A program made the translations under genes and the position numbers. A model generated the notes under the pieces. It was not told where the DNA came from and did not search any database. It saw only the letters and a list, made by a program, of their open reading frames with translations. Below are positions 1 to 64,000 of a stretch of 64,000 nt of DNA, piece after piece (the stretch's first letter is position 1; the number at the start of each line of letters is the position of its first letter). The DNA is from a virus. The DNA lies in IMG/VR virus record IMGVR_UViG_3300005095_000015, positions 1 to 64,000 of that record, one strand, 5' to 3'.

Positions 1-2
1 TC

Positions 3-344
3 TTTGAGAAGATCAAGAAGAACTGGAAAGAGTTTGGTTTAGATAAAAGCCCATCGGATACAATGGCAAAGCAGCTTGTGCTATTGCAGCCAGAGTATCA
101 AGAAGCCTATCAGGAATACATTAGAGCTAAGAAGAATGTAGAGGTGTTGAAAGCAGCTAAGACAGCTTTTGAGCAAAGGAAAAAGGCTTTAGAAAATATC
201 ACTATGCTTTGGGTGACCGGTTATTATGCTGAACCTTATGTTCCAAAGGAAGCTAAAGAGAAAGCTGAAGAGTATAACAGAAAGTTAGTTCAAGAAAAAC
301 TTACTGCAAGCTTGAAGAGGAGAGCGGCAAAGAAGGGGGATTAA
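3..344 (+). CDS. Hypothetical protein, 5' end outside the window
   Basis: The reading frame is open from the left edge and codes through to the stop at 342-344. The first internal ATG is at 63, but no ribosome-binding site precedes it and the frame stays open upstream, so the gene probably starts before base 1. The visible part is charged and helical, with many K/E/A residues. A long helix or coiled coil is likely. I do not recognise the family. A small membrane-protein gene follows after 1 base. Confidence 0.6.
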   Translation, partial: FEKIKKNWKEFGLDKSPSDTMAKQLVLLQPEYQEAYQEYIRAKKNVEVLKAAKTAFEQRKKALENITMLWVTGYYAEPYVPKEAKEKAEEYNRKLVQEKLTASLKRRAAKKGD

Positions 345-345
345 G

Positions 346-507
346 ATGCTTAAAGGTATTTTGATTGTGGGAGCAGTAGTGGCTAGCCCTTTTGTTTTGT
401 ATACAATTGCTCGTGTCGTTTCGTCAGCAGTTTTTAGAAGTTATTTTGAATTGAAGCATCAGCAGGGTAGAGATGAGAAGGTCAAAATTAACGAGAAAAT
501 ACACTAA
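346..507 (+). CDS. Small single-pass membrane protein (53 aa)
   Basis: The ATG follows the previous stop by one base, and a purine-rich GGGGGA lies just upstream. Residues 4-30 form a hydrophobic segment able to span the membrane. A short charged tail rich in K/E/Q follows. It sits directly before the SSB gene. No family is recognised; short phage membrane proteins of this kind are common. Confidence 0.5.
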   Translation: MLKGILIVGAVVASPFVLYTIARVVSSAVFRSYFELKHQQGRDEKVKINEKIH

Positions 508-524
508 CTAAGGAGGTGTTTATT

Positions 525-1604
525 ATGCCTAAAGTCGATCGCAAAAAACTGAGGGAACAATTACTTAAACAAGTTGAGCGTTCTTACCAGTCAAGAGATA
601 GCTTTGCTACAGGCAAGTCCATCTTCAAACCTGATATTGGATATCCATTCTGGAACTGTAAGGAAGGAACACATATTATTGACATTCTTCCGTTTGTAGC
701 AGGCGAGAATTGCCCTAATGCTAAGCCAGGTGAGGCAACCTACCTACTTGATTTATGGGTTCACTACAATGTAGGCCCTGATGACAGTCAGTACATCTGC
801 CTTGCTAAAACCTATGGTAAGCCTTGTCCCATTTGTGAATACAGAAAAGAGCTTGCTAAGCAGGGTGATGTAGATAAGGAAGAGTTAGATGCTTTGAGAC
901 CCAAACGCAGAACAGTCTATGCTATAATCTGTTATGACACCAAAGAGGAAGAGGAGAAGGGTATTCAAATTTGGGAAGTTGCCCACTTCTTTATGGAAAG
1001 GCACCTTACAGAGCTTGCTAAGAATCCCAGGGGTGGTGGATTTGTTTTATTCAGTTCTCCTTGGAAGGAAGAAGGTAAAAGCATACAATTTACTAAGAGA
1101 GGGCGTGGTGCAGGTAATGTAGAGTTTATTGGGCATAAGTTTGTGGATAGGGACTATGATATCCCGGAGGAGATCCTTGAGCAAGTACCAGTGCTCGATG
1201 AACTCATTCACATACCTACTTATGAGGAAGTGTACGAGGCGTTCTTTGGAAAATCCTCCGTGTCTGATGAGAGAATGAGTGAGTCAGTAGTAAAAGAGGA
1301 AGTGGTAGAAGAACCTATTGAAGAGGAAGTTGAGGAGAGACCAAGGCATAGAGCTGTTTCTAAAAGGGCATCGAGAAAAACCACAGAAAAAGAGGATATT
1401 CCTGTAGATGAATTTACTGAAGAAGCAAGCAGAGAGGCAGATGAGGGATCACCTGAGTGCCCAGGTGGTGGTGTGTTTGGTAGGGATACTGATGAGTTAG
1501 ATTATTGTACTGAGTGTGAGTTTTACGATGACTGTTTAGAGGAATACGAGCGTAGGGAGGCTGAAAGGAAGAAGAGAAGACAGGCAAGGAGGTTGCGTAG
1601 GTAA
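525..1604 (+). CDS. gp32-like single-stranded DNA-binding protein
   Basis: This is a 359-aa protein that should coat single-stranded DNA during phage replication and recombination. The start is ATG 525, placed 8 bases after AAGGAGGT; an upstream GTG in the same frame overlaps that site. Residues 80-104 carry a zinc pattern, His80, Cys92, Cys101 and Cys104 (H-x11-C-x8-C-x2-C), close to the zinc site of T4 gp32. The N-terminal 20 residues are basic, like the gp32 cooperativity domain. Residues from about 255 onward are acidic and low-complexity, like the gp32 tail that recruits partners. A second Cys cluster lies near residues 310-340. It is followed by a RecA-like gene, the usual partnership in T4-like replication. 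The family assignment rests on motif and context; I made no alignment. Confidence 0.8.
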   Translation: MPKVDRKKLREQLLKQVERSYQSRDSFATGKSIFKPDIGYPFWNCKEGTHIIDILPFVAGENCPNAKPGEATYLLDLWVHYNVGPDDSQYICLAKTYGKPCPICEYRKELAKQGDVDKEELDALRPKRRTVYAIICYDTKEEEEKGIQIWEVAHFFMERHLTELAKNPRGGGFVLFSSPWKEEGKSIQFTKRGRGAGNVEFIGHKFVDRDYDIPEEILEQVPVLDELIHIPTYEEVYEAFFGKSSVSDERMSESVVKEEVVEEPIEEEVEERPRHRAVSKRASRKTTEKEDIPVDEFTEEASREADEGSPECPGGGVFGRDTDELDYCTECEFYDDCLEEYERREAERKKRRQARRLRR

Positions 1605-1614
1605 AAGATGTTAG

Positions 1615-1664
1615 GGCAGGAGCGGTAAGCGTTGTCCATCTGGGTTTGTGTCTCAGCTCCTGCC
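1615..1664 (+). promoter_or_regulatory. Long-range inverted repeat upstream of the RecA-like gene
   Basis: GGCAGGAGC (1615-1623) is perfectly complementary to GCTCCTGCC (1656-1664), giving a 9-bp stem around a 32-base loop. It fills the 82-base gap between the SSB and RecA-like genes and ends about 10 bases before the AAGGAGG ribosome-binding site. There is no T-run, so it is not a classical terminator. An mRNA element that stabilises or regulates the recombinase message is possible. Confidence 0.4.
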
Positions 1665-1686
1665 TGTAATGTTAAGGAGGTAGACA

Positions 1687-2736
1687 ATGGCTGAGCTTAG
1701 AAAGAGAAAGAAGGCAAAACAGGACGAAGTAGAAGAGGCTGTCAAGGAAGTAGAAGAGGCTGTCAAGGAAGATGGTTTCGAAGAACATAAACCTGTTTGG
1801 GATAAAGTAGTCTCTACAGGTTCAACCTTACTTGATCTTGCTATTTCGGGTAAGCGTATAAGAGGTGGCGGTCTACCTGGCGGTATTTTGGTTGAGATAT
1901 TTGGGCCTGAGTCATCAGGAAAGACCGCAGTTATAGCGGAGATAGCAGCCAGTGCTCAGGCTCGAGGTGGCGAAGCTTTATTTCTTGACCCAGAGGCAAG
2001 GTTTGATAGAGAGTATGCGAGGATATATGGAGTAGAGATAAATGAAAAATATTATTATAGGCCTGATACGGTTACTGAGACTTTTGAGATTATCCGTAAC
2101 TGGAAGCCAAGCAAAGATGATGTTATTAATGTAGTAGCCTGCGATTCTTTAGCAGCTCTTTCTACACAGATGGAGCTTGATGATGGTGATAAGATGGGAA
2201 TGCGGCGGGCTAAAGAGTTTAGCCAAGAGTTAAGAAAGGTTTGCAGGCTTATTGCCAATAACAATTGGCTTGTTGTTTGTAGTAATCAATTGAGGCAAGG
2301 TGATAAAGGCGAAATTACCCCAGGTGGTAAAGCTATTCCATACTATTCAAGTTTGAGAATAAGGATAGCTGCTGAAGAAAAGCTCATCAAACAAGTTACT
2401 TTACCTTCAGGTAAGACAATAAAGAAAGTGATAGGCATCAAGTCTAAATTTCTTATTAAGAAGTCGTCGCTCGATGATCCATTCAGGGAAGGTTACCTTT
2501 ACATAATTTTTGGTTACGGTATAGACGATGTTAGGGCAAACCTTCAGTATATCAAAGATATGGAGAAGCTTACCAAGTATAGAGCAGTAGATAGGGAATT
2601 TCGGCGTATGGATGACGCTATAAGGTATATTGAGGAGAATGATTTATACGACGCTTTAAGGGAAGAAGTTATAAACCTTTGGGAGAGTATTGAGAGCAAG
2701 TTTGAGGTGAAGAGGAAACCTAAGCCGAGGAGATAG
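1687..2736 (+). CDS. uvsX: RecA/UvsX-family recombinase
   Basis: This 349-aa strand-exchange ATPase should form filaments on single-stranded DNA beside the gp32-like protein. Walker A is GPESSGKT at residues 73-80. A Walker B-like strand (VVACDSLAAL) follows near residue 155, and an SNQLRQG segment near residue 205 fits the RecA L2 region. The start ATG 1687 has AAGGAGG 7 bases upstream. The length matches RecA and UvsX. The N-terminal linker contains an exact 21-bp tandem duplication (1726-1746 and 1747-1767), which repeats the peptide EVEEAVK. The basic C-terminal tail ends in KRKPKPRR. T4-like context favours the UvsX name, but the sequence could equally be called a phage RecA. Confidence 0.88.
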   Translation: MAELRKRKKAKQDEVEEAVKEVEEAVKEDGFEEHKPVWDKVVSTGSTLLDLAISGKRIRGGGLPGGILVEIFGPESSGKTAVIAEIAASAQARGGEALFLDPEARFDREYARIYGVEINEKYYYRPDTVTETFEIIRNWKPSKDDVINVVACDSLAALSTQMELDDGDKMGMRRAKEFSQELRKVCRLIANNNWLVVCSNQLRQGDKGEITPGGKAIPYYSSLRIRIAAEEKLIKQVTLPSGKTIKKVIGIKSKFLIKKSSLDDPFREGYLYIIFGYGIDDVRANLQYIKDMEKLTKYRAVDREFRRMDDAIRYIEENDLYDALREEVINLWESIESKFEVKRKPKPRR

Positions 2737-2739
2737 TTA

Positions 2740-2991
2740 ATGCGCAGCAAGGTATATTTAGTAGTTGAGCAAAAGCCTGATTATGCAGTTTTCTACGGCG
2801 GGACTGGTAAGGCAGGAGAAAGTGTGGTGTTGAAAGGTGTGTTTGCTGATAAACAGCAGGCAGATCAGTTGTATAGCAAGTTGGTTAAAGGTTCTGGTTG
2901 TGGGTGTTCGGGGAAGTTTTCAATTTTTGAGGTAGATCCTGACAAGGAAATAGATGTTATGTTAGCCTATGTGTGGTGTGATAGGAGATAA
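2740..2991 (+). CDS. Hypothetical protein (83 aa)
   Basis: The gene starts 3 bases after the recombinase stop, and the purine-rich end of that gene (GAGGAGAT) may serve as the ribosome-binding site. The N-terminal half reads as beta strands (KVYLVVEQ, YAVFYGG), and a GCGCSG motif lies near residue 55. The C-terminus contains CDRR. No family is recognised. Its position in the recombination operon is the only functional hint. Confidence 0.5.
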   Translation: MRSKVYLVVEQKPDYAVFYGGTGKAGESVVLKGVFADKQQADQLYSKLVKGSGCGCSGKFSIFEVDPDKEIDVMLAYVWCDRR

Positions 2992-2994
2992 GCG

Positions 2995-3243
2995 ATGAAA
3001 GTAGCGCTAAGGCTTAAAGTGAAGTGTTGTAACTGCCTGAATAGCTATTTCCGACTCCGAGGCAAGTACTATGATTGTGTGGATGGTATATGTGTTCTTT
3101 GTGGAGAGCCGAAAGAGTTAGGTGATATTCTTGCAGATCTTTTGAGTGAGGGTGTTTTAAAATCGGTGGAAGTTCTTGGCATGGCTTATACTCTAGATTC
3201 TTTTGCGGAGCTGGAGGCTCAGGGTGGGCAAGAAAGGAAATAA
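2995..3243 (+). CDS. Small zinc-finger-like protein (82 aa)
   Basis: Two Cys pairs, CCNC near residue 11 and CVLC near residue 34, with a further Cys between them, suggest a zinc-binding fold. The C-terminal half is helical. The gene overlaps the start of the downstream nuclease gene, so the two are probably translationally coupled. I do not recognise a specific family. Confidence 0.5.
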   Translation: MKVALRLKVKCCNCLNSYFRLRGKYYDCVDGICVLCGEPKELGDILADLLSEGVLKSVEVLGMAYTLDSFAELEAQGGQERK

Positions 3244-3775
3244 AGGAAAGGGTAAACACAAAGGCTCTCAATTTGAGAGGGATGTCTGTAGAATCTTAAC
3301 CAAATGGGTTACTGGCAAGGAAGATCCAGTTATCTTTTGGCGCACTGCTGGTAGTGGTTCTCAATTTACGGTTAAGAAAGGTGAGTCCCCTATGTGCGGA
3401 GACATTATGGCAGTTGATCCAAGAGGTGAGCCTTTTATAGATTATTTTTGTGTTGAGTGTAAAAATTGGAGAAGAATACCTATAATGGCATTCCTTACAG
3501 GACAAGAAGTTGGTTTGCTTAAGGAGTGGTGGGAAGAGCTTGTAGGTAAATGTAGTTGGGCAGACAAGAAACCTCTTTTAATATTCAAAGAAAATTATCA
3601 ACCTATTTATGCTCTTATGCAGACTTCTGAGTTTTTCGAGTTGTCTGACTGGGTAGGTAAACCCGAGAGATATTTTCAGGTCAAGTTACCTTGGGTTGAT
3701 GGAGTGCTTATGGCTTTGGTTGAGTTTTTGGATTGGGTTGATATTGGTATATTTGAGCAACTTAGAAAGGAGTGA
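3224..3775 (+). CDS. PD-(D/E)xK nuclease, Holliday-junction-resolvase-like
   Basis: This is a putative DNA endonuclease. The basic N-terminus precedes FERD (first acidic residue), a GDIM motif (catalytic Asp) and VECKNW (the ExK core of PD-(D/E)xK nucleases), in the order and spacing seen in Hjc-like and RecB-like phage nucleases. I chose GTG 3224 because GGAGG lies about 8 bases upstream, inside the previous gene. A TTG at 3203 would add seven residues but has no good site. It lies between the recombinase and Rad50/Mre11 genes, which supports a role in processing recombination intermediates. Resolvase and structure-specific nuclease are both open. Confidence 0.6.
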   Translation: MGKKGNKGKGKHKGSQFERDVCRILTKWVTGKEDPVIFWRTAGSGSQFTVKKGESPMCGDIMAVDPRGEPFIDYFCVECKNWRRIPIMAFLTGQEVGLLKEWWEELVGKCSWADKKPLLIFKENYQPIYALMQTSEFFELSDWVGKPERYFQVKLPWVDGVLMALVEFLDWVDIGIFEQLRKE

Positions 3776-3778
3776 TTT

Positions 3779-3808
3779 GTTTCATCTCTAAGTGGAATTG
3801 GTTATAAT
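3779..3808 (+). promoter_or_regulatory. Phage promoter P1 (box plus TATAAT)
   Basis: GTTTCATCTCTAAG (3779-3792) is followed by exactly 10 bases and TATAAT (3803-3808). The same arrangement occurs at 9009, 12615, 16199 and 21442. It lies just upstream of the Rad50 N-half gene. If transcription starts 7 bases after the -10, the box is centred near -30, as in T4 MotA-dependent middle promoters. Confidence 0.8.
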
Positions 3809-3827
3809 ATACAGTAGGAGGGCGGAC

Positions 3828-4934
3828 ATGATTAGAAAAATTACGATTGAAAACTTTCAATCCCATAAGCATACTGAGGTAGAGTTCTGTCCCGGTGTAA
3901 ATGTTATTACCGGACGCTCCGATTCAGGTAAGAGTTCAATTCTCAGAGCTTTGCAATGGGTTTTATGGAACCGTCCAACAGGCTTTGCTTTCCATTCTTA
4001 CTTTGCTAAGAAGGAACCTACTAAGGTAAAGGTTGAGTTTGATGATGGTTCTGTAATAGAGAGGATAAAGAGCAGTAGAGAGAACAAATACATAGTTAAC
4101 GGAGTAGAGCTTAAGGCGCTTGGCTCTCAGGTACCCGAAGAGGTTTTGCAGACACATAAATTAGAAGATTTTAATCTACAAACACAATTTGAAAACTATT
4201 TCTTACTTCAGGATTCTCCGGGTGAGGTTGCAAGGAAACTTAACAAAGTAGTAGGGCTTGATATTATTGACGAGTTGGTTAAGCGTGCTAATAGTTATGT
4301 AAATTCATTTCGTTCTCAGATTTCCGAATCGGATATTCGCATAGAGGAGCTACAAAAGGAAATAGAAGGTTATTGCTATTTAGACGAGATAGAACCTTTA
4401 CTTGTTCAAGTTGATGACTATTTGCATGAGCTTGAGCAGTTAGAGAGCGAATTAGATGAGCTTAAGCAGTTGGTAACGGATTTGGAAGAGTTGGAGAGAA
4501 TGCTTGCAGAGTTTGTTGATATTGAGACTTTAGAAGAGAAGTTACAACAGTTAGAGTCTTTGGAATGTGAATTACAGCAAGTTACGGAAGAACTTACAAG
4601 ACTCAGCGGTGTAGTGAGGGAGATCGAGTTAGTCGAGCAGGAGTTGCTGGAGTTTGAAGAGTTTGGAGACTTTGCTGAATTAGAAGAGGAGATGGATGAG
4701 ATTCTTTCGTTAGTAGAGAGGATACAGAAAATAGAGGAAAAGTTGGAAGGGTTGCAGGGTTGGGTTGAGGATTGGTTAGATGTAAGTGCTTTGTTGAATC
4801 GAGCAGATGAGTTACTTAGGGATTATGTTGGGGAGTATTTGGAGTCGATAGAGACTGCTGGTGTTTGTCCTGTATGCAAGTCTTCTATTACTAAGGATTG
4901 TATCGAGGAGATTAAGGAGGAGCTTTTATCATGA
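3828..4934 (+). CDS. Rad50/SbcC-like ATPase, N-terminal half ending at the zinc hook
   Basis: This 368-aa protein is the first half of a Rad50 (T4 gp46-type) ATPase, which works with Mre11 to process DNA ends. Walker A GRSDSGKSS is at residues 29-37 and a Q-loop-like LQTQFENYFLLQD near residue 120. A Leu/Glu-rich coiled coil follows, at roughly residues 150-330. The zinc hook CPVC (Cys347, Cys350) lies 19 residues before the stop. There is no signature motif, Walker B or returning coil here; those are encoded separately at 6834-7451. I chose ATG 3828 because TAGGAGGG lies 7 bases upstream. An in-frame start at 3792 falls inside promoter P1. The stop overlaps the Mre11 start by 4 bases. Confidence 0.85.
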   Translation: MIRKITIENFQSHKHTEVEFCPGVNVITGRSDSGKSSILRALQWVLWNRPTGFAFHSYFAKKEPTKVKVEFDDGSVIERIKSSRENKYIVNGVELKALGSQVPEEVLQTHKLEDFNLQTQFENYFLLQDSPGEVARKLNKVVGLDIIDELVKRANSYVNSFRSQISESDIRIEELQKEIEGYCYLDEIEPLLVQVDDYLHELEQLESELDELKQLVTDLEELERMLAEFVDIETLEEKLQQLESLECELQQVTEELTRLSGVVREIELVEQELLEFEEFGDFAELEEEMDEILSLVERIQKIEEKLEGLQGWVEDWLDVSALLNRADELLRDYVGEYLESIETAGVCPVCKSSITKDCIEEIKEELLS

Positions 4935-5830
4935 AAATCCTTTGCTTTGGAGACATTCACCTACGCTACCGTAAACCTGAGAACAGACTTGATGATTATT
5001 TCGAAACTCAGTTCAAGAAGTTACGCTGGGCTTTTGACTTAGCGGTAAAGGAAAAATGCAAGGTTGTAATCATGCCCGGTGATGTCTTTGATACAGCTAC
5101 AGCAAGCTATGCTGTTACAAGCAGGTTTATGTTTGAGCTTTACAAGTATCGTAAGGAGTTCAGGGTTTTAGCTGTTTATGGACAGCATGATTTACGGTTT
5201 CACAGCACTCAAAGGGAAAACACACCACTTTATGCGGTGGCTTCAGCGGGGCTGATTCACATTCTAAGTTCTAAACCTTTTACCTTATTCGGTTGCAACT
5301 TTTACGGGGCTTCTTGGGAAGAGGAGATTCCAAAGGTTGAAACTCAGAGTCCTAATGTCTTAGTGACACACAGAATGGTTATCAAGGACGAAAAGCTTTG
5401 GTCGACCCAGGACGAGTTTGAGACTTCTTATCAGTTGCTTAGGCGGACTAAGTTTGACCTGATCGTTTGTGGTGACAATCATACTTTCTTTGTAGATAAT
5501 TACGAGGGTAGGTGGTTGGTAAATTGCGGTTCTTTATGCAGAATGAAGGTAGACCAGGTTGGACATAAACCAGCAGTCGTTATTTATGATACGAAGACAA
5601 GAGAAGCTAAGATTCATTACATTCCCGTAGAACCGGCTGAAAAAGTACTTAATCTAAAGGTTTATGAGAAGAAGGAGAAAGATTTGGCAATAGAGGCTTT
5701 TGTAGAGTCTTTGTCAAGCGCTGAAGAAGTAAGTTTGGATTTTCTTTCTAACTTATGGGCTTATGTGGAGAAAAACAAAGTGGAGCAGGGTGTGGTTGAT
5801 GCTTTGAAGGAAATGTTGAGGGAGGAGTGA
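4931..5830 (+). CDS. Mre11/SbcD-like nuclease (T4 gp47-type)
   Basis: This 299-aa metallophosphoesterase is the nuclease partner of Rad50. The motifs appear in order: GDIHL near residue 7, GDVFD near 50, GQHD near 83 (GNHD in most relatives), THR near 149 and GDNH near 182. Together they form the two-metal active site. The length is close to T4 gp47. The ATG overlaps the Rad50 N-half stop, with GGAGGAG upstream, so the two are coupled and probably made in equal amounts. The C-terminal 60 residues are helical and would be expected to contact Rad50. Confidence 0.87.
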   Translation: MKILCFGDIHLRYRKPENRLDDYFETQFKKLRWAFDLAVKEKCKVVIMPGDVFDTATASYAVTSRFMFELYKYRKEFRVLAVYGQHDLRFHSTQRENTPLYAVASAGLIHILSSKPFTLFGCNFYGASWEEEIPKVETQSPNVLVTHRMVIKDEKLWSTQDEFETSYQLLRRTKFDLIVCGDNHTFFVDNYEGRWLVNCGSLCRMKVDQVGHKPAVVIYDTKTREAKIHYIPVEPAEKVLNLKVYEKKEKDLAIEAFVESLSSAEEVSLDFLSNLWAYVEKNKVEQGVVDALKEMLREE

Positions 5831-5831
5831 T

Positions 5832-6299
5832 ATGGCTGCAGTAATAACTAAAGTTGAAGAGTACAACACACTCGAAAGATGGTATCCGATTGCGTCTCAA
5901 GTCGCTCTTCTTTGTTGTTTAGGCTCTTGTTTAGGACTGACTGATTATACGGAAGACAAAAGAATGATCGAAAGAGATACGAAGGCTTTTAGGGAGGGCG
6001 GTAAGTGGTACAGGGTTACTGTGAAGGCAGATAATGTTCAAGACGATGCTGTGGCTTTGGCTTTTTGGCTGAGGGAGATGTACGAGAAGTATTCAGAGCT
6101 TGAATTTTGGCTGATTATGCATGATAAGATTGATTCTCGAACCAGATGGTACGAGATAGCCACTACCCCTAAAGATTACAAGTTAGACGCATCCAGGATG
6201 GTAGCTTATTGTAAGGAGTGTGGTGTTTTTGTTCCTTTGAGAGATGTTGGTGAGAATTGCCCTAAGTGCGGAAGACCTTTTAGGTATGGATGGATGTGA
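5832..6299 (+). CDS. Hypothetical protein with C-terminal zinc ribbon (155 aa)
   Basis: The gene starts 1 base after the Mre11 stop. The C-terminal 25 residues hold CKEC and CPKCG, a zinc ribbon. The N-terminal part is mixed alpha/beta with a CCLGSC cluster. The family is unknown. It sits between the Mre11 and Rad50 C-half genes, so it may associate with that complex, but only its position suggests this. Confidence 0.55.
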   Translation: MAAVITKVEEYNTLERWYPIASQVALLCCLGSCLGLTDYTEDKRMIERDTKAFREGGKWYRVTVKADNVQDDAVALAFWLREMYEKYSELEFWLIMHDKIDSRTRWYEIATTPKDYKLDASRMVAYCKECGVFVPLRDVGENCPKCGRPFRYGWM

Positions 6300-6325
6300 T
6301 GGTTTATAAATTTGGGGGCGATGCA

Positions 6326-6598
6326 ATGATACTTGAGCTAAGAAAAGGCAGGCCTACCGAGTCTGGAATTTACTTAGTGTTCTATGGCAGGTGGGAGTCT
6401 ATTCACGGGCATTTTGATGAGTTTATTATTTACAGAGGTGTGGTTACTTGTTTTTCGGATAGATTCTATGAAACGAACGGTGGTTCTGAGCATAGGTATT
6501 TGAATTCTGACGATTTTCTTATACTTGCTCATGTCAGGTTGCCTTCGGATAAAGAATTGTCTGAATGGTTACAAGGCTATGAAGGGGGTGTAGAATGA
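6326..6598 (+). CDS. DUF551-like small protein
   Basis: The 90-aa product begins MILELRKGRPTESGIYLV, which resembles small phage DUF551-type proteins (a W/P-rich, G-x-Y-L-V-rich fold). The start was placed at ATG 6326 because the similarity begins there and GGGGGCG lies upstream. In-frame ATGs at 6290 and 6299 would add only a few unlike residues. The stop overlaps the next ATG by 4 bases. Function is unknown. Confidence 0.5.
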   Translation: MILELRKGRPTESGIYLVFYGRWESIHGHFDEFIIYRGVVTCFSDRFYETNGGSEHRYLNSDDFLILAHVRLPSDKELSEWLQGYEGGVE

Positions 6599-6834
6599 AA
6601 GAAGTCTTAAGTGAACTCAACAGTCTTAGACGCAAAATTGAGAAAATGAAAGCAGAGAAGGCAAAGCTTGAGGGCAGAAAAGCTGAGCTTCTGAAAAGGC
6701 TTGAGGAGTTCGGTGTTAAGTCGCCAGATCAGGCTAAGAAGAGGATTTCAGTGTTAGAGAGAAAGGCTGAGAGCTTAAGGGAAGAGATTGAGGAGAGGTT
6801 GGAAGAGTTAAGGCAGAAGCTGGGAGGTTATTAA
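6595..6834 (+). CDS. Short coiled-coil protein next to the Rad50 C-half
   Basis: Nearly all 79 residues form a charged heptad-like helix (K/E/L/R), with one break near GVKSPDQ. That break resembles a coiled-coil turn, giving two helices of about 35 residues. It overlaps both neighbours by 1-4 bases. Because the Rad50 C-half has only about 60 residues of coil and the N-half about 180, this protein could supply missing coil, but that is inference. Confidence 0.55.
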   Translation: MKEVLSELNSLRRKIEKMKAEKAKLEGRKAELLKRLEEFGVKSPDQAKKRISVLERKAESLREEIEERLEELRQKLGGY

Positions 6835-7451
6835 TGAGTTTGCAAGCGGAATTTAGTCAGTTAAAGTCCAGATTTCTTGAGTTGAAAGCAAGAAGAGACT
6901 TACTTAAAGAACAACTTGAAAAGGAAAAACAGAGAAAACAGGAGCTTGAAACCAAACACGAAAACTTTACCAAAGCTCGTTCTATAATCCAAGAAGTAGC
7001 AAGGCAAACCCAATCTAAACTTGAGCTTAGAGTATCTTCTCTTGTTACCACGGCCTTATCAGCAGTCTTTCCTGATCCTTACAAGTTCGAAACTGAGTTC
7101 GTTACGAAGCGTAATAAGACGGAATGTGAGTTTTGGTTTACAAAAAGTAAAGAGAAGATGAAGCCTCTTGACTCCTCAGGCGGGGGTCCTATAGATGTAG
7201 CTTCTTTTGCATTGAGACTTGTCTTTTGGTCATTGAGGAAGACTCGTCCAGTTCTTGTCCTTGATGAAACCTTCAGGTTCGTTTCTATGGATCTGCAGTA
7301 TAAGTGCAGTGAAATGCTCAAGATGTTGTCAGAAAAGCTCGGTGTTCAAATTATACTTGTATCTCACTCTCCTGAAATTATACAATCAGCAGATAAGGTG
7401 TTTAGAGTAGAAAATAGAAATGGTGTGAGTTATGTTGAGGAGGTGCAATAG
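6834..7451 (+). CDS. Rad50/SbcC-like ATPase, C-terminal half
   Basis: This 205-aa protein holds the second half of the Rad50 ATPase head. Residues 1-65 are coiled coil. The signature segment DSSGGGPIDVASF is near residues 113-125, Walker B is PVLVLDE at 139-145, and the switch histidine is in ILVSHSPE (His178). There is no Walker A and no zinc hook. Alone it cannot bind and hydrolyse ATP; it needs the N-half encoded at 3828-4934. It starts at the stop of the coiled-coil gene (GGGAGG upstream). Four genes separate the two halves. Confidence 0.85.
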   Translation: MSLQAEFSQLKSRFLELKARRDLLKEQLEKEKQRKQELETKHENFTKARSIIQEVARQTQSKLELRVSSLVTTALSAVFPDPYKFETEFVTKRNKTECEFWFTKSKEKMKPLDSSGGGPIDVASFALRLVFWSLRKTRPVLVLDETFRFVSMDLQYKCSEMLKMLSEKLGVQIILVSHSPEIIQSADKVFRVENRNGVSYVEEVQ

Positions 7452-7717
7452 TGGAGAGAGTTAGCAAAGGTATGGTGGATGTGTTAAGAGAGGTGTCTCC
7501 TAGAAATAAGCGTGAGGAAGACTTGGTTGTGCAATCAGTGTTTCGCTTAATGTATTTGATGTCAGAAGCAGCTCCGGGCGAGACTTTACGCTTAGGTATT
7601 TACAAGGTAGAAAAAGTAACTGATGATTTGCTTTCGGTTTCTGTTGCTCTTAGTGAGAAGGAATCTGTTGAAGCAGGACTTGAGCGACTTGCAGAGAAAG
7701 GTCTTATCTCATTTTAG
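7451..7717 (+). CDS. Hypothetical protein (88 aa)
   Basis: The GTG start at 7451 follows AGGAGGTG and abuts the stop of the Rad50 C-half. The protein is mixed alpha/beta and ends LAEKGLISF, which resembles the end of a winged-helix or helical bundle. No motif is diagnostic. Co-translation with the Rad50 C-half is likely. Confidence 0.5.
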   Translation: MERVSKGMVDVLREVSPRNKREEDLVVQSVFRLMYLMSEAAPGETLRLGIYKVEKVTDDLLSVSVALSEKESVEAGLERLAEKGLISF

Positions 7718-7728
7718 GGGGTTAATAT

Positions 7729-9009
7729 ATGCCTTGTTTTGATTTTGTAGAGCTTGAGCGAAAACTACAAAGTGCTTATGATAATTACATTGCTAATACA
7801 GAATCAAAAAAGTGCAAAGAAGTTCTTTTTCTTGCCATTCAAGAGCTGACGAGAGCAATTGTAGAAGTAGAAGGTAGGAAGGCCCAGCGTGATGATCCTT
7901 TTAGGGATGTTGATAAAGAGTATTTGGTTTATGAATATTCGTTGTATCTGTTTCAGCGGATTGTTGAGGGTAGGTTTGTGCTTCCTGATTTAAAAGGTAG
8001 AGATAAGTTTGCTTGGACAGCTTATATTAGAATTAACTTACAGCATATCCTCTGGACTCTTTATAGGGAACAACCAAGGGAGGTGCCTTTCAAGGATATA
8101 GCTATTCTGCTTGGAGATCTTATTGCTGAGAGAGAACAGGTAACAGTTAGTTCTTTACTTGATGAATTTAGTGTATTAGATGTTGAAGCTGGAAAATTTT
8201 ACTACACAATTGAAGAGAATGATGATGGTGTAGAGTTGCGTGTGTATAGGGAAGATTTGTTGGTTAAGTTAGCAAACATATTAAAAACTTTTTATTCAGA
8301 GGCTGAGATTAGAAAGTATCTATCGTTGTTAATTTCTCTACCTAAGTCAAAGTGGAGAGAAGATAAAGAGTTATATAAGTTTGTTGGTATTTTAACCGCT
8401 CTTTATAAACGGTATTTTGAGGAGTATAGTATTAAGAAGCTGCAAGAGGTGGATATTGATTCTGTACTTCGTTCAACCTTGTTTCTTGCTACAATTCTGA
8501 GTTCAGATATAGACAATCGTTTGTTTGTCGGTCTTGATTTACAAAATCTTTACCGTCTTGCTGTGCTTTGTGGTGGGGAAAGTATAATTGTTCCAACGGT
8601 TGAGGAGATAGAAGACCTTGTTGCTGCTGCTTATGTGGTTTGGAGGATGTTGAGAGAAGGAGAGAGTGTTGAGGATGCCAGGGTGAAGTGTCGTAACAAG
8701 TTAAGTCTTCGTGCTAATCCAGTTCGTGTTGATAAATACATTAAATCGCTTAGTAAGTTTCTTTCAGTTAATTTTCGTGAAACGGGTTCGGAACAAAACC
8801 TTACAGTGATAGGTATGCTTTTGGCTGTTATTACTTCTTTGCATAAGACTACTCAGCAGGTGCTTGAAGAGATAGAGAAAGCAACTGAGTCCGAGAGGGA
8901 CATCAGAAAATTGGTTGAGGTTTACAAAGAGCTTTCCTCTATGCTTCAGACAGTTCAGGATTCAGTGATCAATATGCGGAAGTTGATACACGATAAGACA
9001 AAGAAGTAG
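7729..9009 (+). CDS. 426-aa helical protein, possible sigma-region-2-like segment
   Basis: I do not recognise the whole protein. Residues 60-110 read like region 2 of sigma factors: an acidic helix, then LYLFQRI, a GRF turn, and WTAYIRINLQHIL, which parallels the LW-x-I and FRAWLYRIARN helices of ECF and T4 gp55-type sigmas. No region 4 helix-turn-helix is obvious. The remaining 300 residues are helical. The gene starts ATG 7729 after GGGGG and ends exactly where promoter P2 begins. A role in phage transcription is attractive, given the phage-specific promoter, but it is unproven. Confidence 0.4.
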   Translation: MPCFDFVELERKLQSAYDNYIANTESKKCKEVLFLAIQELTRAIVEVEGRKAQRDDPFRDVDKEYLVYEYSLYLFQRIVEGRFVLPDLKGRDKFAWTAYIRINLQHILWTLYREQPREVPFKDIAILLGDLIAEREQVTVSSLLDEFSVLDVEAGKFYYTIEENDDGVELRVYREDLLVKLANILKTFYSEAEIRKYLSLLISLPKSKWREDKELYKFVGILTALYKRYFEEYSIKKLQEVDIDSVLRSTLFLATILSSDIDNRLFVGLDLQNLYRLAVLCGGESIIVPTVEEIEDLVAAAYVVWRMLREGESVEDARVKCRNKLSLRANPVRVDKYIKSLSKFLSVNFRETGSEQNLTVIGMLLAVITSLHKTTQQVLEEIEKATESERDIRKLVEVYKELSSMLQTVQDSVINMRKLIHDKTKK

Positions 9010-9038
9010 TTTCATCTCTAAGCTAGGTTTGCTATAAT
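9009..9038 (+). promoter_or_regulatory. Phage promoter P2 (box plus TATAAT)
   Basis: GTTTCATCTCTAAG (9009-9022), 10 bases, then TATAAT (9033-9038). Spacing is identical to P1. The box overlaps the last base of the upstream stop codon, and the next gene starts at 9058 after GGGAGG. Confidence 0.8.
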
Positions 9039-9057
9039 AAAATAGGGAGGGTTAGTT

Positions 9058-9267
9058 ATGGTAAAGAAGAACAAACCAGATTTAACAGGTTGGGTTGATG
9101 TGGTGGAGTTGAGAGACGGTATTTTGACAGGGAAAAAGTTTGTGCAGGTATCAAGTGTTTTGTTTCCTAGTAAGCAGGAGTTGATTAAAGCGCAGCCTAA
9201 TGCTACACCGGCTTACATAGAGATATATCTTAGGGAAAAGCCTGATTTAGTAGAGATGAATGAGTAG
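9058..9267 (+). CDS. Hypothetical protein (69 aa)
   Basis: First gene downstream of promoter P2, with GGGAGGGTTAGTT ahead of the ATG. The product is small and soluble, with beta-strand-like segments (GWVDVVELRDG, KFVQVSSVLF). The family is not recognised. Being first after the promoter, it is probably well expressed. Confidence 0.5.
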   Translation: MVKKNKPDLTGWVDVVELRDGILTGKKFVQVSSVLFPSKQELIKAQPNATPAYIEIYLREKPDLVEMNE

Positions 9268-9314
9268 GATCAAATCAAGAAAGCATGATTGCGGTAGTAA
9301 TGAGGAGGTGATAA

Positions 9315-10217
9315 ATGATCCTTTTAGTTGATGGCAACAGTGTAGGTTGGACGGTATGGCATGCTTTGCCTAAGTCGATTAAGGAATCAGATGATATGGG
9401 CTTGGTTTGCGGTGTATGGAGGCATGCTTTCCTTACCAAACTTATAAAGCTGGTGAAGAAGATTGGGAATGGTAGAGCGGTGTATACATTAGTTGTATGG
9501 GATGGTAAGAAAGGAGCTAAAAATAGAAGGGTTTTGTGTGAGCAGTACAAAAAGAAAAGATCCGAGGAAAGGAGAAAGGCAAAGGAAAGGAAGGACGATG
9601 TAAATCTAAGATATTTTGAAGCAGTGAAGATTTTTAAGAAAATGCTTAAAGAGACGCAGACAGGGCAGAAGCTTTTTATCAGGATTGACGAACTGGAAGC
9701 AGATGATTCCATAGCGGCTTTGTGTGTAGTAACTGATCCTGATACGCCGGTTGTTGTCTACAGTGGTGATATGGATTTGCTTCAGTTGCTTCAGTATAAA
9801 GGGGTAAGGGTTATTGCGCCTAGAGATGATAAGGAGTGGGATGCTCAAAGAGTTATGACAAGGTTTTGGGTAAAGCCTGAATACCTTTGGGTGTATAAAG
9901 CTGTAGTAGGTGATCCTTCAGATGAGTGGGTGGGGATTAAAGGTGTGGGTGAGAAGAAGTTTAAAAAGGTGATACAGGAGAAAGGTATCCACGGGGTATT
10001 CAAAGAATGGCAGGATAGGGAGGAGTTTAAGCTTGGTGAGAAGCTTTGTAAGTTGCCTGCAGAGTGGTTGTTGGAGCAAGTGTTTGGTGGAGCCTGGGAA
10101 TCAGTGTTTTTAGAAATGTTAGACAACTTTCTACAGGTGGAGTTAGATCCAGCAGAGATTGCTTTAGCTCTTGACTTGAGAAAACTTTCCACAGCCGATT
10201 TGCAATATCTTATGTAG
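9315..10217 (+). CDS. 5'-3' exonuclease / flap endonuclease (T4 RNase H-like)
   Basis: This 300-aa FEN-family nuclease should remove RNA primers and 5' flaps during lagging-strand synthesis. It starts MILLVDGNS (first metal-binding Asp). A basic arch-like region lies around residues 68-95. The acidic cluster ELEADD is near residue 127 and YSGDMDLLQL near 150. GDPSDEWVGIKGVGEKK near residue 200 is the helix-hairpin-helix DNA clamp with its aspartates. The length matches T4 Rnh and T5 flap endonuclease. The ATG follows GGAGGTGATAA. Confidence 0.85.
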   Translation: MILLVDGNSVGWTVWHALPKSIKESDDMGLVCGVWRHAFLTKLIKLVKKIGNGRAVYTLVVWDGKKGAKNRRVLCEQYKKKRSEERRKAKERKDDVNLRYFEAVKIFKKMLKETQTGQKLFIRIDELEADDSIAALCVVTDPDTPVVVYSGDMDLLQLLQYKGVRVIAPRDDKEWDAQRVMTRFWVKPEYLWVYKAVVGDPSDEWVGIKGVGEKKFKKVIQEKGIHGVFKEWQDREEFKLGEKLCKLPAEWLLEQVFGGAWESVFLEMLDNFLQVELDPAEIALALDLRKLSTADLQYLM

Positions 10218-10226
10218 GAGAGTGTA

Positions 10227-10571
10227 ATGTTTAATCTCAAGGTTTATTGTACTTTGTATGATGGTAAAGTGAAGATTGTCGAGTACCATCCACTTATTAC
10301 TAGAACCTTTCCTACAAGGAAAGAGTTACAAGACTACTTAGAGATGTGTTTTGCAGAAGCTTGCGATCAGGTCAAGTTTGAACAAGGAACTTATCAAGTT
10401 GAGTGTGACTATCCTATACCTATGCAGGACAGAAAAATCAAAGTGAAATACAAGTTCACTATAACGGAGGAGGGCAAGAAGTATGGAAAAAGTAGCAGCC
10501 GAATTCCAAGTAAAAAAGAGGAACGGAAGCATTGTCTCTTTCGATTACTGGAGAATCTACCACGCCGTTAA
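10227..10571 (+). CDS. Hypothetical protein overlapping nrdD (114 aa)
   Basis: The ATG follows AGGAGAGTGTA, 10 bases after the flap endonuclease stop. The N-terminal 85 residues look like an ordinary small alpha/beta protein. The last 30 residues are very basic and lie in the 89-base overlap with nrdD, whose start at 10483 has its own strong ribosome-binding site. Such a long overlap is unusual here and may mean the tail is an accidental extension. The family is unknown. Confidence 0.45.
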   Translation: MFNLKVYCTLYDGKVKIVEYHPLITRTFPTRKELQDYLEMCFAEACDQVKFEQGTYQVECDYPIPMQDRKIKVKYKFTITEEGKKYGKSSSRIPSKKEERKHCLFRLLENLPRR

Positions 10572-12609
10572 AAAGGCTTTTAACTCAGTAAATCTCAATT
10601 CTTACTTATCTCCTCAGCAGGAACATGAAGTAAAGTCCGTAGCTGACACAGTTTTTACTAAGCTTTATTCCGAGTTTTTTAAGTATGGCTCAATTCCTCA
10701 TGTGGAACGGATTCAGGACATAGTTGAGACAACCTTGATGGAGAAAGGATTTCCCGAGGTTGCCAAGGCTTACATACTTTACCGTGAAAAGAGAAGACAG
10801 GCAAGAGAGATTAGTGAAGCTTTAGTGGACGGAATAAATCTTATAGATGATTATTTGGAAGAGGAAGATTGGAGAGTAAGAGAAAACTCAAATATGACTT
10901 ATTCACTACAAGGACTTAACTTTCATGTATCTTCTTCTATTGTAGCTCGCTATTGGCTTACCAAGATATATCCAAAGGAGGTGGCGGAGGGTCATCAGAA
11001 TGGTGATTTTCACATACATGATTTGGGCTGTTTATCAGCTTATTGTGTGGGTTGGGATTTGTATGATCTGCTTCTTAGGGGTTTTGGCGGTGTTAGAGGA
11101 AAGATAGAAAGTAAACCAGCTAAGCATTTTAGAAGTGCTTTGGGTCAGGTAGTTAATTTCTTTTTCAGTCTTCAAGGAGAAGCAGCGGGGGCTCAAGCAT
11201 TTTCTAATTTTGACACTTTACTTGCTCCTTTCATTCGCTATGATAAATTGACTTATCCTGAAGTAAAGCAAGCACTGCAAGAATTTCTTTTCAACATGAA
11301 TGTACCTACGAGAGTCGGGTTCCAGACACCTTTCACGAATCTCACATTTGATCTTAAACCTTCCTCTATTTATGCTAATATGGCTGTTATTGTAGGAGGG
11401 CAGGCTAAGGATGAGACTTATGCTGAGTTTTGTGAGGAAGTGATAATGATAAATCGTGCCTTTTGTGAGCTTATGATGGAAGGTGATGCGAAGGGCAGGA
11501 TCTTCACCTTTCCAATCCCGACCTATAACATTACGAAGGACTTTGATTGGGACAATTCTGAGTACACACCTCTTTGGGAAATGACGAGAAAGTACGGCAT
11601 TCCTTACTTTGCTAATTATGTGAATTCTGATATGGATCCAGCGGATGCTATGAGTATGTGCTGCAGGTTGAGACTTGATAAGAGAGAGATACAGAAAAGG
11701 AACAAAACGCTTCAGAAGAGAGGCGGTGGATTGTTTGCGTCTAACCCTTTGACTGGTTCAATAGGTGTTGTTACTATTAATCTCCCTCGTATAGCCTACT
11801 TATCATCTTCTGAAGATGAATTCTTTGAAAGGCTTACCGAAGCAATGGAGCTTGCTAAGACTTCTTTGGAGATTAAGCGTAAAGTAGTCGAGGAGCTTAC
11901 CGAAAGAGGTTTATATCCATACTCCAAGGTTTATCTTGAGTCAGTAAAACAAGCAACTGGTAAGTATTGGACAAACCATTTTTCTACTATAGGTTTGGTA
12001 GGTATGCATGAGATGTGCCTTAACTTTCTCGGTCTACCTATCTATGATCCTGATGCTAAGCAGTTTGCTATAAAAGTGCTTAAGTTTATGAGAGAAAAAA
12101 TTTTGAAGTTTCAAGAGGAAACCGATAATCTTTACAATCTTGAAGCTACTCCTGCAGAAGGTGCAAGTTACAGACTTGCTAAAGTGGATAAGAAAAAATT
12201 TCCTAACATTAAAACATCTGGTACAGATGCTGTACCTTACTATACAAATTCTTGTCATTTACCGGTAGACTACTCTGACGATGTTTTTGAAATATTGACA
12301 CATCAGGATGATCTTCAGGTGCTCTTTACCGGAGGAACCGTCATCCATCTCTATATAGGAGAAGAGATCTACAGTGCTGAGCTTGTAAAGGAAATGGTTA
12401 AGACGATTACTCAAAACTTCCGTTTACCTTACTTTAGTATCACCCCAACCTTCTCTATTTGTCCTGTTCATGGTTACATACCAGGCAAGCATGAGTTTTG
12501 TCCTTATCCACACACAGAGGAAGAGCTTAAGAAGTATGGTATAGAGATTGAGGTTGGGGATAAGTTTTTGAGCAGGACAAGTCCTAATACTTATAAAGTA
12601 AATATGTAG
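10483..12609 (+). CDS. nrdD: Anaerobic (class III) ribonucleotide reductase, lacking the glycyl-radical domain
   Basis: This 708-aa catalytic chain reduces ribonucleotides to deoxyribonucleotides without oxygen. Residues 5-105 form an ATP-cone regulatory domain (KKRNGSIVSFD). The alpha/beta barrel carries Cys393-Cys394 in SMCCRLRLD and the conserved ANPLTGSIGVVTINLPR segment. SICPVHGYIPGKHEFCPYPH (Cys660, Cys673) marks the start of the C-terminal zinc region. Relatives then continue into a glycyl-radical loop with the motif RVVGY or RVCGY. Here the chain stops after about 35 more residues without it. The missing segment is encoded by its own gene at 13980-14135. The start ATG 10483 has GGAGGAGGG upstream. 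No activase (NrdG) is seen in the window. Confidence 0.93.
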   Translation: MEKVAAEFQVKKRNGSIVSFDYWRIYHAVKKAFNSVNLNSYLSPQQEHEVKSVADTVFTKLYSEFFKYGSIPHVERIQDIVETTLMEKGFPEVAKAYILYREKRRQAREISEALVDGINLIDDYLEEEDWRVRENSNMTYSLQGLNFHVSSSIVARYWLTKIYPKEVAEGHQNGDFHIHDLGCLSAYCVGWDLYDLLLRGFGGVRGKIESKPAKHFRSALGQVVNFFFSLQGEAAGAQAFSNFDTLLAPFIRYDKLTYPEVKQALQEFLFNMNVPTRVGFQTPFTNLTFDLKPSSIYANMAVIVGGQAKDETYAEFCEEVIMINRAFCELMMEGDAKGRIFTFPIPTYNITKDFDWDNSEYTPLWEMTRKYGIPYFANYVNSDMDPADAMSMCCRLRLDKREIQKRNKTLQKRGGGLFASNPLTGSIGVVTINLPRIAYLSSSEDEFFERLTEAMELAKTSLEIKRKVVEELTERGLYPYSKVYLESVKQATGKYWTNHFSTIGLVGMHEMCLNFLGLPIYDPDAKQFAIKVLKFMREKILKFQEETDNLYNLEATPAEGASYRLAKVDKKKFPNIKTSGTDAVPYYTNSCHLPVDYSDDVFEILTHQDDLQVLFTGGTVIHLYIGEEIYSAELVKEMVKTITQNFRLPYFSITPTFSICPVHGYIPGKHEFCPYPHTEEELKKYGIEIEVGDKFLSRTSPNTYKVNM

Positions 12610-12614
12610 TTTGT

Positions 12615-12643
12615 TTTCATCTCTAAGTTTCTCCGGTTATAAT
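12615..12643 (+). promoter_or_regulatory. Phage promoter P3 (box plus TATAAT)
   Basis: TTTCATCTCTAAG (12615-12627), preceded by GTT rather than GT alone, then 10 bases and TATAAT (12638-12643). It lies directly after the nrdD stop and drives the run of small genes that includes the glycyl-radical protein. Confidence 0.78.
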
Positions 12644-12741
12644 ATAATGTGAAGGAAAGCAGTTCAAGGAGGTGAAAGCGGCTATAACAAGAATAGTGGT
12701 TGAAGGGTTGAAAAAGGTTAAGGTAAAGTAAGGAGGTGAGA

Positions 12742-13011
12742 ATGCCTTGGTGGAAAATTGTTTGGTGTGTAGGTGGTGTTATAACTTTCTTGATTTTGCT
12801 TGTCTTCTTTTTCTCTTTTTGGAAGGAAGAGCTTCGTTTGAAAGGATATCTAACTTTAGGTGAGATTGTAATCTCTTTGTTCATTGTAGCCTTAGTTTCT
12901 TTTTGTTGGGTTGCTGTACCTGCGGCTTTTCTGTTTTGTTTATCGGTGTATCCAGTATATTGGTTGCTTAGTAAAGTATTTAGTGTGAAGGTAATAACGA
13001 GGAGGAACTAA
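12742..13011 (+). CDS. Membrane protein, 2-3 transmembrane segments (89 aa)
   Basis: ATG 12742 was chosen because AAGGAGGTGAGA lies just upstream; an in-frame GTG at 12736 overlaps that site. Residues 3-26 are strongly hydrophobic, and residues 36-80 contain one or two more spans. The end is basic (VKVITRRN), so the C-terminus is probably cytoplasmic. Aromatic residues are abundant (W, F). It is the first clear gene after promoter P3. Function is unknown; an inner-membrane effector or holin-like role cannot be tested from sequence alone. Confidence 0.55.
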   Translation: MPWWKIVWCVGGVITFLILLVFFFSFWKEELRLKGYLTLGEIVISLFIVALVSFCWVAVPAAFLFCLSVYPVYWLLSKVFSVKVITRRN

Positions 13012-13049
13012 GGATTGGTAGGGTTAAGATTATAAGAAGGGGGTTTGTT

Positions 13050-13349
13050 ATGAGTAAAGAGTCTAAAGGTTGGATTTGTCCTAAGTGCGGGATTGCTTTG
13101 GCACCGTGGATGAGTTTTTGCCCTTTTTGCTCTCGTATAGGTGAACGAAGAGTTGATGAAGGAGAATCAGTAGTTCAACCTCCTGATCCGAACATCAAGC
13201 CTCCAGAATTTGAAGAAGTTAGTGAGGGCGAAGCTCCCGATCCTTTGGGTTGGGCAGCGAATAAGTTAAGTCTTAAGCGCAAGATTGAAGAAGTTATGGA
13301 CAAGGCTAAGAAGTCGAAGCGCGAAGTAATTTATCGCAGTATTCTTTAA
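13050..13349 (+). CDS. Small zinc-ribbon protein (99 aa)
   Basis: Residues 9-28 contain CPKCG and CPFC, a classic zinc ribbon. A Pro/Glu-rich linker (about 45-65) and a basic helical tail follow. It begins ATG 13050 after AAGGGGG. It could bind nucleic acid or protein; the family is not identified. Confidence 0.55.
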   Translation: MSKESKGWICPKCGIALAPWMSFCPFCSRIGERRVDEGESVVQPPDPNIKPPEFEEVSEGEAPDPLGWAANKLSLKRKIEEVMDKAKKSKREVIYRSIL

Positions 13350-13363
13350 ATTGGGGGTAGTCT

Positions 13364-13591
13364 ATGAGCGACTTTCCTTTTGAAACTATAACAAAGGACA
13401 ATGGTGAGTTACTTGTTAAGTTTGACGAAGAGAATGTTAAAAGGTATTTAGATTGGGCAGTGGAAAAGTGGAGAAAGCGTTTGAACGATGCACAGCAGAA
13501 CAAAAGCAAAGTTGGCGAACTAATTGCAAATTGTTATATTGATGCTTTTCTTTCAGTTAAATGTTCTCTGTTTGGGAGGGAATGGTTATGA
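13364..13591 (+). CDS. Hypothetical protein (75 aa)
   Basis: The ATG follows GGGGGTAGTCT. The product is short, acidic at the start and helical in the middle (WAVEKWRKRLND), ending in a Cys-containing hydrophobic helix. It overlaps the next start by 4 bases. No family is recognised. Confidence 0.45.
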   Translation: MSDFPFETITKDNGELLVKFDEENVKRYLDWAVEKWRKRLNDAQQNKSKVGELIANCYIDAFLSVKCSLFGREWL

Positions 13592-13791
13592 ATTGGATGA
13601 ATCCTGTTGATATTACTAATCTGTCTCATCCGTTGAATCCTGCCAACCCTGTAGGTTTAGCAATTTACTCAAGGCATGCAAGTAAAGCGTCTAATTGTGC
13701 GGCTTCGAATGATGGAGTCTAGATTATCCTTTTGGTAGTTTTGTTTATGATTGCTATTGGGTTGTTTTTGAAAGTTGCTGATAAGTGGTAA
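13588..13791 (+). pseudogene. Asn/Pro-rich small membrane protein interrupted by an in-frame TAG
   Basis: From ATG 13588 (GGGAGGG upstream), 44 codons give MNWMNPVDITNLSHPLNPAN and onward, then TAG at 13720-13722. The same frame continues without break for 22 codons that encode a hydrophobic span (IILLVVLFMIAIGLFLKVADKW) ending in TAA at 13789-13791. Small phage proteins with NP-rich starts and a C-terminal membrane span are familiar, so the two parts look like one gene. The TAG may be a mutation, a sequencing error, or a site of suppression or readthrough. Confidence 0.5.
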
Positions 13792-13804
13792 GGAGGAAAA
13801 TCAC

Positions 13805-13987
13805 ATGATACCTACTTACGCCGAGTTTCTTATCAAGTTTAAAGATTTGCTTTACAACTATCCATTGATTGTCATTTTACATGCATTTGAAGATTACCTG
13901 ACCGGTGGAGAGAATGCAGCTAAGCAGGTATTTATTGAGTATGATAAAATTTTAAATACAACTGAAAGGAGGTGTAGTGATGAGTAA
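13805..13987 (+). CDS. Hypothetical protein (60 aa) overlapping the glycyl-radical gene
   Basis: ATG 13805 has AAGGAGGAAAATCAC upstream. The product is a small helical protein ending TERRCSDE. Its last 8 bases overlap the start of the glycyl-radical gene, whose AAAGGAGGTGTAGTG site lies within it, so the two are probably translationally coupled. The family is unknown. Confidence 0.5.
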   Translation: MIPTYAEFLIKFKDLLYNYPLIVILHAFEDYLTGGENAAKQVFIEYDKILNTTERRCSDE

Positions 13988-14135
13988 GAAGGTTGTTGTA
14001 GTACCCTGCGAAGTTTACTCTAGGGTAGTAGGTTATTTTAGACCAGTGCAGAACTGGAACAAAGGCAAGCAGCAGGAGTTCAAGGAGAGGAAGACCGTAA
14101 GGTTAGATTCTTTTAAAAAACAGTTGTCAAAGTAA
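13980..14135 (+). CDS. Stand-alone glycyl-radical domain of NrdD (51 aa)
   Basis: The product contains EVYSRVVGYFRPVQNWNKGK, the C-terminal glycyl-radical region of class III ribonucleotide reductases; Gly18 in RVVGY is the expected radical site. A Cys at position 10 (VPCEVYSR) may join the zinc site begun by Cys660 and Cys673 of NrdD. The start ATG 13980 has GGAGGT 7 bases upstream. The NrdD chain encoded at 10483-12609 ends just before this region, so the two together make one full-length enzyme. Six genes and promoter P3 separate them. It resembles in concept the YfiD/GrcA protein that repairs pyruvate formate-lyase, but its sequence is of NrdD type and NrdD has no copy of its own. Confidence 0.9.
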   Translation: MSKKVVVVPCEVYSRVVGYFRPVQNWNKGKQQEFKERKTVRLDSFKKQLSK

Positions 14136-14152
14136 ATTAGGAGGGACTAGGT

Positions 14153-15115
14153 ATGATTACTCTTCGTCAGTTTTTAAACCACTCTCGCCCCGCTTTTGAC
14201 AAGCTATTTCAAACAAGAATGGTTTATTCAGCTCCTGATAGTTTGTTACTTTCAGCTTTAGGTGCTCGTATTTGTTATTCAGCAGATCATCCTATCAAAC
14301 TTCTTCGTAAAGATCCCCGTGTAAATTCTTTGGAAGACCGAGTAAAGTTTCTCACTCGTCTTTACCAAGCTAAACATTTCTCAGTCTTCGCTCATTCCCC
14401 ATTCTTTTTTGTAGAACCAGCAGAAAGAAAGCCTTTGATTTTGTTTAAGTTGTGGTTTGTAGATAAAGGGGCAGATAGATACTACTGTGGTAACTTTAGG
14501 CATTTAGCCGAGGCATGCAAGTTTAACAGTTTATCAGCAGAAGCATTCGAGCTTTATTTGAGACATGTTTCTGATTTAGCTCAGGGTGTAGATATTAGTT
14601 TGTGGGTTTCTTGGGAGTTTGATGATGAGCCTACAGTAGTTGAACTTAGTGATTATGGCTATGGTGAAGATTTAGAGAAATCTTGTGTGCTTTGTTTCTA
14701 CATTGATTCTTTTCCTTGGGGTTGGTTTAGTTTTATAATACATGGAGCATCTCGAGTATTTAGCCATCAACTTGTTCGTCATACTTGGTTGAACTTTAGT
14801 CAGAGGAGCCATCGTTATACGAAAGTAGATAGAGTTGTTAAGCCTTGTTTGGCTGAAGACCTTCACTATAGCTTTGACGAAGCTGTATGGCTCTCTATTA
14901 GGACATATCATACTTTGGTTGAACTGGGTACTCCCAAAGAAGACGCTCGCTTTATAGCTCCTACTGGTACAGCTACTACTATCATGGCTTCAGGTCCGCT
15001 CTTTGTTTGGCAAGACTTTGTAGAAAAACGCAATCATCAGCGGGCTCAGTGGGAAATACGAAGATTCGCTCAGATAGTCGATCTTTGCATCAAGAAATGC
15101 TGTCCAGTATTATAG
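14153..15115 (+). CDS. thyX: Flavin-dependent thymidylate synthase
   Basis: This 320-aa protein should make dTMP from dUMP using FAD and methylenetetrahydrofolate. The key region at residues 209-222 reads RHTWLNFSQRSHRY, against the family pattern RHR-x7-S; the third position is Thr instead of Arg, while Ser219 and Arg221 are kept. FAHSPFFF near residue 83 and SRVFSHQLVRHT fit the family, as does LAEACKFNSL. It is longer than many ThyX (about 220-260 aa), with an extra segment around residues 120-175. ATG 14153 follows AGGAGGGACTAGGT. It sits with RNR and dCMP deaminase in a dTTP-supply set. Confidence 0.85.
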   Translation: MITLRQFLNHSRPAFDKLFQTRMVYSAPDSLLLSALGARICYSADHPIKLLRKDPRVNSLEDRVKFLTRLYQAKHFSVFAHSPFFFVEPAERKPLILFKLWFVDKGADRYYCGNFRHLAEACKFNSLSAEAFELYLRHVSDLAQGVDISLWVSWEFDDEPTVVELSDYGYGEDLEKSCVLCFYIDSFPWGWFSFIIHGASRVFSHQLVRHTWLNFSQRSHRYTKVDRVVKPCLAEDLHYSFDEAVWLSIRTYHTLVELGTPKEDARFIAPTGTATTIMASGPLFVWQDFVEKRNHQRAQWEIRRFAQIVDLCIKKCCPVL

Positions 15116-15128
15116 AGGAGGTGAGCTT

Positions 15129-15410
15129 ATGCCTCTTATTAGTTACAGGTGTCCGTACTGCAATGGTAAAGGTTCTTACCAGACTGTGTGTATGTTGTGT
15201 GAAGGTACAGGAAAGTTAGAAGAGAACGGACAAGAGGTGATTTGTTATAATTGCAATGGGAATGGTTACATTGAGCCTAAGTGTGATGTATGCCACGGTA
15301 AAGGCTTTATTGTCATGGATGTGGATGAGCACTTTGTAGATGCAATTGATTTGTATTCGTCCTATGAGGTTTGGGAAGTTTTTAAGATCAAGAAGTCTGA
15401 TTTGCCATAG
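15129..15410 (+). CDS. DnaJ-type zinc-finger protein without a J domain
   Basis: Four CxxCxGxG repeats (CPYCNGKG, CMLCEGTG, CYNCNGNG, CDVCHGKG) make up residues 8-65 and match the cysteine-rich domain of DnaJ. There is no J domain or substrate-binding domain. The tail is acidic. The 93-aa protein probably binds two zinc ions. It may act as a small chaperone or redox protein; its target is unknown. AGGAGGTGAGCTT precedes ATG 15129. Confidence 0.7.
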   Translation: MPLISYRCPYCNGKGSYQTVCMLCEGTGKLEENGQEVICYNCNGNGYIEPKCDVCHGKGFIVMDVDEHFVDAIDLYSSYEVWEVFKIKKSDLP

Positions 15411-15421
15411 GAGGGTTTGAT

Positions 15422-16225
15422 ATGTTAAAGGTGGGAGATAAGGTAAAAGTAAAGACTTTTGAAGAGCTCAGTAAAAATGCTAAGGATGTGCTTGGTGATA
15501 ACAAATTGTTTTTTGGTTTTTCGATTCCGTATCTTACTTCTGAGATGCAAAGGTTTTGTGGTAAAGAAGTGACTATAGCTGCATGCCTGGGGAATCGCTT
15601 GTATTGGATTGAAGAGGATAATCATAGTCATACTTGGCATGAAATGTTTTTTGAATCACCTGAAGTGCTAGCAGAGGAACTAGATGAGGGAGTAAAGAAG
15701 GTGTTGAAAGACATTGTTGATAGATCAGATGTGTGTATAAAGAGCTTTGCTGGGGTTAAGCATGATGAAGGTAAAGCCCGCTTTGACCTCATTCCTCCAG
15801 AACCTCTCTGGGAACTTGCCAGACTTTATACCAAAGGTGCTGAGAAGTACGGAGACAGGAACTGGGAAAAGGGAATGAGATGGGGAAAGGTATTTGCTGC
15901 TATGATGAGACATGCTTGGAAGTGGTGGCAGGGTGAGGAGTATGATCCAGAGGACGGGCAACATCATCTTGTCTCAGTGGCTTGGTGTGCTTTTGCTCTT
16001 TATACTTACTATGTAAGAGGGGTAGGAGAGGATGACAGAGTGAAATCCAGAAAGAATTGCCCTGTCTATGAGCAAAGCAATTTCATTACCCATACTTGGG
16101 CTGATTGTCCTGGCGTATTTTCTATTCCTGATTATGAGGCTGGTGATTTGAAATGTAATGAATGCGGCGCTTCGTTGAGAGGCGAGATAGAGAATTTTGT
16201 TTCATCTCTCAGGTACAGAGGTTAA
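15422..16225 (+). CDS. dATP/dGTP diphosphohydrolase-like (DUF5664/MazG-type) protein
   Basis: Residues 110-205 contain KHDEGKARFDLIPPEPLWEL, AEKYGDRNWEKG, MMRHAWKWWQGE and DGQHHLVSVAWCAFAL, the hallmark segments of the phage DUF5664 family, helical metal-dependent nucleotide pyrophosphohydrolases. The acidic and His residues there would hold Mg. The N-terminal 100 residues are a separate domain. The C-terminal 40 residues carry Cys and CNECG, probably zinc. It should trim the nucleotide pool beside ThyX and RNR. The last codons (VSSLRYRG) overlap promoter P4. Confidence 0.72.
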   Translation: MLKVGDKVKVKTFEELSKNAKDVLGDNKLFFGFSIPYLTSEMQRFCGKEVTIAACLGNRLYWIEEDNHSHTWHEMFFESPEVLAEELDEGVKKVLKDIVDRSDVCIKSFAGVKHDEGKARFDLIPPEPLWELARLYTKGAEKYGDRNWEKGMRWGKVFAAMMRHAWKWWQGEEYDPEDGQHHLVSVAWCAFALYTYYVRGVGEDDRVKSRKNCPVYEQSNFITHTWADCPGVFSIPDYEAGDLKCNECGASLRGEIENFVSSLRYRG

Positions 16226-16228
16226 AAT
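16199..16228 (+). promoter_or_regulatory. Phage promoter P4, embedded in a coding end
   Basis: GTTTCATCTCTCAG (16199-16212), one base different from the consensus, then 10 bases and TAAAAT (16223-16228). The box lies inside the last codons of the diphosphohydrolase gene. The next gene starts at 16264 after GAGGAGGAAGG. Confidence 0.7.
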
Positions 16229-16263
16229 ATAAAGTGAAGGAAAAATAGATCGAGGAGGAAGGG

Positions 16264-16551
16264 ATGGTTGAGTGGGAGAAAATATTGAAGGTAGACAGAG
16301 GATATCAACTTTTGATAGATGGCTTTACTTTTTATCAAGGTATTTATCGTGGTACAGTTGATGGCTTTTTGTTGTTCGCTTGGTATCATTGCGTAACTTT
16401 TCCGGAGGAAGAAAGAAAAGGTAAGGTTCAAATATATCCTATCTATGTGCAACCAAGTAGTCTTTCAGTTGCCTCTTTATCACCTTCTGCAAAGGAAGAG
16501 TTTGAACGGTTTACAAATGAAGAACTTTATGAAGTGGAGGAGCTGTTATGA
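16264..16551 (+). CDS. Hypothetical protein (95 aa)
   Basis: First gene after promoter P4, with GAGGAGGAAGG before the ATG. It is rich in aromatic residues and reads mostly as beta strands, with an acidic helical end. It overlaps the next start by 4 bases. No family is recognised. Confidence 0.5.
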   Translation: MVEWEKILKVDRGYQLLIDGFTFYQGIYRGTVDGFLLFAWYHCVTFPEEERKGKVQIYPIYVQPSSLSVASLSPSAKEEFERFTNEELYEVEELL

Positions 16552-16865
16552 TAGTATTGGTTTTTACAAGTTTTGGAATGTTTATAGGTAAGGATGGTGG
16601 GTTAGATACAGAGAAGAGATTAGAAAACCCTTGTTTAGTTTTACAGTTACAAGCTATGTCTGATGGGAGAATATCATCGGGTTTAGTCCCTTTGGAGACA
16701 AAGTGGCTTAGGTTGAACTGTGACTTTGCGTTTTGTCCTGCACCTAAGCATTTTGAGGAAAAGTATTTATCAGCAGTTACTGGGATAGCAGTGGCAGATC
16801 ATTTAGATGTGAATCAGGTAAATCATTTTCTTAGCTCTTTGAAAAAGTTCAAGGGTGAGGGGTAA
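16548..16865 (+). CDS. Hypothetical protein (105 aa)
   Basis: The ATG overlaps the previous stop, with GTGGAGGAG upstream. The product begins with a hydrophobic beta strand (IVLVFTSFGMFIG). No motif identifies it. It lies between two unrelated genes in the P4 transcript. Confidence 0.48.
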   Translation: MIVLVFTSFGMFIGKDGGLDTEKRLENPCLVLQLQAMSDGRISSGLVPLETKWLRLNCDFAFCPAPKHFEEKYLSAVTGIAVADHLDVNQVNHFLSSLKKFKGEG

Positions 16866-16867
16866 GA

Positions 16868-17509
16868 ATGCGAAGAATATGTTTAAACATTCTCGTTCCT
16901 TCATTCATAGTATTTACAGCTTTTGGCTCGTTGTTTTTCCTGAGAGGTGTGGATAAACATCACGGTGTAAAAGTGGTGAGTAAGAAATCAGTAAGTAAGG
17001 CGTGCAAAAACAAACAGCAAAGAATTAAACAAATTCTTTATAAGAAAGCCTTGAGTTATTCTAAATCTTATGTACCGAAAAGTTTGGTGTTTTCTATAGT
17101 TGACCAGTGTCTAAAGGTTAATCATAGTCTATTGGTTCTTTCTATCATTACTGAGGAATCACATTTTGACATATTTGCAAGAAGTAGAAGTGGGGCGGTT
17201 GGGTGCGGGCAGATAAAGTGGAAGTTTTGGAAGGAGAGACTCAGAAGTGTTGGAATCAACTCGTATCGTGATATGTTTGATCCTAAACTTTGTGTGCAAG
17301 CTGTCAACTTTGTTTTTTCTTATTATTTAAACAAGGTTAAAGATCCTGTCAAAGCATTACAACTCTATTATTGTGGAGAGAATAATCCAGATTGCAAGGT
17401 AGGTAGGTACTATGCTGATAAGGTTTTAGCTACTTATGCGAGGTATAGTTTTGCATTGAGGCAGGGGGTTGATGATGAAAGAGAAATATTGGCATTTGGT
17501 AAAAGATAA
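16868..17509 (+). CDS. SLT-family lytic transglycosylase with N-terminal membrane anchor
   Basis: This 213-aa protein should cleave peptidoglycan. Residues 6-26 form a signal anchor. Residues 95-190 are an SLT domain: ITEESHFDIFARS holds the catalytic Glu, followed by SGAVGCGQI and a later LYYCGENN helix. The canonical GLMQ is GCGQ here. ATG 16868 follows GAGGGGTAAGA. It lies in the early/middle half, away from the lysis genes at 61-63 kb, so it may serve entry, superinfection functions or lysis. Confidence 0.75.
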   Translation: MRRICLNILVPSFIVFTAFGSLFFLRGVDKHHGVKVVSKKSVSKACKNKQQRIKQILYKKALSYSKSYVPKSLVFSIVDQCLKVNHSLLVLSIITEESHFDIFARSRSGAVGCGQIKWKFWKERLRSVGINSYRDMFDPKLCVQAVNFVFSYYLNKVKDPVKALQLYYCGENNPDCKVGRYYADKVLATYARYSFALRQGVDDEREILAFGKR

Positions 17510-17681
17510 GCGGTTTGAGAACTGTGCTGAGTATCAGAGACCACCTTGGTGCGATTACAAGGAAGCACTTGATTATAGAATAGGATGCTGGAGATTAATA
17601 GATGGATCAATTACAAATAGTATGCAGTGTATAGGGTGCCCTCATTATAAATATAAAAAGCAGGAGGTGCAAGATGTTTAA
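17475..17681 (+). CDS. Small Cys-rich protein (68 aa)
   Basis: ATG 17475 (or 17472) follows GCAGGGGG. Cysteines in CAEY, WCDY, GCW and CIGCPHY could bind metal. It starts inside the end of the transglycosylase gene and overlaps the next gene by 8 bases. The family is not recognised. Confidence 0.48.
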   Translation: MKEKYWHLVKDKRFENCAEYQRPPWCDYKEALDYRIGCWRLIDGSITNSMQCIGCPHYKYKKQEVQDV

Positions 17682-18015
17682 AAGAGCTCTGCTTTTAGTG
17701 TTATTTCTGTTTGTATTTTGTGTTGGTTTGAGTAAGGCAGATCAGGTATTTTCAATTACAGAGTCAAGAGTTACTAATTGTTCGTATGGTTATGCTTTGC
17801 TGAGTTATTGTTTTTGGAAGAGTGATGAGTATACCTCTTGTAAGGATGTAACAACGAACTTTGCTTCTTTTGTGTACAAGTTGACTAATGATAATACTAT
17901 GGCTTCTACACTGGAGGATAGTTGTTATGATATATGTATTAGAGCAAAGAGCAACCCTATTCTTGGGTTAAAGCGTTTAGTTGATTACGGTTCCTCTTGC
18001 TATTTGGGTAGATAG
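17674..18015 (+). CDS. Secreted Cys-rich protein (113 aa)
   Basis: Residues 1-22 are a clear signal peptide (basic start, LLLVLFLFVFCVGL, then SKAD as a likely cleavage site). The mature part has several cysteines and is probably disulfide-bonded outside the inner membrane. It follows a transglycosylase gene, so it might act in the periplasm with it. The family is unknown. AGGAGGTGCAAG precedes the ATG. Confidence 0.55.
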   Translation: MFKRALLLVLFLFVFCVGLSKADQVFSITESRVTNCSYGYALLSYCFWKSDEYTSCKDVTTNFASFVYKLTNDNTMASTLEDSCYDICIRAKSNPILGLKRLVDYGSSCYLGR

Positions 18016-18028
18016 AGGAGGTGTATAA

Positions 18029-18808
18029 ATGAGTATGTGGAAAGGGTATTTTGTATGTCCAAATTGTGGCAAGCAAAACCCTTTATTGCAGTGGATGATT
18101 AAGGAAGGGGATTCGCTGATTTTAGAGTTTGAAACTACTTCTGATGAGCGGTGCTTAGTGTTTGCTTGCCCGCATTGTGGTGCGAAGGTAAGATTTGGTA
18201 TAAAAAAGGATGATGGGGGTAAGTCGATGGAAACAGTAAAAGCGGGAAGGGATCTAATTAGAGAGGATGTAAATGATGAATTGATTAGGGCTGTGGAGTA
18301 TTCGAATGGAAGTCTGGAGGTTAGGAAGGAAATTCCTTTTAATGAGAGTTTTGAAATTAATTCTCGTCCTTCTTGGCATGAGTACTTTATGGAGATTGCA
18401 AAGTTAGTAGCACGCAGGAGCACATGTTTAAAACGCAAGGTAGGTGCGGTAGCTATTGATCCTCAATCAAAACAGATACTTGCTACTGGTTACAATGGTG
18501 CAGCATCAGGATCAAAGCATTGCTCTGAGCTTGGCTGTCTTAGGAGAGATATTCCTTCAGGTGAGCGATTTGAGCTTTGCAGAGCCGTTCATGCTGAGGC
18601 AAATTTGCTATGCCAAGCAGCGAGGCGCGGGGTTAGTTTGATAGGTGCTTGGGTTTATTGTACACATAAACCTTGTTATTGGTGTATGAAGCAGTTGATA
18701 AATGCAGGAATTACCAAAGTTATTTATGAGCAAGATTATCCTCACGATAAGCTTGTGGAGGAATTAATTAGTCAGAAGTTGATTCAAGTTGAAAAATACG
18801 GAGGGTAG
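18029..18808 (+). CDS. dCMP deaminase with N-terminal zinc-ribbon extension
   Basis: This 259-aa protein should convert dCMP to dUMP, feeding ThyX. Residues 110-250 are the deaminase: HAE at 188-190 (zinc His and catalytic Glu) and PCYWC with Cys216 and Cys219. [12 protein letters not shown] is conserved in phage enzymes. The N-terminal 60 residues hold CPNCGKQN and CPHCGAKV, an extra zinc ribbon not found in most dCMP deaminases. An internal ATG at 18227 (residue 67), with GGGGGTAAGTC upstream, could give a shorter form. The main ATG 18029 follows GAGGAGGTGTATAA. Confidence 0.85.
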
Positions 18809-18811
18809 GTA

Positions 18812-19192
18812 ATGGTTTACTTCTTCTATAACCAACAACCGCCTTCAACGATGTTTGATCTTAACCATGGGTACAATCTACTGCTAGCGCCGTTGACTCT
18901 GGACGCAATGAAAGAATGGTTATCAAAGTACAAGAGAAAAGTAAAGTTTATAACATTGCCTGATTATTTGGAACAATCAAAGCGTTTCTATTTTTGTGTT
19001 ATGAGCGAGTTTCCTTCGTATATTTATACTAGGTTGCCGAAGGGTATATCCTTGAAAACGGACGATGTCATAATTTATACGATAGGTGTTAAGGATAGTT
19101 ATTTGTTTCCTGAAAAATTGTTTGCTTCTCTACTTGATGGTAAATTTAGAATCAATTTGTTGAAAGTCAAAGAAGTATACGAAAGGTTTTGA
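18812..19192 (+). CDS. Hypothetical protein (126 aa)
   Basis: It starts 3 bases after the deaminase stop (GGAGGGTAGGTA upstream). It begins MVYFFYNQQPP and contains TRLPKGISL near residue 75. This faintly recalls the STIV B116 family, but that family's GH-containing core is absent, so I leave it unnamed. Mostly alpha/beta, soluble. Confidence 0.48.
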   Translation: MVYFFYNQQPPSTMFDLNHGYNLLLAPLTLDAMKEWLSKYKRKVKFITLPDYLEQSKRFYFCVMSEFPSYIYTRLPKGISLKTDDVIIYTIGVKDSYLFPEKLFASLLDGKFRINLLKVKEVYERF

Positions 19193-19204
19193 GGAGGTAT
19201 GGTA

Positions 19205-19534
19205 ATGGGTTTTACTGGATGTATTGGTGAGTTGTGGAAAGAAGTAAAAGAGAAGTATAGAAATGAGTACCTTAGAAGGCTAGCAATTCTTTACCACATT
19301 AGGGAACTTTATGTTAAGGAGGAAGCAGCCCTTGCAAAGGATTCCTGTGCTTTTAAAGAAGATGCTTGGTTGAAAGAGTTAGCAGACCTTTACATCCTGC
19401 TGGAAATGTATAAGGAGCTTGATGAGGATTTTGCAAGGAAGGTTAAACTCAGAAGAATGCGCTTTATTGAGAAGCTTCAGCAGGAAAAGAAAACATCTAT
19501 CATTATAGACGAAGATGATGGGTATCAGGATTAA
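19205..19534 (+). CDS. Hypothetical helical protein (109 aa)
   Basis: I chose ATG 19205 because GAGGAGGT lies 7 bases upstream; an ATG at 19199 would be only one base from that site. The product is almost wholly helical and charged (KEVKEKYRNEYLRRLA), possibly a helical bundle. The family is unknown. Confidence 0.5.
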   Translation: MGFTGCIGELWKEVKEKYRNEYLRRLAILYHIRELYVKEEAALAKDSCAFKEDAWLKELADLYILLEMYKELDEDFARKVKLRRMRFIEKLQQEKKTSIIIDEDDGYQD

Positions 19535-19614
19535 GAGGAAGACATGCTAGCGCAGCGTTACAAGATGGTAGTGGTGAAGAAAAGGTAGTTGAGTGTAAAT
19601 CTGAGGAGGGAGCC

Positions 19615-19887
19615 ATGAGTGAAAAGAAATCTTGTATTCAGTTAGATGTGCCTAAAGAGGTTGTTGTTAGTAACTGTACATTTAAGCAAGGAGTATTTTG
19701 GGAGAAAGAAGCTGTTGAAGCGGTAACTCTTGTAGCAAAAGCCTTGCTGAATCTCACTGAGCTCTTCAAAATGCAGAGTAGTACCTTTGGTCCTGCAATT
19801 GAGATAAAGATGGGACAAGGTTTGGACAGCGAAGATCAGGAAACCCAGGAAGAGAAGGAGGCAGAAGATGCCGAGAAAACCAAATGA
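19615..19887 (+). CDS. Hypothetical protein (90 aa), acidic tail
   Basis: ATG 19615 follows GAGGAGGGAGCC. The N-terminal part has two cysteines in beta-like segments, the middle is helical, and the last 20 residues are acidic. It overlaps the next gene by 20 bases. No family is recognised. Confidence 0.45.
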   Translation: MSEKKSCIQLDVPKEVVVSNCTFKQGVFWEKEAVEAVTLVAKALLNLTELFKMQSSTFGPAIEIKMGQGLDSEDQETQEEKEAEDAEKTK

Positions 19888-20722
19888 CAAGTTACTCCCT
19901 TATTCAGCTTACAGTAGAGAGCTTGGATCGTCTGAAGGAGCTGTTTTGGTATTTGCAAGGAACAGTAGAGAGGCTAAAAAGGTTGTTGCGCGGAACTGTT
20001 TGGGCTGGCTTGTTGGTGATTATACCGATATTGCTGTCAGGAGATTAAGAGAGTACGAAGATTATCTTTACACCTTAGCCGATCAAGAGAAGCTTGCCAA
20101 GAATGAGCCTCATGTAATAGACAGTCCACCTTTTTGTAAGCTGTGCGAGAGGTGGGGTACTCCTTTGGACGAGGAAGGTATTTGTGAAGATTGTAGAGAG
20201 GACCTGGTTCATTTGTATTGGAACTGTTGGGGTGAGCATAAGAAGTTTCTCGGAGTCAGGAAGGTCGGCAAGGAGCATTACAAGGTCTTTCCTTTTAGTC
20301 TTAGCGATCCCTGTGCTCAGGATATTTTTAGTAGAGGTGTGTATGGTAATATGTCTTTTGCTGAACATATCGATGAGCATGGTGCTTTGGTAACCATAGA
20401 AGAGTTCAATAAATTCGCAAACAGACACTTTATCGGTTATGCGGGCTGGATCTATAAGGTAGAGCTTCAGCAAAAGTTCGAGTTCTACGAGCTAAAGGTT
20501 ACTTATTACGGTCATGGTTTTGGCCAGGCTAAGGTGTTTCGTTCAGTTGCACCTTTGAAGATCGGAGATCTGATTATACAACCAACTTTTGATGGGACTT
20601 ATGCAATTATCTCTAAGTCGACTCCTTTTAGTGCTAAGGTGACTTTGGCTGATCTGCAAGAAGCTGTTAGGAGACTTAAGCTTGCTTCTACAATGAAAAA
20701 AGAGGAGATTGAAAATGGGTAG
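19868..20722 (+). CDS. Hypothetical protein with a zinc-finger segment (284 aa)
   Basis: ATG 19868 follows AAGGAGGCAGA. Residues 82-107 contain CKLC and CEDC about 20 apart, a zinc finger. The N-terminal 70 residues look like a small domain with RNSREAKKV. The C-terminal half is alpha/beta with YYGHGFGQAKV. I do not recognise the family. It is followed directly by the SLOG gene, which it overlaps by 8 bases. Confidence 0.5.
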   Translation: MPRKPNDKLLPYSAYSRELGSSEGAVLVFARNSREAKKVVARNCLGWLVGDYTDIAVRRLREYEDYLYTLADQEKLAKNEPHVIDSPPFCKLCERWGTPLDEEGICEDCREDLVHLYWNCWGEHKKFLGVRKVGKEHYKVFPFSLSDPCAQDIFSRGVYGNMSFAEHIDEHGALVTIEEFNKFANRHFIGYAGWIYKVELQQKFEFYELKVTYYGHGFGQAKVFRSVAPLKIGDLIIQPTFDGTYAIISKSTPFSAKVTLADLQEAVRRLKLASTMKKEEIENG

Positions 20723-21101
20723 TTTGGATCGTTGGTTTAAAATAGCCATCGTCGGTTCAAGACTGTTCAATGATTGTCGCTATATTTACAAAGTACTCAC
20801 AGAAACAGTTTTACCCGAGTTACAGGTAGATTCTAAACAGGTTCTGATTGTTACAGGAGGAGCGAGAGGTGTAGATTCTTGTGCTGAGTATATCGCAAAA
20901 GAGGTTCTCAAGTGTCCCGTACTCGTATTTCCAGCAAACTGGTTCAAATACGGTAAGAAAGCTGGAATGATAAGAAATACTTATATAGCAGAGGTAGCGG
21001 ACATTGTTTTAGCTTTTCCTACCAAGGAGTCACGAGGCACTTGGGATACAGTAAACAAAGCAAAAAGACTTGGAAAGAAGGTTTTTATGTTTGAAGTTTA
21101 G
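20715..21101 (+). CDS. SLOG-superfamily (YspA/DUF2493-like) nucleotide-binding protein
   Basis: The 128-aa Rossmann-like protein shows KIAIVGSR at the start, VTGGARGVDSCAEYIA near residue 50 and a Pro-rich FPANWFKYGKKAGMIRN loop. These are the diagnostic motifs of the DprA/SLOG clan and YspA-like proteins, which bind nucleotides or nucleotide derivatives. ATG 20715 has GAGGAGATTGAAA upstream. The role in phages is unknown; ligand sensing or nucleotide-derivative processing is usually proposed. Confidence 0.75.
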   Translation: MGSLDRWFKIAIVGSRLFNDCRYIYKVLTETVLPELQVDSKQVLIVTGGARGVDSCAEYIAKEVLKCPVLVFPANWFKYGKKAGMIRNTYIAEVADIVLAFPTKESRGTWDTVNKAKRLGKKVFMFEV

Positions 21102-21119
21102 TTTTTAGGAGGCAAGCCT

Positions 21120-21405
21120 ATGAGAATTGCAGTTGTAGGTGTACATGATGTAGGTAAAACAACTGGGAGTGAATCGAGTCTTTTATAAGTTGGTGGAAGT
21201 AGTTCATCCTATTGCAGGACAGTTTGCGAGCGTAAGTAAAAGCTATTTGTTACTTGCTCGTTATCTTGATACAGGTTTTATTGTGGCTGAGGAACAGGTA
21301 GGTTACTTAGTGGAAGCGGTCAAGTCTTTGATTCAGGAGAAGGAACAAGAATTGTCAGATCTGAAAGGTTTGCTAAGTAAAGTCGAGACTTTCACTTACA
21401 GGTAA
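21120..21405 (+). pseudogene. P-loop protein broken by a frame change or deletion
   Basis: ATG 21120 has an excellent site (TAGGAGG, 7 bases before) and begins MRIAVVGVHDVGKTT, a perfect P-loop of the GxxxxGKT type. The frame stops after 22 codons at 21186-21188. A second frame, open from GTG 21169 to 21405, encodes 78 residues with no ribosome-binding site of its own. Removing one base near 21165 would join them into one 94-aa protein. Even joined it lacks a recognisable Walker B, so it may be a remnant of a nucleotide kinase or ATPase. Confidence 0.5.
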
Positions 21406-21441
21406 GGAGGAAAGCTATATTTATTTGGAGTACTGGAAGTA

Positions 21442-21471
21442 GTTTCATCTCTAAGGTGCAAAGGTTATAAT
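21442..21471 (+). promoter_or_regulatory. Phage promoter P5 (box plus TATAAT)
   Basis: GTTTCATCTCTAAG (21442-21455), 10 bases, TATAAT (21466-21471). It lies in the gap before 21490. It is the last copy of this promoter in the window. Confidence 0.8.
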
Positions 21472-21489
21472 TTGTAATGAAGGTGGGTA

Positions 21490-21708
21490 ATGACAAGGTT
21501 TGTAGGCAGAGCAGAGATTAAGTTGATTAATCGTCCAGCTAAGCTTGTGCCAATTCGTTTTATGGAGTTTGATAGGGGAGGAGAATTGAAGTACATTGTC
21601 GTGGAGTATCCATTGGATGAACAACATACCCAGCTATTGCAGTATGATTATGGTTCGGAAGCTTGGAACGAGGTTGTTAAAGGAATTGTTTTGAAGGAGG
21701 TTCTTTGA
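21490..21708 (+). CDS. Hypothetical protein (72 aa)
   Basis: First gene after P5, with AAGGTGGGTA before the ATG. Predominantly beta-like, with no recognisable motif. It overlaps the regulator gene that follows by one base. Confidence 0.48.
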   Translation: MTRFVGRAEIKLINRPAKLVPIRFMEFDRGGELKYIVVEYPLDEQHTQLLQYDYGSEAWNEVVKGIVLKEVL

Positions 21709-22469
21709 TGGAAGAGAAAGAAGCTAAGATAAGATCACTGAGAGGTAAATATAAAGATGTTTTAAGCCCAACTATTGGTTTATCGGATCTGTTTGCAGAA
21801 GCAAGGAAAGGCACATCCTACAAGACGCATCGTTTGCTTCTTGAGCTTACTGCTCAGTTGTATAACCGAATGATTGAGCTCAAGCTTGACTATCCAAAGC
21901 TGGCAAAGCTTACAGACATTTCAGAGTCGAAGCTCTCTACAATCTTCTCCTGCGGACACGATGTAACTATAAGAGATCTTATTGCAGTGGCAGATGCGCT
22001 TGGTTATGATCTGTGTGTCAGCTTAATTGATCGTATGGAAGAGGATGACGAGGATGTTTATGGATCAGAAAAGAGCAAGAACAAGGTAAAGGAAGTAGCA
22101 GTTATCAGTCCTGATTTTAAAGAACGCTTGTCCAGACTAAGAAAGAGTTGTGAATCCTTTTTAGGTTGCCAGATGAACTGCCACGAGACATGGGTTATGC
22201 TCGGCGAGGTAAAGGGAGGCGAGGTTTTTGAGATTGTTGACTATTATGAAGCCCCTTGTGGTAACAAGATTCCTGTGGTCGATTGGGAAGGGTGGAAGTG
22301 TCCGGTTTGTAGGGCTTTGCTATGGACTGGCAGAAAAGAGAAGGTAGATGATGTTAATTGTTATTCAGAAGAGATTGTGCCAAGATGCCCGAGGTGCGGT
22401 TCTCCGATGGAAGAGTTGCCTAACGGAGAGTATTGTCCCAATTGTGGGTGGATTGATGTTGATGTTTAG
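21708..22469 (+). CDS. HTH protein with C-terminal zinc ribbons (probable regulator)
   Basis: The 253-aa protein has an XRE-like helix-turn-helix around residues 60-100 (LAKLTDISESKLSTIFSCGHDVTIRDLIAVADALG). The C-terminal 90 residues contain CPVC, then CPRCGSP and CPNCGW, probably two zinc ribbons. It likely binds DNA and controls transcription. It is the second gene of the P5 transcript. ATG 21708 follows GAAGGAGGTTCTTTG. The target sites are unknown; the repeated promoter box is one candidate. Confidence 0.6.
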   Translation: MEEKEAKIRSLRGKYKDVLSPTIGLSDLFAEARKGTSYKTHRLLLELTAQLYNRMIELKLDYPKLAKLTDISESKLSTIFSCGHDVTIRDLIAVADALGYDLCVSLIDRMEEDDEDVYGSEKSKNKVKEVAVISPDFKERLSRLRKSCESFLGCQMNCHETWVMLGEVKGGEVFEIVDYYEAPCGNKIPVVDWEGWKCPVCRALLWTGRKEKVDDVNCYSEEIVPRCPRCGSPMEELPNGEYCPNCGWIDVDV

Positions 22470-22510
22470 GAGGAAAGAGACTTGAAGTCGATGAGCAAAG
22501 AGCCAAGGAA

Positions 22511-22693
22511 TTGTCTCAAACAGAAACAGGCTATTATGTCTGGGCTTACTGGCCAAGTGAACAAAAGTTTAAAGCAACAGACATTATACACCTGAAAAAG
22601 GAAAGCTTAGAGCAGTGGCTTAGTAAGTATGACAAAGAGAACCTAATCCGTATTATTCTGGGTCTGTTAGGTTATCCTAATGGGGCTTGTTGA
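22511..22693 (+). CDS. Uncertain small gene (60 aa)
   Basis: The frame starts at TTG 22511 with only AAGGAA upstream; no ATG or GTG is available in frame. The product has an alpha/beta pattern (YYVWAYWPSEQKF). The start is doubtful. Alternatively translation may start at a non-standard codon nearer the AGGAGG at 22468. Confidence 0.35.
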   Translation: MSQTETGYYVWAYWPSEQKFKATDIIHLKKESLEQWLSKYDKENLIRIILGLLGYPNGAC

Positions 22694-22705
22694 GGGCAGA
22701 TAGAG

Positions 22706-23104
22706 ATGGATCTTACAAAAACCTATATCAAAATGAGCAAAAAGGCTAAGGAGATTCAAGAGAGATGGATTCCTATGGTAGGTGACTTTATTTGGCTTGG
22801 AGCTAATTACATAATGGATGAAGCGGCTTGTAGGATTATCACAAGTCACGAAAATGCATTGAAGCTTCGCTTGCGTCCTAATAGAAGTGAGGTTTGGCTT
22901 CCGAAGCAAGATCAACTACAGGCTATGGTTGTGAATCCGAAGCTTGGTATAGCTGAACTTCTCTCTATTGCTTTGATGATGAACGAAAATCCAGATTATT
23001 GGTACTCTTTTGACTCCTTCGAACAACTTTGGCTTGCTATAGTAATGTATAAGAAGTATGGTAAGGTTTGGGACAATGAGAAGGAAGAATGGGTAGGGGG
23101 GTAA
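22706..23104 (+). CDS. Hypothetical protein (132 aa)
   Basis: GAGGGCAGATAG precedes ATG 22706. It is a soluble alpha/beta protein with a WIPMVGDFIWLG segment near residue 20 that recalls small phage proteins of unknown function. The C-terminus is basic and aromatic. Nothing more can be assigned. Confidence 0.5.
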   Translation: MDLTKTYIKMSKKAKEIQERWIPMVGDFIWLGANYIMDEAACRIITSHENALKLRLRPNRSEVWLPKQDQLQAMVVNPKLGIAELLSIALMMNENPDYWYSFDSFEQLWLAIVMYKKYGKVWDNEKEEWVGG

Positions 23105-23107
23105 GTT

Positions 23108-23473
23108 ATGAAAGAATGGCAAAGAGTTAAAGAAAAAGTAGAGCACATTGGAGACTGGGATGATATTGAATATGCAATGAGCTCAGCAGGTTTGATAGAC
23201 GCAAGCGAAAGGGTCACTGAAAGGCAAGTAAGGCAAGCAGGTTTATTGCGTGTATACGGAAATGATCCAGAAAGAGACTGCAGGGTAGCTTATAAGCACA
23301 TAGGTGAAAGTTTGTCGGATAACGCATTTGTAGGTGCTATTGAGGTTAAGGATGGTAAAGAGTGGTTGGTTGTTTATAAGAAGTATTCAGATAGTTTTGG
23401 CGAGGTAAAGATAACTTGGGATAAGATAGAAGAGATTTACTCTTTAGTAAACAAGAGGGAAAACAATGTTTGA
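23108..23473 (+). CDS. Hypothetical protein (121 aa)
   Basis: It starts 3 bases after the previous stop (GGGGGGTAAGTT upstream). Charged, alpha/beta. The last residues overlap the next start by 8 bases. No family is recognised. Confidence 0.5.
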   Translation: MKEWQRVKEKVEHIGDWDDIEYAMSSAGLIDASERVTERQVRQAGLLRVYGNDPERDCRVAYKHIGESLSDNAFVGAIEVKDGKEWLVVYKKYSDSFGEVKITWDKIEEIYSLVNKRENNV

Positions 23474-23945
23474 GCAAAAGTTAACCTTTATAATAAAGGA
23501 TAAAGAGTTTAGAGACAAGTTCGAACCTATCATTTTCTATGAAGAACCTTTAATGTTTGTGAATTCTACTGGCGAGGTTTTGTTGTATTTTTATGACAGT
23601 CATATAATGCACCTCATAGTTACAGAGTGGGTAGTTATTTATAATTCTAAACTTATTTTACGATACATACAAAACAGAATTTCTTTAAGAAAGTTACTTC
23701 TTTCAAAACATAGTAGGGTTTTCTATGCTGAAAGTGTTGATGAAGAAAATTTCTTTGTAGAGAGGAAGATTGGTAAAGATGAACTGCAAAACAGTTTTGT
23801 TTTGCCTAAAGAAGATAGTTATTTAAGAAATCTTTATATGTTTAAAAATAAGTCGCAAAAGTTTATTCGAGCTAAACGATTTCGTAGAAAAAGATTAAAA
23901 TGTTTTGACAGGATTCAAGATATACTGTCTTACAAAGTAGGATAA
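23466..23945 (+). CDS. Hypothetical protein, basic C-terminus (159 aa)
   Basis: ATG 23466 follows AAGAGGGAAAAC. The first 100 residues alternate beta strands, and the last 35 are strongly basic (KRFRRKRLK). RNA or DNA binding is possible. Its codon use is somewhat more AT-rich than that of its neighbours. The family is unknown. Confidence 0.48.
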   Translation: MFEQKLTFIIKDKEFRDKFEPIIFYEEPLMFVNSTGEVLLYFYDSHIMHLIVTEWVVIYNSKLILRYIQNRISLRKLLLSKHSRVFYAESVDEENFFVERKIGKDELQNSFVLPKEDSYLRNLYMFKNKSQKFIRAKRFRRKRLKCFDRIQDILSYKVG

Positions 23946-23998
23946 GATTAGTATTAAGTATAATATCATTACTTTGTTGGTAAAAGGAGGGATAAGCT

Positions 23999-24403
23999 AT
24001 GCACTTAACTTCTTGGCAAGTGTACCTTTGGCTGAAGCTGGATAATTTGAATTTGCTGTTCGGCTTCGCAGCGTGCTTTTGCTTTCTTTATGCCCTTGCA
24101 GTGCTCTTGTTAGCCTCTGGAACAGCTGATCATTGGGAGGAGTTTCTTGATCTGGCAAGAAAGTTGAGGTTCAAACTAGCAGTTCTCTTTTCAGTACTAT
24201 TCTTTGTACTATACATATTCTTACCATCTACTAAGCAGTTTGCTCTTATCTATATCTTACCGAAAGTAGCTAATAGCAAAACAGTACATGCACTTCTAAC
24301 TGAAGGTGATGATACAGGTAAGCTGTTGATTCAGTATGCTAAGCAAGAGCTTGAGAAGGAATTGAGAGAGACTTTGGGTGCAAACAATTACAAAAAGGAG
24401 TAA
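23999..24403 (+). CDS. Conserved-type phage membrane protein (two spans)
   Basis: Two hydrophobic segments, about residues 17-40 and 59-76, are separated by a charged loop. LPSTKQFALIYILPKVANSK follows, a segment familiar from membrane proteins of unknown function in many unrelated phages. The C-terminal 35 residues are helical. AAGGAGGGATAAGCT precedes ATG 23999. A TATAAT at 23959-23964 lies upstream but without the phage box. Confidence 0.6.
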   Translation: MHLTSWQVYLWLKLDNLNLLFGFAACFCFLYALAVLLLASGTADHWEEFLDLARKLRFKLAVLFSVLFFVLYIFLPSTKQFALIYILPKVANSKTVHALLTEGDDTGKLLIQYAKQELEKELRETLGANNYKKE

Positions 24404-24406
24404 GTT

Positions 24407-24613
24407 ATGTGTCGTGTGTATGTAACTCCTCAGTATGTTATAGTAGATGATAAGTGGCTGAATCAGTATAGGAAAGAGATTGAACTTTTTGGTATGCCAG
24501 AGTGTGTGGTGTGTGGGAAACCTTTAAGGAAAGGCAGTTTAGTAGATCATTTTTATCCTTTCTACAATGACTTTAACTATCACAAAAGGTGCTTGAAGAG
24601 GGTAAAAGGATAG
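24407..24613 (+). CDS. Small zinc-finger-like protein (68 aa)
   Basis: CVVCGKPLRKGSLVDHFYPF and a later HKRC give a Cys2-His-Cys arrangement that could bind zinc, similar to short HNH or treble-clef fragments. No complete HNH motif is present. It is the last gene before the terminator at 24605, which overlaps its stop codon. Confidence 0.5.
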   Translation: MCRVYVTPQYVIVDDKWLNQYRKEIELFGMPECVVCGKPLRKGSLVDHFYPFYNDFNYHKRCLKRVKG

Positions 24614-24633
24614 ATAGTATCCTTTATCTTTTT
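24605..24633 (+). terminator. Rho-independent terminator closing the early/middle half
   Basis: AAAGGATA (24605-24612) pairs with TATCCTTT (24618-24625) around a 5-base loop, then ATCTTTTT. It overlaps the stop codon at 24611-24613. It separates the region driven by the repeated promoter from the packaging and head genes. Confidence 0.65.
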
Positions 24634-24711
24634 GAGATTATCAGCATCATCAAATCATCTACCCCATTTTACCATCAACTATTCCGCTCTTTTCAAACCA
24701 TCACTTCACTT

Positions 24712-24728
24712 CCGCTTTTCTTAGTGAA
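24712..24728 (+). repeat. 17-base repeat CCGCTTTTCTTAGTGAA, copy 1
   Basis: An exact copy occurs at 30797-30813, and a third inside a coding region at 48383-48399. Here it lies 35 bases before the first packaging gene and forms part of TTCACT-N12-AGTGAA. It is a candidate late regulatory site. The surrounding 150 bases (24614-24763) hold no gene. Confidence 0.45.
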
Positions 24729-24763
24729 AATGCAAAGTAATCACTGTCACTATGGGGTAGTTC

Positions 24764-25279
24764 ATGGCAAAAAGACTCAGGCGCAGGAAGAAAGCAAAGA
24801 AACAACTGCCGACAACCAAAGCAGCTGAGGTTGAAGTAGTTGAAGCTAAGCCAAGAAAGGCACCAACTACCCAAGACCTCATCAATGCTCTTACCAGTGG
24901 TGTGATGGCGCTTGAGGCTACTCTCTTTACCCAAGCCTCAGCGGAGTGTAACAGGTTACAAAAGCTTTCCTCAGCGCTTACGACTTTGGAGAGACAGTTA
25001 TTTGATCCTGAAGTACTAGAAACTTTAGACCTAAAGGAAAAACTTACCTTATATAGAGAGGCAAGAAAGTCGCAGGAAACGATTCTTTCTTTTCTACAAC
25101 ATTTACACTCTATGTCACTTGGCACTAAGGATGTGCTTGCGTTTGTGGATCAGCTTGAGAAGGAGAGAAGCAAAGCTGAAGAGGGTGGTAAACAAGAAGA
25201 AACAAATCAGCAAAAGCTACAGCAGTTCAAACAGCTTGTAGCTGAAGTTCTTTTAAAGAAGAGACTATCCAGTAGTTAG
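24764..25279 (+). CDS. Putative terminase small subunit
   Basis: The 171-aa protein lies immediately before the large terminase gene, the standard place for the small subunit. The N-terminal 12 residues are strongly basic, residues 40-170 are helical with a Gln-rich segment, and the C-terminus is basic. This fits the helical ring-forming architecture of T4 gp16-like proteins. I see no specific motif, so the call rests on context. The ribosome-binding site is weak (GGGGTAG). Confidence 0.45.
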   Translation: MAKRLRRRKKAKKQLPTTKAAEVEVVEAKPRKAPTTQDLINALTSGVMALEATLFTQASAECNRLQKLSSALTTLERQLFDPEVLETLDLKEKLTLYREARKSQETILSFLQHLHSMSLGTKDVLAFVDQLEKERSKAEEGGKQEETNQQKLQQFKQLVAEVLLKKRLSSS

Positions 25280-27103
25280 ATGATGATGATGCTCAACGGT
25301 GTTGATCTTGATTGGAAGCAGGTAAAGGAGCTTTTAGAGAATCTTTCACCTGAAGAGCTTGAAGAGCTTCTTTTTGAGCTTGATGACTACGAAGAAAAAC
25401 CAGTAGATATAGAAACTTTTGTTACTCACCCTGACTTTCTTGGTAACTATTTTGAGGGTGGGTTCAGGAAGTTCTGGCTTGAAAGACTAAAAGAAATCTA
25501 TCCTACACCTTATCACAGCCCTTACTGGCTTGTGATCTTAAGAGGAGCAATTGGGCTTGGTAAAACTACCTTGGCATGTACAGGTATTGCCTATGACATT
25601 TATAGACTTCTTTGCATGAGAAGTCCTCAAAAGGCGTTGGGTGTTATTGAGTCGACAAAAATTGTTTTTGCTATAATGAACATGACGCTTGGCTTAGCTA
25701 CTGATGTTGTTTGGGATAAGTTATCAAGAATGTTTGGTACTTCACCTTGGTTTACATCCCAAATGGCTAAAATGCCAAGAATCAATAAAGAATCTTTATT
25801 TCCAAAAAGGATTGACATATTTGTAGGTTCAAGAATAGGACATACTTTAGGTAAGGATGTAATTGGTGCTATCATAGATGAGGCGAATTTTGAGGTGTTG
25901 AAAGGACAGGTTCAAGAGACTTTTACTTCACTGCTTAGAAGAATTCAGTCCAGATTCATGCAAGCTGGAGGGGTTATACCAGGGCGTATTTGGATTGTGA
26001 GTTCTGAAAGTGAGAAAGGTGCAGCATTAAACAAGTTGGCTGATCAATATAGGAAGAAGAGAGGTGTTTGTGAGATAAAAGCTGCACTTTGGGAAGTCAT
26101 ACCTGAGCGTTACAGTGGTAGGTTTTTTAAAGTATTTGTAGGGAGTGAGACAAGACCTCCTGAAGTTATTACAGAGCAGAATCAGAAGTTGATTGAGCTT
26201 GAACCAGATAGGATCATCGATGTGCCGATTGAACATTGGGATGATTTCACAACTGATATTCACGCTGCATTGAGAGATCTTGCCGGCTATTCTACCAGCT
26301 CCTCTTACAAGCTGTTTAGGCTTAGGCACAAAGTAGTAGAAGCTCTATCGGTAACTAATATCTTTCCTGATGAGATAAGCCTTGATTTTGATGATGAAGA
26401 GGATCAGATTCAGAACTACTTGCTTTACCCAGACTACTTCCGTAATCCACTGGAAAAGAACATACCGCGCTGCATACACATTGACATAGGTTTAAGTGGA
26501 GACAGACTTGGTATTGCAGCAAGTTTTGTTTCAGGGTTTAAGGAGAGGGTGGTAAGAGATCCTCATACCTTTGAGGAGTCAGTTGAGGTAGTGCCCATAG
26601 TAGTGACTGAGTGGTGTTTGGGTATCAAAGCTAAGCCGGGGCAGCAAATCCCACTTTACAAGATAAGGCAGTTCCTCAACTGGCTCTCTATGCTTGGCTA
26701 TCCGATTGATACTGTTACCTGCGACGGGTTCCAGAGTGCTGACATGTTACAATGGGTAAAGAAAGCAGGTTTTACCGCTGATCTTTACTCAGTGGACAGA
26801 ACAAGTCTGCCTTATCTGCAGTTCAGATCAGCGATATATGAAGGTTTACAGGTTATGCCAAGGAATGAGATTTTGAAGAAGGAGTTACTTGGGCTTGAAC
26901 TTAGTCCTGATGGTAAGAAGGTAGATCATCCTGATAAGTTTAGTGATGGTGAGAAGGGAAGTAAAGACATTGCTGACGCAGTGTGTGGGAGCAGTTGTGT
27001 AGTGAGAGAAAGAGCTGATAACTATAAGATGTTGTTTGTCAGAACCTACGAAGAGTCAATGAGCAGTGAACTTAAAGAAATGTTCTGGGGAGAGTATCAA
27101 TAA
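25280..27103 (+). CDS. Terminase large subunit (packaging ATPase-nuclease)
   Basis: This 607-aa protein pumps DNA into the prohead and cuts it. Walker A is near residue 93 (GAIGLGKTTLA) and Walker B near residue 196 (GAIIDEANFE). The RNase H-like nuclease carries Asp residues in HIDIGLSGDR, TCDGFQSAD and KDIADAVCG. The length matches T4 gp17. The start has four ATG codons in a row right after the previous stop and no clear ribosome-binding site, so translation is probably coupled to the upstream gene. Confidence 0.9.
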   Translation: MMMMLNGVDLDWKQVKELLENLSPEELEELLFELDDYEEKPVDIETFVTHPDFLGNYFEGGFRKFWLERLKEIYPTPYHSPYWLVILRGAIGLGKTTLACTGIAYDIYRLLCMRSPQKALGVIESTKIVFAIMNMTLGLATDVVWDKLSRMFGTSPWFTSQMAKMPRINKESLFPKRIDIFVGSRIGHTLGKDVIGAIIDEANFEVLKGQVQETFTSLLRRIQSRFMQAGGVIPGRIWIVSSESEKGAALNKLADQYRKKRGVCEIKAALWEVIPERYSGRFFKVFVGSETRPPEVITEQNQKLIELEPDRIIDVPIEHWDDFTTDIHAALRDLAGYSTSSSYKLFRLRHKVVEALSVTNIFPDEISLDFDDEEDQIQNYLLYPDYFRNPLEKNIPRCIHIDIGLSGDRLGIAASFVSGFKERVVRDPHTFEESVEVVPIVVTEWCLGIKAKPGQQIPLYKIRQFLNWLSMLGYPIDTVTCDGFQSADMLQWVKKAGFTADLYSVDRTSLPYLQFRSAIYEGLQVMPRNEILKKELLGLELSPDGKKVDHPDKFSDGEKGSKDIADAVCGSSCVVRERADNYKMLFVRTYEESMSSELKEMFWGEYQ

Positions 27104-27120
27104 CTGGAGGTTGGTTAGCG

Positions 27121-27375
27121 ATGTACTCAAGAGAAGTTGTGGACACGATTACTGGTATAGAAGAAACCGTGATTACTTGTCCTTATTGTGAGATGGAATT
27201 TGTAGTAAAGCTGCTTACACGCACATCGGAAGACGATCCTGATATATTTGACGCACTTGAGATATTAGGAATTTCCTATGATTCGGATAGAGAGTATGGT
27301 GTTTTCTTTTACAAGCAAGTTCCTGAGTTCTGTCCTTACTGCGGTGAAAGGTTAGAGTGGGAGAATGATGAATGA
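27121..27375 (+). CDS. Small zinc-ribbon protein (84 aa)
   Basis: CPYC near residue 20 and CPYCGERLEW near the end give a zinc ribbon split by about 50 residues. It lies between terminase and the portal region. CTGGAGGTTGGTTAGCG precedes the ATG, and the stop overlaps the next start by 4 bases. Function is unknown. Confidence 0.55.
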   Translation: MYSREVVDTITGIEETVITCPYCEMEFVVKLLTRTSEDDPDIFDALEILGISYDSDREYGVFFYKQVPEFCPYCGERLEWENDE

Positions 27376-27875
27376 CTAAAGCTAAGATGCTTTTGATGAT
27401 AGTTGAAAGCTTAGAGTGGATCTACAATCCAGAAGAAGTTAGCAGCAGAATGCACCGTAAGTATGTATCTAAAGACTACATGTTTAGAGGTGTTGGTAAG
27501 ATAGGAGAGGTTGTACATGTGTTGAAAGGTGGGAAGACTGGTGGGTTTTGGTCAAACATTTTAGAAGAGTCTTACATCTCATCTGCTCTGTTTATAGCAC
27601 CTAACTTAAGTCCGGTAAGCAAACCTCTTCCAGAGATACTAGCAAGTTTAAAACTGCCTTTGAGTAAGTTAAAGGCTATTTACCTTGCTCCTAGTGTGAT
27701 TGACTTTATCTCGCTTGTGAGAATTTATCCTTTACCTACTAAAGAAGAATTTGCCAGTTTTTATTTCAACAAAAGCATAGCCTCACAGTATTATAACGAG
27801 GTGTATTCAAAGGTGGAGAAAGTGTTAGGCTTGTCGCTTGATTTTCTTAAGAAACTAAGCAGAGGTAAACTATGA
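27372..27875 (+). CDS. Head-region protein with a variant LLE-type N-terminal tag (167 aa)
   Basis: It begins MTKAKMLLMIVESLE, close to the MSKAKxLLE start of six other proteins in 29-34.5 kb. The remainder is alpha/beta with no known motif. If the tag is a capsid-targeting peptide this protein is an internal head protein, but the LLE motif itself is replaced here (LLM). It sits between terminase and portal, overlapping both neighbours by 4 bases. Confidence 0.45.
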   Translation: MTKAKMLLMIVESLEWIYNPEEVSSRMHRKYVSKDYMFRGVGKIGEVVHVLKGGKTGGFWSNILEESYISSALFIAPNLSPVSKPLPEILASLKLPLSKLKAIYLAPSVIDFISLVRIYPLPTKEEFASFYFNKSIASQYYNEVYSKVEKVLGLSLDFLKKLSRGKL

Positions 27876-29320
27876 AAGCTAAGCAGATTTCGTTAAATGA
27901 GTCTTTTGCTATTCAACAGCAGCTTGCCAAGGAATACTCAGACAGAGTCAAAGAGGCAAAATCAGCACTGGAAGACTATCAACTTAGGCTTGCTCTCATC
28001 TCTGCACTTACCCGTGTAGCCAAGAAAAGAGCTGAGATAGTAAAGCAGGTTGATGAGGTTAAAGACTTTTATCTCGTAGATGCTATACTTCAGCAGTACA
28101 TCGAGGATGCACTCGCTCCTGACATCTCTACAGGAGACATACTCAGTGCTTATTCTAACAAATCATTAGTTGATAAGGAGATAAAAGAGCTCGATGATAA
28201 GTTTAAGTTTGATACTCTGATTCAAGACATAGCTTACGACTTACTTGCTTACGGTGAGTATACTTTGAAGACCGAAGTAGCGAAAGGTAAAGGTATAGTC
28301 GATATAAGAGACGATGTAGATCAGGCCTCAGTCTTTGCCATATCACGCAGAGGTGAAATAGAGAAGTATCTTGTCCGTGAGATTGATCCTCAAAAAGGCG
28401 AAACAGTCAGGCTTGTTGAACCTTGGCAGTATGTAAAGTTCATCTTAGCTGGACGCAAGGTCAGGCTTGATCTACAGGCTGAGCTAGGTGCTCGTTACAA
28501 ACAGCTTAAAGATAAAATACCTCGTTTCATTAGAGTAGGCCGCAGTTTAATTTACTCTATTATTCCCAAGGTGAGAGAGCTTCAGGTACTAGAAACTCTT
28601 GTTCCTGCCTCAAAGCTTAACAAATTAACTCAAGGCTCTGTTATCGGCGTAGCTGTCCCTACCAACATGCGCCCCGAAGATGCGTTCAAAGTAGCAAAGA
28701 GAGTTGAAGAGTTACTTAACAAGCGTATAGGAGTGAATCCTGATACAAACACCCTGGCAGTTGAAAAAGCAATCGCTGCTGCGGGTAGGTTGAGAGTAGT
28801 TCCTATCTTCGGGGATAAGGGACAGCTGCAGAAGTTTGATTACAAGATGGATGAGCCAGATGAGTTGATGTCTTCTATTGAGGATTTAAGGAGAACAATT
28901 TGCAGTGCCATAGGGGTGCCTTATGAGATTTTGTTTGGAGGAGACGGTCCTAAGAGTGACATATTGAAGAGGTATGCAAGGTATTTGAGAAGACTTAGAG
29001 CTATTCAGCGTGCGATAGCTGATGGAGTAAGACAGATTATTTACATACACCTTATCAACAAAGGAGTTAGTTTTACTCCAGCTGATGTACAGGTTGAGTT
29101 CAGGAATAAGCTTATTGAAATTGACAACCTTGATACCCTTGAGTTTTTAGACTCAAGCATCCAAATGCTTACAAATGTAAGAGACTTCGTACTTGACTTG
29201 GCTGGTGACGGTAGTCCATTTGCTGATAAGGTGGACTTAGAAAAGTTTGCTGAGTTCTTAAATAAGCAGTTTAGTGTGATTGGGTTGAATGGAGTAATAA
29301 AAGTTGGGGAGGAGCAGTGA
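27872..29320 (+). CDS. Portal protein
   Basis: This 482-aa protein fits the portal by position (after TerL, before the protease and capsid genes), by length and by texture: a helical N-terminus, beta-rich middle, then VPYEILFGGDGPKSDI near residue 350 and a long helix around residues 360-400, as in portal stem regions. The portal is the dodecameric ring through which DNA passes and to which the neck binds. I cannot confirm T4 gp20 homology without alignment. It overlaps both neighbours. Confidence 0.72.
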   Translation: MKAKQISLNESFAIQQQLAKEYSDRVKEAKSALEDYQLRLALISALTRVAKKRAEIVKQVDEVKDFYLVDAILQQYIEDALAPDISTGDILSAYSNKSLVDKEIKELDDKFKFDTLIQDIAYDLLAYGEYTLKTEVAKGKGIVDIRDDVDQASVFAISRRGEIEKYLVREIDPQKGETVRLVEPWQYVKFILAGRKVRLDLQAELGARYKQLKDKIPRFIRVGRSLIYSIIPKVRELQVLETLVPASKLNKLTQGSVIGVAVPTNMRPEDAFKVAKRVEELLNKRIGVNPDTNTLAVEKAIAAAGRLRVVPIFGDKGQLQKFDYKMDEPDELMSSIEDLRRTICSAIGVPYEILFGGDGPKSDILKRYARYLRRLRAIQRAIADGVRQIIYIHLINKGVSFTPADVQVEFRNKLIEIDNLDTLEFLDSSIQMLTNVRDFVLDLAGDGSPFADKVDLEKFAEFLNKQFSVIGLNGVIKVGEEQ

Positions 29321-29660
29321 TGAGTAAAGCATCTATGTTACTTGAGCAGTTTGACGCTGTCTTGGAGGAGAAAGGTATAACAATGCCCCTAAAGGACTGT
29401 TAAAGAAAGCCTTCTACAAAGATTTATGCCTGATTTGTTTCAAAGTTGTTAGAGGTAAGAAAAGTGCACATTTACTTGAGCATTGGGTAGATGCTGGGTG
29501 TGCATATGGAGACAAAGCAGACAAGTGTACAGTAGAAGATTTGCGTAACTGGTATCTTAAGAACAAAGTTAACTTCCCAGCTGATAAAAAGCGAATCAAA
29601 GCAATCGTCGATGATTTGAAAAAGAAAGGTGTAGATATTAAATTACCTAAAGACTTTTAA
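29320..29660 (+). pseudogene. Tagged head protein with a frame break
   Basis: ATG 29320 has GGAGGAGCAGTG upstream and starts MSKASMLLEQFDAVLEEKG, then stops after 27 codons at 29401-29403. The -1 frame is open from about 29389 to TAA 29658-29660 and encodes some 90 sensible residues (KGLLKKAFYKDLCLICFKVV and onward, with Cys pairs). Adding one C to the CCCC run at 29387-29390 would restore a single protein of about 113 residues. It carries the MSKAxxLLE tag. Mutation, sequencing error or programmed -1 slippage are all possible. Confidence 0.55.
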
Positions 29661-29673
29661 CGGAGGAGTAGTG

Positions 29674-29883
29674 ATGGGTAAAGCGAAAGAGTTATTAATT
29701 CACTTACTAGAGACAAGGAAACTCAAAGAGTTTGAAGTTATTTGTCCTAAGTGTGGTAAAGGTTTTGCGCTTTCAGAGAAAGTTCTAGATATTGATTATG
29801 AGATGCATGATGAGTGCGGCCAAGTTATTCGTGGTATAAATGTCATTTGTCCGTTTTGTAAGTACAAACAAAAGTTGATTTAG
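29674..29883 (+). CDS. Tagged zinc-ribbon protein (69 aa)
   Basis: ATG 29674 follows CGGAGGAGTAGTG; an in-frame GTG lies one codon earlier. It begins MGKAKELLIHLLETRK, a version of the shared tag. CPKCGKGF and CPFCKYK form a zinc ribbon. If the tag targets proteins to the prohead, this would be packaged inside. Confidence 0.55.
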   Translation: MGKAKELLIHLLETRKLKEFEVICPKCGKGFALSEKVLDIDYEMHDECGQVIRGINVICPFCKYKQKLI

Positions 29884-29907
29884 AATATCTAAACGGAGGA
29901 GAAAGGT

Positions 29908-30543
29908 ATGAGCAAAGCCCAAAAGCTACTTGAACAGTTCAACTCTCTTATCCCCTACACCGAAGCTGATGTAGCTCAGGCTTTTAATGCTAAACTCCAG
30001 GAGCTTGGCATTGACGGAGTAACTGTTGACGAAGTGATCGTGGGTTATGAGGGGGATGTACTTGTGGAGTTTGCTGACAACGAAGGTGATGCTGTATCTG
30101 TACTCTTTGGGTATGATCCACAGGAAGGACCTTTTGCTATGGTAGTCAGCGATGATGACGAGCAAATAATCATCGACTTAAGTCCTTTAGAACCACCAAT
30201 TATCAACACTCAGACTGGAGTTTTTCTTGACCTTGTAAACCTTGACTGGGTAAACCTCAGCACTATCAAAACCTTACTCCAGGCGGGTGATGTCGGGACT
30301 AACGAAAACTTCGATCCTAACAAAGTAGATGCTATTGATGAGGTAGTTTACAAGAAGGTGATAAGGCATGGTAAGGTTGTTAAGATTCCTGTGTTGAAGA
30401 GAAAGAAAAGACATCATCTTACAGCTGCTCAGAAGAGAGCATTAGCTTTGGCAAGGAGAAAGGCACACAGTGCTGAGGCTGAGAGGAAGAGGAAAATGAG
30501 CTTGAAGGTAAGACAGAGAATGGGCTTAGATAGAAGTGCATAA
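29908..30543 (+). CDS. Tagged head protein with basic C-terminus (211 aa)
   Basis: It starts MSKAQKLLEQFNSL, matching the shared tag with an LLE motif at residues 7-9. The middle is an acidic beta-rich domain. The last 55 residues are very basic (KRKKRHHLTAAQKRALALAR, then many K/R). A DNA-binding internal head protein, packaged with the genome, fits these features. CGGAGGAGAAAGGT precedes the ATG. Confidence 0.6.
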   Translation: MSKAQKLLEQFNSLIPYTEADVAQAFNAKLQELGIDGVTVDEVIVGYEGDVLVEFADNEGDAVSVLFGYDPQEGPFAMVVSDDDEQIIIDLSPLEPPIINTQTGVFLDLVNLDWVNLSTIKTLLQAGDVGTNENFDPNKVDAIDEVVYKKVIRHGKVVKIPVLKRKKRHHLTAAQKRALALARRKAHSAEAERKRKMSLKVRQRMGLDRSA

Positions 30544-30558
30544 GAAGGTGACTAAGCT

Positions 30559-30777
30559 ATGAACATAGACCACTTAACAGCCATAGCGGTACTCAGTGTA
30601 ATCCAAGCCCGTTACCGTGACAAAGCACCGCCTGACAAGGATGTTCTTGTAAACTGGCTTAAAGAGGAAGGTTCAGAGGCAACCGCAAGCTTCATCCAAG
30701 CTCTGCCTTCCTCTACCTATCGTCAGGTGTTACAAAGTATCCGCAGAGTGAAAGTAAGCGCAAGGGGCAATAGGTAA
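30559..30777 (+). CDS. Hypothetical protein (72 aa)
   Basis: AAGGTGACTAAGCT precedes ATG 30559. It is a small helical protein with a basic end (RRVKVSARGNR). No tag and no known family. It lies in the head cluster. Confidence 0.48.
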   Translation: MNIDHLTAIAVLSVIQARYRDKAPPDKDVLVNWLKEEGSEATASFIQALPSSTYRQVLQSIRRVKVSARGNR

Positions 30778-30796
30778 CCTAATCATGTCATGTTTT

Positions 30797-30813
30797 CCGC
30801 TTTTCTTAGTGAA
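30797..30813 (+). repeat. 17-base repeat CCGCTTTTCTTAGTGAA, copy 2
   Basis: Identical to 24712-24728 and 48383-48399. It lies in the 55-base gap before the gene at 30833 and ends 4 bases before that gene's AAGGAGG site. Confidence 0.45.
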
Positions 30814-30832
30814 GAGTAAGGAGGAAGTATAG

Positions 30833-31573
30833 GTGAAGTTCCAGCGCCTTGAAGACAAAAAGCTCTTCTTACTTGAGCTAGGCAGAACTGACTTGCTTGA
30901 ATCAGTAACTGATGATTGGCAACCTGATGACGAGTTAGTTGAACTGTTCCTCAAGCGCAGAAAGAAGTTGATACAAAGGCTAAAAGACTTCCGCCGTTCT
31001 CAGATACAGAAAGCAAACTGGCGCAGATATAGGTGGAAGTACCTAAAGGGCATAAGAAGGTTTCATCGTTCAACTAAAGGTAAAAGATTCCACAGAGCTT
31101 TAGGCAGGTTTTTAGCTACAAGGATTTTTAGACCAAGTGAGAGCTTAACCACATTTGAAGCCGCTGAAGCCTTAAAAGCATTGAACAGTGCAAAGACTCA
31201 TGCTTATATAGAGCTTGAGTATTACATGCCACTTGAAGATGAGCTTGACTACATTTTCTTTATTGAAGAGCTTGTTCCTATGATAGACAGAGCTGAGAAA
31301 CACCTCATTAGCAAGACTTCACTTTTAACCGAGGATAAGGTTGAGCTAAGTGATGAGGATTTTGAGTTTTTACTCAGACTCGTTGAACCAAATGCTCTTA
31401 TGAAAGCCTTGGCTGAGCAGTTGGGCAAAGAGGTTGAAGAGGTTCAGAGGCTTTGGAACAAGGCTAAGGAGATAGTTGAGAAAGAGCAAGGTAAGCGCGA
31501 AGAGGAATCAGGTTGTTATCTATCTGTAGCTCAAGTGTTTACCAAGTTAGCAGAAGGAGGTAAAGATGAGTAA
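30833..31573 (+). CDS. Head-region protein, basic N-terminal half (246 aa)
   Basis: GTG 30833 follows AAGGAGGAAGTATAG. Residues 45-105 are rich in Arg and Lys; the second half is acidic and helical, with an EVEEVQRLWNKAKEIVEKE coil. A capsid-internal or scaffold-associated role is possible. The family is unknown. Its last 8 bases overlap the next gene. Confidence 0.5.
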   Translation: MKFQRLEDKKLFLLELGRTDLLESVTDDWQPDDELVELFLKRRKKLIQRLKDFRRSQIQKANWRRYRWKYLKGIRRFHRSTKGKRFHRALGRFLATRIFRPSESLTTFEAAEALKALNSAKTHAYIELEYYMPLEDELDYIFFIEELVPMIDRAEKHLISKTSLLTEDKVELSDEDFEFLLRLVEPNALMKALAEQLGKEVEEVQRLWNKAKEIVEKEQGKREEESGCYLSVAQVFTKLAEGGKDE

Positions 31574-32474
31574 AGTAGAAGAATTACTGTCTTTAATCTT
31601 TGAACTATCTGAAAGCAAACAATCGGAAGGGTTTCCGATTGTTCAAGTAGCTGAGTTGGATTCTGGAAGCATTAGATTTCTTAGCAGTTCTGCTAGGCTC
31701 AGTGCTCCTGGCAAAGTTACTACAGTTGATACCAGCGAGTTAGAACCTTATGTTGATAAGCTTTATTATGTCACGGCTATCAAATCTGACATCTCAAAGT
31801 CAGAGTTAGCGAAGAAGATCCTTGAGGAAGCAAAATACTTTTTCATTCCTGGGTCCAAAGAAGGAAAAGGTCAAGTATTTTGTTTTGGTGAAATGGAAGA
31901 TGTTAAGTATAAGAAGATAAACACAAATCTTGGTATAATTATAGAGAAGTTCCAGAAAGAAAAAGACGGGCTCAAGCTTTCATTCTCCCTTTTGAAAACA
32001 AAAGCCACAATCTATAGGATTGACGATATCTACAATCACCTTGCTTTCTGGGCAAACCTAAGAGATGTTTTTAAGTTATGTAGAATAAGCAATTGGAAGG
32101 AACTTTACGACCAGAAAGTTGCAGAGTTCCAGAAAGAGATAAAGAAATCCCAAAAGAAAACCAAAAAGAAGAAGAAGGGAGGCAAAGTCCTTTGCTACAA
32201 ACTAATTCAAATCAAAGGGTTCAGTGATTTGAAAAAAGTTGATTATGATTGGATGGAAGACGAGGGAGTCGATTGGACAGATCTTATAGATTGTTGGGTG
32301 GAGGCTCCTAACGAGATGCGTACCATAGATACAAGAAAAGCAAAAGCAGTTAAAGTTACCTACGCTTACTACGATAACAGGGCAGATGCAATTGGTAAAG
32401 TTGAAGTTACTGCGTACAAGAAAGGTTCAAGTTACTACATTCCTGTAGAGACAGTTGATAACATAACTGGGTAG
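31566..32474 (+). CDS. Tagged head protein (302 aa)
   Basis: It begins MSKVEELLSLIFELSESK, a variant of the shared tag; a similar LSESK-type segment also follows the tag of the gene at 34157. Residues 195-210 form a run of Lys (KKSQKKTKKKKKGGK). The rest is alpha/beta without a recognised motif. An internal head protein is the best guess. AGGAGGTAAAG precedes the ATG. Confidence 0.52.
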   Translation: MSKVEELLSLIFELSESKQSEGFPIVQVAELDSGSIRFLSSSARLSAPGKVTTVDTSELEPYVDKLYYVTAIKSDISKSELAKKILEEAKYFFIPGSKEGKGQVFCFGEMEDVKYKKINTNLGIIIEKFQKEKDGLKLSFSLLKTKATIYRIDDIYNHLAFWANLRDVFKLCRISNWKELYDQKVAEFQKEIKKSQKKTKKKKKGGKVLCYKLIQIKGFSDLKKVDYDWMEDEGVDWTDLIDCWVEAPNEMRTIDTRKAKAVKVTYAYYDNRADAIGKVEVTAYKKGSSYYIPVETVDNITG

Positions 32475-32488
32475 GACTGGAGGAAGTG

Positions 32489-32764
32489 ATGAGTAAAGCT
32501 AAAGAGCTACTTGAATCGATCAGCCGATTGAAACTAAGTCGTGATTTTGAGCTTGATATTGAGGAGTTGTTGAAAGACTTAGCAGACGACACTGTTGATG
32601 AGCTAAAGCATCAAGAGTTACTTGATGATAACTCAGTAGACGAAATGGATCTTGAAAAAGCTTTTGAAGAGGTAATAAGAGACAACACTGAAAAAATAAC
32701 CAAAACTTTACTGAAAGGCGTCATCGAAATTTTATCGTCTGAGTACAAGATCAAGGTGGAGTAA
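32489..32764 (+). CDS. Tagged small helical head protein (91 aa)
   Basis: ATG 32489 follows TGGAGGAAGTG; a GTG lies one codon earlier. It begins MSKAKELLESISRL, a full match to the tag with LLE at 7-9. The remainder is acidic and helical. It directly precedes the prohead protease gene, as would an internal or core protein. Confidence 0.58.
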   Translation: MSKAKELLESISRLKLSRDFELDIEELLKDLADDTVDELKHQELLDDNSVDEMDLEKAFEEVIRDNTEKITKTLLKGVIEILSSEYKIKVE

Positions 32765-32794
32765 AACATTAAGATAGAGATAGAGGGTAAAGCA

Positions 32795-34141
32795 ATGGCT
32801 GAGCGTTTAATTGACATCTTCCAACCAGAGATCAACTTTACGGTTGAGGAAGCCAGAGGCGAGGTTGACGGTAAGCACATACTTGCTAAGGTGAAGGGGC
32901 AGTTCTTTGTTCCTGAAGGTGTTTCTCGCAATCGTCGTTACTACTCAAAACGCCTCTGGGAGAAGGCAATAGCAAAGGTAAAGCCTAAACTAGAGAACAG
33001 AACCTTGTTTGGTACTATTGGGCATGAGCAGGAACTTACTGACACAGCTTTACTTGAAGGTAAAGTGAGTCACATCGTTACCAACCTTTATATTGATGAG
33101 AAGGGGAGAGGTATTGGTGAGGCTCTTATCCTTAACACACCAGCTGGACGCATCCTAAACACCTTACTCAGGGCAGGTTCAAAGCTTTATGTTTCAAGCA
33201 GAGCTGAGGGTAAGTATAGTGGAACTAAAAATGGTGTTCCAGCTGTTGATGAGGATGCATACGACTTGAAAGGTTTTGACTTTGTTATAGATCCTGGCTT
33301 TCTTGAGGCTCAGCCCACTTTGGTTGAGTCTTTACAGAAGGATCTAAGTTACTGTTTTCCAAATCTTTGCAGAACCAAAGACGAAAAACAATCTGAAGGA
33401 GGTAGTGAAATGCCTGACACCGCATTACTCGAAGCTAAGGTTAGGGAGAATTTAAAGCTACAGGAAGACTTGAACAAGGCTTTAGAGCAGCTTGAGGAAC
33501 TCAAGAAGCAAGTTGCAGTGCTTGAGAGCAAGAACAAAGAGCTTGAGAAAGAGGCTGAAGTGAAGAAAGAACTCGAAGCAAAGGTAAAAGAACTCTCTGA
33601 CAAGCTTGAAGCTTACGAGAAGCTTGGCTCTGTTGATGAGTTAAGCAAAGCACTTGACGAAGCTAAGAAAGCTTTAGAAGCTTATAAAGAACTCGGTACT
33701 CCAGAGGAGATACAGGAAGCATTAGACAAGGCAAAAGAAGCACTTGAGGCTTACAAGGAACTTGGCTCACCTGAAGAGCTTGATGAGGCTATAGAGAAGG
33801 CAAGGGAGTTGCTTGAGAAGTACAAAGAACTCGGTACTCCAGAGGAGATAGAACAGGTATTTGAAAAGGCCGAGGTTCTTATCTCTGAGTCTCTTGAAGC
33901 AGCTAAGGAGAAGAAGATTGAAGAGCTGGCCAATGAGCTCGGTGTGGCTAAGGAGATGGTTGCTAAAGTGTATGACAAGATGAGTGAGGGAGAGATTAGA
34001 GAGTTTTTCAAAGAGTTTTCTGAGCATCTCAAGATAAAGGAAAAGTACGAAAAGAAAGACGAAAGCAAAGAGCACGAGCCAGCAAAGAAACCTTTATGGG
34101 AGAGCAGAGGCGAAAGACTTTTGTCTTATTTCAGCAAGTAA
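32795..34141 (+). CDS. Prohead protease fused to scaffold/core protein
   Basis: This 448-aa protein combines two head-assembly functions. Residues 1-195 resemble T4 gp21-type proteases: GQFFVPEGVSRNRRYYSKRL, His77 in GHEQE and Ser134/Ser135 in VSSRAEG as likely catalytic residues. Residues 206-448 are almost all charged coiled coil, like scaffold proteins, with about four repeats of a 23-residue unit (A-YKELGTPEEI) between 275 and 370. TALLE at the junction (residues 209-213) is an LxE site where self-cleavage might separate the parts. An internal start at 33410 can give the scaffold alone. GAGGGTAAAGCA precedes ATG 32795. Confidence 0.8.
   Translation: MAERLIDIFQPEINFTVEEARGEVDGKHILAKVKGQFFVPEGVSRNRRYYSKRLWEKAIAKVKPKLENRTLFGTIGHEQELTDTALLEGKVSHIVTNLYIDEKGRGIGEALILNTPAGRILNTLLRAGSKLYVSSRAEGKYSGTKNGVPAVDEDAYDLKGFDFVIDPGFLEAQPTLVESLQKDLSYCFPNLCRTKDEKQSEGGSEMPDTALLEAKVRENLKLQEDLNKALEQLEELKKQVAVLESKNKELEKEAEVKKELEAKVKELSDKLEAYEKLGSVDELSKALDEAKKALEAYKELGTPEEIQEALDKAKEALEAYKELGSPEELDEAIEKARELLEKYKELGTPEEIEQVFEKAEVLISESLEAAKEKKIEELANELGVAKEMVAKVYDKMSEGEIREFFKEFSEHLKIKEKYEKKDESKEHEPAKKPLWESRGERLLSYFSK
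33410..34141 (+). CDS. Scaffold protein from an internal start
   Basis: ATG 33410 is in frame with the protease gene (residue 206) and has AAGGAGGT (33396-33403) 6 bases upstream, as strong as any site in the window. It would give a 243-aa scaffold without protease, beginning MPDTALLEAKV. The same layout is known for lambda C/Nu3. Sequence shows the site; use is inferred. Confidence 0.65.
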   Translation: MPDTALLEAKVRENLKLQEDLNKALEQLEELKKQVAVLESKNKELEKEAEVKKELEAKVKELSDKLEAYEKLGSVDELSKALDEAKKALEAYKELGTPEEIQEALDKAKEALEAYKELGSPEELDEAIEKARELLEKYKELGTPEEIEQVFEKAEVLISESLEAAKEKKIEELANELGVAKEMVAKVYDKMSEGEIREFFKEFSEHLKIKEKYEKKDESKEHEPAKKPLWESRGERLLSYFSK

Positions 34142-34156
34142 GAGTGGAGGTAGACG

Positions 34157-34507
34157 ATGAGTAAGGCTAAGAAGTTACTGGAGTTAATAGAGGGGTTATC
34201 TGAGAGTGAGAAAGTGGAATTAACCTTTTGGCGTTTATTGGAAGTAACTACTCCTGACGGTGTGCAGGTTGTCTTAGCAGTATACCGAGACAAACAAGGT
34301 AACAAGTATCTAAGCTGTTGTGGATGGGGTACGGACGAAGGTTACAAGCTAAGAAACGATTATCCTGAAGTCGAAGTAGTTTATGACGGCAAAGATGCTG
34401 ACGGTGACGATCTTTACAAAGGAGAGAAAGGTATCTACTTTTCTAAGGTGAAAGATCCAAGGAAAGCAGCTAAGGAAGCCTTTGGTGGAAAGGCTAAGTA
34501 TCTTTAG
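34157..34507 (+). CDS. Tagged head protein (116 aa)
   Basis: It begins MSKAKKLLELIEGLSESEK, a full match to the tag. The rest is a small alpha/beta domain with an acidic GKDADGDDLY loop. It lies between scaffold and major capsid genes. GTGGAGGTAGACG precedes the ATG. Probably an internal or decoration-type head protein; the family is unknown. Confidence 0.55.
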   Translation: MSKAKKLLELIEGLSESEKVELTFWRLLEVTTPDGVQVVLAVYRDKQGNKYLSCCGWGTDEGYKLRNDYPEVEVVYDGKDADGDDLYKGEKGIYFSKVKDPRKAAKEAFGGKAKYL

Positions 34508-34512
34508 TTAGA

Positions 34513-34542
34513 CTGCCTCCCTGCACTTCAGGGACTGAGCAG
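34513..34542 (+). promoter_or_regulatory. Two-part hairpin upstream of the capsid gene
   Basis: CCCTG (34519-34523) pairs with CAGGG (34529-34533); outside it CTGC (34513-34516) pairs with GCAG (34539-34542). There is no T-run. It fills the gap before the capsid gene and may stabilise or define the 5' end of its message. Confidence 0.4.
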
Positions 34543-34586
34543 AGAACTTCAATCCAAAACTAAGACTTGAGAGGAGGTTGTTAGCA

Positions 34587-35993
34587 ATGGCTGACATGGT
34601 AGAAAGCAGAGTTAAGAAGATGGAACAGGAGGCAGAGATACTCTACGAGCGTTATCGTCCACAGATGGACTTGTTTGAAAAATCCATTGTAGCTCAACTC
34701 AGAGGAGGTTTACAGCCTTACGATGTGTACGCATTAGGAAAGCAACTCGAGGCATTCGATGTTTACAAGCAAATTTGTGAAGAGGACGGTAATGTTAATC
34801 AGCTTGGTAGAATTCCTGACATTGCTTACGATGTCATCACAGTGGCTTACGGAACATCTGTAATACCTGTTATTGCTTCTGTTCAGCCTGTGGATGACGA
34901 GAGAGGAACTGTATACTTCAAGAATGTAAAGGCTGGAACTACGAAGGGTGCAGTAACTGAAGGTGAGACCTTAGCGTCTCCGACTTCTGGTGCAACTACG
35001 CCTTCTGGTTATGCTTCTAACTACATTGAGGGTGAGGTTGTAGGAACTGGAGATACCGCTGGAACCACAACCTTCAGTGCAACCTTAGCACAGGCACCTG
35101 TTAGGTCTCAGACTGTAAAGGTAACTGTTTCTGGAGTTGCTAATGTCTTTGGACAGGATGATGGAAACGGAAACATCATAGGTGCAGGTGTAAGTGGTAC
35201 TATTGATTACACTACTGGTGCAATTACTCTTAACTTCCTCAATGCTCCACCTGCAGGAGCACAGATTCTTGTAAGCTATCAGACCAACTACGAGCTCGCA
35301 GAGGACATTCCTTCCATCTCCACATTCTGGGACAGCACTTCTATAATGGCAAGGGTCTATGCACTCAAAGGTACAATTGGAATGCTCCAGAGCTTCGGAA
35401 TGAGAAAGAGGTTTGGAATTGTTGCTGAGGACGAGCTTGCAAAAGACCTTGTTGCAGAGATCAATGCAGAGGTAGGAGGAGACCTCATCAGAAAGCTCAA
35501 TGCAAACGCACCTGGGTCTGTAACCTGGAGCAAAACTCCTCCAGCCGGTGTTTCCTACTATGAGCATAAGCAGACCTTTAAGGATGCATTAGCAGATGTT
35601 GAGTCTACCTTAGTTGGACAGGCTGGAAGAGGTGTGATTAGTACTCTTATCGCTGGAAGAAATGTGGCTGCAGTAATTCAGACTTTACCTGGATTTACTA
35701 AACTTACTGATGGTTCCACAATAGGTGCACACATCTTTGGAACGCTTGACGGAATGACAGTGGTAAGAGTAACTGATGCATCTGTGCTTGATCCTAATAG
35801 AGCAATTGCAATCTATAAGGGAGCTAACCCATTTGAGGCTGCAGGAGTGTATGCTCCTTATATGCCACTTACAGTAACTACAACCTTACCTGCAGGAAAG
35901 AATCCTCTTGGTAACCAGAGAGCTGCTGCTGTTTGGGCTGGTGTTGAGGTGCTCGTACAGAACTTTGTTGTTGCTCTTGTTATGACTTCTTAA
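34587..35993 (+). CDS. Major capsid protein (T4 gp23-like) with inserted beta-sandwich module
   Basis: This 468-aa protein builds the icosahedral shell. It follows protease/scaffold and is rich in Gly, Ala and Thr, with a long helix around residues 265-285 as in the HK97 fold. Residues 149-233 are a beta-sandwich insertion (VGTGDTAGTTTF ... GTIDYTTGAITL) shared with a baseplate protein and two tailspikes. I chose ATG 34587 (GAGAGGAGGTTGTTAGCA upstream); an upstream in-frame start lies too close to that site. GGA and GCA codons are preferred over the GGT and GCT common in neighbours, consistent with very high expression. An efficient terminator follows. Confidence 0.85.
   Translation: MADMVESRVKKMEQEAEILYERYRPQMDLFEKSIVAQLRGGLQPYDVYALGKQLEAFDVYKQICEEDGNVNQLGRIPDIAYDVITVAYGTSVIPVIASVQPVDDERGTVYFKNVKAGTTKGAVTEGETLASPTSGATTPSGYASNYIEGEVVGTGDTAGTTTFSATLAQAPVRSQTVKVTVSGVANVFGQDDGNGNIIGAGVSGTIDYTTGAITLNFLNAPPAGAQILVSYQTNYELAEDIPSISTFWDSTSIMARVYALKGTIGMLQSFGMRKRFGIVAEDELAKDLVAEINAEVGGDLIRKLNANAPGSVTWSKTPPAGVSYYEHKQTFKDALADVESTLVGQAGRGVISTLIAGRNVAAVIQTLPGFTKLTDGSTIGAHIFGTLDGMTVVRVTDASVLDPNRAIAIYKGANPFEAAGVYAPYMPLTVTTTLPAGKNPLGNQRAAAVWAGVEVLVQNFVVALVMTS
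35031..35285 (+). repeat. Shared beta-sandwich module, copy in the capsid protein
   Basis: Encodes residues 149-233 of the capsid protein. It matches modules at 49252-49506, 51629-51889 and, more loosely, 59410-59613. Twenty bases (GATGATGGAAACGGAAACAT) are identical between this copy and the baseplate copy. Confidence 0.7.
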
Positions 35994-36003
35994 TTCCTGA
36001 CTT

Positions 36004-36038
36004 AACCCAGCCTGCCTAAAGTGGCGGGCTGGGTTTTA
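36004..36038 (+). terminator. Rho-independent terminator after the capsid gene
   Basis: AACCCAGCC-T-GCC pairs with GGC-G-GGCTGGGTT around TAAAGT, followed by TTAT. It is the strongest terminator I see in the structural half and would let capsid message outnumber that of downstream genes. Confidence 0.8.
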
Positions 36039-36070
36039 TGTGTTTACTCCAGCTATCTAAGGAGGTTACA

Positions 36071-36448
36071 ATGGCAAAGGTTAGAATTGTAAACAACACC
36101 AAAGGGCCTATCAGGATTAATAAGGTTGGGCGTTCTCCTCTGATTATTAGCCCAGGTGAGATGGTGGTAGATGTTAGTGTACTAGGACCTTACAATGACG
36201 CTCTTCTAGTTTGGCAAAAGGCAGGGGTTATACAGATTTTACCTGTTGAGGAAGAGATTGAGAAGTCAGCAGAAGTTAAAGTAAAAGAAGTGCCTACAAA
36301 GGTTGAAGCTGAAGCAGATGAAAAGGCAGAACAATCTGTAGCTGAAGAGCAAGAAGTAAAAGAAGAAGTTAAACCTGAAGAGGATAAAGAGGAAAAGAAG
36401 GAAAAACCTAAGAAGCGTGTAGTAAAACGCTCTAAGCGTAATAGATAA
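36071..36448 (+). CDS. Small beta-domain protein with charged tail (125 aa)
   Basis: ATG 36071 follows AAGGAGGTTACA. Residues 1-55 form a compact beta domain (KVRIVNNTKGPIRIN, LIISPGEMVV) resembling the protein at 38906. Residues 60-125 are low-complexity, alternating E, K and V. Head-to-tail or decoration role is possible by position. The family is unknown. Confidence 0.55.
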   Translation: MAKVRIVNNTKGPIRINKVGRSPLIISPGEMVVDVSVLGPYNDALLVWQKAGVIQILPVEEEIEKSAEVKVKEVPTKVEAEADEKAEQSVAEEQEVKEEVKPEEDKEEKKEKPKKRVVKRSKRNR

Positions 36449-36462
36449 AAGGGTAAAGCGAA

Positions 36463-37095
36463 ATGATCCCCCTTACCGAACTTTGGGAAAGATTATTAGA
36501 TGAGTCAGGACAGTACTTGTATGAGAACTTACCTGACACTACCTACGATCCAGCTAAGTTTGAACCTTTTGTTAAACGGGTTCTGTCAATCTACAGCCAG
36601 TACCGTCCTATAGAGAGAACCTTCAATATAAGTGTAACAAACTTAAAGTTCGACTTTACTGATCACACTTACGGCGTACCTGAGTGGATCTCCAGAGCAG
36701 TTTGCGTTAGTTTTCCTTACGCACCGTTGCTTTGGAATATGCAAAAGAGCCCGGTAAGCCAACCACCTGAAATGCCTTGGACTTACAGAAAACCTATACT
36801 TTACACCTCAGCAAATGGAGAGTTTGAGGTCACAGCAGTCTATCACCACAGCATAGAGCAAGATACAGCTGGTAACTATTACTTACCAACCATAGACTAC
36901 AATGATGATTTATTCTTCAAACTCCTACTCGGTAAGTTTTTACAGAAGTTAGGTAGGTCAAGAAAAGCTTTCACCTTAAACGACTTACCCATAGCTTCAG
37001 ATGCTGCTGATTTGGTAAGTGATGGTAGAGATTTGGAGCAGGAAGCATTGCAAGAGCTCGGTGAGCTTAGCAAGTGGTATTTAGCGTGGGGTTAA
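36463..37095 (+). CDS. Putative neck / head-tail connector protein (210 aa)
   Basis: It begins MIPLTELWERLLDE and is mixed alpha/beta, soluble, with conserved-looking aromatic residues. It lies in the block between capsid and sheath where T4-like phages encode neck proteins such as gp13 and gp14. No specific motif is visible, so the assignment is positional. Confidence 0.45.
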   Translation: MIPLTELWERLLDESGQYLYENLPDTTYDPAKFEPFVKRVLSIYSQYRPIERTFNISVTNLKFDFTDHTYGVPEWISRAVCVSFPYAPLLWNMQKSPVSQPPEMPWTYRKPILYTSANGEFEVTAVYHHSIEQDTAGNYYLPTIDYNDDLFFKLLLGKFLQKLGRSRKAFTLNDLPIASDAADLVSDGRDLEQEALQELGELSKWYLAWG

Positions 37096-37101
37096 GGTTA
37101 A

Positions 37102-37848
37102 ATGCATGCAAAAGAGGTTTTAGCATTGGTAGAAGCAATAAAACCTAAACTTACTCTTTACGATCTGTATAAAAATACAGCTGAGTTTCAAAGAAGACAG
37201 CCTTCACGGATAGGAAGAGTTCCTCCGCCTCATCAGGAGCTAAGGATACTTGAATGGAGTGTAGTTCCTTTTGTGGGAACTAAAAGCTTGCTTGTTACAG
37301 CATTGGTTGAGCCAGGAACTCCAGGAAGACTTCCCAAAAAAGCAATCATCAAGTTTTACAATGTTGAATTTGCTGAAAATCCTGCTGAGGTAAGGCACGA
37401 TCCCGACTGGTATAACTTTGTGAGCTATGTGAAGATTCCTGTTAGAACAGGTGGCTTTGTTACTGAGCCGCAGGAAGTAGCTTTCAAAAAGATAAATGCT
37501 AAGTGGTGTCCAGTACAGGTTAGATGTAACTGTGAAGATTTTTACTTCAGGTTTGGTTGGTACTTGAAAGAGTTTGGTTCTTTTTATGGTAAAGGACCTA
37601 AACCTTACCAGAGGAAAACTACCTGGTGGCCGTCTCAGAACAGATATCACATACCTGCAATGTGCAAGCATCTATGGAACCTAGCTAGGGCTTTAGAAAG
37701 AGCAGGTGTACTTTATGGGTTACCACCAATTAGACACAATGCGCCACCACCTAATGTAAGCAAGCCTACTACGGGTGGTAAGGTTGAAATGAGTGCACAA
37801 GCGTTTGTTAAGTTTATGCAGAAGATTTTAAGCGGAGATGTTAAGTAA
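37102..37848 (+). CDS. SWIM-type zinc-finger structural protein (248 aa)
   Basis: CNCEDFYFRFG near residue 148 and CKHLWN near residue 191 give the C-x-C-xn-C-x-H pattern of SWIM domains, seen in several virion-associated phage proteins. The N-terminus MHAKEVLALVEAIK faintly resembles the head tag (LVE). Located among connector genes. Nucleic-acid or protein binding at the vertex is possible. Confidence 0.55.
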   Translation: MHAKEVLALVEAIKPKLTLYDLYKNTAEFQRRQPSRIGRVPPPHQELRILEWSVVPFVGTKSLLVTALVEPGTPGRLPKKAIIKFYNVEFAENPAEVRHDPDWYNFVSYVKIPVRTGGFVTEPQEVAFKKINAKWCPVQVRCNCEDFYFRFGWYLKEFGSFYGKGPKPYQRKTTWWPSQNRYHIPAMCKHLWNLARALERAGVLYGLPPIRHNAPPPNVSKPTTGGKVEMSAQAFVKFMQKILSGDVK

Positions 37849-38252
37849 TGAGTGTTCTAGATGTGCTTGAGAATTACTTAGAGATAGTAAGCAATGTTCT
37901 TACTAATACTTTTGGCAAGGTTTACGGAGTAGATTTTGAGCTGTATAGAGCTGATCCAGTTGATCCTTATACAGTATATGGAGCTGATCCCGATGAAACT
38001 TCTTACAACCTTGTTACGACTGCTAAGGGAATACTTGTTCCTGCTTATGGCTTCGTTGATTATTCAAGTGAGGAAGCTGGTGTACTTGACGAGGCTTATC
38101 TCTATGCATCTGAAAACCTACAGCCTGGTGATATTGTGAAAATCCTGCGAAGTGATACAGCGACAAAGCGCTATAGGGTCTACGCAATGGAAGCTATTGG
38201 TATCACATCTCCTGTGATAAAGAGGTATAGGTTGAGACCTTTGGTGGATTAG
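37848..38252 (+). CDS. Putative connector / head completion protein (134 aa)
   Basis: Mostly beta, with an acidic YRADPVDPYTVYGADPDE loop. The ATG overlaps the preceding stop by a base. It lies between connector-type genes. No family is recognised. Confidence 0.42.
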   Translation: MSVLDVLENYLEIVSNVLTNTFGKVYGVDFELYRADPVDPYTVYGADPDETSYNLVTTAKGILVPAYGFVDYSSEEAGVLDEAYLYASENLQPGDIVKILRSDTATKRYRVYAMEAIGITSPVIKRYRLRPLVD

Positions 38253-38256
38253 CACT

Positions 38257-38892
38257 ATGGCTGCAACTGTTGCGTATGTAATGAAACATTGGGCAGATCT
38301 GGTTGCTGAGGTTGAAGGTGTTAAAGTGCTCTATGCTCCTGACCTTAGCCTGCCTGATCCTATAAAGAGTGTTCGCAGGTTGCAGGTTAAGACTATTGCT
38401 GGTGTACCTATGCTCAGCGGCGGTGAACCTTTTATCGTTTTTTCGAGGAGACCTCTTACAACCAGCGATACAGCACAACCAAGAATATTCAAGGTGAGTG
38501 GTCCTGTTGACACCACAGGAAGTGTTGCTATCTACAAAGCAAAGATGGCAAGCTGTGATTTTCAGTGCCTTTATCTTAGCAAAGACATTCGCAAAGTTGA
38601 AGAGTTTGAGCTTAAGTACATCACTCAGTCAGGCATAACTGAGAAAATGACAATGGAAGTCGATTACGGAGATCCAATAGGTATTATCAACTACAGCTTG
38701 CAATGGAAGGAGATTGACGATTTGCAGATCACAGGTGATGGGTTAGATGTAAAAGCTTTGAGTTTTACCTGTACGGTAAGCGGTTGGTTTGTATCGGCTC
38801 CAGTTGATACAGGTAAGATAATAACTGAAATTGATATATTTTACAAAGACTATGTAACTGAAATTGACATAGACTACGACATAGTCACTTAG
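38257..38892 (+). CDS. Putative neck or tail-completion protein (211 aa)
   Basis: An alpha-helical start is followed by a beta-rich body that ends in a repeat-like EIDIFYKDYVTEIDIDYD. Position just before the sheath gene suggests a neck or tail-terminator protein (compare T4 gp14, gp15, gp3). No diagnostic motif. Confidence 0.42.
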   Translation: MAATVAYVMKHWADLVAEVEGVKVLYAPDLSLPDPIKSVRRLQVKTIAGVPMLSGGEPFIVFSRRPLTTSDTAQPRIFKVSGPVDTTGSVAIYKAKMASCDFQCLYLSKDIRKVEEFELKYITQSGITEKMTMEVDYGDPIGIINYSLQWKEIDDLQITGDGLDVKALSFTCTVSGWFVSAPVDTGKIITEIDIFYKDYVTEIDIDYDIVT

Positions 38893-38905
38893 AGGAGGAG
38901 AGCTG

Positions 38906-39100
38906 ATGGCTAAAAAGAAGGCAAGAAAAGCCAAAGAAGTCAAACCTATAGTTCTCGTTTCAAGAGTAGATTACCCAATCAGATTATCACTTTCTGATGG
39001 AACTGCACTTATGCTCTCTCCAAGAGCAAAGGTAACACTTCCCAAGGGCACTGAACCTGCAGGGGAGTTACCAAGTGGTGTGATCAAGCTGAATGTGTAA
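38906..39100 (+). CDS. Small beta-domain protein (64 aa)
   Basis: ATG 38906 follows GAGGAGGAGAGCTG. Basic first 14 residues, then a beta domain (DYPIRLSLSDGTALMLSPRAKVTL) like the first domain of the protein at 36071. It immediately precedes the sheath gene. Function is unknown. Confidence 0.5.
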   Translation: MAKKKARKAKEVKPIVLVSRVDYPIRLSLSDGTALMLSPRAKVTLPKGTEPAGELPSGVIKLNV

Positions 39101-39122
39101 AACTTAGGTGGAGGTGAAAGAT

Positions 39123-40889
39123 ATGGGAGCTCCTGCAGTAACACTAAGAGAACAAGACATATCTACCAGGGTACCAAGTTTCCCTGGTATTTACGGTGGA
39201 ATTGTTATTCCAGCTAAGAAAGGACCAGTAAACAAGCCAACACTTGTTACTAATGAATCAGACTTGCTTAAGTATTTTACTCCTAACGAAAGAATAGAGG
39301 TTGGTTACGATCTTAGCTACTACTCTGCTCTAGCTTTCCTTCAGAAGAGTAATAAGCTTTGGGTGGTGAGAGTTGTTAACGGTGCTAAGTACGGTGGAGC
39401 TCAGATTGTAACTAGTACTTCAACTAACAGTAACTATCAAGCTGTCCAAGCTATAAGCGATTTAACCGCTTTCGATTTCGGTGCAAATGCAAGCACCTGG
39501 TCTCCTGGTACAGCTTACACTGTAGGACAAGAGGTTGTGCCAACTACTGCTAATGGTTATTATTATGTATGTGTCACTGCTGGTACTTCTGCCTCTGTTG
39601 AACCAACCTGGCCAACCACTTTGGGAGACACTGTAACAGATGGTGGTGTAACTTGGCTTTGTGTCGGAACATTAGATAGCTGCTTACTTATAACAGGAGC
39701 AAATGAAGGTGCTTGGAATAATGACATAGGTATTACCATTATAACTGATCCTGATGTAGTGAAAGTTGATAACGCTTTTATAGTACAGGTGTATAGGAAA
39801 AACGGAGATGTTGTGGAGCAAGTTGAAGAGTTTCTCTGCTCCAGAACCCCAGGTGCTAAGGATGGTTATGGTAGAAACATCTATGTAGAAGATGTGACCG
39901 AAGGTTCTAATTACATTAGAATTCGGAATAATCCAACTATTGACTCAACTGTCTTACCAAAGGCTCAGGATACAATTCTTTATCTTGCTCAGGGGACAGA
40001 TGGTGATGCAGTAACGAGTGCTCAGATGATAGCTGGTGCTGACTTGCTAGCTAACCCCGATGATGTCCCTCTTACTTTGCTTATGGATGGTGGCTGGGCT
40101 GTACCAGAGTATCAGCAAAAACTTTACAGTGTAGCTGAGTCGAGGAAAGATTGCGTAGCTATTTTGTCTACTCCTTATGACGCTGAAGACAGTGCTGATT
40201 ATCTCAATGAAATTGTAAACTATAGAAAAGTTGACCTGAATGCAAACACAAGCTACGCAGCAATCTTTACTCCGCATCTTAAAATCTATGATAAGTACAA
40301 TGACAGGTACATCTATGTGGCACCTGACGGCTATGCGGCTGCAGCTATCTCTGAAACCGCTTCTAACTATGAGATTTGGTTTGCTCCTGCTGGACCAAAG
40401 AGAGGTGTGCTCAATGTACTTGATGTGAAGAGAAGATTTGCTCAAGGTGAAATGGATTATCTCTACGATAACGGTATCAACCCAATTAGGTTCAAGCCAG
40501 GTAAGGGTATAGCGATTTGGGGACAGAAAACCTTGCTCAGTACTCCAAGCGCACTTGACAGATTGAATGTAAGATTGCTGTTTATAGTTATTGAGCCTGC
40601 TATTAAGGAAGCTCTTGATGGATTTTTGTTTGAGGTGAATGATGAGGCAACAAGGGCTTTGGTAACAGCTATGATACAATCTTATATGGACGGTATTAAG
40701 GCAAGAAGAGGAGTATACGATTATTACATTGTTTGTGACAGTACAAACAACACACCTGAAGACATAGACAATCACAGACTTAATGTTTGGTTGTTTGTGA
40801 AGCCGATCCAGGTTGCTGAGTACATACAGTTCACCACTATTATCACAAGAACAGGAGTTGACTTCAAAATAGCAGCACAAACACTGTAA
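39123..40889 (+). CDS. Contractile tail sheath protein
   Basis: This 588-aa protein is the outer contracting tube of the tail. It starts with a sheath-like segment, VTLREQDISTRVPSFPGIYGGIV, common to sheath N-termini. The C-terminal third contains NPIRFKPGKGIAIWGQKTL, then LNVRLLFIVIEPAIKEAL and RGVYDYYIVCDSTNNTPEDIDNH, the conserved sheath core. I chose ATG 39123 because GGAGGTGAAAGAT lies just upstream; a GTG at 39108 is within that site. A segment near residues 115-200 is an extra domain. A tRNA gene starts 2 bases after the stop. Confidence 0.9.
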   Translation: MGAPAVTLREQDISTRVPSFPGIYGGIVIPAKKGPVNKPTLVTNESDLLKYFTPNERIEVGYDLSYYSALAFLQKSNKLWVVRVVNGAKYGGAQIVTSTSTNSNYQAVQAISDLTAFDFGANASTWSPGTAYTVGQEVVPTTANGYYYVCVTAGTSASVEPTWPTTLGDTVTDGGVTWLCVGTLDSCLLITGANEGAWNNDIGITIITDPDVVKVDNAFIVQVYRKNGDVVEQVEEFLCSRTPGAKDGYGRNIYVEDVTEGSNYIRIRNNPTIDSTVLPKAQDTILYLAQGTDGDAVTSAQMIAGADLLANPDDVPLTLLMDGGWAVPEYQQKLYSVAESRKDCVAILSTPYDAEDSADYLNEIVNYRKVDLNANTSYAAIFTPHLKIYDKYNDRYIYVAPDGYAAAAISETASNYEIWFAPAGPKRGVLNVLDVKRRFAQGEMDYLYDNGINPIRFKPGKGIAIWGQKTLLSTPSALDRLNVRLLFIVIEPAIKEALDGFLFEVNDEATRALVTAMIQSYMDGIKARRGVYDYYIVCDSTNNTPEDIDNHRLNVWLFVKPIQVAEYIQFTTIITRTGVDFKIAAQTL

Positions 40890-40890
40890 C

Positions 40891-40964
40891 GCCGGCGTAG
40901 CTCAACTTGGCAGAGCAGGGGATTTGTAATCCCTTGGGTGTGGGTTCAACTCCCTCCGCCGGCT
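40891..40964 (+). tRNA. tRNA-Thr (anticodon UGU)
   Basis: GCCGGCG (40891-40897) pairs with CGCCGGC (40957-40963), a fully G/C acceptor stem. The D arm is GCTC...GAGC, the anticodon arm GGGGA-TTTGTAA-TCCCT gives anticodon TGT, and the T arm GTGGG-TTCAACT-CCCTC has one U-U mismatch. CCA is not encoded. It reads ACA threonine codons. The gene lies between sheath and tube genes on the same strand, an unusual place. Confidence 0.93.
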
Positions 40965-40990
40965 CTTAATCCAAGAGGAGGTGTTTAACG

Positions 40991-41509
40991 ATGGCAGTAA
41001 CTATAGACCAAATTAGAAACTTGGGAGACTTTCTCCCAGTTTACAAGTGGGATGTGCAAATTTCCAAAGTGCCGAATGGTGTCACTATTGACTCAAATGC
41101 CTTAAACTTTAGAATGCTTACCTCTGAAATACCAAAGATGACAGGCCAGTCTATTGAGATTAACATAAAAGGACACAAGGTGAAGCAGCCCGGTATTTAT
41201 AACTATTCTAACACCTTGAACATGACCTTTGCTGAGACAGTCGATGCTACAATACTTGACTTTATTAAACAGTGGAGAGAGTTGTGTTGGGAGACCAAAA
41301 CGGGTAAGCAGAAAAAGTCAGAGGATGTAAAGGCTGAGTTCCTGATGTTTTTGCTTAACAGACAAGACGAGGCTGTTTGGAAGTTTAGACTAATTGGCTG
41401 CTATCTTGAAGACTACGACTTAGGTTCTCTTGATGGTTCCTCTAGTGACATAGTTAGACCTTCCATTACCATAAGCTACGATTACTTTGAGGATGAGAAG
41501 GTAGCATAA
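40991..41509 (+). CDS. Tail tube protein (T4 gp19-like)
   Basis: This 172-aa protein follows sheath and is the likely inner tube subunit. MAVTIDQIRNLGDFLPVYKWDVQI, then EIPKMTGQSIEINIKGHKVKQPG and NTLNMTFAE, fit tube proteins of contractile tails. The length matches gp19 (163 aa). AAGAGGAGGTGTTTAACG precedes the ATG. A related protein follows at 41520. Confidence 0.82.
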   Translation: MAVTIDQIRNLGDFLPVYKWDVQISKVPNGVTIDSNALNFRMLTSEIPKMTGQSIEINIKGHKVKQPGIYNYSNTLNMTFAETVDATILDFIKQWRELCWETKTGKQKKSEDVKAEFLMFLLNRQDEAVWKFRLIGCYLEDYDLGSLDGSSSDIVRPSITISYDYFEDEKVA

Positions 41510-41519
41510 GGTTTGAGCG

Positions 41520-42008
41520 ATGCCAGTATCTATAGATAAAGTTCGCAACATAGAATGGAGCAGGAGTTATCTTTGGGATGTTAAGTTTCCTGATGCACCT
41601 GCTCCGTTCAATGACTGGTTTCCGGCTATAGATGTTGAGCTCAACCTTGCAACTCTTAATTCTTACGAGTTTCAAGGTGGTGCGTCCACTTATAAGGTAC
41701 CTCAGCTTTCATCAGCATTTGACTTAAAAATAACCTATGTTGATGATATCAATGACAGTTTGACTAGATGGATTAGTGATTGGATAAATGCTGATATTCT
41801 TTCAGAGAATAACACTTTGAAACCGTTAAAACAGATTGTAAAAATGGTTCAGATTATGACTTTAGACCTCGACAGGACTCCACTTCATGTCTATTCACTC
41901 TGGGTGTATCCTGAAGGCAGCATCTATTTTCACGGCGATTCAAATGCAGATCCTCATACTTACACAGTTGATTTTGTAATAGTTGGTAAGGCAAAAACTA
42001 CTCATTAG
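41520..42008 (+). CDS. Tube-like protein, paralogue of the tail tube (162 aa)
   Basis: It begins MPVSIDKVRNIEWSRSYLWDVKF, clearly parallel to the tube protein (M-x-V-x-ID-x-x-RN...WDV). Different body sequence. A second tube-fold protein may act as a tube initiator, terminator or minor subunit, as gp54 and gp48 do in T4. It lies between tube and the chaperone-like gene. Confidence 0.6.
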   Translation: MPVSIDKVRNIEWSRSYLWDVKFPDAPAPFNDWFPAIDVELNLATLNSYEFQGGASTYKVPQLSSAFDLKITYVDDINDSLTRWISDWINADILSENNTLKPLKQIVKMVQIMTLDLDRTPLHVYSLWVYPEGSIYFHGDSNADPHTYTVDFVIVGKAKTTH

Positions 42009-42020
42009 AGAGGTGCTTAA

Positions 42021-42800
42021 ATGAGATTAGAGAGAGTAACTCAAGAGCAGAATGTCCAGCAAACCACTGTTCAGTCTTTACCTAAGTTTGAAGTTACAAC
42101 TTTGCCTTCCCGAGGTATCCCTTATCCTAATGGATGGAAGATCTATTACTATCCTTATACTTACGGAGATTTGTTAAAACTTTCTCAATCTAAACTTGAT
42201 CCTGTGTCTGAAATAGAAGAGGTTTTAAAAGGTATAGAGTGTCAAGGTTTTGATAAGTATGATTTGACTATTTTTGACTTTCAATATCTATCTATTTTAC
42301 GACAGCTTTCCTTCTCTGATGATATCCAGGTTTTACTTGAAGCTCCTTGTCCTAGCTGTGGACAAATGGTTCAGAAGGCGGTATCTGCAAGCTCCGTACA
42401 GTACAGTGAGCTTGAAGTTCCCCAACTACCAGTAGTGGTTGAGATTGCTGGACAAGAGCTGGAGTTCTGCCCTCTTACTGTGGGAAAATTTGTAGAAGCA
42501 GTAAAGGTAAAGAAACATACAGATTTGATTTACCTCTTTGCTTTACAAGTTAGTAACCTTGACATCAATAAAGCGTATAGCCTTATCACTAATGCCTTTG
42601 GTGAGGATTTAGTAAAGCTAAAAACAGTTGAGGAAGTGCTTGACCACGGTTTACTACCAGTTGAACTGATCTGCAAGTGCGGCCACAAGTTTAGTGTGTT
42701 GTTTGGGAGAGATGCTGAGAACTACTTTTTTCGTCCCACATTTACCAACAAAAGAGCTGCTGGAACTTGGCTACGATTTGGCAAGGTATCAAATAGTTGA
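42021..42800 (+). CDS. Tail assembly chaperone / T4 gp26-like protein, zero-frame product
   Basis: The 259-aa protein sits between tube and tape-measure genes. It has LPSRGIPYP near residue 32, a zinc ribbon CPSCGQ (about residue 111) with CKCGHKF (about 217), and a helical core. This resembles T4 gp26-type baseplate-hub assembly proteins. After six T's (42726-42731) the zero frame runs 23 more codons. The +1 frame continues instead for 53 conserved-looking codons to 42894. The zero-frame tail (residues after 237) lacks regular structure, so the longer form may be the main one. Confidence 0.6.
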   Translation: MRLERVTQEQNVQQTTVQSLPKFEVTTLPSRGIPYPNGWKIYYYPYTYGDLLKLSQSKLDPVSEIEEVLKGIECQGFDKYDLTIFDFQYLSILRQLSFSDDIQVLLEAPCPSCGQMVQKAVSASSVQYSELEVPQLPVVVEIAGQELEFCPLTVGKFVEAVKVKKHTDLIYLFALQVSNLDINKAYSLITNAFGEDLVKLKTVEEVLDHGLLPVELICKCGHKFSVLFGRDAENYFFRPTFTNKRAAGTWLRFGKVSNS

Positions 42801-42894
42801 TTTCTATCATGTACAGTTTCTTGATGCAGGTATTCTCAGAGCTTTGCATGCAATGCTCATGAAGGAGTTAAAGGGAAAAGAAAATGCTCGGTGA
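42733..42894 (+). CDS. +1-frame extension of the chaperone-like gene
   Basis: Reading shifts from UUU-UUU to GUC at 42733 and yields VPHLPTKELLELGYDLARYQ and onward to KELKGKENAR, a well-formed helical domain, giving a 290-aa fusion. The slip site U6C and the location before the tape-measure gene match the known use of frameshifting in tail assembly chaperones. A simple indel is the alternative. The extension overlaps the tape-measure start by 11 bases. Confidence 0.5.
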   Translation, partial: VPHLPTKELLELGYDLARYQIVDFYHVQFLDAGILRALHAMLMKELKGKENAR

Positions 42895-44521
42895 AACCTT
42901 TAACAGAGTTAAAGGTAGATTTGTTTCAGTTGTAGCTACCCCTTTGTCAAAACTTAAATCATCAGGGCTATCAAGTACATTTGCTCCAGGGGTGGCTGAG
43001 AAGTATCATAATGAGCTGGTAAATACTCTAGTCCAAGCAAAACAAACTGCTTCAATTCTTACTTACAATCAAAAGATACTTCAGGAGCTTGCTATAAAGG
43101 GAGATAAGCAGGCTATTGAAACGCTTAAGGTGCTAGAAAGCGTAAAGGAAACCAATACGATATTTGACAAGATTCTGAACCGTGAAAAGATTAGTAAAGA
43201 GGAAGCTGATCAGCTCGTTAATGTGCTAGAGAGGTTCACCGAGGTATTGCAAAACTTTGATAAGAATTTGGAAGTCAATCTAGGGCAGATTCTTGATGCA
43301 TACAAAGAGCTTATTAAAGATGAGAGAGTTTCAAGAGAAACAAGAGAGCAGATTGTTGAAGAGATTAAGCAGGTTGTAAAAGAGTCGCAGTTAACAGACG
43401 AAGCTGCTGAAGCTATTCTCAAGGCAGGAACAGATGAGTTTGACAGAATAAGCCTTGCTTTAGATAGGTTGAGTTCTGATGCTACTAATAAAAAGATGTA
43501 CGCTACATTGAGAGACTTAAACAAAAAATTTGATTTGTCTGTCCTTGAGAATAAAGAGCTTAAAGATTTACTTGAATCTGAAGTTGAGAAAGGTAAAAGT
43601 TTCAAAGAAGCGTTTCTTGAACATCCCGAAATCTTCTCTACAGCTAAAGATGTTTCCCGGTCCTTGGTTGCTTACGAAGCAGGAAGGATGTTCGGTCCAG
43701 TTGGACAGCTTATTGGCTCAATGTTTGGTGATAAATTTATAGAGTGGGTTGGTAAAGGGTTGTTTCGTGTTTTTAGTAGAGGTAGGATTGCTGGTTTGTT
43801 TGATAAAGTATTAGAGAAGATTCCTTTCGGCGGAAGGATAGGTGGTGTTGTAGAAGGAATGATACCTGCAGCTGGTGGCTTGGCTTCCGAGGCGGGAATC
43901 TTTGGCAAGATATTAGGTAAAGTTAAAGGACTTGGTGGTCTATTTAGCCTTGGTAAAATAGGAGATCTCCTGGGTGGTGTTACAAAGCTCGGTGGTGGAT
44001 TAGTAAAAGGACTTGGTTCAGTTATGGACTTTGTACCTGGCTTAGGACAGCTCTTAGCAATAGGTACAGGTTTATTTGGTGCTGTGAAGGGCTTCTTTAA
44101 TGCCAATCAGATAGCAGGGCATAAGGTAGGCTTAGGTGGTAGGTTAGGTGCAGCTGGTGCATCAGCTTTGTCTGCTTTGACGCTTGGATTGATTTCACCA
44201 AAGAGCATTTACAAGTTTGGGGAATCTGTCATTGGTAAGATTTCAAACTTCTTTGGTTCTTTGTTTGGTGGAAGTACAGAAGCCAAAGCTCAAACGAAAC
44301 CCAAGTTAGTCCAAGAGAGTGCTACAGCAGTCAAGCAGATACAGCAAGCTAAAGGAGCGAAAACATTACCGATTGATAAATCAGTAAAGAAAGAATCGCC
44401 AGCGGCTGGAGTAAGAGCTGAAGCTCCTACAGCTCAGTTTAACCTTACATTAGCAGCGCAGAGAAAGTTCTACATTGATGACTACGGAATAGCTTTTGCT
44501 AATATGGTATTATTTGGGTAA
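42884..44521 (+). CDS. Tail tape-measure protein
   Basis: This 545-aa protein sets tail length. Residues 30-260 are helical and Lys/Glu/Leu-rich, and residues 265-450 are hydrophobic and glycine-rich (GGLASEAGIFGKILGKVKGL), the usual membrane-active part of tape measures. At about 1.5 angstrom per residue it predicts a tail near 80 nm. It begins inside the +1 extension of the chaperone gene and precedes tube-cap and baseplate genes. Confidence 0.78.
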   Translation: MLGETFNRVKGRFVSVVATPLSKLKSSGLSSTFAPGVAEKYHNELVNTLVQAKQTASILTYNQKILQELAIKGDKQAIETLKVLESVKETNTIFDKILNREKISKEEADQLVNVLERFTEVLQNFDKNLEVNLGQILDAYKELIKDERVSRETREQIVEEIKQVVKESQLTDEAAEAILKAGTDEFDRISLALDRLSSDATNKKMYATLRDLNKKFDLSVLENKELKDLLESEVEKGKSFKEAFLEHPEIFSTAKDVSRSLVAYEAGRMFGPVGQLIGSMFGDKFIEWVGKGLFRVFSRGRIAGLFDKVLEKIPFGGRIGGVVEGMIPAAGGLASEAGIFGKILGKVKGLGGLFSLGKIGDLLGGVTKLGGGLVKGLGSVMDFVPGLGQLLAIGTGLFGAVKGFFNANQIAGHKVGLGGRLGAAGASALSALTLGLISPKSIYKFGESVIGKISNFFGSLFGGSTEAKAQTKPKLVQESATAVKQIQQAKGAKTLPIDKSVKKESPAAGVRAEAPTAQFNLTLAAQRKFYIDDYGIAFANMVLFG

Positions 44522-44527
44522 AGGACA

Positions 44528-45145
44528 ATGGCTGAGATAACTACATTCATAGAGCAAGAGCTACTGAATAATCCTTACTACAGGGTGTTAATTAACACTC
44601 CTGCAGGTGTGGTGAAAGGTTTTGTGATGACTGAGTTTCAGTTCTCTGCCCAAGCTGAGTACTCATCACCTTTTGAAAATATGGGACAGAGCGAAACTCT
44701 CAACATGGCAGCAACTGCTGTCTCAATGGCAACAGGTAAAGGGCAGTTTATGTTAAAGTCTTTGAGAACAACTGTAGCTACCTGGACAGGTACACAGAAA
44801 CCAACCTTTACACTACCTTTATTGATGATTTCACTAAATGGAGAAGATGTCAAGCAAGAAGTAGCTAAACTACTCAAAGGAGTATTTCCTACAGGAGTTG
44901 ATAAGTTGACTGCTCCTTATGGTTACGCAGTTGATGCTGAAGGTAATGTAAAGAGTGGAACTATATCGGTTCAGATTGGACAATGGTTTTATGCAAGGAA
45001 TCAGATATTACGCAGCGTTGATGTTCAGTTTTCCAAAGAGGTTTTGAACAACGGGCTACCTCTCTATGCAAGCGTAACTATCACTTTTGAACCATATAGA
45101 CTGCCTAATGCAGATGAAATACTTAGGTATTTTAAGGTGAGTTAG
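44528..45145 (+). CDS. Baseplate tail-tube cap protein (gp48/gp54-like)
   Basis: This 205-aa beta-rich protein has TVATWTGTQKPTFTLPLLMI near residue 78 and ends with SVTITFEPYRLPNADEILRYF. Position directly after the tape measure fits T4 gp48/gp54 or Mu-type tube initiators. It should connect hub and tube. The specific family is inferred. Confidence 0.55.
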   Translation: MAEITTFIEQELLNNPYYRVLINTPAGVVKGFVMTEFQFSAQAEYSSPFENMGQSETLNMAATAVSMATGKGQFMLKSLRTTVATWTGTQKPTFTLPLLMISLNGEDVKQEVAKLLKGVFPTGVDKLTAPYGYAVDAEGNVKSGTISVQIGQWFYARNQILRSVDVQFSKEVLNNGLPLYASVTITFEPYRLPNADEILRYFKVS

Positions 45146-45147
45146 TT

Positions 45148-45504
45148 ATGGCTGGATACTTTTACATAAATCTAGGCTATGATTCGCCGGTAAGATATGA
45201 TGAAGCAAAGTTTATGGAATACGATACCGATGTGTACGATTCTCTCACTTCGTACTTTTTGGATGTACTAAGAAAACTACCGGTTCACGGTGAGTATGTA
45301 GTGGTTGATGAGGAAGGAAGACCTGATCTGCTGTCTCACAGAATTTATGGATCTACACAGTACTGGTGGATATTACTTGTGTACAACAATCTGGTAAGTC
45401 CTTTTGATGTACAAAGCGGAATGACTATAAGATATCCATCTATTGACGACTTAGAAGCTCTCTTCTTTAAACTAGCTGCCTTACAAAGAGGTAAGACCTT
45501 ATGA
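45148..45504 (+). CDS. Baseplate wedge protein gp53-like (LysM-like fold)
   Basis: The 118-aa protein contains LSHRIYGSTQYWWILLVYNN, then SPFDVQSGMTIRYPS, the gp53/LysM pattern (YG-x-x-x-YWWI-x-x-x-x-N-x-I-x-x-P...G-x-x-L-x-I-P). In T4, gp53 links wedges around the hub. It overlaps the next gene by 4 bases. Confidence 0.72.
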   Translation: MAGYFYINLGYDSPVRYDEAKFMEYDTDVYDSLTSYFLDVLRKLPVHGEYVVVDEEGRPDLLSHRIYGSTQYWWILLVYNNLVSPFDVQSGMTIRYPSIDDLEALFFKLAALQRGKTL

Positions 45505-46631
45505 TAGGTGTAGAAGGACAATATTTACTTAAAGTAAGTTTAGGCGACCTGGATGATTTCCTTAAAGAGGAGGATTTGATATCTTTCACCTTGATAGAGG
45601 AAGTTGGTAATGTATTGCCACAGTTTGAGTTAATGTTTACTACCGCTGACGCTGATATTCTCTCGTACATAAGTGAAGGGAATAAACTGCAAATCTCTTT
45701 AGGAAGTCATCATTTAGAGCTACTTCCATCACCTTACATGATATTTAGTAAACAGATAGCAAAGGCTGGGCATCAGTTGTTTAGATTGAAATTGGTTGGC
45801 TTATATGACGCTCCTAGATATCTTTCTGAAGACAAAAGTCGTGCGTTTAGCGGAAACTCAAGTGAAGTTATTGTACAAATAGCTCAAGAAAATGGTTTTA
45901 CAGTAGACAACCAAGCAACGACTAACGATGCTCAGAACTGGTTGCAGTCTTCTATTTCTGATAAGCTGTTTGTAAATAAAGTGTGGTTGCATTCGTGGAT
46001 TGATAACTCGGTGCTTACTCTTGCTATAACATCTGATGGTTCTTTTCTACTCCGTGATATTAGAAAGCTCGCTACAGAAGATGAAAAGTGGAAATTTGTA
46101 CCTAATGATCCTAGAAGTGACAAAGAACATTCCTACGGCGGTGACTATGTGGTGATATCAGAGACAGGATTTTTGAATCAATATGCAGGCTACGGAAGAC
46201 AGTTTGAGCAGATAAGCCTTTTAGATTCTACCATAGAGACTGTTGTGCCTGATATCTCACCAATCTTTGGACTTTCGCAAGCATTGGATAGGTTTGCTGA
46301 GCTGGTGGGTAAGAGGAAAAGTGTTCAGCTTCCTGTTAACGATAATGTGCACAGTAACTACTGGAAAGCTTACTTCAACAATTTAGCTTTTTTATCATCC
46401 TTAAGCTCAACGAGAATACAGCTTACGGTTGCAGGTTATTACTTACCAGTGCGCCCTTTAGACCTAGTTCACTTTTATGAGTATGATCCTAATAACAAAA
46501 TCTCAGTTGGTGCTTATTCAGGTTTGTATGTTGTAACTAAGGTGTCAAGAGTTATTACCAACAAGTCCTTTCAAACACATATAGAGATAAGTAGGGAAGT
46601 ATTGAACTTCCTTAAAGGAGATATAGGGTAA
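45501..46631 (+). CDS. Baseplate hub protein (gp27 / gpD-like)
   Basis: This 376-aa beta-rich protein lies between gp53-like and gp5-like genes, the expected place of the hub (T4 gp27, P2 gpD). IVQIAQENGFTV near residue 117 recalls late-control D proteins. The end is a domain rich in beta strands (YYLPVRPLDLVHFYEYD). It should form the trimeric platform for the spike. Confidence 0.65.
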   Translation: MIGVEGQYLLKVSLGDLDDFLKEEDLISFTLIEEVGNVLPQFELMFTTADADILSYISEGNKLQISLGSHHLELLPSPYMIFSKQIAKAGHQLFRLKLVGLYDAPRYLSEDKSRAFSGNSSEVIVQIAQENGFTVDNQATTNDAQNWLQSSISDKLFVNKVWLHSWIDNSVLTLAITSDGSFLLRDIRKLATEDEKWKFVPNDPRSDKEHSYGGDYVVISETGFLNQYAGYGRQFEQISLLDSTIETVVPDISPIFGLSQALDRFAELVGKRKSVQLPVNDNVHSNYWKAYFNNLAFLSSLSSTRIQLTVAGYYLPVRPLDLVHFYEYDPNNKISVGAYSGLYVVTKVSRVITNKSFQTHIEISREVLNFLKGDIG

Positions 46632-47299
46632 TGTTTATCAAGTTACCTGAAGTGTTGAAAAAGAGAAACCCATTAGAGACAATCTGGCTTGGAACAGTGG
46701 TAGATAATAATGATCCAAAGAGGCTCGGCAGAGTAAAAGTTTCTATTCCTGGGCTGTGGGACGGTATAGAAACCGATGACTTACCTTGGTGTAGTCCTAT
46801 TAACCCTTACGGACTCGGTGGAAGTTCGAACTGTTCTTGGTTCTCTGTACCTGAAGTAGGAAGCGAGGTTTTAGTTTGCTTTCCTTACAAGGATCCGCAC
46901 TTTCCTTTTTACTTTGGTTACTTCCAAACAAGTAAAACACACCAAACCAAGTTTGATGCTGACTATCCAAATAGTTATGGTTGGGTTGATAGCAAAGGAA
47001 ACTACTTATTAGTAGATAAGTCGAGTGGGCAGGTAACGGTCAATCACTTCAGCGGCACAACCATAACGATAGATAGCAGTGGTAATGTGTCTATACAGAT
47101 AGTGGGAAATGATACAGTGAATATAAGTGGGGATTGTAGCTTAACCGTTCAAGGATCTGCTTCGGTTAAGGCTAGCGGAGGGGTAACTATTGACGGAGGA
47201 TCAGGTTCTTTATCTGGAGTTGTAACCCAGCAATGTATTTGTCCATTTACAGGTGCTCCTCACAGCGACTATTCAGGTGATGTCAAAGCAAGTAAGTAG
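46631..47299 (+). CDS. Baseplate central spike (gp5/gpV-like), no lysozyme domain
   Basis: The 222-aa protein has an OB-fold N-terminus: LGTVVDNNDPKRLGRVKVSIPGL, then PEVGSEVLVCFPYKDPHFPFYFG. Residues 140-195 are a beta-helix-like repeat of short strands (TVNHFSGTTITIDSSGNVSI). It pierces the outer envelope. Unlike T4 gp5 it carries no lysozyme domain, as in P2 and Mu. The C-terminal CICPFTGAPHSDYS might bind metal. Confidence 0.82.
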   Translation: MFIKLPEVLKKRNPLETIWLGTVVDNNDPKRLGRVKVSIPGLWDGIETDDLPWCSPINPYGLGGSSNCSWFSVPEVGSEVLVCFPYKDPHFPFYFGYFQTSKTHQTKFDADYPNSYGWVDSKGNYLLVDKSSGQVTVNHFSGTTITIDSSGNVSIQIVGNDTVNISGDCSLTVQGSASVKASGGVTIDGGSGSLSGVVTQQCICPFTGAPHSDYSGDVKASK

Positions 47300-47310
47300 G
47301 AGGTAACGCA

Positions 47311-47523
47311 ATGGCAATGAGTGCTTCAAGTCTAAAATCAAGGATAGTTACAAATCTAACCAATGCTGGATTTGATGTTACAGCAACCGGTAAAGACGGC
47401 ATAACTTGGATGGATAAGTTTCTCGATGCTATCTCCCAGGCGATTATCGATGAGATAACATCAAATGCTGAGGCAGTAGGACAAGACAGTAACGGTGATA
47501 CTCACGATCTTTCAATAATCTAA
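47311..47523 (+). CDS. Small baseplate-region protein (70 aa)
   Basis: It lies between spike and gp25-like genes, with AGGAGGTAACGCA before the ATG. The sequence (SSLKSRIVTNLTNAGFD, then WMDKFLDAISQAIIDEI) resembles short helical phage proteins in baseplate clusters of unknown role. Confidence 0.55.
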   Translation: MAMSASSLKSRIVTNLTNAGFDVTATGKDGITWMDKFLDAISQAIIDEITSNAEAVGQDSNGDTHDLSII

Positions 47524-47539
47524 TCGGTAGAGGTTAGCA

Positions 47540-47911
47540 ATGCCTATTTATTCAGATATAAATGTGCTGCCTGAAAAAGGTAAAAGCCCTGTTGTTTACG
47601 ATGTAGAAGCTGTATACCAAAGCATAGAGCATATACTATCCACCAAACCGGGAGAAAGGCTTTTCCTACCTGACTTCTATGCAGAGCTTGAATCTTTGCT
47701 TATGGAGCCTATAGATGATGAAACCTCTTTTAAAATTCTTGATACCATCCTTGGTGCAATAGAGAAGTGGGAAAACAGGGTGTATTTGCTTTATGCAGAA
47801 TGTCAAGTTACTCCAAAGCCTGACGAGCATGCATACGATGTTAAGCTCGTATTCAGAATAAGAGGCATAGAAGGACAAACATTTGAGTATAGAGGGGTGT
47901 TGAGGAAATGA
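47540..47911 (+). CDS. Baseplate wedge protein gp25-like
   Basis: The 123-aa protein has SIEHILSTKPGERLFLPDFYAEL, the gp25/GPW signature (I-x-x-I-L-x-T-x-P-G-E-R), near residue 30. It joins sheath to baseplate in contractile systems. It overlaps the next gene by 4 bases. Confidence 0.85.
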   Translation: MPIYSDINVLPEKGKSPVVYDVEAVYQSIEHILSTKPGERLFLPDFYAELESLLMEPIDDETSFKILDTILGAIEKWENRVYLLYAECQVTPKPDEHAYDVKLVFRIRGIEGQTFEYRGVLRK

Positions 47912-49683
47912 TAAATCTAACTTCGTTATCATTTGAGAAGATAAAAGAAGACCTGCTTAACTACTTACAATCACGCCCTGACTATGAGAGGTGGAAAGAC
48001 TTTTTTGAATCCTCTACAGGTACGATATTGATCGAATTGCTTGCGGGGCTAGGTTCTTTTCTATCTCATCTGCTTACTGTTGGTAGAAGAGAGGCTTATC
48101 TATTTCCTGCTATGCTCAAGTCTTCAACAATAGCAATGGCACAGTTTCTTGGTTACTCAGCGTTTAGAGGTAAAAACTCAACAGCCACTCTTACCATTAC
48201 ACCTGAGTATACTACCTCCGTAGCTCGATTTTCCTCTATCGGAACTTACAATGATTATGATTTGGTTATTTTAAGTGATGTATTTTTGACAGAAGGACAG
48301 AGCCAAAATGTAGAAGTTGTAATAGGTAAGAAAGGTGAAGAGACTTTATCAATAGACACAAACGGTATTCATCGATTCTCTACCGCTTTTCTTAGTGAAG
48401 ATGTCCGTCTCTTGCTTGACGGAGCTGAAGTGGAGTTAGGTACTTCGTTTGAAGATTTACTCAACGATAAGTGGTTGCTTGTTACTAACCCTCTAGAAAG
48501 TGTCGATGCAGTATATCTCGGAGAGATTACAGGTACTCACGAGTTGACTTTAGAGTATATCTTGTTTGCTCAAGTAGATAGTATAGACATTTCAAAAGCT
48601 CAATGCTACTACGGTACGATAGAAAGCCTTGTTGATTTCACTCGATATCAATCACCCGAGTCAATCGATAAAATTAAATCAGTTGCTCCAGCATATCACG
48701 ATTTGCAAAAGGTAATAAGAAGTAGAGAGGATTATGTAAAGCTGGTTAAACAGTTATTACCAAACGCTGTTGATGTTGCAGGTAATGACCCTTCACCACC
48801 AGAAGTTCAAATCTCTTATGTATTAGAGGATGAGAGCTTGTTGAGTGACGATGACAAGACAAGTTTGCTTAACGAACTTGACAAGTACAGACCTTTCGGT
48901 TTACCTGTACCAACGATTGTTGATCCTAAGAAGTTGAACTCTGAAATCATAGCACAGCTGAAAGTTTATTCAGGTTCAAACATGGATGAAATCAAAAGCA
49001 CTGTTCAAAGCGTAGCTGGTTCTTTTAGTAAGAAACTCGGTATCACGGTGGATGTCGATGAGATTGAGTCAATGATCGAATCAGATAGTGCTGTTAAGGT
49101 GGCTAGGGTGCAGTGGAAAGTACTCGGTGAGTTTCTAGGCGCTGGTAGCACCGCAACTTCAACCTTCACTGTTAGGTTCCCTCCCGTGGTTAGTGGTAGT
49201 GATATGGTGTACATAGATGGAACTCCAGCTAAAGAGATTACTTCGAGCGTGACAGGAGAAGTGGTTGGTACTGGCAGCACAGCAGGAACTACTGTTTTTA
49301 CGGCTACTTTAGCTAATACCAACATCAAACCTAGCACAGTAACCGTTCACTATACCATAGGTACAACAAACTACACGGCAGCCGATGATGGAAACGGAAA
49401 CATAACAGGAACTTACTTGACAGGAACGATTAACTACACGACTGGTGACATTTCACTGACATTTTCCAGTGCTCCTGATGCTGGAACCAACATAACAGTT
49501 GACTATCTTTACTTTCCTTACTGGTACACAATGAACTACACGACAGGAGAGATCACCTTCAAATCTCCACCACCTGCTGGATCTTCTATAACTGCTGATT
49601 ACATAACAACTTTAAACGAGGCTCAGCTAGAGTGGAATGAGTACACAACGATGAGTTATCAAATCTCAGTTGAGGTCGTATAA
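47908..49683 (+). CDS. Baseplate wedge protein (gp6 / gpJ-like) with nested modules
   Basis: This 591-aa protein follows gp25, as do gp6 and P2 gpJ. Residues 1-400 are the wedge body, with ILIELLAGLGSFLSHL near residue 40. Residues 409-566 are beta modules: an outer copy in two halves (409-446 and 539-566) with an inner copy (449-533) inserted between them. The inner copy matches the modules in the capsid protein and a tailspike. The C-terminal 20 residues return to wedge-like sequence. The 17-base repeat copy 3 lies in its coding region. Confidence 0.78.
   Translation: MINLTSLSFEKIKEDLLNYLQSRPDYERWKDFFESSTGTILIELLAGLGSFLSHLLTVGRREAYLFPAMLKSSTIAMAQFLGYSAFRGKNSTATLTITPEYTTSVARFSSIGTYNDYDLVILSDVFLTEGQSQNVEVVIGKKGEETLSIDTNGIHRFSTAFLSEDVRLLLDGAEVELGTSFEDLLNDKWLLVTNPLESVDAVYLGEITGTHELTLEYILFAQVDSIDISKAQCYYGTIESLVDFTRYQSPESIDKIKSVAPAYHDLQKVIRSREDYVKLVKQLLPNAVDVAGNDPSPPEVQISYVLEDESLLSDDDKTSLLNELDKYRPFGLPVPTIVDPKKLNSEIIAQLKVYSGSNMDEIKSTVQSVAGSFSKKLGITVDVDEIESMIESDSAVKVARVQWKVLGEFLGAGSTATSTFTVRFPPVVSGSDMVYIDGTPAKEITSSVTGEVVGTGSTAGTTVFTATLANTNIKPSTVTVHYTIGTTNYTAADDGNGNITGTYLTGTINYTTGDISLTFSSAPDAGTNITVDYLYFPYWYTMNYTTGEITFKSPPPAGSSITADYITTLNEAQLEWNEYTTMSYQISVEVV
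48383..48399 (+). repeat. 17-base repeat CCGCTTTTCTTAGTGAA, copy 3 (intragenic)
   Basis: An exact copy of the two intergenic repeats at 24712 and 30797, here encoding TAFLSE of the baseplate protein. It may be a coincidence helped by common codons. Confidence 0.4.
49252..49506 (+). repeat. Shared beta-sandwich module, inner copy in the baseplate protein
   Basis: Residues 449-533: EVVGTGSTAGTTVF ... DDGNGNITGTYL ... GTINYTTGDISLTF ... APDAGTNITVDY. It is closest to the capsid copy. Confidence 0.72.
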
Positions 49684-49685
49684 AG

Positions 49686-50324
49686 ATGAAGAAGCCTTGC
49701 AAAGATTACCTTCCTGATTATTTGAAAGAGAACGATTTCTTTGTATTGATAACGGACTTACTTGACTGGCTATTTGATGAGGAGTTGAGTATCGAGAATC
49801 TATCCCCATCCGAAAAGTACAATCTCGATGTAACTGATGAGGACGGACTTAAAGAGATAATGGCTGAGCTTGGTTTTGATTACATCAGTGATGTGGTAAA
49901 TTTAACCAAAGAAGAGCTGAAAACTTTAGTTCAGCACACCTTTTTACTTCACTATCTTAAAGGAACTAGAACAGGACTTGAACTTGCCTTAAAACTACTT
50001 GGAATAGAACACACAGTTGAAGAGTGGTTTGAAATGGATCCTCCTGGTGATCCTTATACCTTTAACCTCGTCATTGATATGCCGCTTAACCAGGTGCCTG
50101 AGCAGGTGCTTGATAAGCTTAGAACATTCTTTCGCTCCTATGTGTTTCCAAAGTGGATCATGTTCCTCACTTGGTACGGAGATATAGCTCAGGTAAGCGG
50201 TGCTTTTGGTGGATTTTCAAAAACCGAAGTGAGTGCAGAGTTTACCAGTTACATACCAGTACCAAGTGGATGGTTAGGAACTAGTGTTACTTCAATACCT
50301 GTAACTTTCGAGGCTACTTTGTAG
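49686..50324 (+). CDS. Baseplate protein gpI-like (212 aa)
   Basis: LPDYLKENDFFVLITDLLDWL at the start, then HTFLLHYLKGTRTGLELALKLLGIEHTVEEW, match the P2 gpI/tail protein I pattern (a run of helices ending G-T-x-x-x-L-E-x-x-L). It usually connects the wedge to tail fibres. It is the last baseplate gene before fibre genes. Confidence 0.75.
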   Translation: MKKPCKDYLPDYLKENDFFVLITDLLDWLFDEELSIENLSPSEKYNLDVTDEDGLKEIMAELGFDYISDVVNLTKEELKTLVQHTFLLHYLKGTRTGLELALKLLGIEHTVEEWFEMDPPGDPYTFNLVIDMPLNQVPEQVLDKLRTFFRSYVFPKWIMFLTWYGDIAQVSGAFGGFSKTEVSAEFTSYIPVPSGWLGTSVTSIPVTFEATL

Positions 50325-50337
50325 GAGGTAGGCTGAT

Positions 50338-51366
50338 ATGGCAATCATAGGAATAATCACAAACGCAGGACTTGAAGCTGCTCAGAAGGCTGCAACTAAC
50401 GAAGGTTGGTACCTAAAACCAGTAAAGTTTAGCGTGAGTGAGCTGTCTGGTACTTTGGATCCGTCAAGAACTGAACCTTACACTGAATGGTACAGCGGAC
50501 CTGTATCACCACCAACAATCCGTTCAGCTTCTTACATAGAATTTCCTTGCCACATACCACCTGATGCAAGCACTAGCAGTAAGAACATAGCCGAGATTTA
50601 TCTCTGGGTAGAAGATCCCGAGAATGCTGGTCAGTACATACTGTTCGGTATAGGACAACCAGATAATCCGATTCCTTACTATCCTGACTCAGATATTACG
50701 CTTAGATTGAGCATCATCATTCAAAATGTTAACCTTACTGAACTCTTTGAATTTAAGTACAGCCAGGCTTACGAAATCTCTGAGCACAATTCTGATCTTT
50801 ATGCTCATCCAGATATTCAAGACGCACTTGAGAAGGCAGGAATCTATGTAAGACCAGATAAGGATTTTAAGTACGCTGGGCAGTACTGGGATCAGTATGC
50901 AGTGTTCGATAGTACAGTATCCGACGGTGATGTTGTTTACAAAGGAAATGACGGAAAGTATTACCCAGCACTTGCTGATGGTAGTGAGAAGTCAAATGTA
51001 GTTGGTGTCGCTGATTTGAATAGAGGGTTGGTCATAGTTCAGGGGCTTATCCAGACCGCTTATACAACTTATCCAGCCAATGCAATGGTTTATCTCTCTG
51101 ACACTCAGCCAGGCAGACTTACGACGGAACAGACAATTGTACCAATCGGTGTTTGCCTTGGCAATGGAGTGATCCTGGTTGCTGGTAGGGGCGGGGGCGG
51201 TGGATCGATAGGTTTGCCTTACAGGACAAAACTTAGCTTGACTTCCAAGTTCACTGTACCAAGTGACTACGGCTGTGTTGTTCCAGATAGGTTTGTGGTT
51301 GATACTGGCGGTGAGCTAATTGTAGAAGATGGTGGCGTGTTTATAGTAGTTGATAACGAAGTGTAA
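50338..51366 (+). CDS. Tail fibre / collar-type adhesin (342 aa)
   Basis: Residues 1-145 resemble the conserved N-terminal fibre domain of P2 gpH-like proteins (MAIIGIITNAGLEAAQKAA and LYLWVEDPE-like beta segments). Residues 190-275 repeat short beta motifs. GRGGGGGSIGLPY links to a short C-terminal tip. GTAGGAGGTAGGCTGAT precedes the ATG. It probably anchors the tailspikes to the baseplate. Confidence 0.65.
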   Translation: MAIIGIITNAGLEAAQKAATNEGWYLKPVKFSVSELSGTLDPSRTEPYTEWYSGPVSPPTIRSASYIEFPCHIPPDASTSSKNIAEIYLWVEDPENAGQYILFGIGQPDNPIPYYPDSDITLRLSIIIQNVNLTELFEFKYSQAYEISEHNSDLYAHPDIQDALEKAGIYVRPDKDFKYAGQYWDQYAVFDSTVSDGDVVYKGNDGKYYPALADGSEKSNVVGVADLNRGLVIVQGLIQTAYTTYPANAMVYLSDTQPGRLTTEQTIVPIGVCLGNGVILVAGRGGGGGSIGLPYRTKLSLTSKFTVPSDYGCVVPDRFVVDTGGELIVEDGGVFIVVDNEV

Positions 51367-51385
51367 AGGTAGGAGGTGCTAAGAT

Positions 51386-53515
51386 ATGAGCACTTTAAAG
51401 GATAATCAGCTTTTAGTCCAAGATGTTATAACTAAAGGTATTGTGAGAGACATCAGAGCATACAATGGGTCTTTAACCGATGCTATAGCTGATATAGGTA
51501 GTGATGAGGTAACTCTACTCATCTCTGAGCCTATTACGGTCAATCAGGATTTGACTGTACCTGAGAATATATGTTTGAAAGTATTGAAAGGCTGTCCCAT
51601 TACAGTTGGGGTTAAAGCTCAGGCAAACGAAGTTATAGGTACAGGAAGCACAGCAGGTACTACATCCTTCAGTACCACCTTAAGTGATCCGCCTGTTGTT
51701 TGGAAATCGGTAACAGTGTCTTGGATAAGTGGAGGTGTAAGCTATACAGCAACTGATGATGGTAAAGGAAATATCAGCTCTCCCTATGTAAGTGGAACTA
51801 TTGACTATGATTCAGGAGCAATCTCTCTCACTTTTAGCACTGTTGCAGTTCCTGATGCAGGAACTAATATAATGTGTACTTATACTCCTGCTCATGTACT
51901 GACTATCAATGGAGCAATAGAAGCTGGACTGTGGCAGATATTCGACGGTCAAGGCAAAGTTACCGGCAATCCAAAGATCGAAGCCGTTTATCCAGAGTGG
52001 TTTGGAGCTAAGGGGGATGGGATGACGGATGATGCTCCTGCAATACAGAAAGCTATAGATTTTTGTGCGCAAAATCAAAAGGCTAAAGGCAGTTGTATTA
52101 AGCTTTCACGAAACCATTATAGGATAACTTCAAATATTTGTGTAAAAACCGATAATGTAACGATTGAAGGAGAAGGAGGCGGAAACTGGCAGAGCTCGGA
52201 TATCAACAATTTTGACTCTGCCGAGACTGTTATTGAGTACACTGGTGCAGATTACGCTTTTGTATGCGGAGACAACAGTGGAAGGACTTTCAGTGGTATA
52301 TGTTTTAGAGGTTTTAAGCTACTTTTGACGGGTGGGGGAGGTGGGATAAACTATGTTCGGTTATGTCATGGTAATTGCAATGTCGAAAATGTAGCTTTTT
52401 ATGGAAATGACGCTACTCCTTATTCGGGAGTTGGTATACGATATGGTGATATGTGTCAAAGTAATAGGGTTATAAACTGTTCTTTTTGGTATCTTGACTA
52501 TGGCGTATACCTTTATGGGTTGAATGACAATTTGGTCTTCATTGGTAATAAATTTATAAGGACAGGGACAGCTGGAATAAAACTTGGTGATTCAGCTTCT
52601 ACTTATACTGCTGGCAACAGTTTTCTTATTATAGGGAATCATTTTGGTAAGAATGGTAAAGCGGGAGTTTGGGTGTTCAAGAGCCCAAAGCCTGTTGCTA
52701 TCATAGGAAACTACTTTGAGAACTCAACAGACCTTGATGAAAGAGCGATAATAGTAGGGGATACTGGATACACAGCCTACTCTGTTGAGATAAGAGGGAA
52801 TGTTATATCGGGCTCTGGAATTTCAAATTATGGAATAGAATTGATAAATGTTGATGGTTGTGTGATCGAAAGCAACGCTCACATGGCGTATCTTGCGAAG
52901 TTTATACTTGTGTCTGGAGGGTCTGATGTAAGAAATGTTGTAGTAAGAAATAATTCTCGATTTTCTGGGAGTTATGGAGATTTGTCTGCCTATGATGGAG
53001 TTGTTGAATGGAAACCGAGCTCTACGAGTAATACTATCTATCTGAATACTCTAGGAGCAATTGTTTTAGCTGCAAGAGTGACGGGGAATAGCAACAACAA
53101 CTTTGCTGTTACTGCTGATGGTAAGTTAGAATGGGGGGATGGTATTAATCCTTTAGATATCGTTCTCTATAGGGCTGCTACAAAAAGACTGAACTTAATT
53201 GGGCACTTGCGAACGGAAGGGGGGGCTTTTTCTTCTGTGATTCAAACTTTTGTTGACGGAGATACTACCCCAAGTGTGGCCAATTCTAATGTATTTAGGA
53301 CAGCAAATACTTCAGCGACTTCAATTATACAGTTCGATGACGGTATAGATGGTCAAGAAATAACAGTTATTTTTGGCGATTCTAACACCACTATCGTTCA
53401 CAACAGTACAGCTGCTACTTATCCTATCTTGCTTAAAGGAGGCGTAAGTATTACACCTTCTACTAATACAGCTATAAAGTTTGTTTTCAGTGGAAACCGT
53501 TGGATAGAAGTGTAA
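51386..53515 (+). CDS. Tailspike 1, beta-helix, with inserted module
   Basis: This 709-aa protein is a likely receptor-binding or polysaccharide-cleaving spike. The N-terminal head (VPENICLKVLKGC at 59-70) is interrupted at residues 82-168 by the shared beta-sandwich, then resumes with LTINGAIEAGLWQIFDG and the pectate-lyase-3 motif PEWFGAKGDGMTDDAPAI near residue 200. A long right-handed beta-helix follows. The C-terminal 95 residues (DGDTTPSVANSN to the end) are shared with tailspike 3. Tailspike 2, at 53531, lacks the insertion. Confidence 0.78.
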   Translation: MSTLKDNQLLVQDVITKGIVRDIRAYNGSLTDAIADIGSDEVTLLISEPITVNQDLTVPENICLKVLKGCPITVGVKAQANEVIGTGSTAGTTSFSTTLSDPPVVWKSVTVSWISGGVSYTATDDGKGNISSPYVSGTIDYDSGAISLTFSTVAVPDAGTNIMCTYTPAHVLTINGAIEAGLWQIFDGQGKVTGNPKIEAVYPEWFGAKGDGMTDDAPAIQKAIDFCAQNQKAKGSCIKLSRNHYRITSNICVKTDNVTIEGEGGGNWQSSDINNFDSAETVIEYTGADYAFVCGDNSGRTFSGICFRGFKLLLTGGGGGINYVRLCHGNCNVENVAFYGNDATPYSGVGIRYGDMCQSNRVINCSFWYLDYGVYLYGLNDNLVFIGNKFIRTGTAGIKLGDSASTYTAGNSFLIIGNHFGKNGKAGVWVFKSPKPVAIIGNYFENSTDLDERAIIVGDTGYTAYSVEIRGNVISGSGISNYGIELINVDGCVIESNAHMAYLAKFILVSGGSDVRNVVVRNNSRFSGSYGDLSAYDGVVEWKPSSTSNTIYLNTLGAIVLAARVTGNSNNNFAVTADGKLEWGDGINPLDIVLYRAATKRLNLIGHLRTEGGAFSSVIQTFVDGDTTPSVANSNVFRTANTSATSIIQFDDGIDGQEITVIFGDSNTTIVHNSTAATYPILLKGGVSITPSTNTAIKFVFSGNRWIEV
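51629..51889 (+). repeat. Shared beta-sandwich module, copy in tailspike 1
   Basis: Residues 82-168: EVIGTGSTAGTTSF ... GTIDYDSGAISLTF ... DAGTNIMCTY. Inserted in the spike head between the LKVLKGC and LTINGAI segments. Confidence 0.7.
51989..52042 (+). repeat. 54-base identity with tailspike 3, copy 1
   Basis: The stretch encoding PEWFGAKGDGMTDDAPA is base-for-base identical to 59716-59769. Flanking sequence diverges, so recent gene conversion or recombination between tailspike genes is likely. Confidence 0.85.
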
Positions 53516-53530
53516 AGGAGGTAACTAACC

Positions 53531-55420
53531 ATGTCAGTAAAAATAACCTCTGACTACATCAGCACTCCAAACATCATCGATATCCGCCAGTACAGCACCT
53601 TATCCGAAGCTCTAACCCTCATAGGTTCCAACGAAGTTACCCTGCTTATTGCTGAGCCTTTTACAGTAGAGGAGAATGCAACAGTTCCTGAAAATATTTG
53701 TCTGAAGTTTACCAAGGGTGGAAAGCTTGTAATCAGTGCTGGATATACAGTTACAATAAATGGCGGGATTGAAGCTGGATTGTGGCAAATATTTGATGGA
53801 GATGGAAAGGTAACAGGTTCACCTAAAATCGAAGCTGTTTATCCAGAATGGTTCGGTGCAGTTGGTAATGGAGTTACGGATGATACATCCGCTTTTAACA
53901 AAGCAATTGATTTCGCTAAGACTTGTAATTTTGCTAAAGTTGAGTTAAGCGAAGCAGTTTATGTAGTGAGTAGTACACTATCACCATTGAATAATTCCTT
54001 TAATTCAATATCAATCGTGGGTAGAGGAAGATCGACAACTATAGATGGATCTGCAATTGGAAGTGAAGTTCCAATCTTTCAGCTAGTAGGAGGTTCCGGT
54101 GTCGTGACTTTGGGGTATATACAAGATCTTACAATCAAAGGAAGTGGAGCGGAAATAGGAATTGAAAATAAAGGATGTTGTGGTTTCAAATTTTACAGAG
54201 TAACTTTCAAAGGTCTTAAATATGGTATAGTATTCAGCAACGATATCGCTGCTGGAACATTCACAGAATATTCAGTTGCAGAGGAGTGTTCTTTCGAGTC
54301 AGATGTAGAAACAGCTGTCTTTTATAAGAGAGGAGCTGGTGATCCTAGCTTTCATGGTAGTGGTCTTAGAAAGTGCACGATAAATAATGGAGACACAATA
54401 ACAGCTCCTTCGATACGGATAGGGGATGCTATCGATACAGGTATTGTTTTGTATAACGCACCGTTGGACTTTCAAGTATGGACTCGCAATACTTATAATA
54501 TTATTGAAGCAAACGCATCTTTGATAACTACTTACGGAACAATTACAATAGAAAGATTCAATGGTACACCAACTCTTTGTAGTGGAACAACAATACACCA
54601 TGCAGGAGATGTATTGTTATGGGGTTCCACAGAAGGTGTGAAACTGGGGGATTTTGTCTTATGTGATCGACTTTGGACAAATTCAGACGGATCAATCAAC
54701 GCATTTGAAAAAACTACAAATTACTATGCAGAAACAAATGCTAATGAAAGTGTAACTTTATGTAAAGTAGACGAAGAAGGTAGTTTAATTTTTGTTCATT
54801 TAATTTCCAACAATTACGACAAAAAGTATTTGATTTGTGCTCACAAAGATAACTATGGTGGGGTTGGTGATGCTGGTTTCTTTCACGAAACAGTAACAGC
54901 CTTTGGTAGTGGGAGTGCAGTGGCCAGTAGCACTGTTGATACAACAATACACGAATTTTTTCTATCTCAACCAGCAATCTTGCAGCGAATAGATGCTTAC
55001 TTTCAATCTGCTTTTGCTCAGTATAATACGGCAGATTCAGCAGAGATTTTGATATTAAAAGGAACATCTGAAGTTGCATCACTCTCTTTGACACCAGGAA
55101 GCAAATATAATGCAAGTTGGGTGAATGTTGATCTTTCTACAGGAACTTACCAAATTGTTATTCGTGTAACATCTGCTGGAACAACTGCAGCAACACCTCC
55201 ACAATCAGGGAACATAACTCTTCGTTTAGTTCATCCTTACATTACACTTAATTCGTTTGATGTTGCAGGCTTAGGAGATCCCACTTTTAGCATAGACAGC
55301 GCAGGAAATCTGATAGTATCAAACCCAAACTGGGCAACTACCGCTGTCAATGTTTCTATCCGTGTAGTAAAAATAGGTACTATGCGTACTCCTTATTTTA
55401 ATAATTTTGTACAACAGTAG
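53531..55420 (+). CDS. Tailspike 2, beta-helix, without module
   Basis: This 629-aa spike shares its head with tailspikes 1 and 3 (VPENICLKFTKGG, then directly VTINGGIEAGLWQIFDGDGKVTGSPKIEAVYPEWFGA). No beta-sandwich is inserted. The beta-helix body is distinct. The C-terminal 180 residues include a jelly-roll-like beta domain (STVDTTIHEFFLSQPAIL ... YQIVIRVTSAG) not found in the other two. AAAGGAGGTAACTAACC precedes ATG 53531. Confidence 0.75.
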   Translation: MSVKITSDYISTPNIIDIRQYSTLSEALTLIGSNEVTLLIAEPFTVEENATVPENICLKFTKGGKLVISAGYTVTINGGIEAGLWQIFDGDGKVTGSPKIEAVYPEWFGAVGNGVTDDTSAFNKAIDFAKTCNFAKVELSEAVYVVSSTLSPLNNSFNSISIVGRGRSTTIDGSAIGSEVPIFQLVGGSGVVTLGYIQDLTIKGSGAEIGIENKGCCGFKFYRVTFKGLKYGIVFSNDIAAGTFTEYSVAEECSFESDVETAVFYKRGAGDPSFHGSGLRKCTINNGDTITAPSIRIGDAIDTGIVLYNAPLDFQVWTRNTYNIIEANASLITTYGTITIERFNGTPTLCSGTTIHHAGDVLLWGSTEGVKLGDFVLCDRLWTNSDGSINAFEKTTNYYAETNANESVTLCKVDEEGSLIFVHLISNNYDKKYLICAHKDNYGGVGDAGFFHETVTAFGSGSAVASSTVDTTIHEFFLSQPAILQRIDAYFQSAFAQYNTADSAEILILKGTSEVASLSLTPGSKYNASWVNVDLSTGTYQIVIRVTSAGTTAATPPQSGNITLRLVHPYITLNSFDVAGLGDPTFSIDSAGNLIVSNPNWATTAVNVSIRVVKIGTMRTPYFNNFVQQ

Positions 55421-55433
55421 GAGGTAACTAACC

Positions 55434-56018
55434 ATGAAACCGCTTTGGTCTGATTGGCGTAAAGTTGGCTTTTCTTTGATGAGATGGGGAATTAACATTG
55501 CCAAGCCTTTACTTACAAACAACCAATTTTGGCTACTTGAAACAGTAACCTCCGATACTCAGCTTGAGCTTGCAAGGAAGCTTACCATCACTCAAGTTAC
55601 CGCAAACGAACTTTCACAGCTCACCAAGCGGCAGCTAAATGTTGAGGCTTGGTGTTGGGATAGTAAGTATAACTGTATTAAACTAACCGATTTTCAGGCA
55701 ATCATAGCTTCCGACTTTACCAACCGAATGAAATGGCTCGCTGAGACCTGGGATTGTGATAACTTCGCATCATTATTCTCCTCACTTATGAGCCTTATCT
55801 ACAACTTCAATGGAGCAGGCATAGCACTTGGAGCTGTTGTAAATAAGCAAACGAAACAGATAGAAGGTTACCATGCCTACAACTGCGTGATACTTGACAC
55901 TAACAACACCAAGAAACTCTATCTCTACGAACCACAAGCCGACATACTTAAGCCAGCAGCAAAAGAAACAGACATGGAATGGGGTGTTTATAGAACCGAT
56001 TTAGTTATCTATCACTAA
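55434..56018 (+). CDS. Papain/transglutaminase-like fold protein in the tailspike locus
   Basis: The 194-aa protein has WDCDNFASLF near residue 108 (Cys), GYHAYNCVIL near 148 (His) and LYLYEPQ near 165, the order of a cysteine-protease-like triad seen in lectin-associated and transglutaminase-like families. It may act on a cell-surface polymer or be an inactive structural fold. AGGAGGTAACTAACC before the ATG matches the tailspike 2 leader almost exactly, hinting at co-regulation. Confidence 0.5.
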   Translation: MKPLWSDWRKVGFSLMRWGINIAKPLLTNNQFWLLETVTSDTQLELARKLTITQVTANELSQLTKRQLNVEAWCWDSKYNCIKLTDFQAIIASDFTNRMKWLAETWDCDNFASLFSSLMSLIYNFNGAGIALGAVVNKQTKQIEGYHAYNCVILDTNNTKKLYLYEPQADILKPAAKETDMEWGVYRTDLVIYH

Positions 56019-56028
56019 GGAACCAAAG

Positions 56029-56700
56029 ATGACAACCTTCATCATTCTAGGTTTACATAGAAGTGGCACCTCGCTGACAGCTTGCTTGTTGCATCATCTA
56101 GGTGTTCATCTAGGTGACACCCTCATCGGTGCTAATGAAGGTAACCCCAAGGGACATTATGAAAATATTGACATAACTCTTACCCACGAAGAGTGGTTGA
56201 GAGAGCTTGGCGGTTCTTGGTGCGAGGTGCCCTCTGTTGCTAAGGTTTGTAATAGCCTGGAGCGATTTGTTCCAAAGGCAAAGGAATTGGTTGAAAAACA
56301 TAAGAAGGATGGGTTATGGGGATGGAAAGATCCAAGGAACACTATCTTTTTACCTGTTTACTTAGAACTCTATCAGCAAGGACTTTTAGGGAATCTAAAG
56401 GTAATGGTCTGTACACGCAACTTTGTTTCTGCAGCAAGGTCAGTTTGTATAAGAGATAAATTTGATCAGCAAAAAGCATTCAAAGTTGTGTTTGCTTACC
56501 TCGAACACCTACAACATAACTTAAATCTGCTTTTCTTAGAAAAGATACCAGTGTTGTTTGTTGAATTTGAAAAGTACTTCAATCCAAAGTTTGCCAGAAG
56601 TCAGGTAGAAGAGATTGTGAGGTTTGTGTTAGGAAGACGGGATGTACAGCTTACTGATAAACTACTAACCTTGATTGATCCTACTCTCTGGAGGAGTTAA
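56029..56700 (+). CDS. Sulfotransferase-family protein
   Basis: MTTFIILGLHRSGTSLTACLLHHLGVHLG carries the 5'-phosphosulfate-binding loop (RSGTS) of sulfotransferases, which take sulfate from PAPS. VMVCTRNFVSAARSVCIRDK near residue 125 matches the 3'-phosphate-binding segment, and LFVEFEKYF fits a later conserved part. It heads a block of glycosyltransferase genes, so sulfation of a glycan on the virion or host surface is plausible. The stop overlaps the next start by a base. Confidence 0.7.
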   Translation: MTTFIILGLHRSGTSLTACLLHHLGVHLGDTLIGANEGNPKGHYENIDITLTHEEWLRELGGSWCEVPSVAKVCNSLERFVPKAKELVEKHKKDGLWGWKDPRNTIFLPVYLELYQQGLLGNLKVMVCTRNFVSAARSVCIRDKFDQQKAFKVVFAYLEHLQHNLNLLFLEKIPVLFVEFEKYFNPKFARSQVEEIVRFVLGRRDVQLTDKLLTLIDPTLWRS

Positions 56701-57416
56701 TGGATAAGGTAAGAGTGGTAATACCTACTGCTTTCAAGCATGAAAATGTTAGCTATGCAATACATTCCTTCATTGACCATAATGCACCTTGGATTGATAG
56801 CTTAGAAGTAGTGAACAGGGGAACATTTGCTGAGAACTGCAATTACGGAGCTGAGAAGTGTAGAGCTCCTTGGTTGCTTTTTCTAAACGACGACACTTAT
56901 ACGAGAAACTCTATCCTGAAGTTGATGCTAGACACCGCTAAGCAGTTTGATGCTCAAGTTGTAGGTGCTTATTTACAGTTCCCTGATGGTTCAATCCAAC
57001 ACTACGGAGTGTATTACACAGACGCTGGTTTACCTTTTCACTTGTTTTACAAACAGTACTTAGAAAGTGCTCTGCATTTTGGTGTGAAGCCTAGATTGGA
57101 ACCACACCTTGTTCCTTCTGTCACTGGAGCTTGCATCCTGATTAGAACTGAGCTTTTCTTTGACCTTGGTGGATTTGACACAGTATTTGTTAACGGATTT
57201 GAAGATGTAGATTTTAATCTAAAAGCCTTAAATGTTGGAGCAAAGATAGCTCTTTGCACAGAGACAAGTATTGTGCATTACGAGAAGGTTTCAAGGGGCG
57301 ACCCGAATAAAAAGAACAAAATGGATAACAGATTCCATGAGAACTTAAAGCTATTGACAAATAGATGGGACAGAAATAAGGTTCGTAGACTTGTCAAGGA
57401 GTATCAACCGTGGTAA
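56700..57416 (+). CDS. Family-2-type glycosyltransferase
   Basis: This 238-aa GT-A enzyme has VRVVIPTAFKHENVSYAI at the start, FLNDDTYTRNSIL near 65 (metal-binding NDD) and GGFDTVFVNGFEDVDFNLKALNVGAKI near 160, closely matching rhamnosyl-type GT2 enzymes. It lacks a membrane segment, so it is probably cytoplasmic. It may glycosylate virion proteins or the host glycan. Confidence 0.8.
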   Translation: MDKVRVVIPTAFKHENVSYAIHSFIDHNAPWIDSLEVVNRGTFAENCNYGAEKCRAPWLLFLNDDTYTRNSILKLMLDTAKQFDAQVVGAYLQFPDGSIQHYGVYYTDAGLPFHLFYKQYLESALHFGVKPRLEPHLVPSVTGACILIRTELFFDLGGFDTVFVNGFEDVDFNLKALNVGAKIALCTETSIVHYEKVSRGDPNKKNKMDNRFHENLKLLTNRWDRNKVRRLVKEYQPW

Positions 57417-58045
57417 GGATTCTTATCCATACTCCTGTAGTGAAACCAAATTGGCTGAATATTATTTCGACTTTAGAACTTAGGAAACCTGTAAGGTTTG
57501 CTTGGTACATCACGAAGGGGCAGGATAATCAAAATATCTATGATATAAGGGGGCAAGAGACAGATGGTAGGTGGAGAAAGTTTGTTGCTGACAAGATGAA
57601 CAGAGCTAGAGAGTTGGTTCTTTCTGAAGGCTACGATTACATGCTCAACATTGAGCATGACCACATGTTTACACCAAATACTTTAGAGTTGCTCCTCAAA
57701 CACGCAAAGCCTGACATCTATATCTCAGCTCTCTACAGACCAAGACCAAGCAGAAACCCAAGATCAGTGTACTGTTTACATATAAAAGCTCAAAGAGGTG
57801 GAAGGTTTCCTGATAAAGAGTTTGTTGACAGTAATGAATTAATCAAAGCGTTTACCGTGGTATTTGGCTTCACCTTATTTGGCAGAAAGGTTCTAGAGAG
57901 GTTAGATTTTGATGAGGGTTTAGACGGAACATTTGCTTGGAAAGCTGAAAGAGTAGGTATAAAAAGGTATGTCTTAACTACCGCAAGAATAGCTCACATA
58001 GACAGAGACGGGAAGGTGTATTGGGCATGGTTAGACGAATCTTAG
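57410..58045 (+). CDS. GT-A-type glycosyltransferase, paralogue 1 (211 aa)
   Basis: GTG 57410 overlaps the previous stop. MNRARELVLSEGYDYMLNIEHDHMF gives an EHDH metal site, and ISALYRPRPSRNP and AHIDRDGKVYW are shared with the gene at 58464. These are features of small GT-A glycosyltransferases. It lies in a tandem set of three related genes. Confidence 0.6.
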   Translation: MVRILIHTPVVKPNWLNIISTLELRKPVRFAWYITKGQDNQNIYDIRGQETDGRWRKFVADKMNRARELVLSEGYDYMLNIEHDHMFTPNTLELLLKHAKPDIYISALYRPRPSRNPRSVYCLHIKAQRGGRFPDKEFVDSNELIKAFTVVFGFTLFGRKVLERLDFDEGLDGTFAWKAERVGIKRYVLTTARIAHIDRDGKVYWAWLDES

Positions 58046-58467
58046 TTTCAGCTAAGGTTACCTTTACCATTACTGCTTTCTTTCTCACAGTTTTGTCATT
58101 GGATGCAAATGGATTTTGGGTAGATTACTTGTTTGTAGAGGACAAGGAGGTGCAAACAGTTTACCGAACAGCTAAGAACTACGATTACTTGCTTTGGTTA
58201 AGAGAAGATTTGCTTCCTTCTGCGGATTGCTTACATAGGATGGTTGCTAAGGGACACCCTGTAGTGACTGGTATTTGGAGAGGATGTGAGCATAAAGATA
58301 CAGAGGTTGAACTAGGCTGCTTGCTAATTCAAACAAACTTACTCTCTACTATAGATTTGAAAAGCAAATTTGTTAAGCTACCAGTTAATCCCTTCATTGC
58401 CAAAGATGTTGTTTGCGGTTTAATCTCAGACAACGGGTCAGTAGTTTACCCTAGAGGTGAGCTATGA
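58027..58467 (+). CDS. Shortened GT-A-like protein, paralogue 2 (146 aa)
   Basis: ATG 58027 lies inside the previous gene; a TTG at 58021 is the alternative. YDYLLWLREDLLPSADCLHRM aligns with the metal-site region of its neighbours, with LRED where they have EHDH or EDDH, and VVTGIWRG aligns with ISALYRPR. The C-terminal third typical of the other two is missing or changed. It may be an inactive or specialised relative. Confidence 0.5.
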   Translation: MVRRILVSAKVTFTITAFFLTVLSLDANGFWVDYLFVEDKEVQTVYRTAKNYDYLLWLREDLLPSADCLHRMVAKGHPVVTGIWRGCEHKDTEVELGCLLIQTNLLSTIDLKSKFVKLPVNPFIAKDVVCGLISDNGSVVYPRGEL

Positions 58468-59075
58468 CAAAGGTACTTATCCATGTACCTATCTTCAATA
58501 ATTGCCCGCAGTTTTGGGAAAGTTTTTGGAAGTTAGACATTGAAGGGCTTGAAGTTGACTACTTTTTCACTAAGACAGATAAAGTCAAGACAAGGCTAGA
58601 TGATAAAGGCAACTATGATGCAAGAGATGTAGGAGTAAACTTACCCTGGAAAATGGAGAAGGCCAGGAAAGCCGCATTGGAAGGTGGTTATGATTATTTG
58701 TTTAATATAGAAGACGATCACATCATACCCAGTGACGCTTTAAAGAAGCTGCTTAGCTTCGGCAAAGATGTCATTTCAGGAGTTTACAGGTTGAGACCAA
58801 GCAAGTTTCCAGCCAAGCCTATTGCTGCTACGAAAACAGATAGAAAGTCTTGGGTTACAGTTGAGGATTTAGAAAAGACTCCTTTGCTAGAGTGTCATCT
58901 CGTGCCTTGGGGATGCTTATTACTCAGCAGGAGGGTACTTGAATCTGTTTCATTTGAAGGTGCTTTAGACGGGTTGTTCGTGGATAGGCTTGACAAAGCT
59001 GGATTCAAAAGATGGCTTGCAACTGAGGTAAGGTTGGGACATATAGATAGAGATGGAACTATTATTTGGGTTTAA
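58464..59075 (+). CDS. GT-A-type glycosyltransferase, paralogue 3 (203 aa)
   Basis: MEKARKAALEGGYDYLFNIEDDHII supplies an EDDH metal site near residue 78. ISGVYRLRPSKFP and LGHIDRDGTIIW match paralogue 1. It overlaps the previous stop by 4 bases. It is directly upstream of tailspike 3. Confidence 0.62.
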   Translation: MTKVLIHVPIFNNCPQFWESFWKLDIEGLEVDYFFTKTDKVKTRLDDKGNYDARDVGVNLPWKMEKARKAALEGGYDYLFNIEDDHIIPSDALKKLLSFGKDVISGVYRLRPSKFPAKPIAATKTDRKSWVTVEDLEKTPLLECHLVPWGCLLLSRRVLESVSFEGALDGLFVDRLDKAGFKRWLATEVRLGHIDRDGTIIWV

Positions 59076-59088
59076 GGAGGTGTAAAGT

Positions 59089-61176
59089 ATGGGAAGAGCT
59101 AAACTCACAGCAACTGGACTTAACTATGTAGATGACAATCAGATAGAGCATACTGTGGTGGACTTAACTAAGCAGAGCTTAATCTCTAAGTTTCCGCTTG
59201 TCGATATAAGGGCTTACGGAGCCAAAGGAGATGGAGTGTATGATGATGCTCAGGCTATAACAGCCGCTCTTAATGAGATAGGGGCAAACGAATCTACCTT
59301 GCTGATACCTATTCCTATCTATCTTATGTCAGATGTAACTATCCCTGAAAATGTATGCTTAAAGTTTACCAAGGGCGGAAAGTGCGTAGTTGAAACGGAA
59401 GATATAAAGAGTGAACAGATTGGAGTAGGAGATACTGCTGGAACAACAACTTTTTATTTGAGCAGAACACCTGTGCTCAAAGATTCTGAGAAGATTTATG
59501 TAGATGGTGTTTTGCAAACAAGAGATACAGATTACGCAATTGATTATGAGACAGGAGAGATTGTGTTTACTACTGCTCCCTCGGCTGGAGCTGTTATTAC
59601 AGCTGATTACACACACAGATTCGTGTTGACAATAGATGGAGGGATACAAGCTGAACTCTTTCAGATCTTCTCTGGAAACGGAAAGATAACAGGTTCTCCA
59701 AAGATTGAGGCGGTGTATCCAGAGTGGTTTGGAGCTAAGGGGGATGGGATGACGGATGATGCTCCTGCATTTCACAAGTTGATAGAATTTGCTGAGAATG
59801 CGGTGAGAAGAATAGCATTGCAGAGCAAAACTTACTTATTGGCCTCGTACCAAGTAAGCACTTACATTCTCTACATTACATTCCCCGTTGTAATAGAAGG
59901 AAATGGTACAGTTATCAAGAAAGGACAGACTGGCTACTGTATAGTGATCGAAGGAACTGATGTCAGTCCTTTGGATTTTGTAGAAATATCAAATCTCGAA
60001 ATTGATGGAAACTCTTTAGGGCTACAATGCCTGACGATAAATTATGCTAAAAAAGTGATTTTAAAGAATGTTAAGGCTCACAATACAAGTTCTGACGATT
60101 GTATTTCTATTGCAAGAACAGAACAGGCTGATTTGACTAACATAGAAGCATACACAGCGGGGGCTTGGCCTTTGTTCTTCTATATGGTCGACGATGTCAG
60201 AATAAACGGATTCAGAGGATACAACTCTGCGAACAATGTAGATGTCATAGATGTTAAAGGAAGTTCCAATATTTTTATCAGAAATGTTGTAATAACAGGA
60301 TCTGCAAGGTACGGTATTAGAATCCGCAACAATGGAGTCAAAGTTTTAAAAACCTTGCTCATAGAAAATGCCGATATAACAAGTGACTGGGATGGTATTT
60401 CGATAGAAGCTGATCAAACTGACGGAACAACATCCGATATCTACTGTGTCATGTTAAACAACATCGCAACGAAGCGTATAGAGGCTACGGGATATTCAAC
60501 TACTCCAATTAAGTGCATCTATGTTAATAACCTGAAGGCAGAAGACTGGGGTGGAGACTATGCAACCGCCTTCAACTACGCCGAGCTTGTTAAGATAGAA
60601 AATAGCTACTTCGACATAGGATTCTACGGAATTTGTAATGCGCAGAATTGTAAACTGGTTATTGTTGAAGGTAATGTCATCAAGAATATAGGAGCAGGTA
60701 GTACGATAACAAGACCTGTTATTAGAATATACAACACGGAACATTTATATGTCAAAAACAATTTAGTAGAAGGTGGAACTTATACAGGATACTTAGTGGA
60801 AGATGACAGTACTTCAAAGATCGTACCGGTGTTTGAAAACAACAAGCTCTTTAATGTTCCTTCTTTGTTCAATGGTGACTTATATGTTTCCTTTCCTGAT
60901 GGAGACACAGCTCCCTCAGTTGCAAATGGAAATTACTTCAAAACGGTCAATACCAACACAGCAGGGACAGCTATCATTGAATTTAAAGACGGAATCCCCG
61001 GGCAGCGCATTACTGTAATCTTTACTGATGGGCTTACGACAGTAGTACATAATTCAGCTTCCGCTACACATCCTATTATTCTCAAAGGCGGAATTAACGC
61101 AGCTCCTCCGGCTGATTCAACTATGGAATTTGTATTTGACGGTAGCAAATGGTACGAAGTAAGTAGGAGCTTTTAA
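59089..61176 (+). CDS. Tailspike 3, beta-helix, with inserted module
   Basis: This 695-aa spike opens with DIRAYGAKGDGVYDDAQAI (residues 39-57), a pectate-lyase-type start, and repeats the motif as PEWFGAKGDGMTDDAPAF near residue 211. The head is interrupted at residues 108-175 by a shorter version of the shared beta-sandwich (IGVGDTAGTTTF ... IDYETGEIVFTTAPSAGAVI). The beta-helix body is unlike that of tailspike 1, while the last 95 residues are related to it. AAGGAGGTGTAAAGT precedes the ATG. Confidence 0.76.
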   Translation: MGRAKLTATGLNYVDDNQIEHTVVDLTKQSLISKFPLVDIRAYGAKGDGVYDDAQAITAALNEIGANESTLLIPIPIYLMSDVTIPENVCLKFTKGGKCVVETEDIKSEQIGVGDTAGTTTFYLSRTPVLKDSEKIYVDGVLQTRDTDYAIDYETGEIVFTTAPSAGAVITADYTHRFVLTIDGGIQAELFQIFSGNGKITGSPKIEAVYPEWFGAKGDGMTDDAPAFHKLIEFAENAVRRIALQSKTYLLASYQVSTYILYITFPVVIEGNGTVIKKGQTGYCIVIEGTDVSPLDFVEISNLEIDGNSLGLQCLTINYAKKVILKNVKAHNTSSDDCISIARTEQADLTNIEAYTAGAWPLFFYMVDDVRINGFRGYNSANNVDVIDVKGSSNIFIRNVVITGSARYGIRIRNNGVKVLKTLLIENADITSDWDGISIEADQTDGTTSDIYCVMLNNIATKRIEATGYSTTPIKCIYVNNLKAEDWGGDYATAFNYAELVKIENSYFDIGFYGICNAQNCKLVIVEGNVIKNIGAGSTITRPVIRIYNTEHLYVKNNLVEGGTYTGYLVEDDSTSKIVPVFENNKLFNVPSLFNGDLYVSFPDGDTAPSVANGNYFKTVNTNTAGTAIIEFKDGIPGQRITVIFTDGLTTVVHNSASATHPIILKGGINAAPPADSTMEFVFDGSKWYEVSRSF
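59410..59613 (+). repeat. Shared beta-sandwich module, short copy in tailspike 3
   Basis: Residues 108-175, best matched by the outer, interrupted copy of the baseplate protein (GAGSTATSTF ... YTTGEITF). Confidence 0.6.
59716..59769 (+). repeat. 54-base identity with tailspike 1, copy 2
   Basis: Base-for-base identical to 51989-52042. Confidence 0.85.
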
Positions 61177-61221
61177 GAAACAGAGAGTATAGTAAATTAA
61201 CAACCACAAGGAGGTGTTACT

Positions 61222-61401
61222 ATGAAGTTTAACTTTACAGTTATTTTAGCAGTAGTGATGGCAATTGCAACTAAGCTCCAGCAGGCAACCGAAGATAATC
61301 AGATTACAGTGAACGAGCTTTTTGAAATTGCTCAGGGAGTTGTACAAGCACTTGGCATTGGGGATCATGTAGTTGTTAAGTTTGACAAGAAGGAGAACTA
61401 A
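61222..61401 (+). CDS. Small protein between spikes and lysis genes (59 aa)
   Basis: ATG 61222 follows AAGGAGGTGTTACT. The first 18 residues are hydrophobic (FNFTVILAVVMAIAT), perhaps a signal or helix; then an acidic NQITVNELFEIAQGVVQAL. Small phage proteins of this outline are common near lysis genes. Function is unknown. Confidence 0.5.
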   Translation: MKFNFTVILAVVMAIATKLQQATEDNQITVNELFEIAQGVVQALGIGDHVVVKFDKKEN

Positions 61402-61608
61402 ATGTTTTCCTTTGCTGAAGCATTAAAACTTCTAAACAAAGCTGTTAACATTCTACTCAAGGTCTATCGTAAGTACCAACTCAAGGAAGTGGAGGAAACT
61501 TATGAAAAGATTCACGAGGATCCTGCTAATGCTTTTGCTGAGCACTTCGATACTAAGCTGCGCAAGATGCCCAAGACCTCCAGCACAGATGATTCCTCCG
61601 AAGCCTAA
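61402..61608 (+). CDS. Small helical protein with an embedded lipoprotein gene (68 aa)
   Basis: MFSFAEALKLLNKAVNILLK, then a charged YRKYQLKEVEETYEKI coil and EDPANAFAEHF. It starts one base after the previous stop. Short proteins with a DPxxxFxxHF segment occur in lysis-region clusters of other phages. The lipoprotein gene at 61502 starts inside it in another frame. Confidence 0.55.
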   Translation: MFSFAEALKLLNKAVNILLKVYRKYQLKEVEETYEKIHEDPANAFAEHFDTKLRKMPKTSSTDDSSEA

Positions 61609-61723
61609 CATTCATCCTTACAGCTGGAATGGAGGTATTTGCCTAGACAAGCAGGACACAGAGAACTTGTTGAAGTACATTGTTCAACTTGAAAACTGTT
61701 GCAAGGCTTGTATTACACAATAA
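61502..61723 (+). CDS. Lipoprotein, candidate outer-membrane spanin (73 aa)
   Basis: MKRFTRILLMLLLSTSILSC is a lipoprotein signal with a lipobox ending at Cys20, followed by Pro-rich CPRPPAQMIPPKPNIHPYS. That combination, and a start embedded out of frame in the upstream gene, matches Rz1-type o-spanins. The upstream gene lacks the membrane span of a classical i-spanin; the membrane-anchored coiled coil at 62023 could play that part. Implies a Gram-negative-type envelope. Confidence 0.6.
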   Translation: MKRFTRILLMLLLSTSILSCARCPRPPAQMIPPKPNIHPYSWNGGICLDKQDTENLLKYIVQLENCCKACITQ

Positions 61724-61744
61724 CTCAAAGGAGGTGATTAAACT

Positions 61745-61966
61745 ATGAACGAAACAAAGAAATGGTGGCAAAGTAAGACAATTTGGGGAGCAATAGTTAC
61801 TATACTTGCTATAATCTACGGACTTACAACAGGACACATGCCCTCCCAAGAAACCCAGCAAGCCATAACAAACAACATTGGACAGATTGTCTCTGCCATA
61901 GTTGCCATTATAGGCGCTATTACTGCTATAATCGGACGGCTTAAAGCTGATAAGATTATAAAGTAG
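61745..61966 (+). CDS. Holin (two membrane spans)
   Basis: The 73-aa protein starts MNETKKWWQSKTIWGAIVTILAIIYGL (first span 13-30), then a short polar loop and IGQIVSAIVAIIGAITAIIG (second span), ending in K-rich GRLKADKIIK. W-x-SKT-x-WG starts are typical of two-span phage holins. AAAGGAGGTGATTAAACT precedes the ATG. Confidence 0.75.
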   Translation: MNETKKWWQSKTIWGAIVTILAIIYGLTTGHMPSQETQQAITNNIGQIVSAIVAIIGAITAIIGRLKADKIIK

Positions 61967-61979
61967 CTTGCTAATTCAA

Positions 61980-61999
61980 AGCCCGCTACCCAGCGGGCT
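61980..61999 (+). promoter_or_regulatory. Strong hairpin after the holin gene
   Basis: AGCCCGCT-ACCC-AGCGGGCT, an 8-bp perfect stem with a 4-base loop. No T-run follows, so it may be an mRNA-stability element or a weak terminator. Confidence 0.5.
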
Positions 62000-62022
62000 A
62001 CTCCCCTAAAGGAGTTAGAGCG

Positions 62023-62325
62023 GTGAATGAATTTCAGTTTTTCGATAAGCATCCCTTTCTCGCAGGATTTGTGCTTATACTATGCATCCCACTTGCTTTA
62101 ATAGTAAAAAACTTGCTTAAGTCTACAGGTATCGATTTGCAAAGATTTATTGAGAAGTTAACAAAAGTGGAATCAAACATAGACTTATTAGAAGAGAAAC
62201 TGTCAAAGGAGTCTGACCTTGGTAAGTTGAGACACGAGCAAATTCTTTCCTCTTTGCGTGAGATAAAGGAAGAGATCAGAGAGCTGAAGTCATCTATAAA
62301 TAAAGGTAACTTCGGAGGACTGTAA
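62023..62325 (+). CDS. Membrane-anchored coiled-coil protein (100 aa)
   Basis: GTG 62023 follows AAAGGAGTTAGAGCG. Residues 11-30 are a membrane span; 40-95 form a coiled coil. Topology matches an inner-membrane spanin partner or other lysis-accessory protein. It overlaps the next start by a base. Confidence 0.52.
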   Translation: MNEFQFFDKHPFLAGFVLILCIPLALIVKNLLKSTGIDLQRFIEKLTKVESNIDLLEEKLSKESDLGKLRHEQILSSLREIKEEIRELKSSINKGNFGGL

Positions 62326-63143
62326 TGCAACTTTGTAAACAGTGCAAAAAGCACTGCCTACCCATCAGTTTCTCAGACTACATAACTCAGTACTTCGGAT
62401 TATTAGATGAGAATATAATTGTTCCTGACATAGAGATAGATAATGGTTTATTCAAACGAATGGCTAGGTTATCTTCAGCTACAGCTTCAGGACTTAGCTA
62501 CTTCTACTCACTAAAAAGCGAAGTGATGAAGCAAATCTATAGCAGCACTATGTTTTTTCATGCTAGCACACTTTACCTGATTGATATAGGTGTTGAATTG
62601 ATTCTCGACTGGTACAAGGTTATCTCTGCTTGGAACAAGTTTCTTGGTATTAGGGATGAGAAGTGCAGGAATTTTAATTCTTTCTTAGTGTCGTCGTTTA
62701 AAGAACTGATTACGAAGGCAATAAAAGTGAAGAGAAAGCTCGGTGATGTATTGTCAGAGAGAGGGCAACTCATTGCCGAGTATACGATAAAAAGCCATAG
62801 CAAAGTTGGTGAGCAATGGTTTTACCCAAAGTTAAAAGAACTCGATCCTAGTAAGAGCGAGGATTTTTATGTAAATTTTGTTTACGAAGTAACATCTTTG
62901 CTTTCAACCTTTATCAATGTATTTATAGGTGTTGCCTTGAGTGCTGATCAGCTATTAGAGAACAAAAGGATAATTTACACACAAGGATTTGCCCATCTGT
63001 TTTTAGACGGTGTTGATGTAGTAAAGATTTTAGTTAACACTATAGGGATTGAACCTAGAGAGGTTAGAGTGCTCAGACCTGACATATTGACCACAGCAAG
63101 GATAAATGTAGCTGAGCTGGGTTTGCATAGCCATGTGTATTAG
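62325..63143 (+). CDS. Hypothetical helical protein (272 aa)
   Basis: MQLCKQCKKHC gives an N-terminal Cys cluster. The remainder is helical with several moderately hydrophobic helices (FYVNFVYEVTSLLSTFINVFIG). It does not look like a known lysin. It overlaps the next gene by 11 bases. The family is unknown. Confidence 0.5.
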   Translation: MQLCKQCKKHCLPISFSDYITQYFGLLDENIIVPDIEIDNGLFKRMARLSSATASGLSYFYSLKSEVMKQIYSSTMFFHASTLYLIDIGVELILDWYKVISAWNKFLGIRDEKCRNFNSFLVSSFKELITKAIKVKRKLGDVLSERGQLIAEYTIKSHSKVGEQWFYPKLKELDPSKSEDFYVNFVYEVTSLLSTFINVFIGVALSADQLLENKRIIYTQGFAHLFLDGVDVVKILVNTIGIEPREVRVLRPDILTTARINVAELGLHSHVY

Positions 63144-63618
63144 AATCGCTGCATTTAAGGGAATAACTCTTACCTCTAAAATAATCAGGTTCTGGACTAG
63201 AAGCTGTTACTCACATGTTGCTTATGTGTTTGATGAGGGAATTATAGAAGCGTGGAAATTTAAAGGTGGTATGAGATGGGGTTACTCCGATTGGAGCTTG
63301 CACACTCCAGGCACTCCAGTTGAGATTTGGGAGAAAGAAGTTACCCCCGAGCAAAAGGCTATAGTTGAAGGTGTGCTTAAGGCTATGGCTAATGCTAAGA
63401 CTAAGTATGACTGGAAAGGGATTCTGGGTTTTGTGGTTAAGTGTGATGATTGGAAGGATAAGTACTTTTGTAGTGAGGGTGTTGCTTATGCATTGGTCAA
63501 AGCAGGTATTTGGCCTAAAGAGTTAAACATCCATGTAATCCATCCAGGCTACTTTGTACAATTAGCCTTGGTTTCAGGATTTAAAAAGATAAAAGAGTTT
63601 ACAGTAGGGAGGTGTTAG
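63133..63618 (+). CDS. YiiX-like permuted NlpC/P60 hydrolase
   Basis: The 161-aa protein has CYSHVAYVFDEGIIEAW near residue 25 (His first) and DKYFCSEGVAYALVKAG near residue 110 (Cys later), the circularly permuted order of YiiX/YebB papain-fold enzymes. It could cleave a peptide or amide bond in the cell wall or virion. It lies at the end of the lysis cluster, so an endolysin-like role is possible. Confidence 0.65.
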   Translation: MCIRIAAFKGITLTSKIIRFWTRSCYSHVAYVFDEGIIEAWKFKGGMRWGYSDWSLHTPGTPVEIWEKEVTPEQKAIVEGVLKAMANAKTKYDWKGILGFVVKCDDWKDKYFCSEGVAYALVKAGIWPKELNIHVIHPGYFVQLALVSGFKKIKEFTVGRC

Positions 63619-63621
63619 GTT

Positions 63622-64000
63622 ATGGCTATAACAGTGTACACTTGGAATGGTAGTGGATGGAACGATCCTGTTACAGCTGATACTTCACTGGTTTTTACAC
63701 AGGAGACATTCCGTCAAGATGTAGTGCTTTTGTATGTCGATTACACCAAAGGCGATGAGATAGGTTTGTTTTTAACAGCCTATTTCAAGGATTCTGATGT
63801 TGATGCGTTCTTTCAAGATAGCTATGTTGCTTCTGACATTTTATCAAACCGTACGATGTCCACTCCAGTGAGTGGAACATTTAGAGTACCGATTCCAGTC
63901 GGTATGAATGAAAGCGAGGTACAGATTAACATAGAATTGCAAGGAGCAACCACTTCTCCAGGCACAGTGAAAATATGGGCTAAGCCTACAATCATAGGAG
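63622..64000 (+). CDS. Hypothetical protein, 3' end outside the window
   Basis: ATG 63622 follows GGGAGGTGTTAGGTT and the frame is open to the last base (126 codons). The product is beta-rich (MAITVYTWNGSGWNDP), consistent with a virion surface or fibre-associated protein. The family cannot be set from this fragment. Confidence 0.55.
   Translation, partial: MAITVYTWNGSGWNDPVTADTSLVFTQETFRQDVVLLYVDYTKGDEIGLFLTAYFKDSDVDAFFQDSYVASDILSNRTMSTPVSGTFRVPIPVGMNESEVQINIELQGATTSPGTVKIWAKPTIIG

What the first reader, a model, noticed from the sequence alone, without database searches (positions are those of the whole stretch)
27372..34507. A shared N-terminal peptide (MSKAKxLLE) on seven head-region proteins: candidate capsid-targeting signal
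Proteins starting at 29320, 29674, 29908, 31566, 32489 and 34157 begin with MSKAKELLE or close variants, and 27372 with MTKAKMLLM; the bodies are unrelated. Codons differ, so selection is on the peptide. In T4, internal proteins carry a 10-residue targeting sequence cut by the gp21 protease after (L/I)xE; here LLE fits LxE, and a gp21-type protease lies in the same cluster. The set would be cargo packed into the head, including one with a DNA-binding-like basic tail and zinc-ribbon proteins.
Basis: partly seen in the sequence, partly recalled or inferred. Interest (0 to 1): 0.8.

Follow-up and report, generated by a model that had tools for sequence, protein, structure and literature searches.

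The report
Shared head-packaging tag on phage proteins
This bacterial virus puts the same 12-to-13-residue peptide at the front of at least eleven otherwise unrelated proteins, most likely an address label that loads them into the virus head before a viral protease cuts it off, and related viruses do the same with their own versions of the label.

Summary
Seven head-region genes begin with M[ST]KAxxLL or close variants, encoded by different codons, and four more lie further along the 95.7-kb virus record. Their bodies are unrelated. Two corrections: the 29320 gene is broken after 27 codons, and the conserved acidic residue is Glu12/Glu13, not Glu9. The tag reads M[SN]KA[QK][EK]LLxΦΦE(E), and conservation stops sharply after residue 13.

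A T4 gp21-type (S77) protease with a scaffold tail sits in the same cluster. An unbiased N-terminus comparison of relatives found the same arrangement in many S77 phages, each with its own dialect. Orthologous bodies carry the dialect of the genome they sit in. The same method run on a T4 segment picks out exactly ipI, ipII and ipIII, the T4 proteins that carry the capsid-targeting sequence (CTS).

Best explanation: a T4-CTS-like, protease-cleaved head-targeting propeptide on packaged, probably injected, cargo. Neither packaging nor cleavage is shown here. It is a new variant of a known kind: different sequence, more cargo than T4's three internal proteins, and genome-specific dialects. The cultured phages YerA41 and GXN1 carry such tags, so it is testable.

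The parts
27372..27407 (+). N-terminal tag MTKAKMLLMIVE (putative cut IVE|S) of the 167-aa gene 27372-27875
29320..29346 (+). N-terminal tag MSKASMLLE of a broken gene (27 codons, 29320-29403; apparent continuation to about 29660 in another frame)
29674..29712 (+). N-terminal tag MGKAKELLIHLLE (putative cut LLE|T) of the 69-aa zinc-ribbon-like gene 29674-29883
29908..29934 (+). N-terminal tag MSKAQKLLE of the 211-aa gene 29908-30543; body conserved in five relatives, each with its own genome's tag; basic C-terminal tail
   Evidence: phrog_1053 E 2e-11 on the tail
31566..31604 (+). N-terminal tag MSKVEELLSLIFE (putative cut IFE|L) of the 302-aa orphan gene 31566-32474
32489..32515 (+). N-terminal tag MSKAKELLE of the 91-aa gene 32489-32764
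34157..34192 (+). N-terminal tag MSKAKKLLELIE (putative cut LIE|G) of the 116-aa gene 34157-34507
32795..34141 (+). S77 (T4 gp21-family) prohead protease fused to a coiled-coil scaffold region; the inferred tag-cleaving enzyme
   Evidence: Pfam PF03420 above gathering cut-off, phrog_207 head maturation protease E 3e-29, profile match to PDB 5jbl
33410..34141 (+). Probable internal in-frame start (ATG, strong Shine-Dalgarno, codon 206) giving scaffold alone; inferred docking core
   Evidence: similar internal starts in most relatives examined
27872..29320 (+). Portal protein (not tagged)
   Evidence: phrog_1497 portal, E 2.5e-9
34587..35993 (+). Major capsid protein (not tagged)
   Evidence: 52% identity to the Rhizobium phage RHph_TM30 MCP

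Best explanation
The shared N-terminal peptide, M[SN]KA[QK][EK]LLxΦΦE(E), is a capsid-targeting propeptide that works like the T4 capsid-targeting sequence (CTS). It forms a short amphipathic helix (Ala4, Leu7, Leu8 and hydrophobic 11 on one face). That helix docks each cargo protein on the scaffold core of the growing prohead (docking partner inferred). The S77 prohead protease then cuts after a Φ-x-Glu site, usually Glu12 or Glu13, freeing the cargo inside the head for delivery with the DNA (cleavage and delivery inferred). The tag is kept as one genome-wide code, so each phage has its own dialect and new cargo is recruited by acquiring it. Shown here: the tag, its boundary, unrelated bodies, dialects and the protease. 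Inferred: packaging, cut and injection.
For: Eleven unrelated proteins share the peptide through different codons. Conservation ends sharply after residue 13: information 1.04 bits at 13, 0.26 at 14. Selecting genes on residues 1-7 only, Glu at 12/13 is found in 45/65 tagged versus 34/242 other genes, p 2e-17. All 11 G000 tags have an (L/I)xE within residues 7-16; over all genomes 60/81 tagged versus 55/287 untagged N-termini. The S77/gp21 protease is in the same cluster. Tagged genes cluster within about 10 kb of the protease in related loci (the fetched stretches limit this). Dialects follow the genome, not the body (p<0.0005). Positive control: the same unbiased scan of a T4 segment returns only ipI, ipII and ipIII. 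In cultured YerA41, four of the five proteins with its dialect are labelled 'structural protein' in the record, and 63 particle proteins were found by LC-MS/MS (PMC7354516). T4 precedent: an N-terminal CTS, targeting residues 4 and 7, cut at residue 10 (PMC9026906).
Against: No virion proteomics exists for this phage. Four of the 11 tags (29320, 29908, 32489, 73015) lack Glu12/13, so the cut site may vary or some tags may not be cut. No significant sequence identity to the T4 CTS. The YerA41 support is weak on its own: about 63 of some 200 gene products were detected, and reading the label as a proteomic call is my inference because the supplement could not be read. Four of the 11 genes lie 35-40 kb from the protease in G000. 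Several cultured relatives (Vibrio Va2, Cobetia Carin-5, Xanthomonas phiXF1, E. coli IME392) show no tag cluster in the stretches searched.
Confidence: 0.8

Rival explanations
1. The peptide is a docking helix that anchors core or structural head proteins to scaffold or shell, but it is not removed and the proteins are not injected cargo.
For: The conserved residues 3-11 suffice for docking; some tags lack the usual Glu12/13; T4 tolerates targeting without processing when the P1 residue is Asp (PMC9026906).
Against: Glu12/13 is the most enriched feature after the hydrophobic face and marks the end of conservation; an S77 protease lies in the cluster; cargo bodies vary strongly between relatives and include enzyme-like domains.
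Confidence: 0.12
2. The shared start is an RNA-level signal, such as a translation-initiation enhancer or a regulator binding site, and the peptide is a by-product.
For: All tagged genes have good Shine-Dalgarno sites, and A-rich early codons favour initiation.
Against: Leu7/Leu8 codons differ in 78-82% of pairs and mean nucleotide identity (0.52) is close to amino-acid identity (0.48), not higher as an RNA signal would need. Glu12/13 is retained. Dialects differ between genomes on orthologous bodies.
Confidence: 0.02
3. The peptide is a localisation or stability tag with a different destination, such as the membrane site of head assembly, a replication compartment or a host factor.
For: Amphipathic N-terminal helices can bind membranes or partner proteins; the tag's destination was not measured (one search shows only amphipathicity).
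Against: The tag is tied to late head clusters and S77-protease phages, and the same scan isolates the known head-targeting leader in T4.
Confidence: 0.04
4. Recent copying of one gene start onto neighbours by recombination, without function.
For: Short N-terminal modules can be spread by recombination (general knowledge); tagged genes are often adjacent.
Against: Codons have diverged while residues have not, and the pattern recurs independently with different dialects in many phages.
Confidence: 0.02

Closest known systems
T4 capsid-targeting sequence (CTS) of internal proteins IPI, IPII and IPIII
   Same: Short N-terminal leader on otherwise unrelated proteins; (L/I)xE-type end (MKTYQEFIAE|A in ipII and ipIII); encoded with a gp21-family protease; residues 4 and 7 matter for targeting in T4 and are conserved here (PMC9026906).
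   Different: Sequence not homologous at any significant level; 12-13 rather than 10 residues; 11 cargo genes rather than three; cargo sits inside the head cluster; genome-specific dialects across relatives.
P1 DarB N-terminal packaging signal (PMC9024508)
   Same: N-terminal peptide sufficient to load a reporter into a phage head.
   Different: The authors found no shared consensus among Dar proteins; signal is between 9 and 30 residues; no such multi-protein tag set.
SPN3US / phiKZ head propeptides (PMC10052503, PMC5694885)
   Same: Prohead protease removes N-terminal propeptides from internal head proteins, cutting after Glu.
   Different: Propeptides mostly 111-254 residues; A-x-E motif in SPN3US; about 80% of SPN3US head proteins not cleaved.
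Yersinia phage YerA41 head cluster
   Same: MSRISxLNKKFE(A/S) on five head-cluster proteins, four labelled 'structural protein'. Particle proteomics found enzymes thought to be injected (PMC7354516).
   Different: Different dialect; distant MCP (31% identity); the tag is not mentioned in the passages of the paper I read.

Membership tests
T4-type CTS / internal head proteins | Short shared N-terminal leader on proteins with unrelated bodies | tested here: met
   11 tags in G000, no body homology within the genome
T4-type CTS / internal head proteins | (L/I)xE processing motif at the end of the leader | tested here: met
   11/11 G000 tags have (L/I)xE in residues 7-16; which Glu is cut is unknown
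T4-type CTS / internal head proteins | gp21-family (S77) prohead protease encoded by the same phage | tested here: met
   PF03420 above cut-off; PDB 5jbl by profile
T4-type CTS / internal head proteins | Leader sequence homologous to T4 MKTYQEFIAE | tested here: inconclusive
   Same hydrophobic/Glu layout but no significant identity; the L062 dialect MKTKAQEML is the nearest by eye
T4-type CTS / internal head proteins | Leader directs the protein into the head | not testable with these tools
   Needs a reporter fusion or virion proteomics
T4-type CTS / internal head proteins | Leader removed by the prohead protease in mature virions | not testable with these tools
   Needs N-terminal mass spectrometry
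T4-type CTS / internal head proteins | Mature protein injected into the host | not testable with these tools
   Needs infection experiments
Peptidase S77 (gp21) | Family profile match above curated cut-off, with conserved His and Ser | tested here: met
   34.3 bits vs cut-off 27; His77 and Ser134 invariant in six relatives; catalytic roles taken from general knowledge of the family
phiKZ/SPN3US-type head propeptides | Mostly long (>100 residue) propeptides ending in an A-x-E motif | tested here: not met
   Tag conservation ends at residue 13 and position 10/11 is mostly L/I/V

The most novel reading that the evidence does not exclude
A broad, mostly uncultivated lineage of S77-protease phages uses a private, genome-specific N-terminal address code, held uniform across unrelated cargo and changing as a unit, to load a dozen or so proteins per phage into the head for delivery. 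Cargo across the lineage would include AAA ATPase, DnaJ-domain, SprT-like, response-regulator-like, methyltransferase-like and zinc-ribbon proteins. Reading the code from sequence alone would predict the injected proteome of any such phage.
Probability: 0.5. Interest if true: 0.78.

Novelty: new variant of a known kind. Interest (0 to 1): 0.66.

Why it matters
Which proteins a phage injects with its DNA is hard to know without virion proteomics, and in T4 such proteins are anti-restriction factors (PMC12373910). If the tag is a packaging signal, injected proteins could be listed from genome sequence alone in many uncultivated phages, giving a source of candidate anti-defence and takeover proteins. 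It could also give a protein-delivery tag outside T4 and P1. The genome-specific dialects raise a testable question: which core or protease surface co-evolves with the tag?

Tried and rejected
- Cleavage at LLE-9 as the general site: rejected, since Glu12/13 is the conserved acid.
- RNA-level or initiation signal: rejected on codon usage.
- Paralogous family: rejected, no body homology within genomes.
- Matching of the tag's cut site with sites in the same phage's other head proteins: suggestive in YerA41 and Cobetia phage Carin-5 (KKYE|S and AKYE|S in MCPs; KKFE|A/S and RKYE|S in tags) and in GXN1 (LTE in tags, protease and portal), but not tested formally and not evident for the MCPs of G000 or L062.
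- Fold search with the conserved cargo 29908: no match below E 0.2.
- Defence-system profiles (PADLOC) on cargo: only generic AAA (IetA-like) and weak hits, not taken as function.
- Pattern scans of IMG/VR with two tag back-translations: many hits were an unrelated MNKAQKFL protein or had no tag cluster; L031, L038 and L054 were useful, and L042 is the L003 contig again.

Full report
OBSERVATION. The window is bases 1-64000 of a 95,675-bp virus record. Its head cluster reads: terminase 25280, zinc ribbon 27121, tagged 27372, portal 27872, tagged 29320, 29674 and 29908, untagged 30559 and 30833, tagged 31566 and 32489, protease-scaffold 32795, tagged 34157, MCP 34587. All seven N-termini exist as described. 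The 29320 frame stops after 27 codons and its apparent continuation is in another frame, so that copy is broken or misassembled. The rest of the record holds four more tagged genes, at 67549, 69246, 69473 and 73015. One further gene, 69944 (MNNIKEFLLKLAEAG, a probable AAA ATPase by eye), passes the tag profile, but I treat it as doubtful.

CHANCE. I compared residues 2-13 of every gene with every other gene in the record. 17 pairs exceed the threshold, against 0, 0 and 1 at control offsets inside the same proteins. Nine of the eleven genes in those pairs are tag genes; the other two (57410, 58464) have a different N-terminus. Codons at conserved Leu7 and Leu8 differ in 35/45 and 45/55 pairs, so the selected object is the peptide. 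No two tagged proteins in any genome have related bodies.

RELATIVES. I fetched loci encoding a related MCP or protease and cultured relatives, and ran the same unbiased scan. Many S77-protease phages have a shared N-terminal tag, each in its own dialect: L003 MNKAQKLLxLIEE (29 pairs, controls 0), L057 MSKAKEIIxLFEG (10), L059/L060 MxLIDELNQLLE (7), L061 MNRAQELIKMCEQ (4), L062 MSKAREILEKIK plus MKTKAQEMLDFLNE (37, with one control pair), L031/L038 MNKAQKLINLIEE, L066 MSRAGRIIELLEE, YerA41 MSRISxLNKKFE(A/S) (6, with one control pair), and, in another group (L082, L088, L092), MxKMKIKVHE(A/S). The cultured Streptococcus phage GXN1 has MRL[VI][RK]L[TN]E(D/S) on three proteins and MRLIRLLED on a fourth. 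Over 13 loci, 81 of 417 gene starts fit the tag profile, with 0.8 expected; one of the 81 is a duplicate locus of L057.

POSITIVE CONTROL. The same approach on a 14-kb T4 segment with 29 called genes returns ipI, ipII and ipIII and nothing else. These are the proteins that carry the T4 capsid-targeting sequence (PMC3012670; PMC9026906). Several cultured relatives (Carin-5, Va2, phiXF1, IME392) gave no cluster in the stretches fetched, so the trait is not universal.

ANATOMY. Conserved positions are Lys3, Ala4, hydrophobic 7, 8 and 11, and Glu12 or Glu13. Information drops from about 1.0 bit at residue 13 to 0.3 at residue 14. To avoid circularity I selected genes on residues 1-7 only: Glu at 12/13 then occurs in 45/65 versus 34/242 other genes (p 2e-17), while Glu9 is 16/65 versus 26/242. 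The tag is more amphipathic as a helix than other N-termini (0.46 vs 0.32), and residues 3-12 of 29908 are predicted helical (moderate confidence). Four of the 11 tags lack Glu12/13 and could be cut at Glu9 or later (73015 has ITE15), or not at all.

DIALECTS. Label permutation shows within-genome tag similarity exceeding between-genome similarity (difference 7.1, best of 2,000 permutations 1.7). The same bodies in different genomes wear the local dialect. The zinc protein 69246 is MSKARELLELVEQ here, MKTKAQEMLKFLE in L062 and MSLIQEIVQLAEE in L059. The DUF3175 protein 69473 is MSRAKQILDLYEK here, MKTKAQEMLDFLNE in L062 and MRLIDELYSLLYQ in L059. This is what a common trans-acting receptor plus protease would impose.

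PROTEASE AND SCAFFOLD. The 32795 product is an S77 protease, matches the T4 gp21 structure by profile, and is fused to a coiled-coil-like region. Just before the EVDG start of the protease domain, most relatives have Φ-x-E followed by A, S, G or D (FTVEE|A, FDLSE|A, FTLQE|S, FVIEE|A). That would suit a self-cleavage site of the same type as the tags; this is my reading, untested. An internal ATG with a strong Shine-Dalgarno sequence at codon 206 probably yields free scaffold.

CARGO. Most bodies are orphans. Identifiable ones across relatives include an AAA ATPase (L003 2233), a DnaJ-domain protein (L062 5759) and DUF3175 (69473), all above Pfam cut-offs, with weaker matches to SprT-like, response-regulator, methyltransferase and zinc-ribbon domains. 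This mix looks more like host-directed cargo than structural parts. Delivery into the host is inferred.

LITERATURE. T4 CTS propeptides are 10-19 residues; targeting depends mainly on residues 4 and 7 and processing on 8 and 10; Asp at 10 blocks processing but not targeting (PMC9026906). T4 IPs share only this leader and inhibit GmrSD enzymes (PMC12373910). P1 DarB has an N-terminal signal without a shared consensus (PMC9024508). Six literature searches turned up no description of these tags; subscription journals are mostly not covered.

VERDICT. Capsid-targeting propeptide, T4-like in logic, new in sequence, scale and dialect structure. Packaging and cleavage still need one experiment or a re-analysis of existing YerA41 data.

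Noticed in passing
window 33410-34141: In-frame internal ATG with strong Shine-Dalgarno sequence inside the protease ORF, likely making scaffold alone; similar internal starts occur in most relatives examined.
   Followed up: partly
window 29320-29660: Tagged ORF stops after 27 codons; the downstream stretch is open in another frame. Frameshift, programmed shift or assembly error not distinguished.
   Followed up: partly
L027 (record 83575-86321): Genes that look by eye like QueE, QueC and FolE, suggesting a 7-deazaguanine pathway and perhaps modified DNA.
   Followed up: no
L026 (record 69944-72613): Probable AAA ATPase gene, by eye, with a weakly tag-like N-terminus (MNNIKEFLLKLAEA), followed by a 590-aa gene.
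   Followed up: no
L091 12639, 13701, 18317; L088 7582: Besides the KVHE-type tag, these phages carry a second shared N-terminus, CSMQKKKES, on several proteins.
   Followed up: no
L062 1373-17090: This contig carries two distinct tag types (MSKAREILEKIK and M(K)TKAQEMLDFLNE), possibly two destinations or two proteases.
   Followed up: no
L095 8466, 18957, 19213, 20773: Cultured S. agalactiae phage GXN1 has a short tag MRLVRLTE(D/S); LTE also occurs near the N-termini of its protease and portal.
   Followed up: partly
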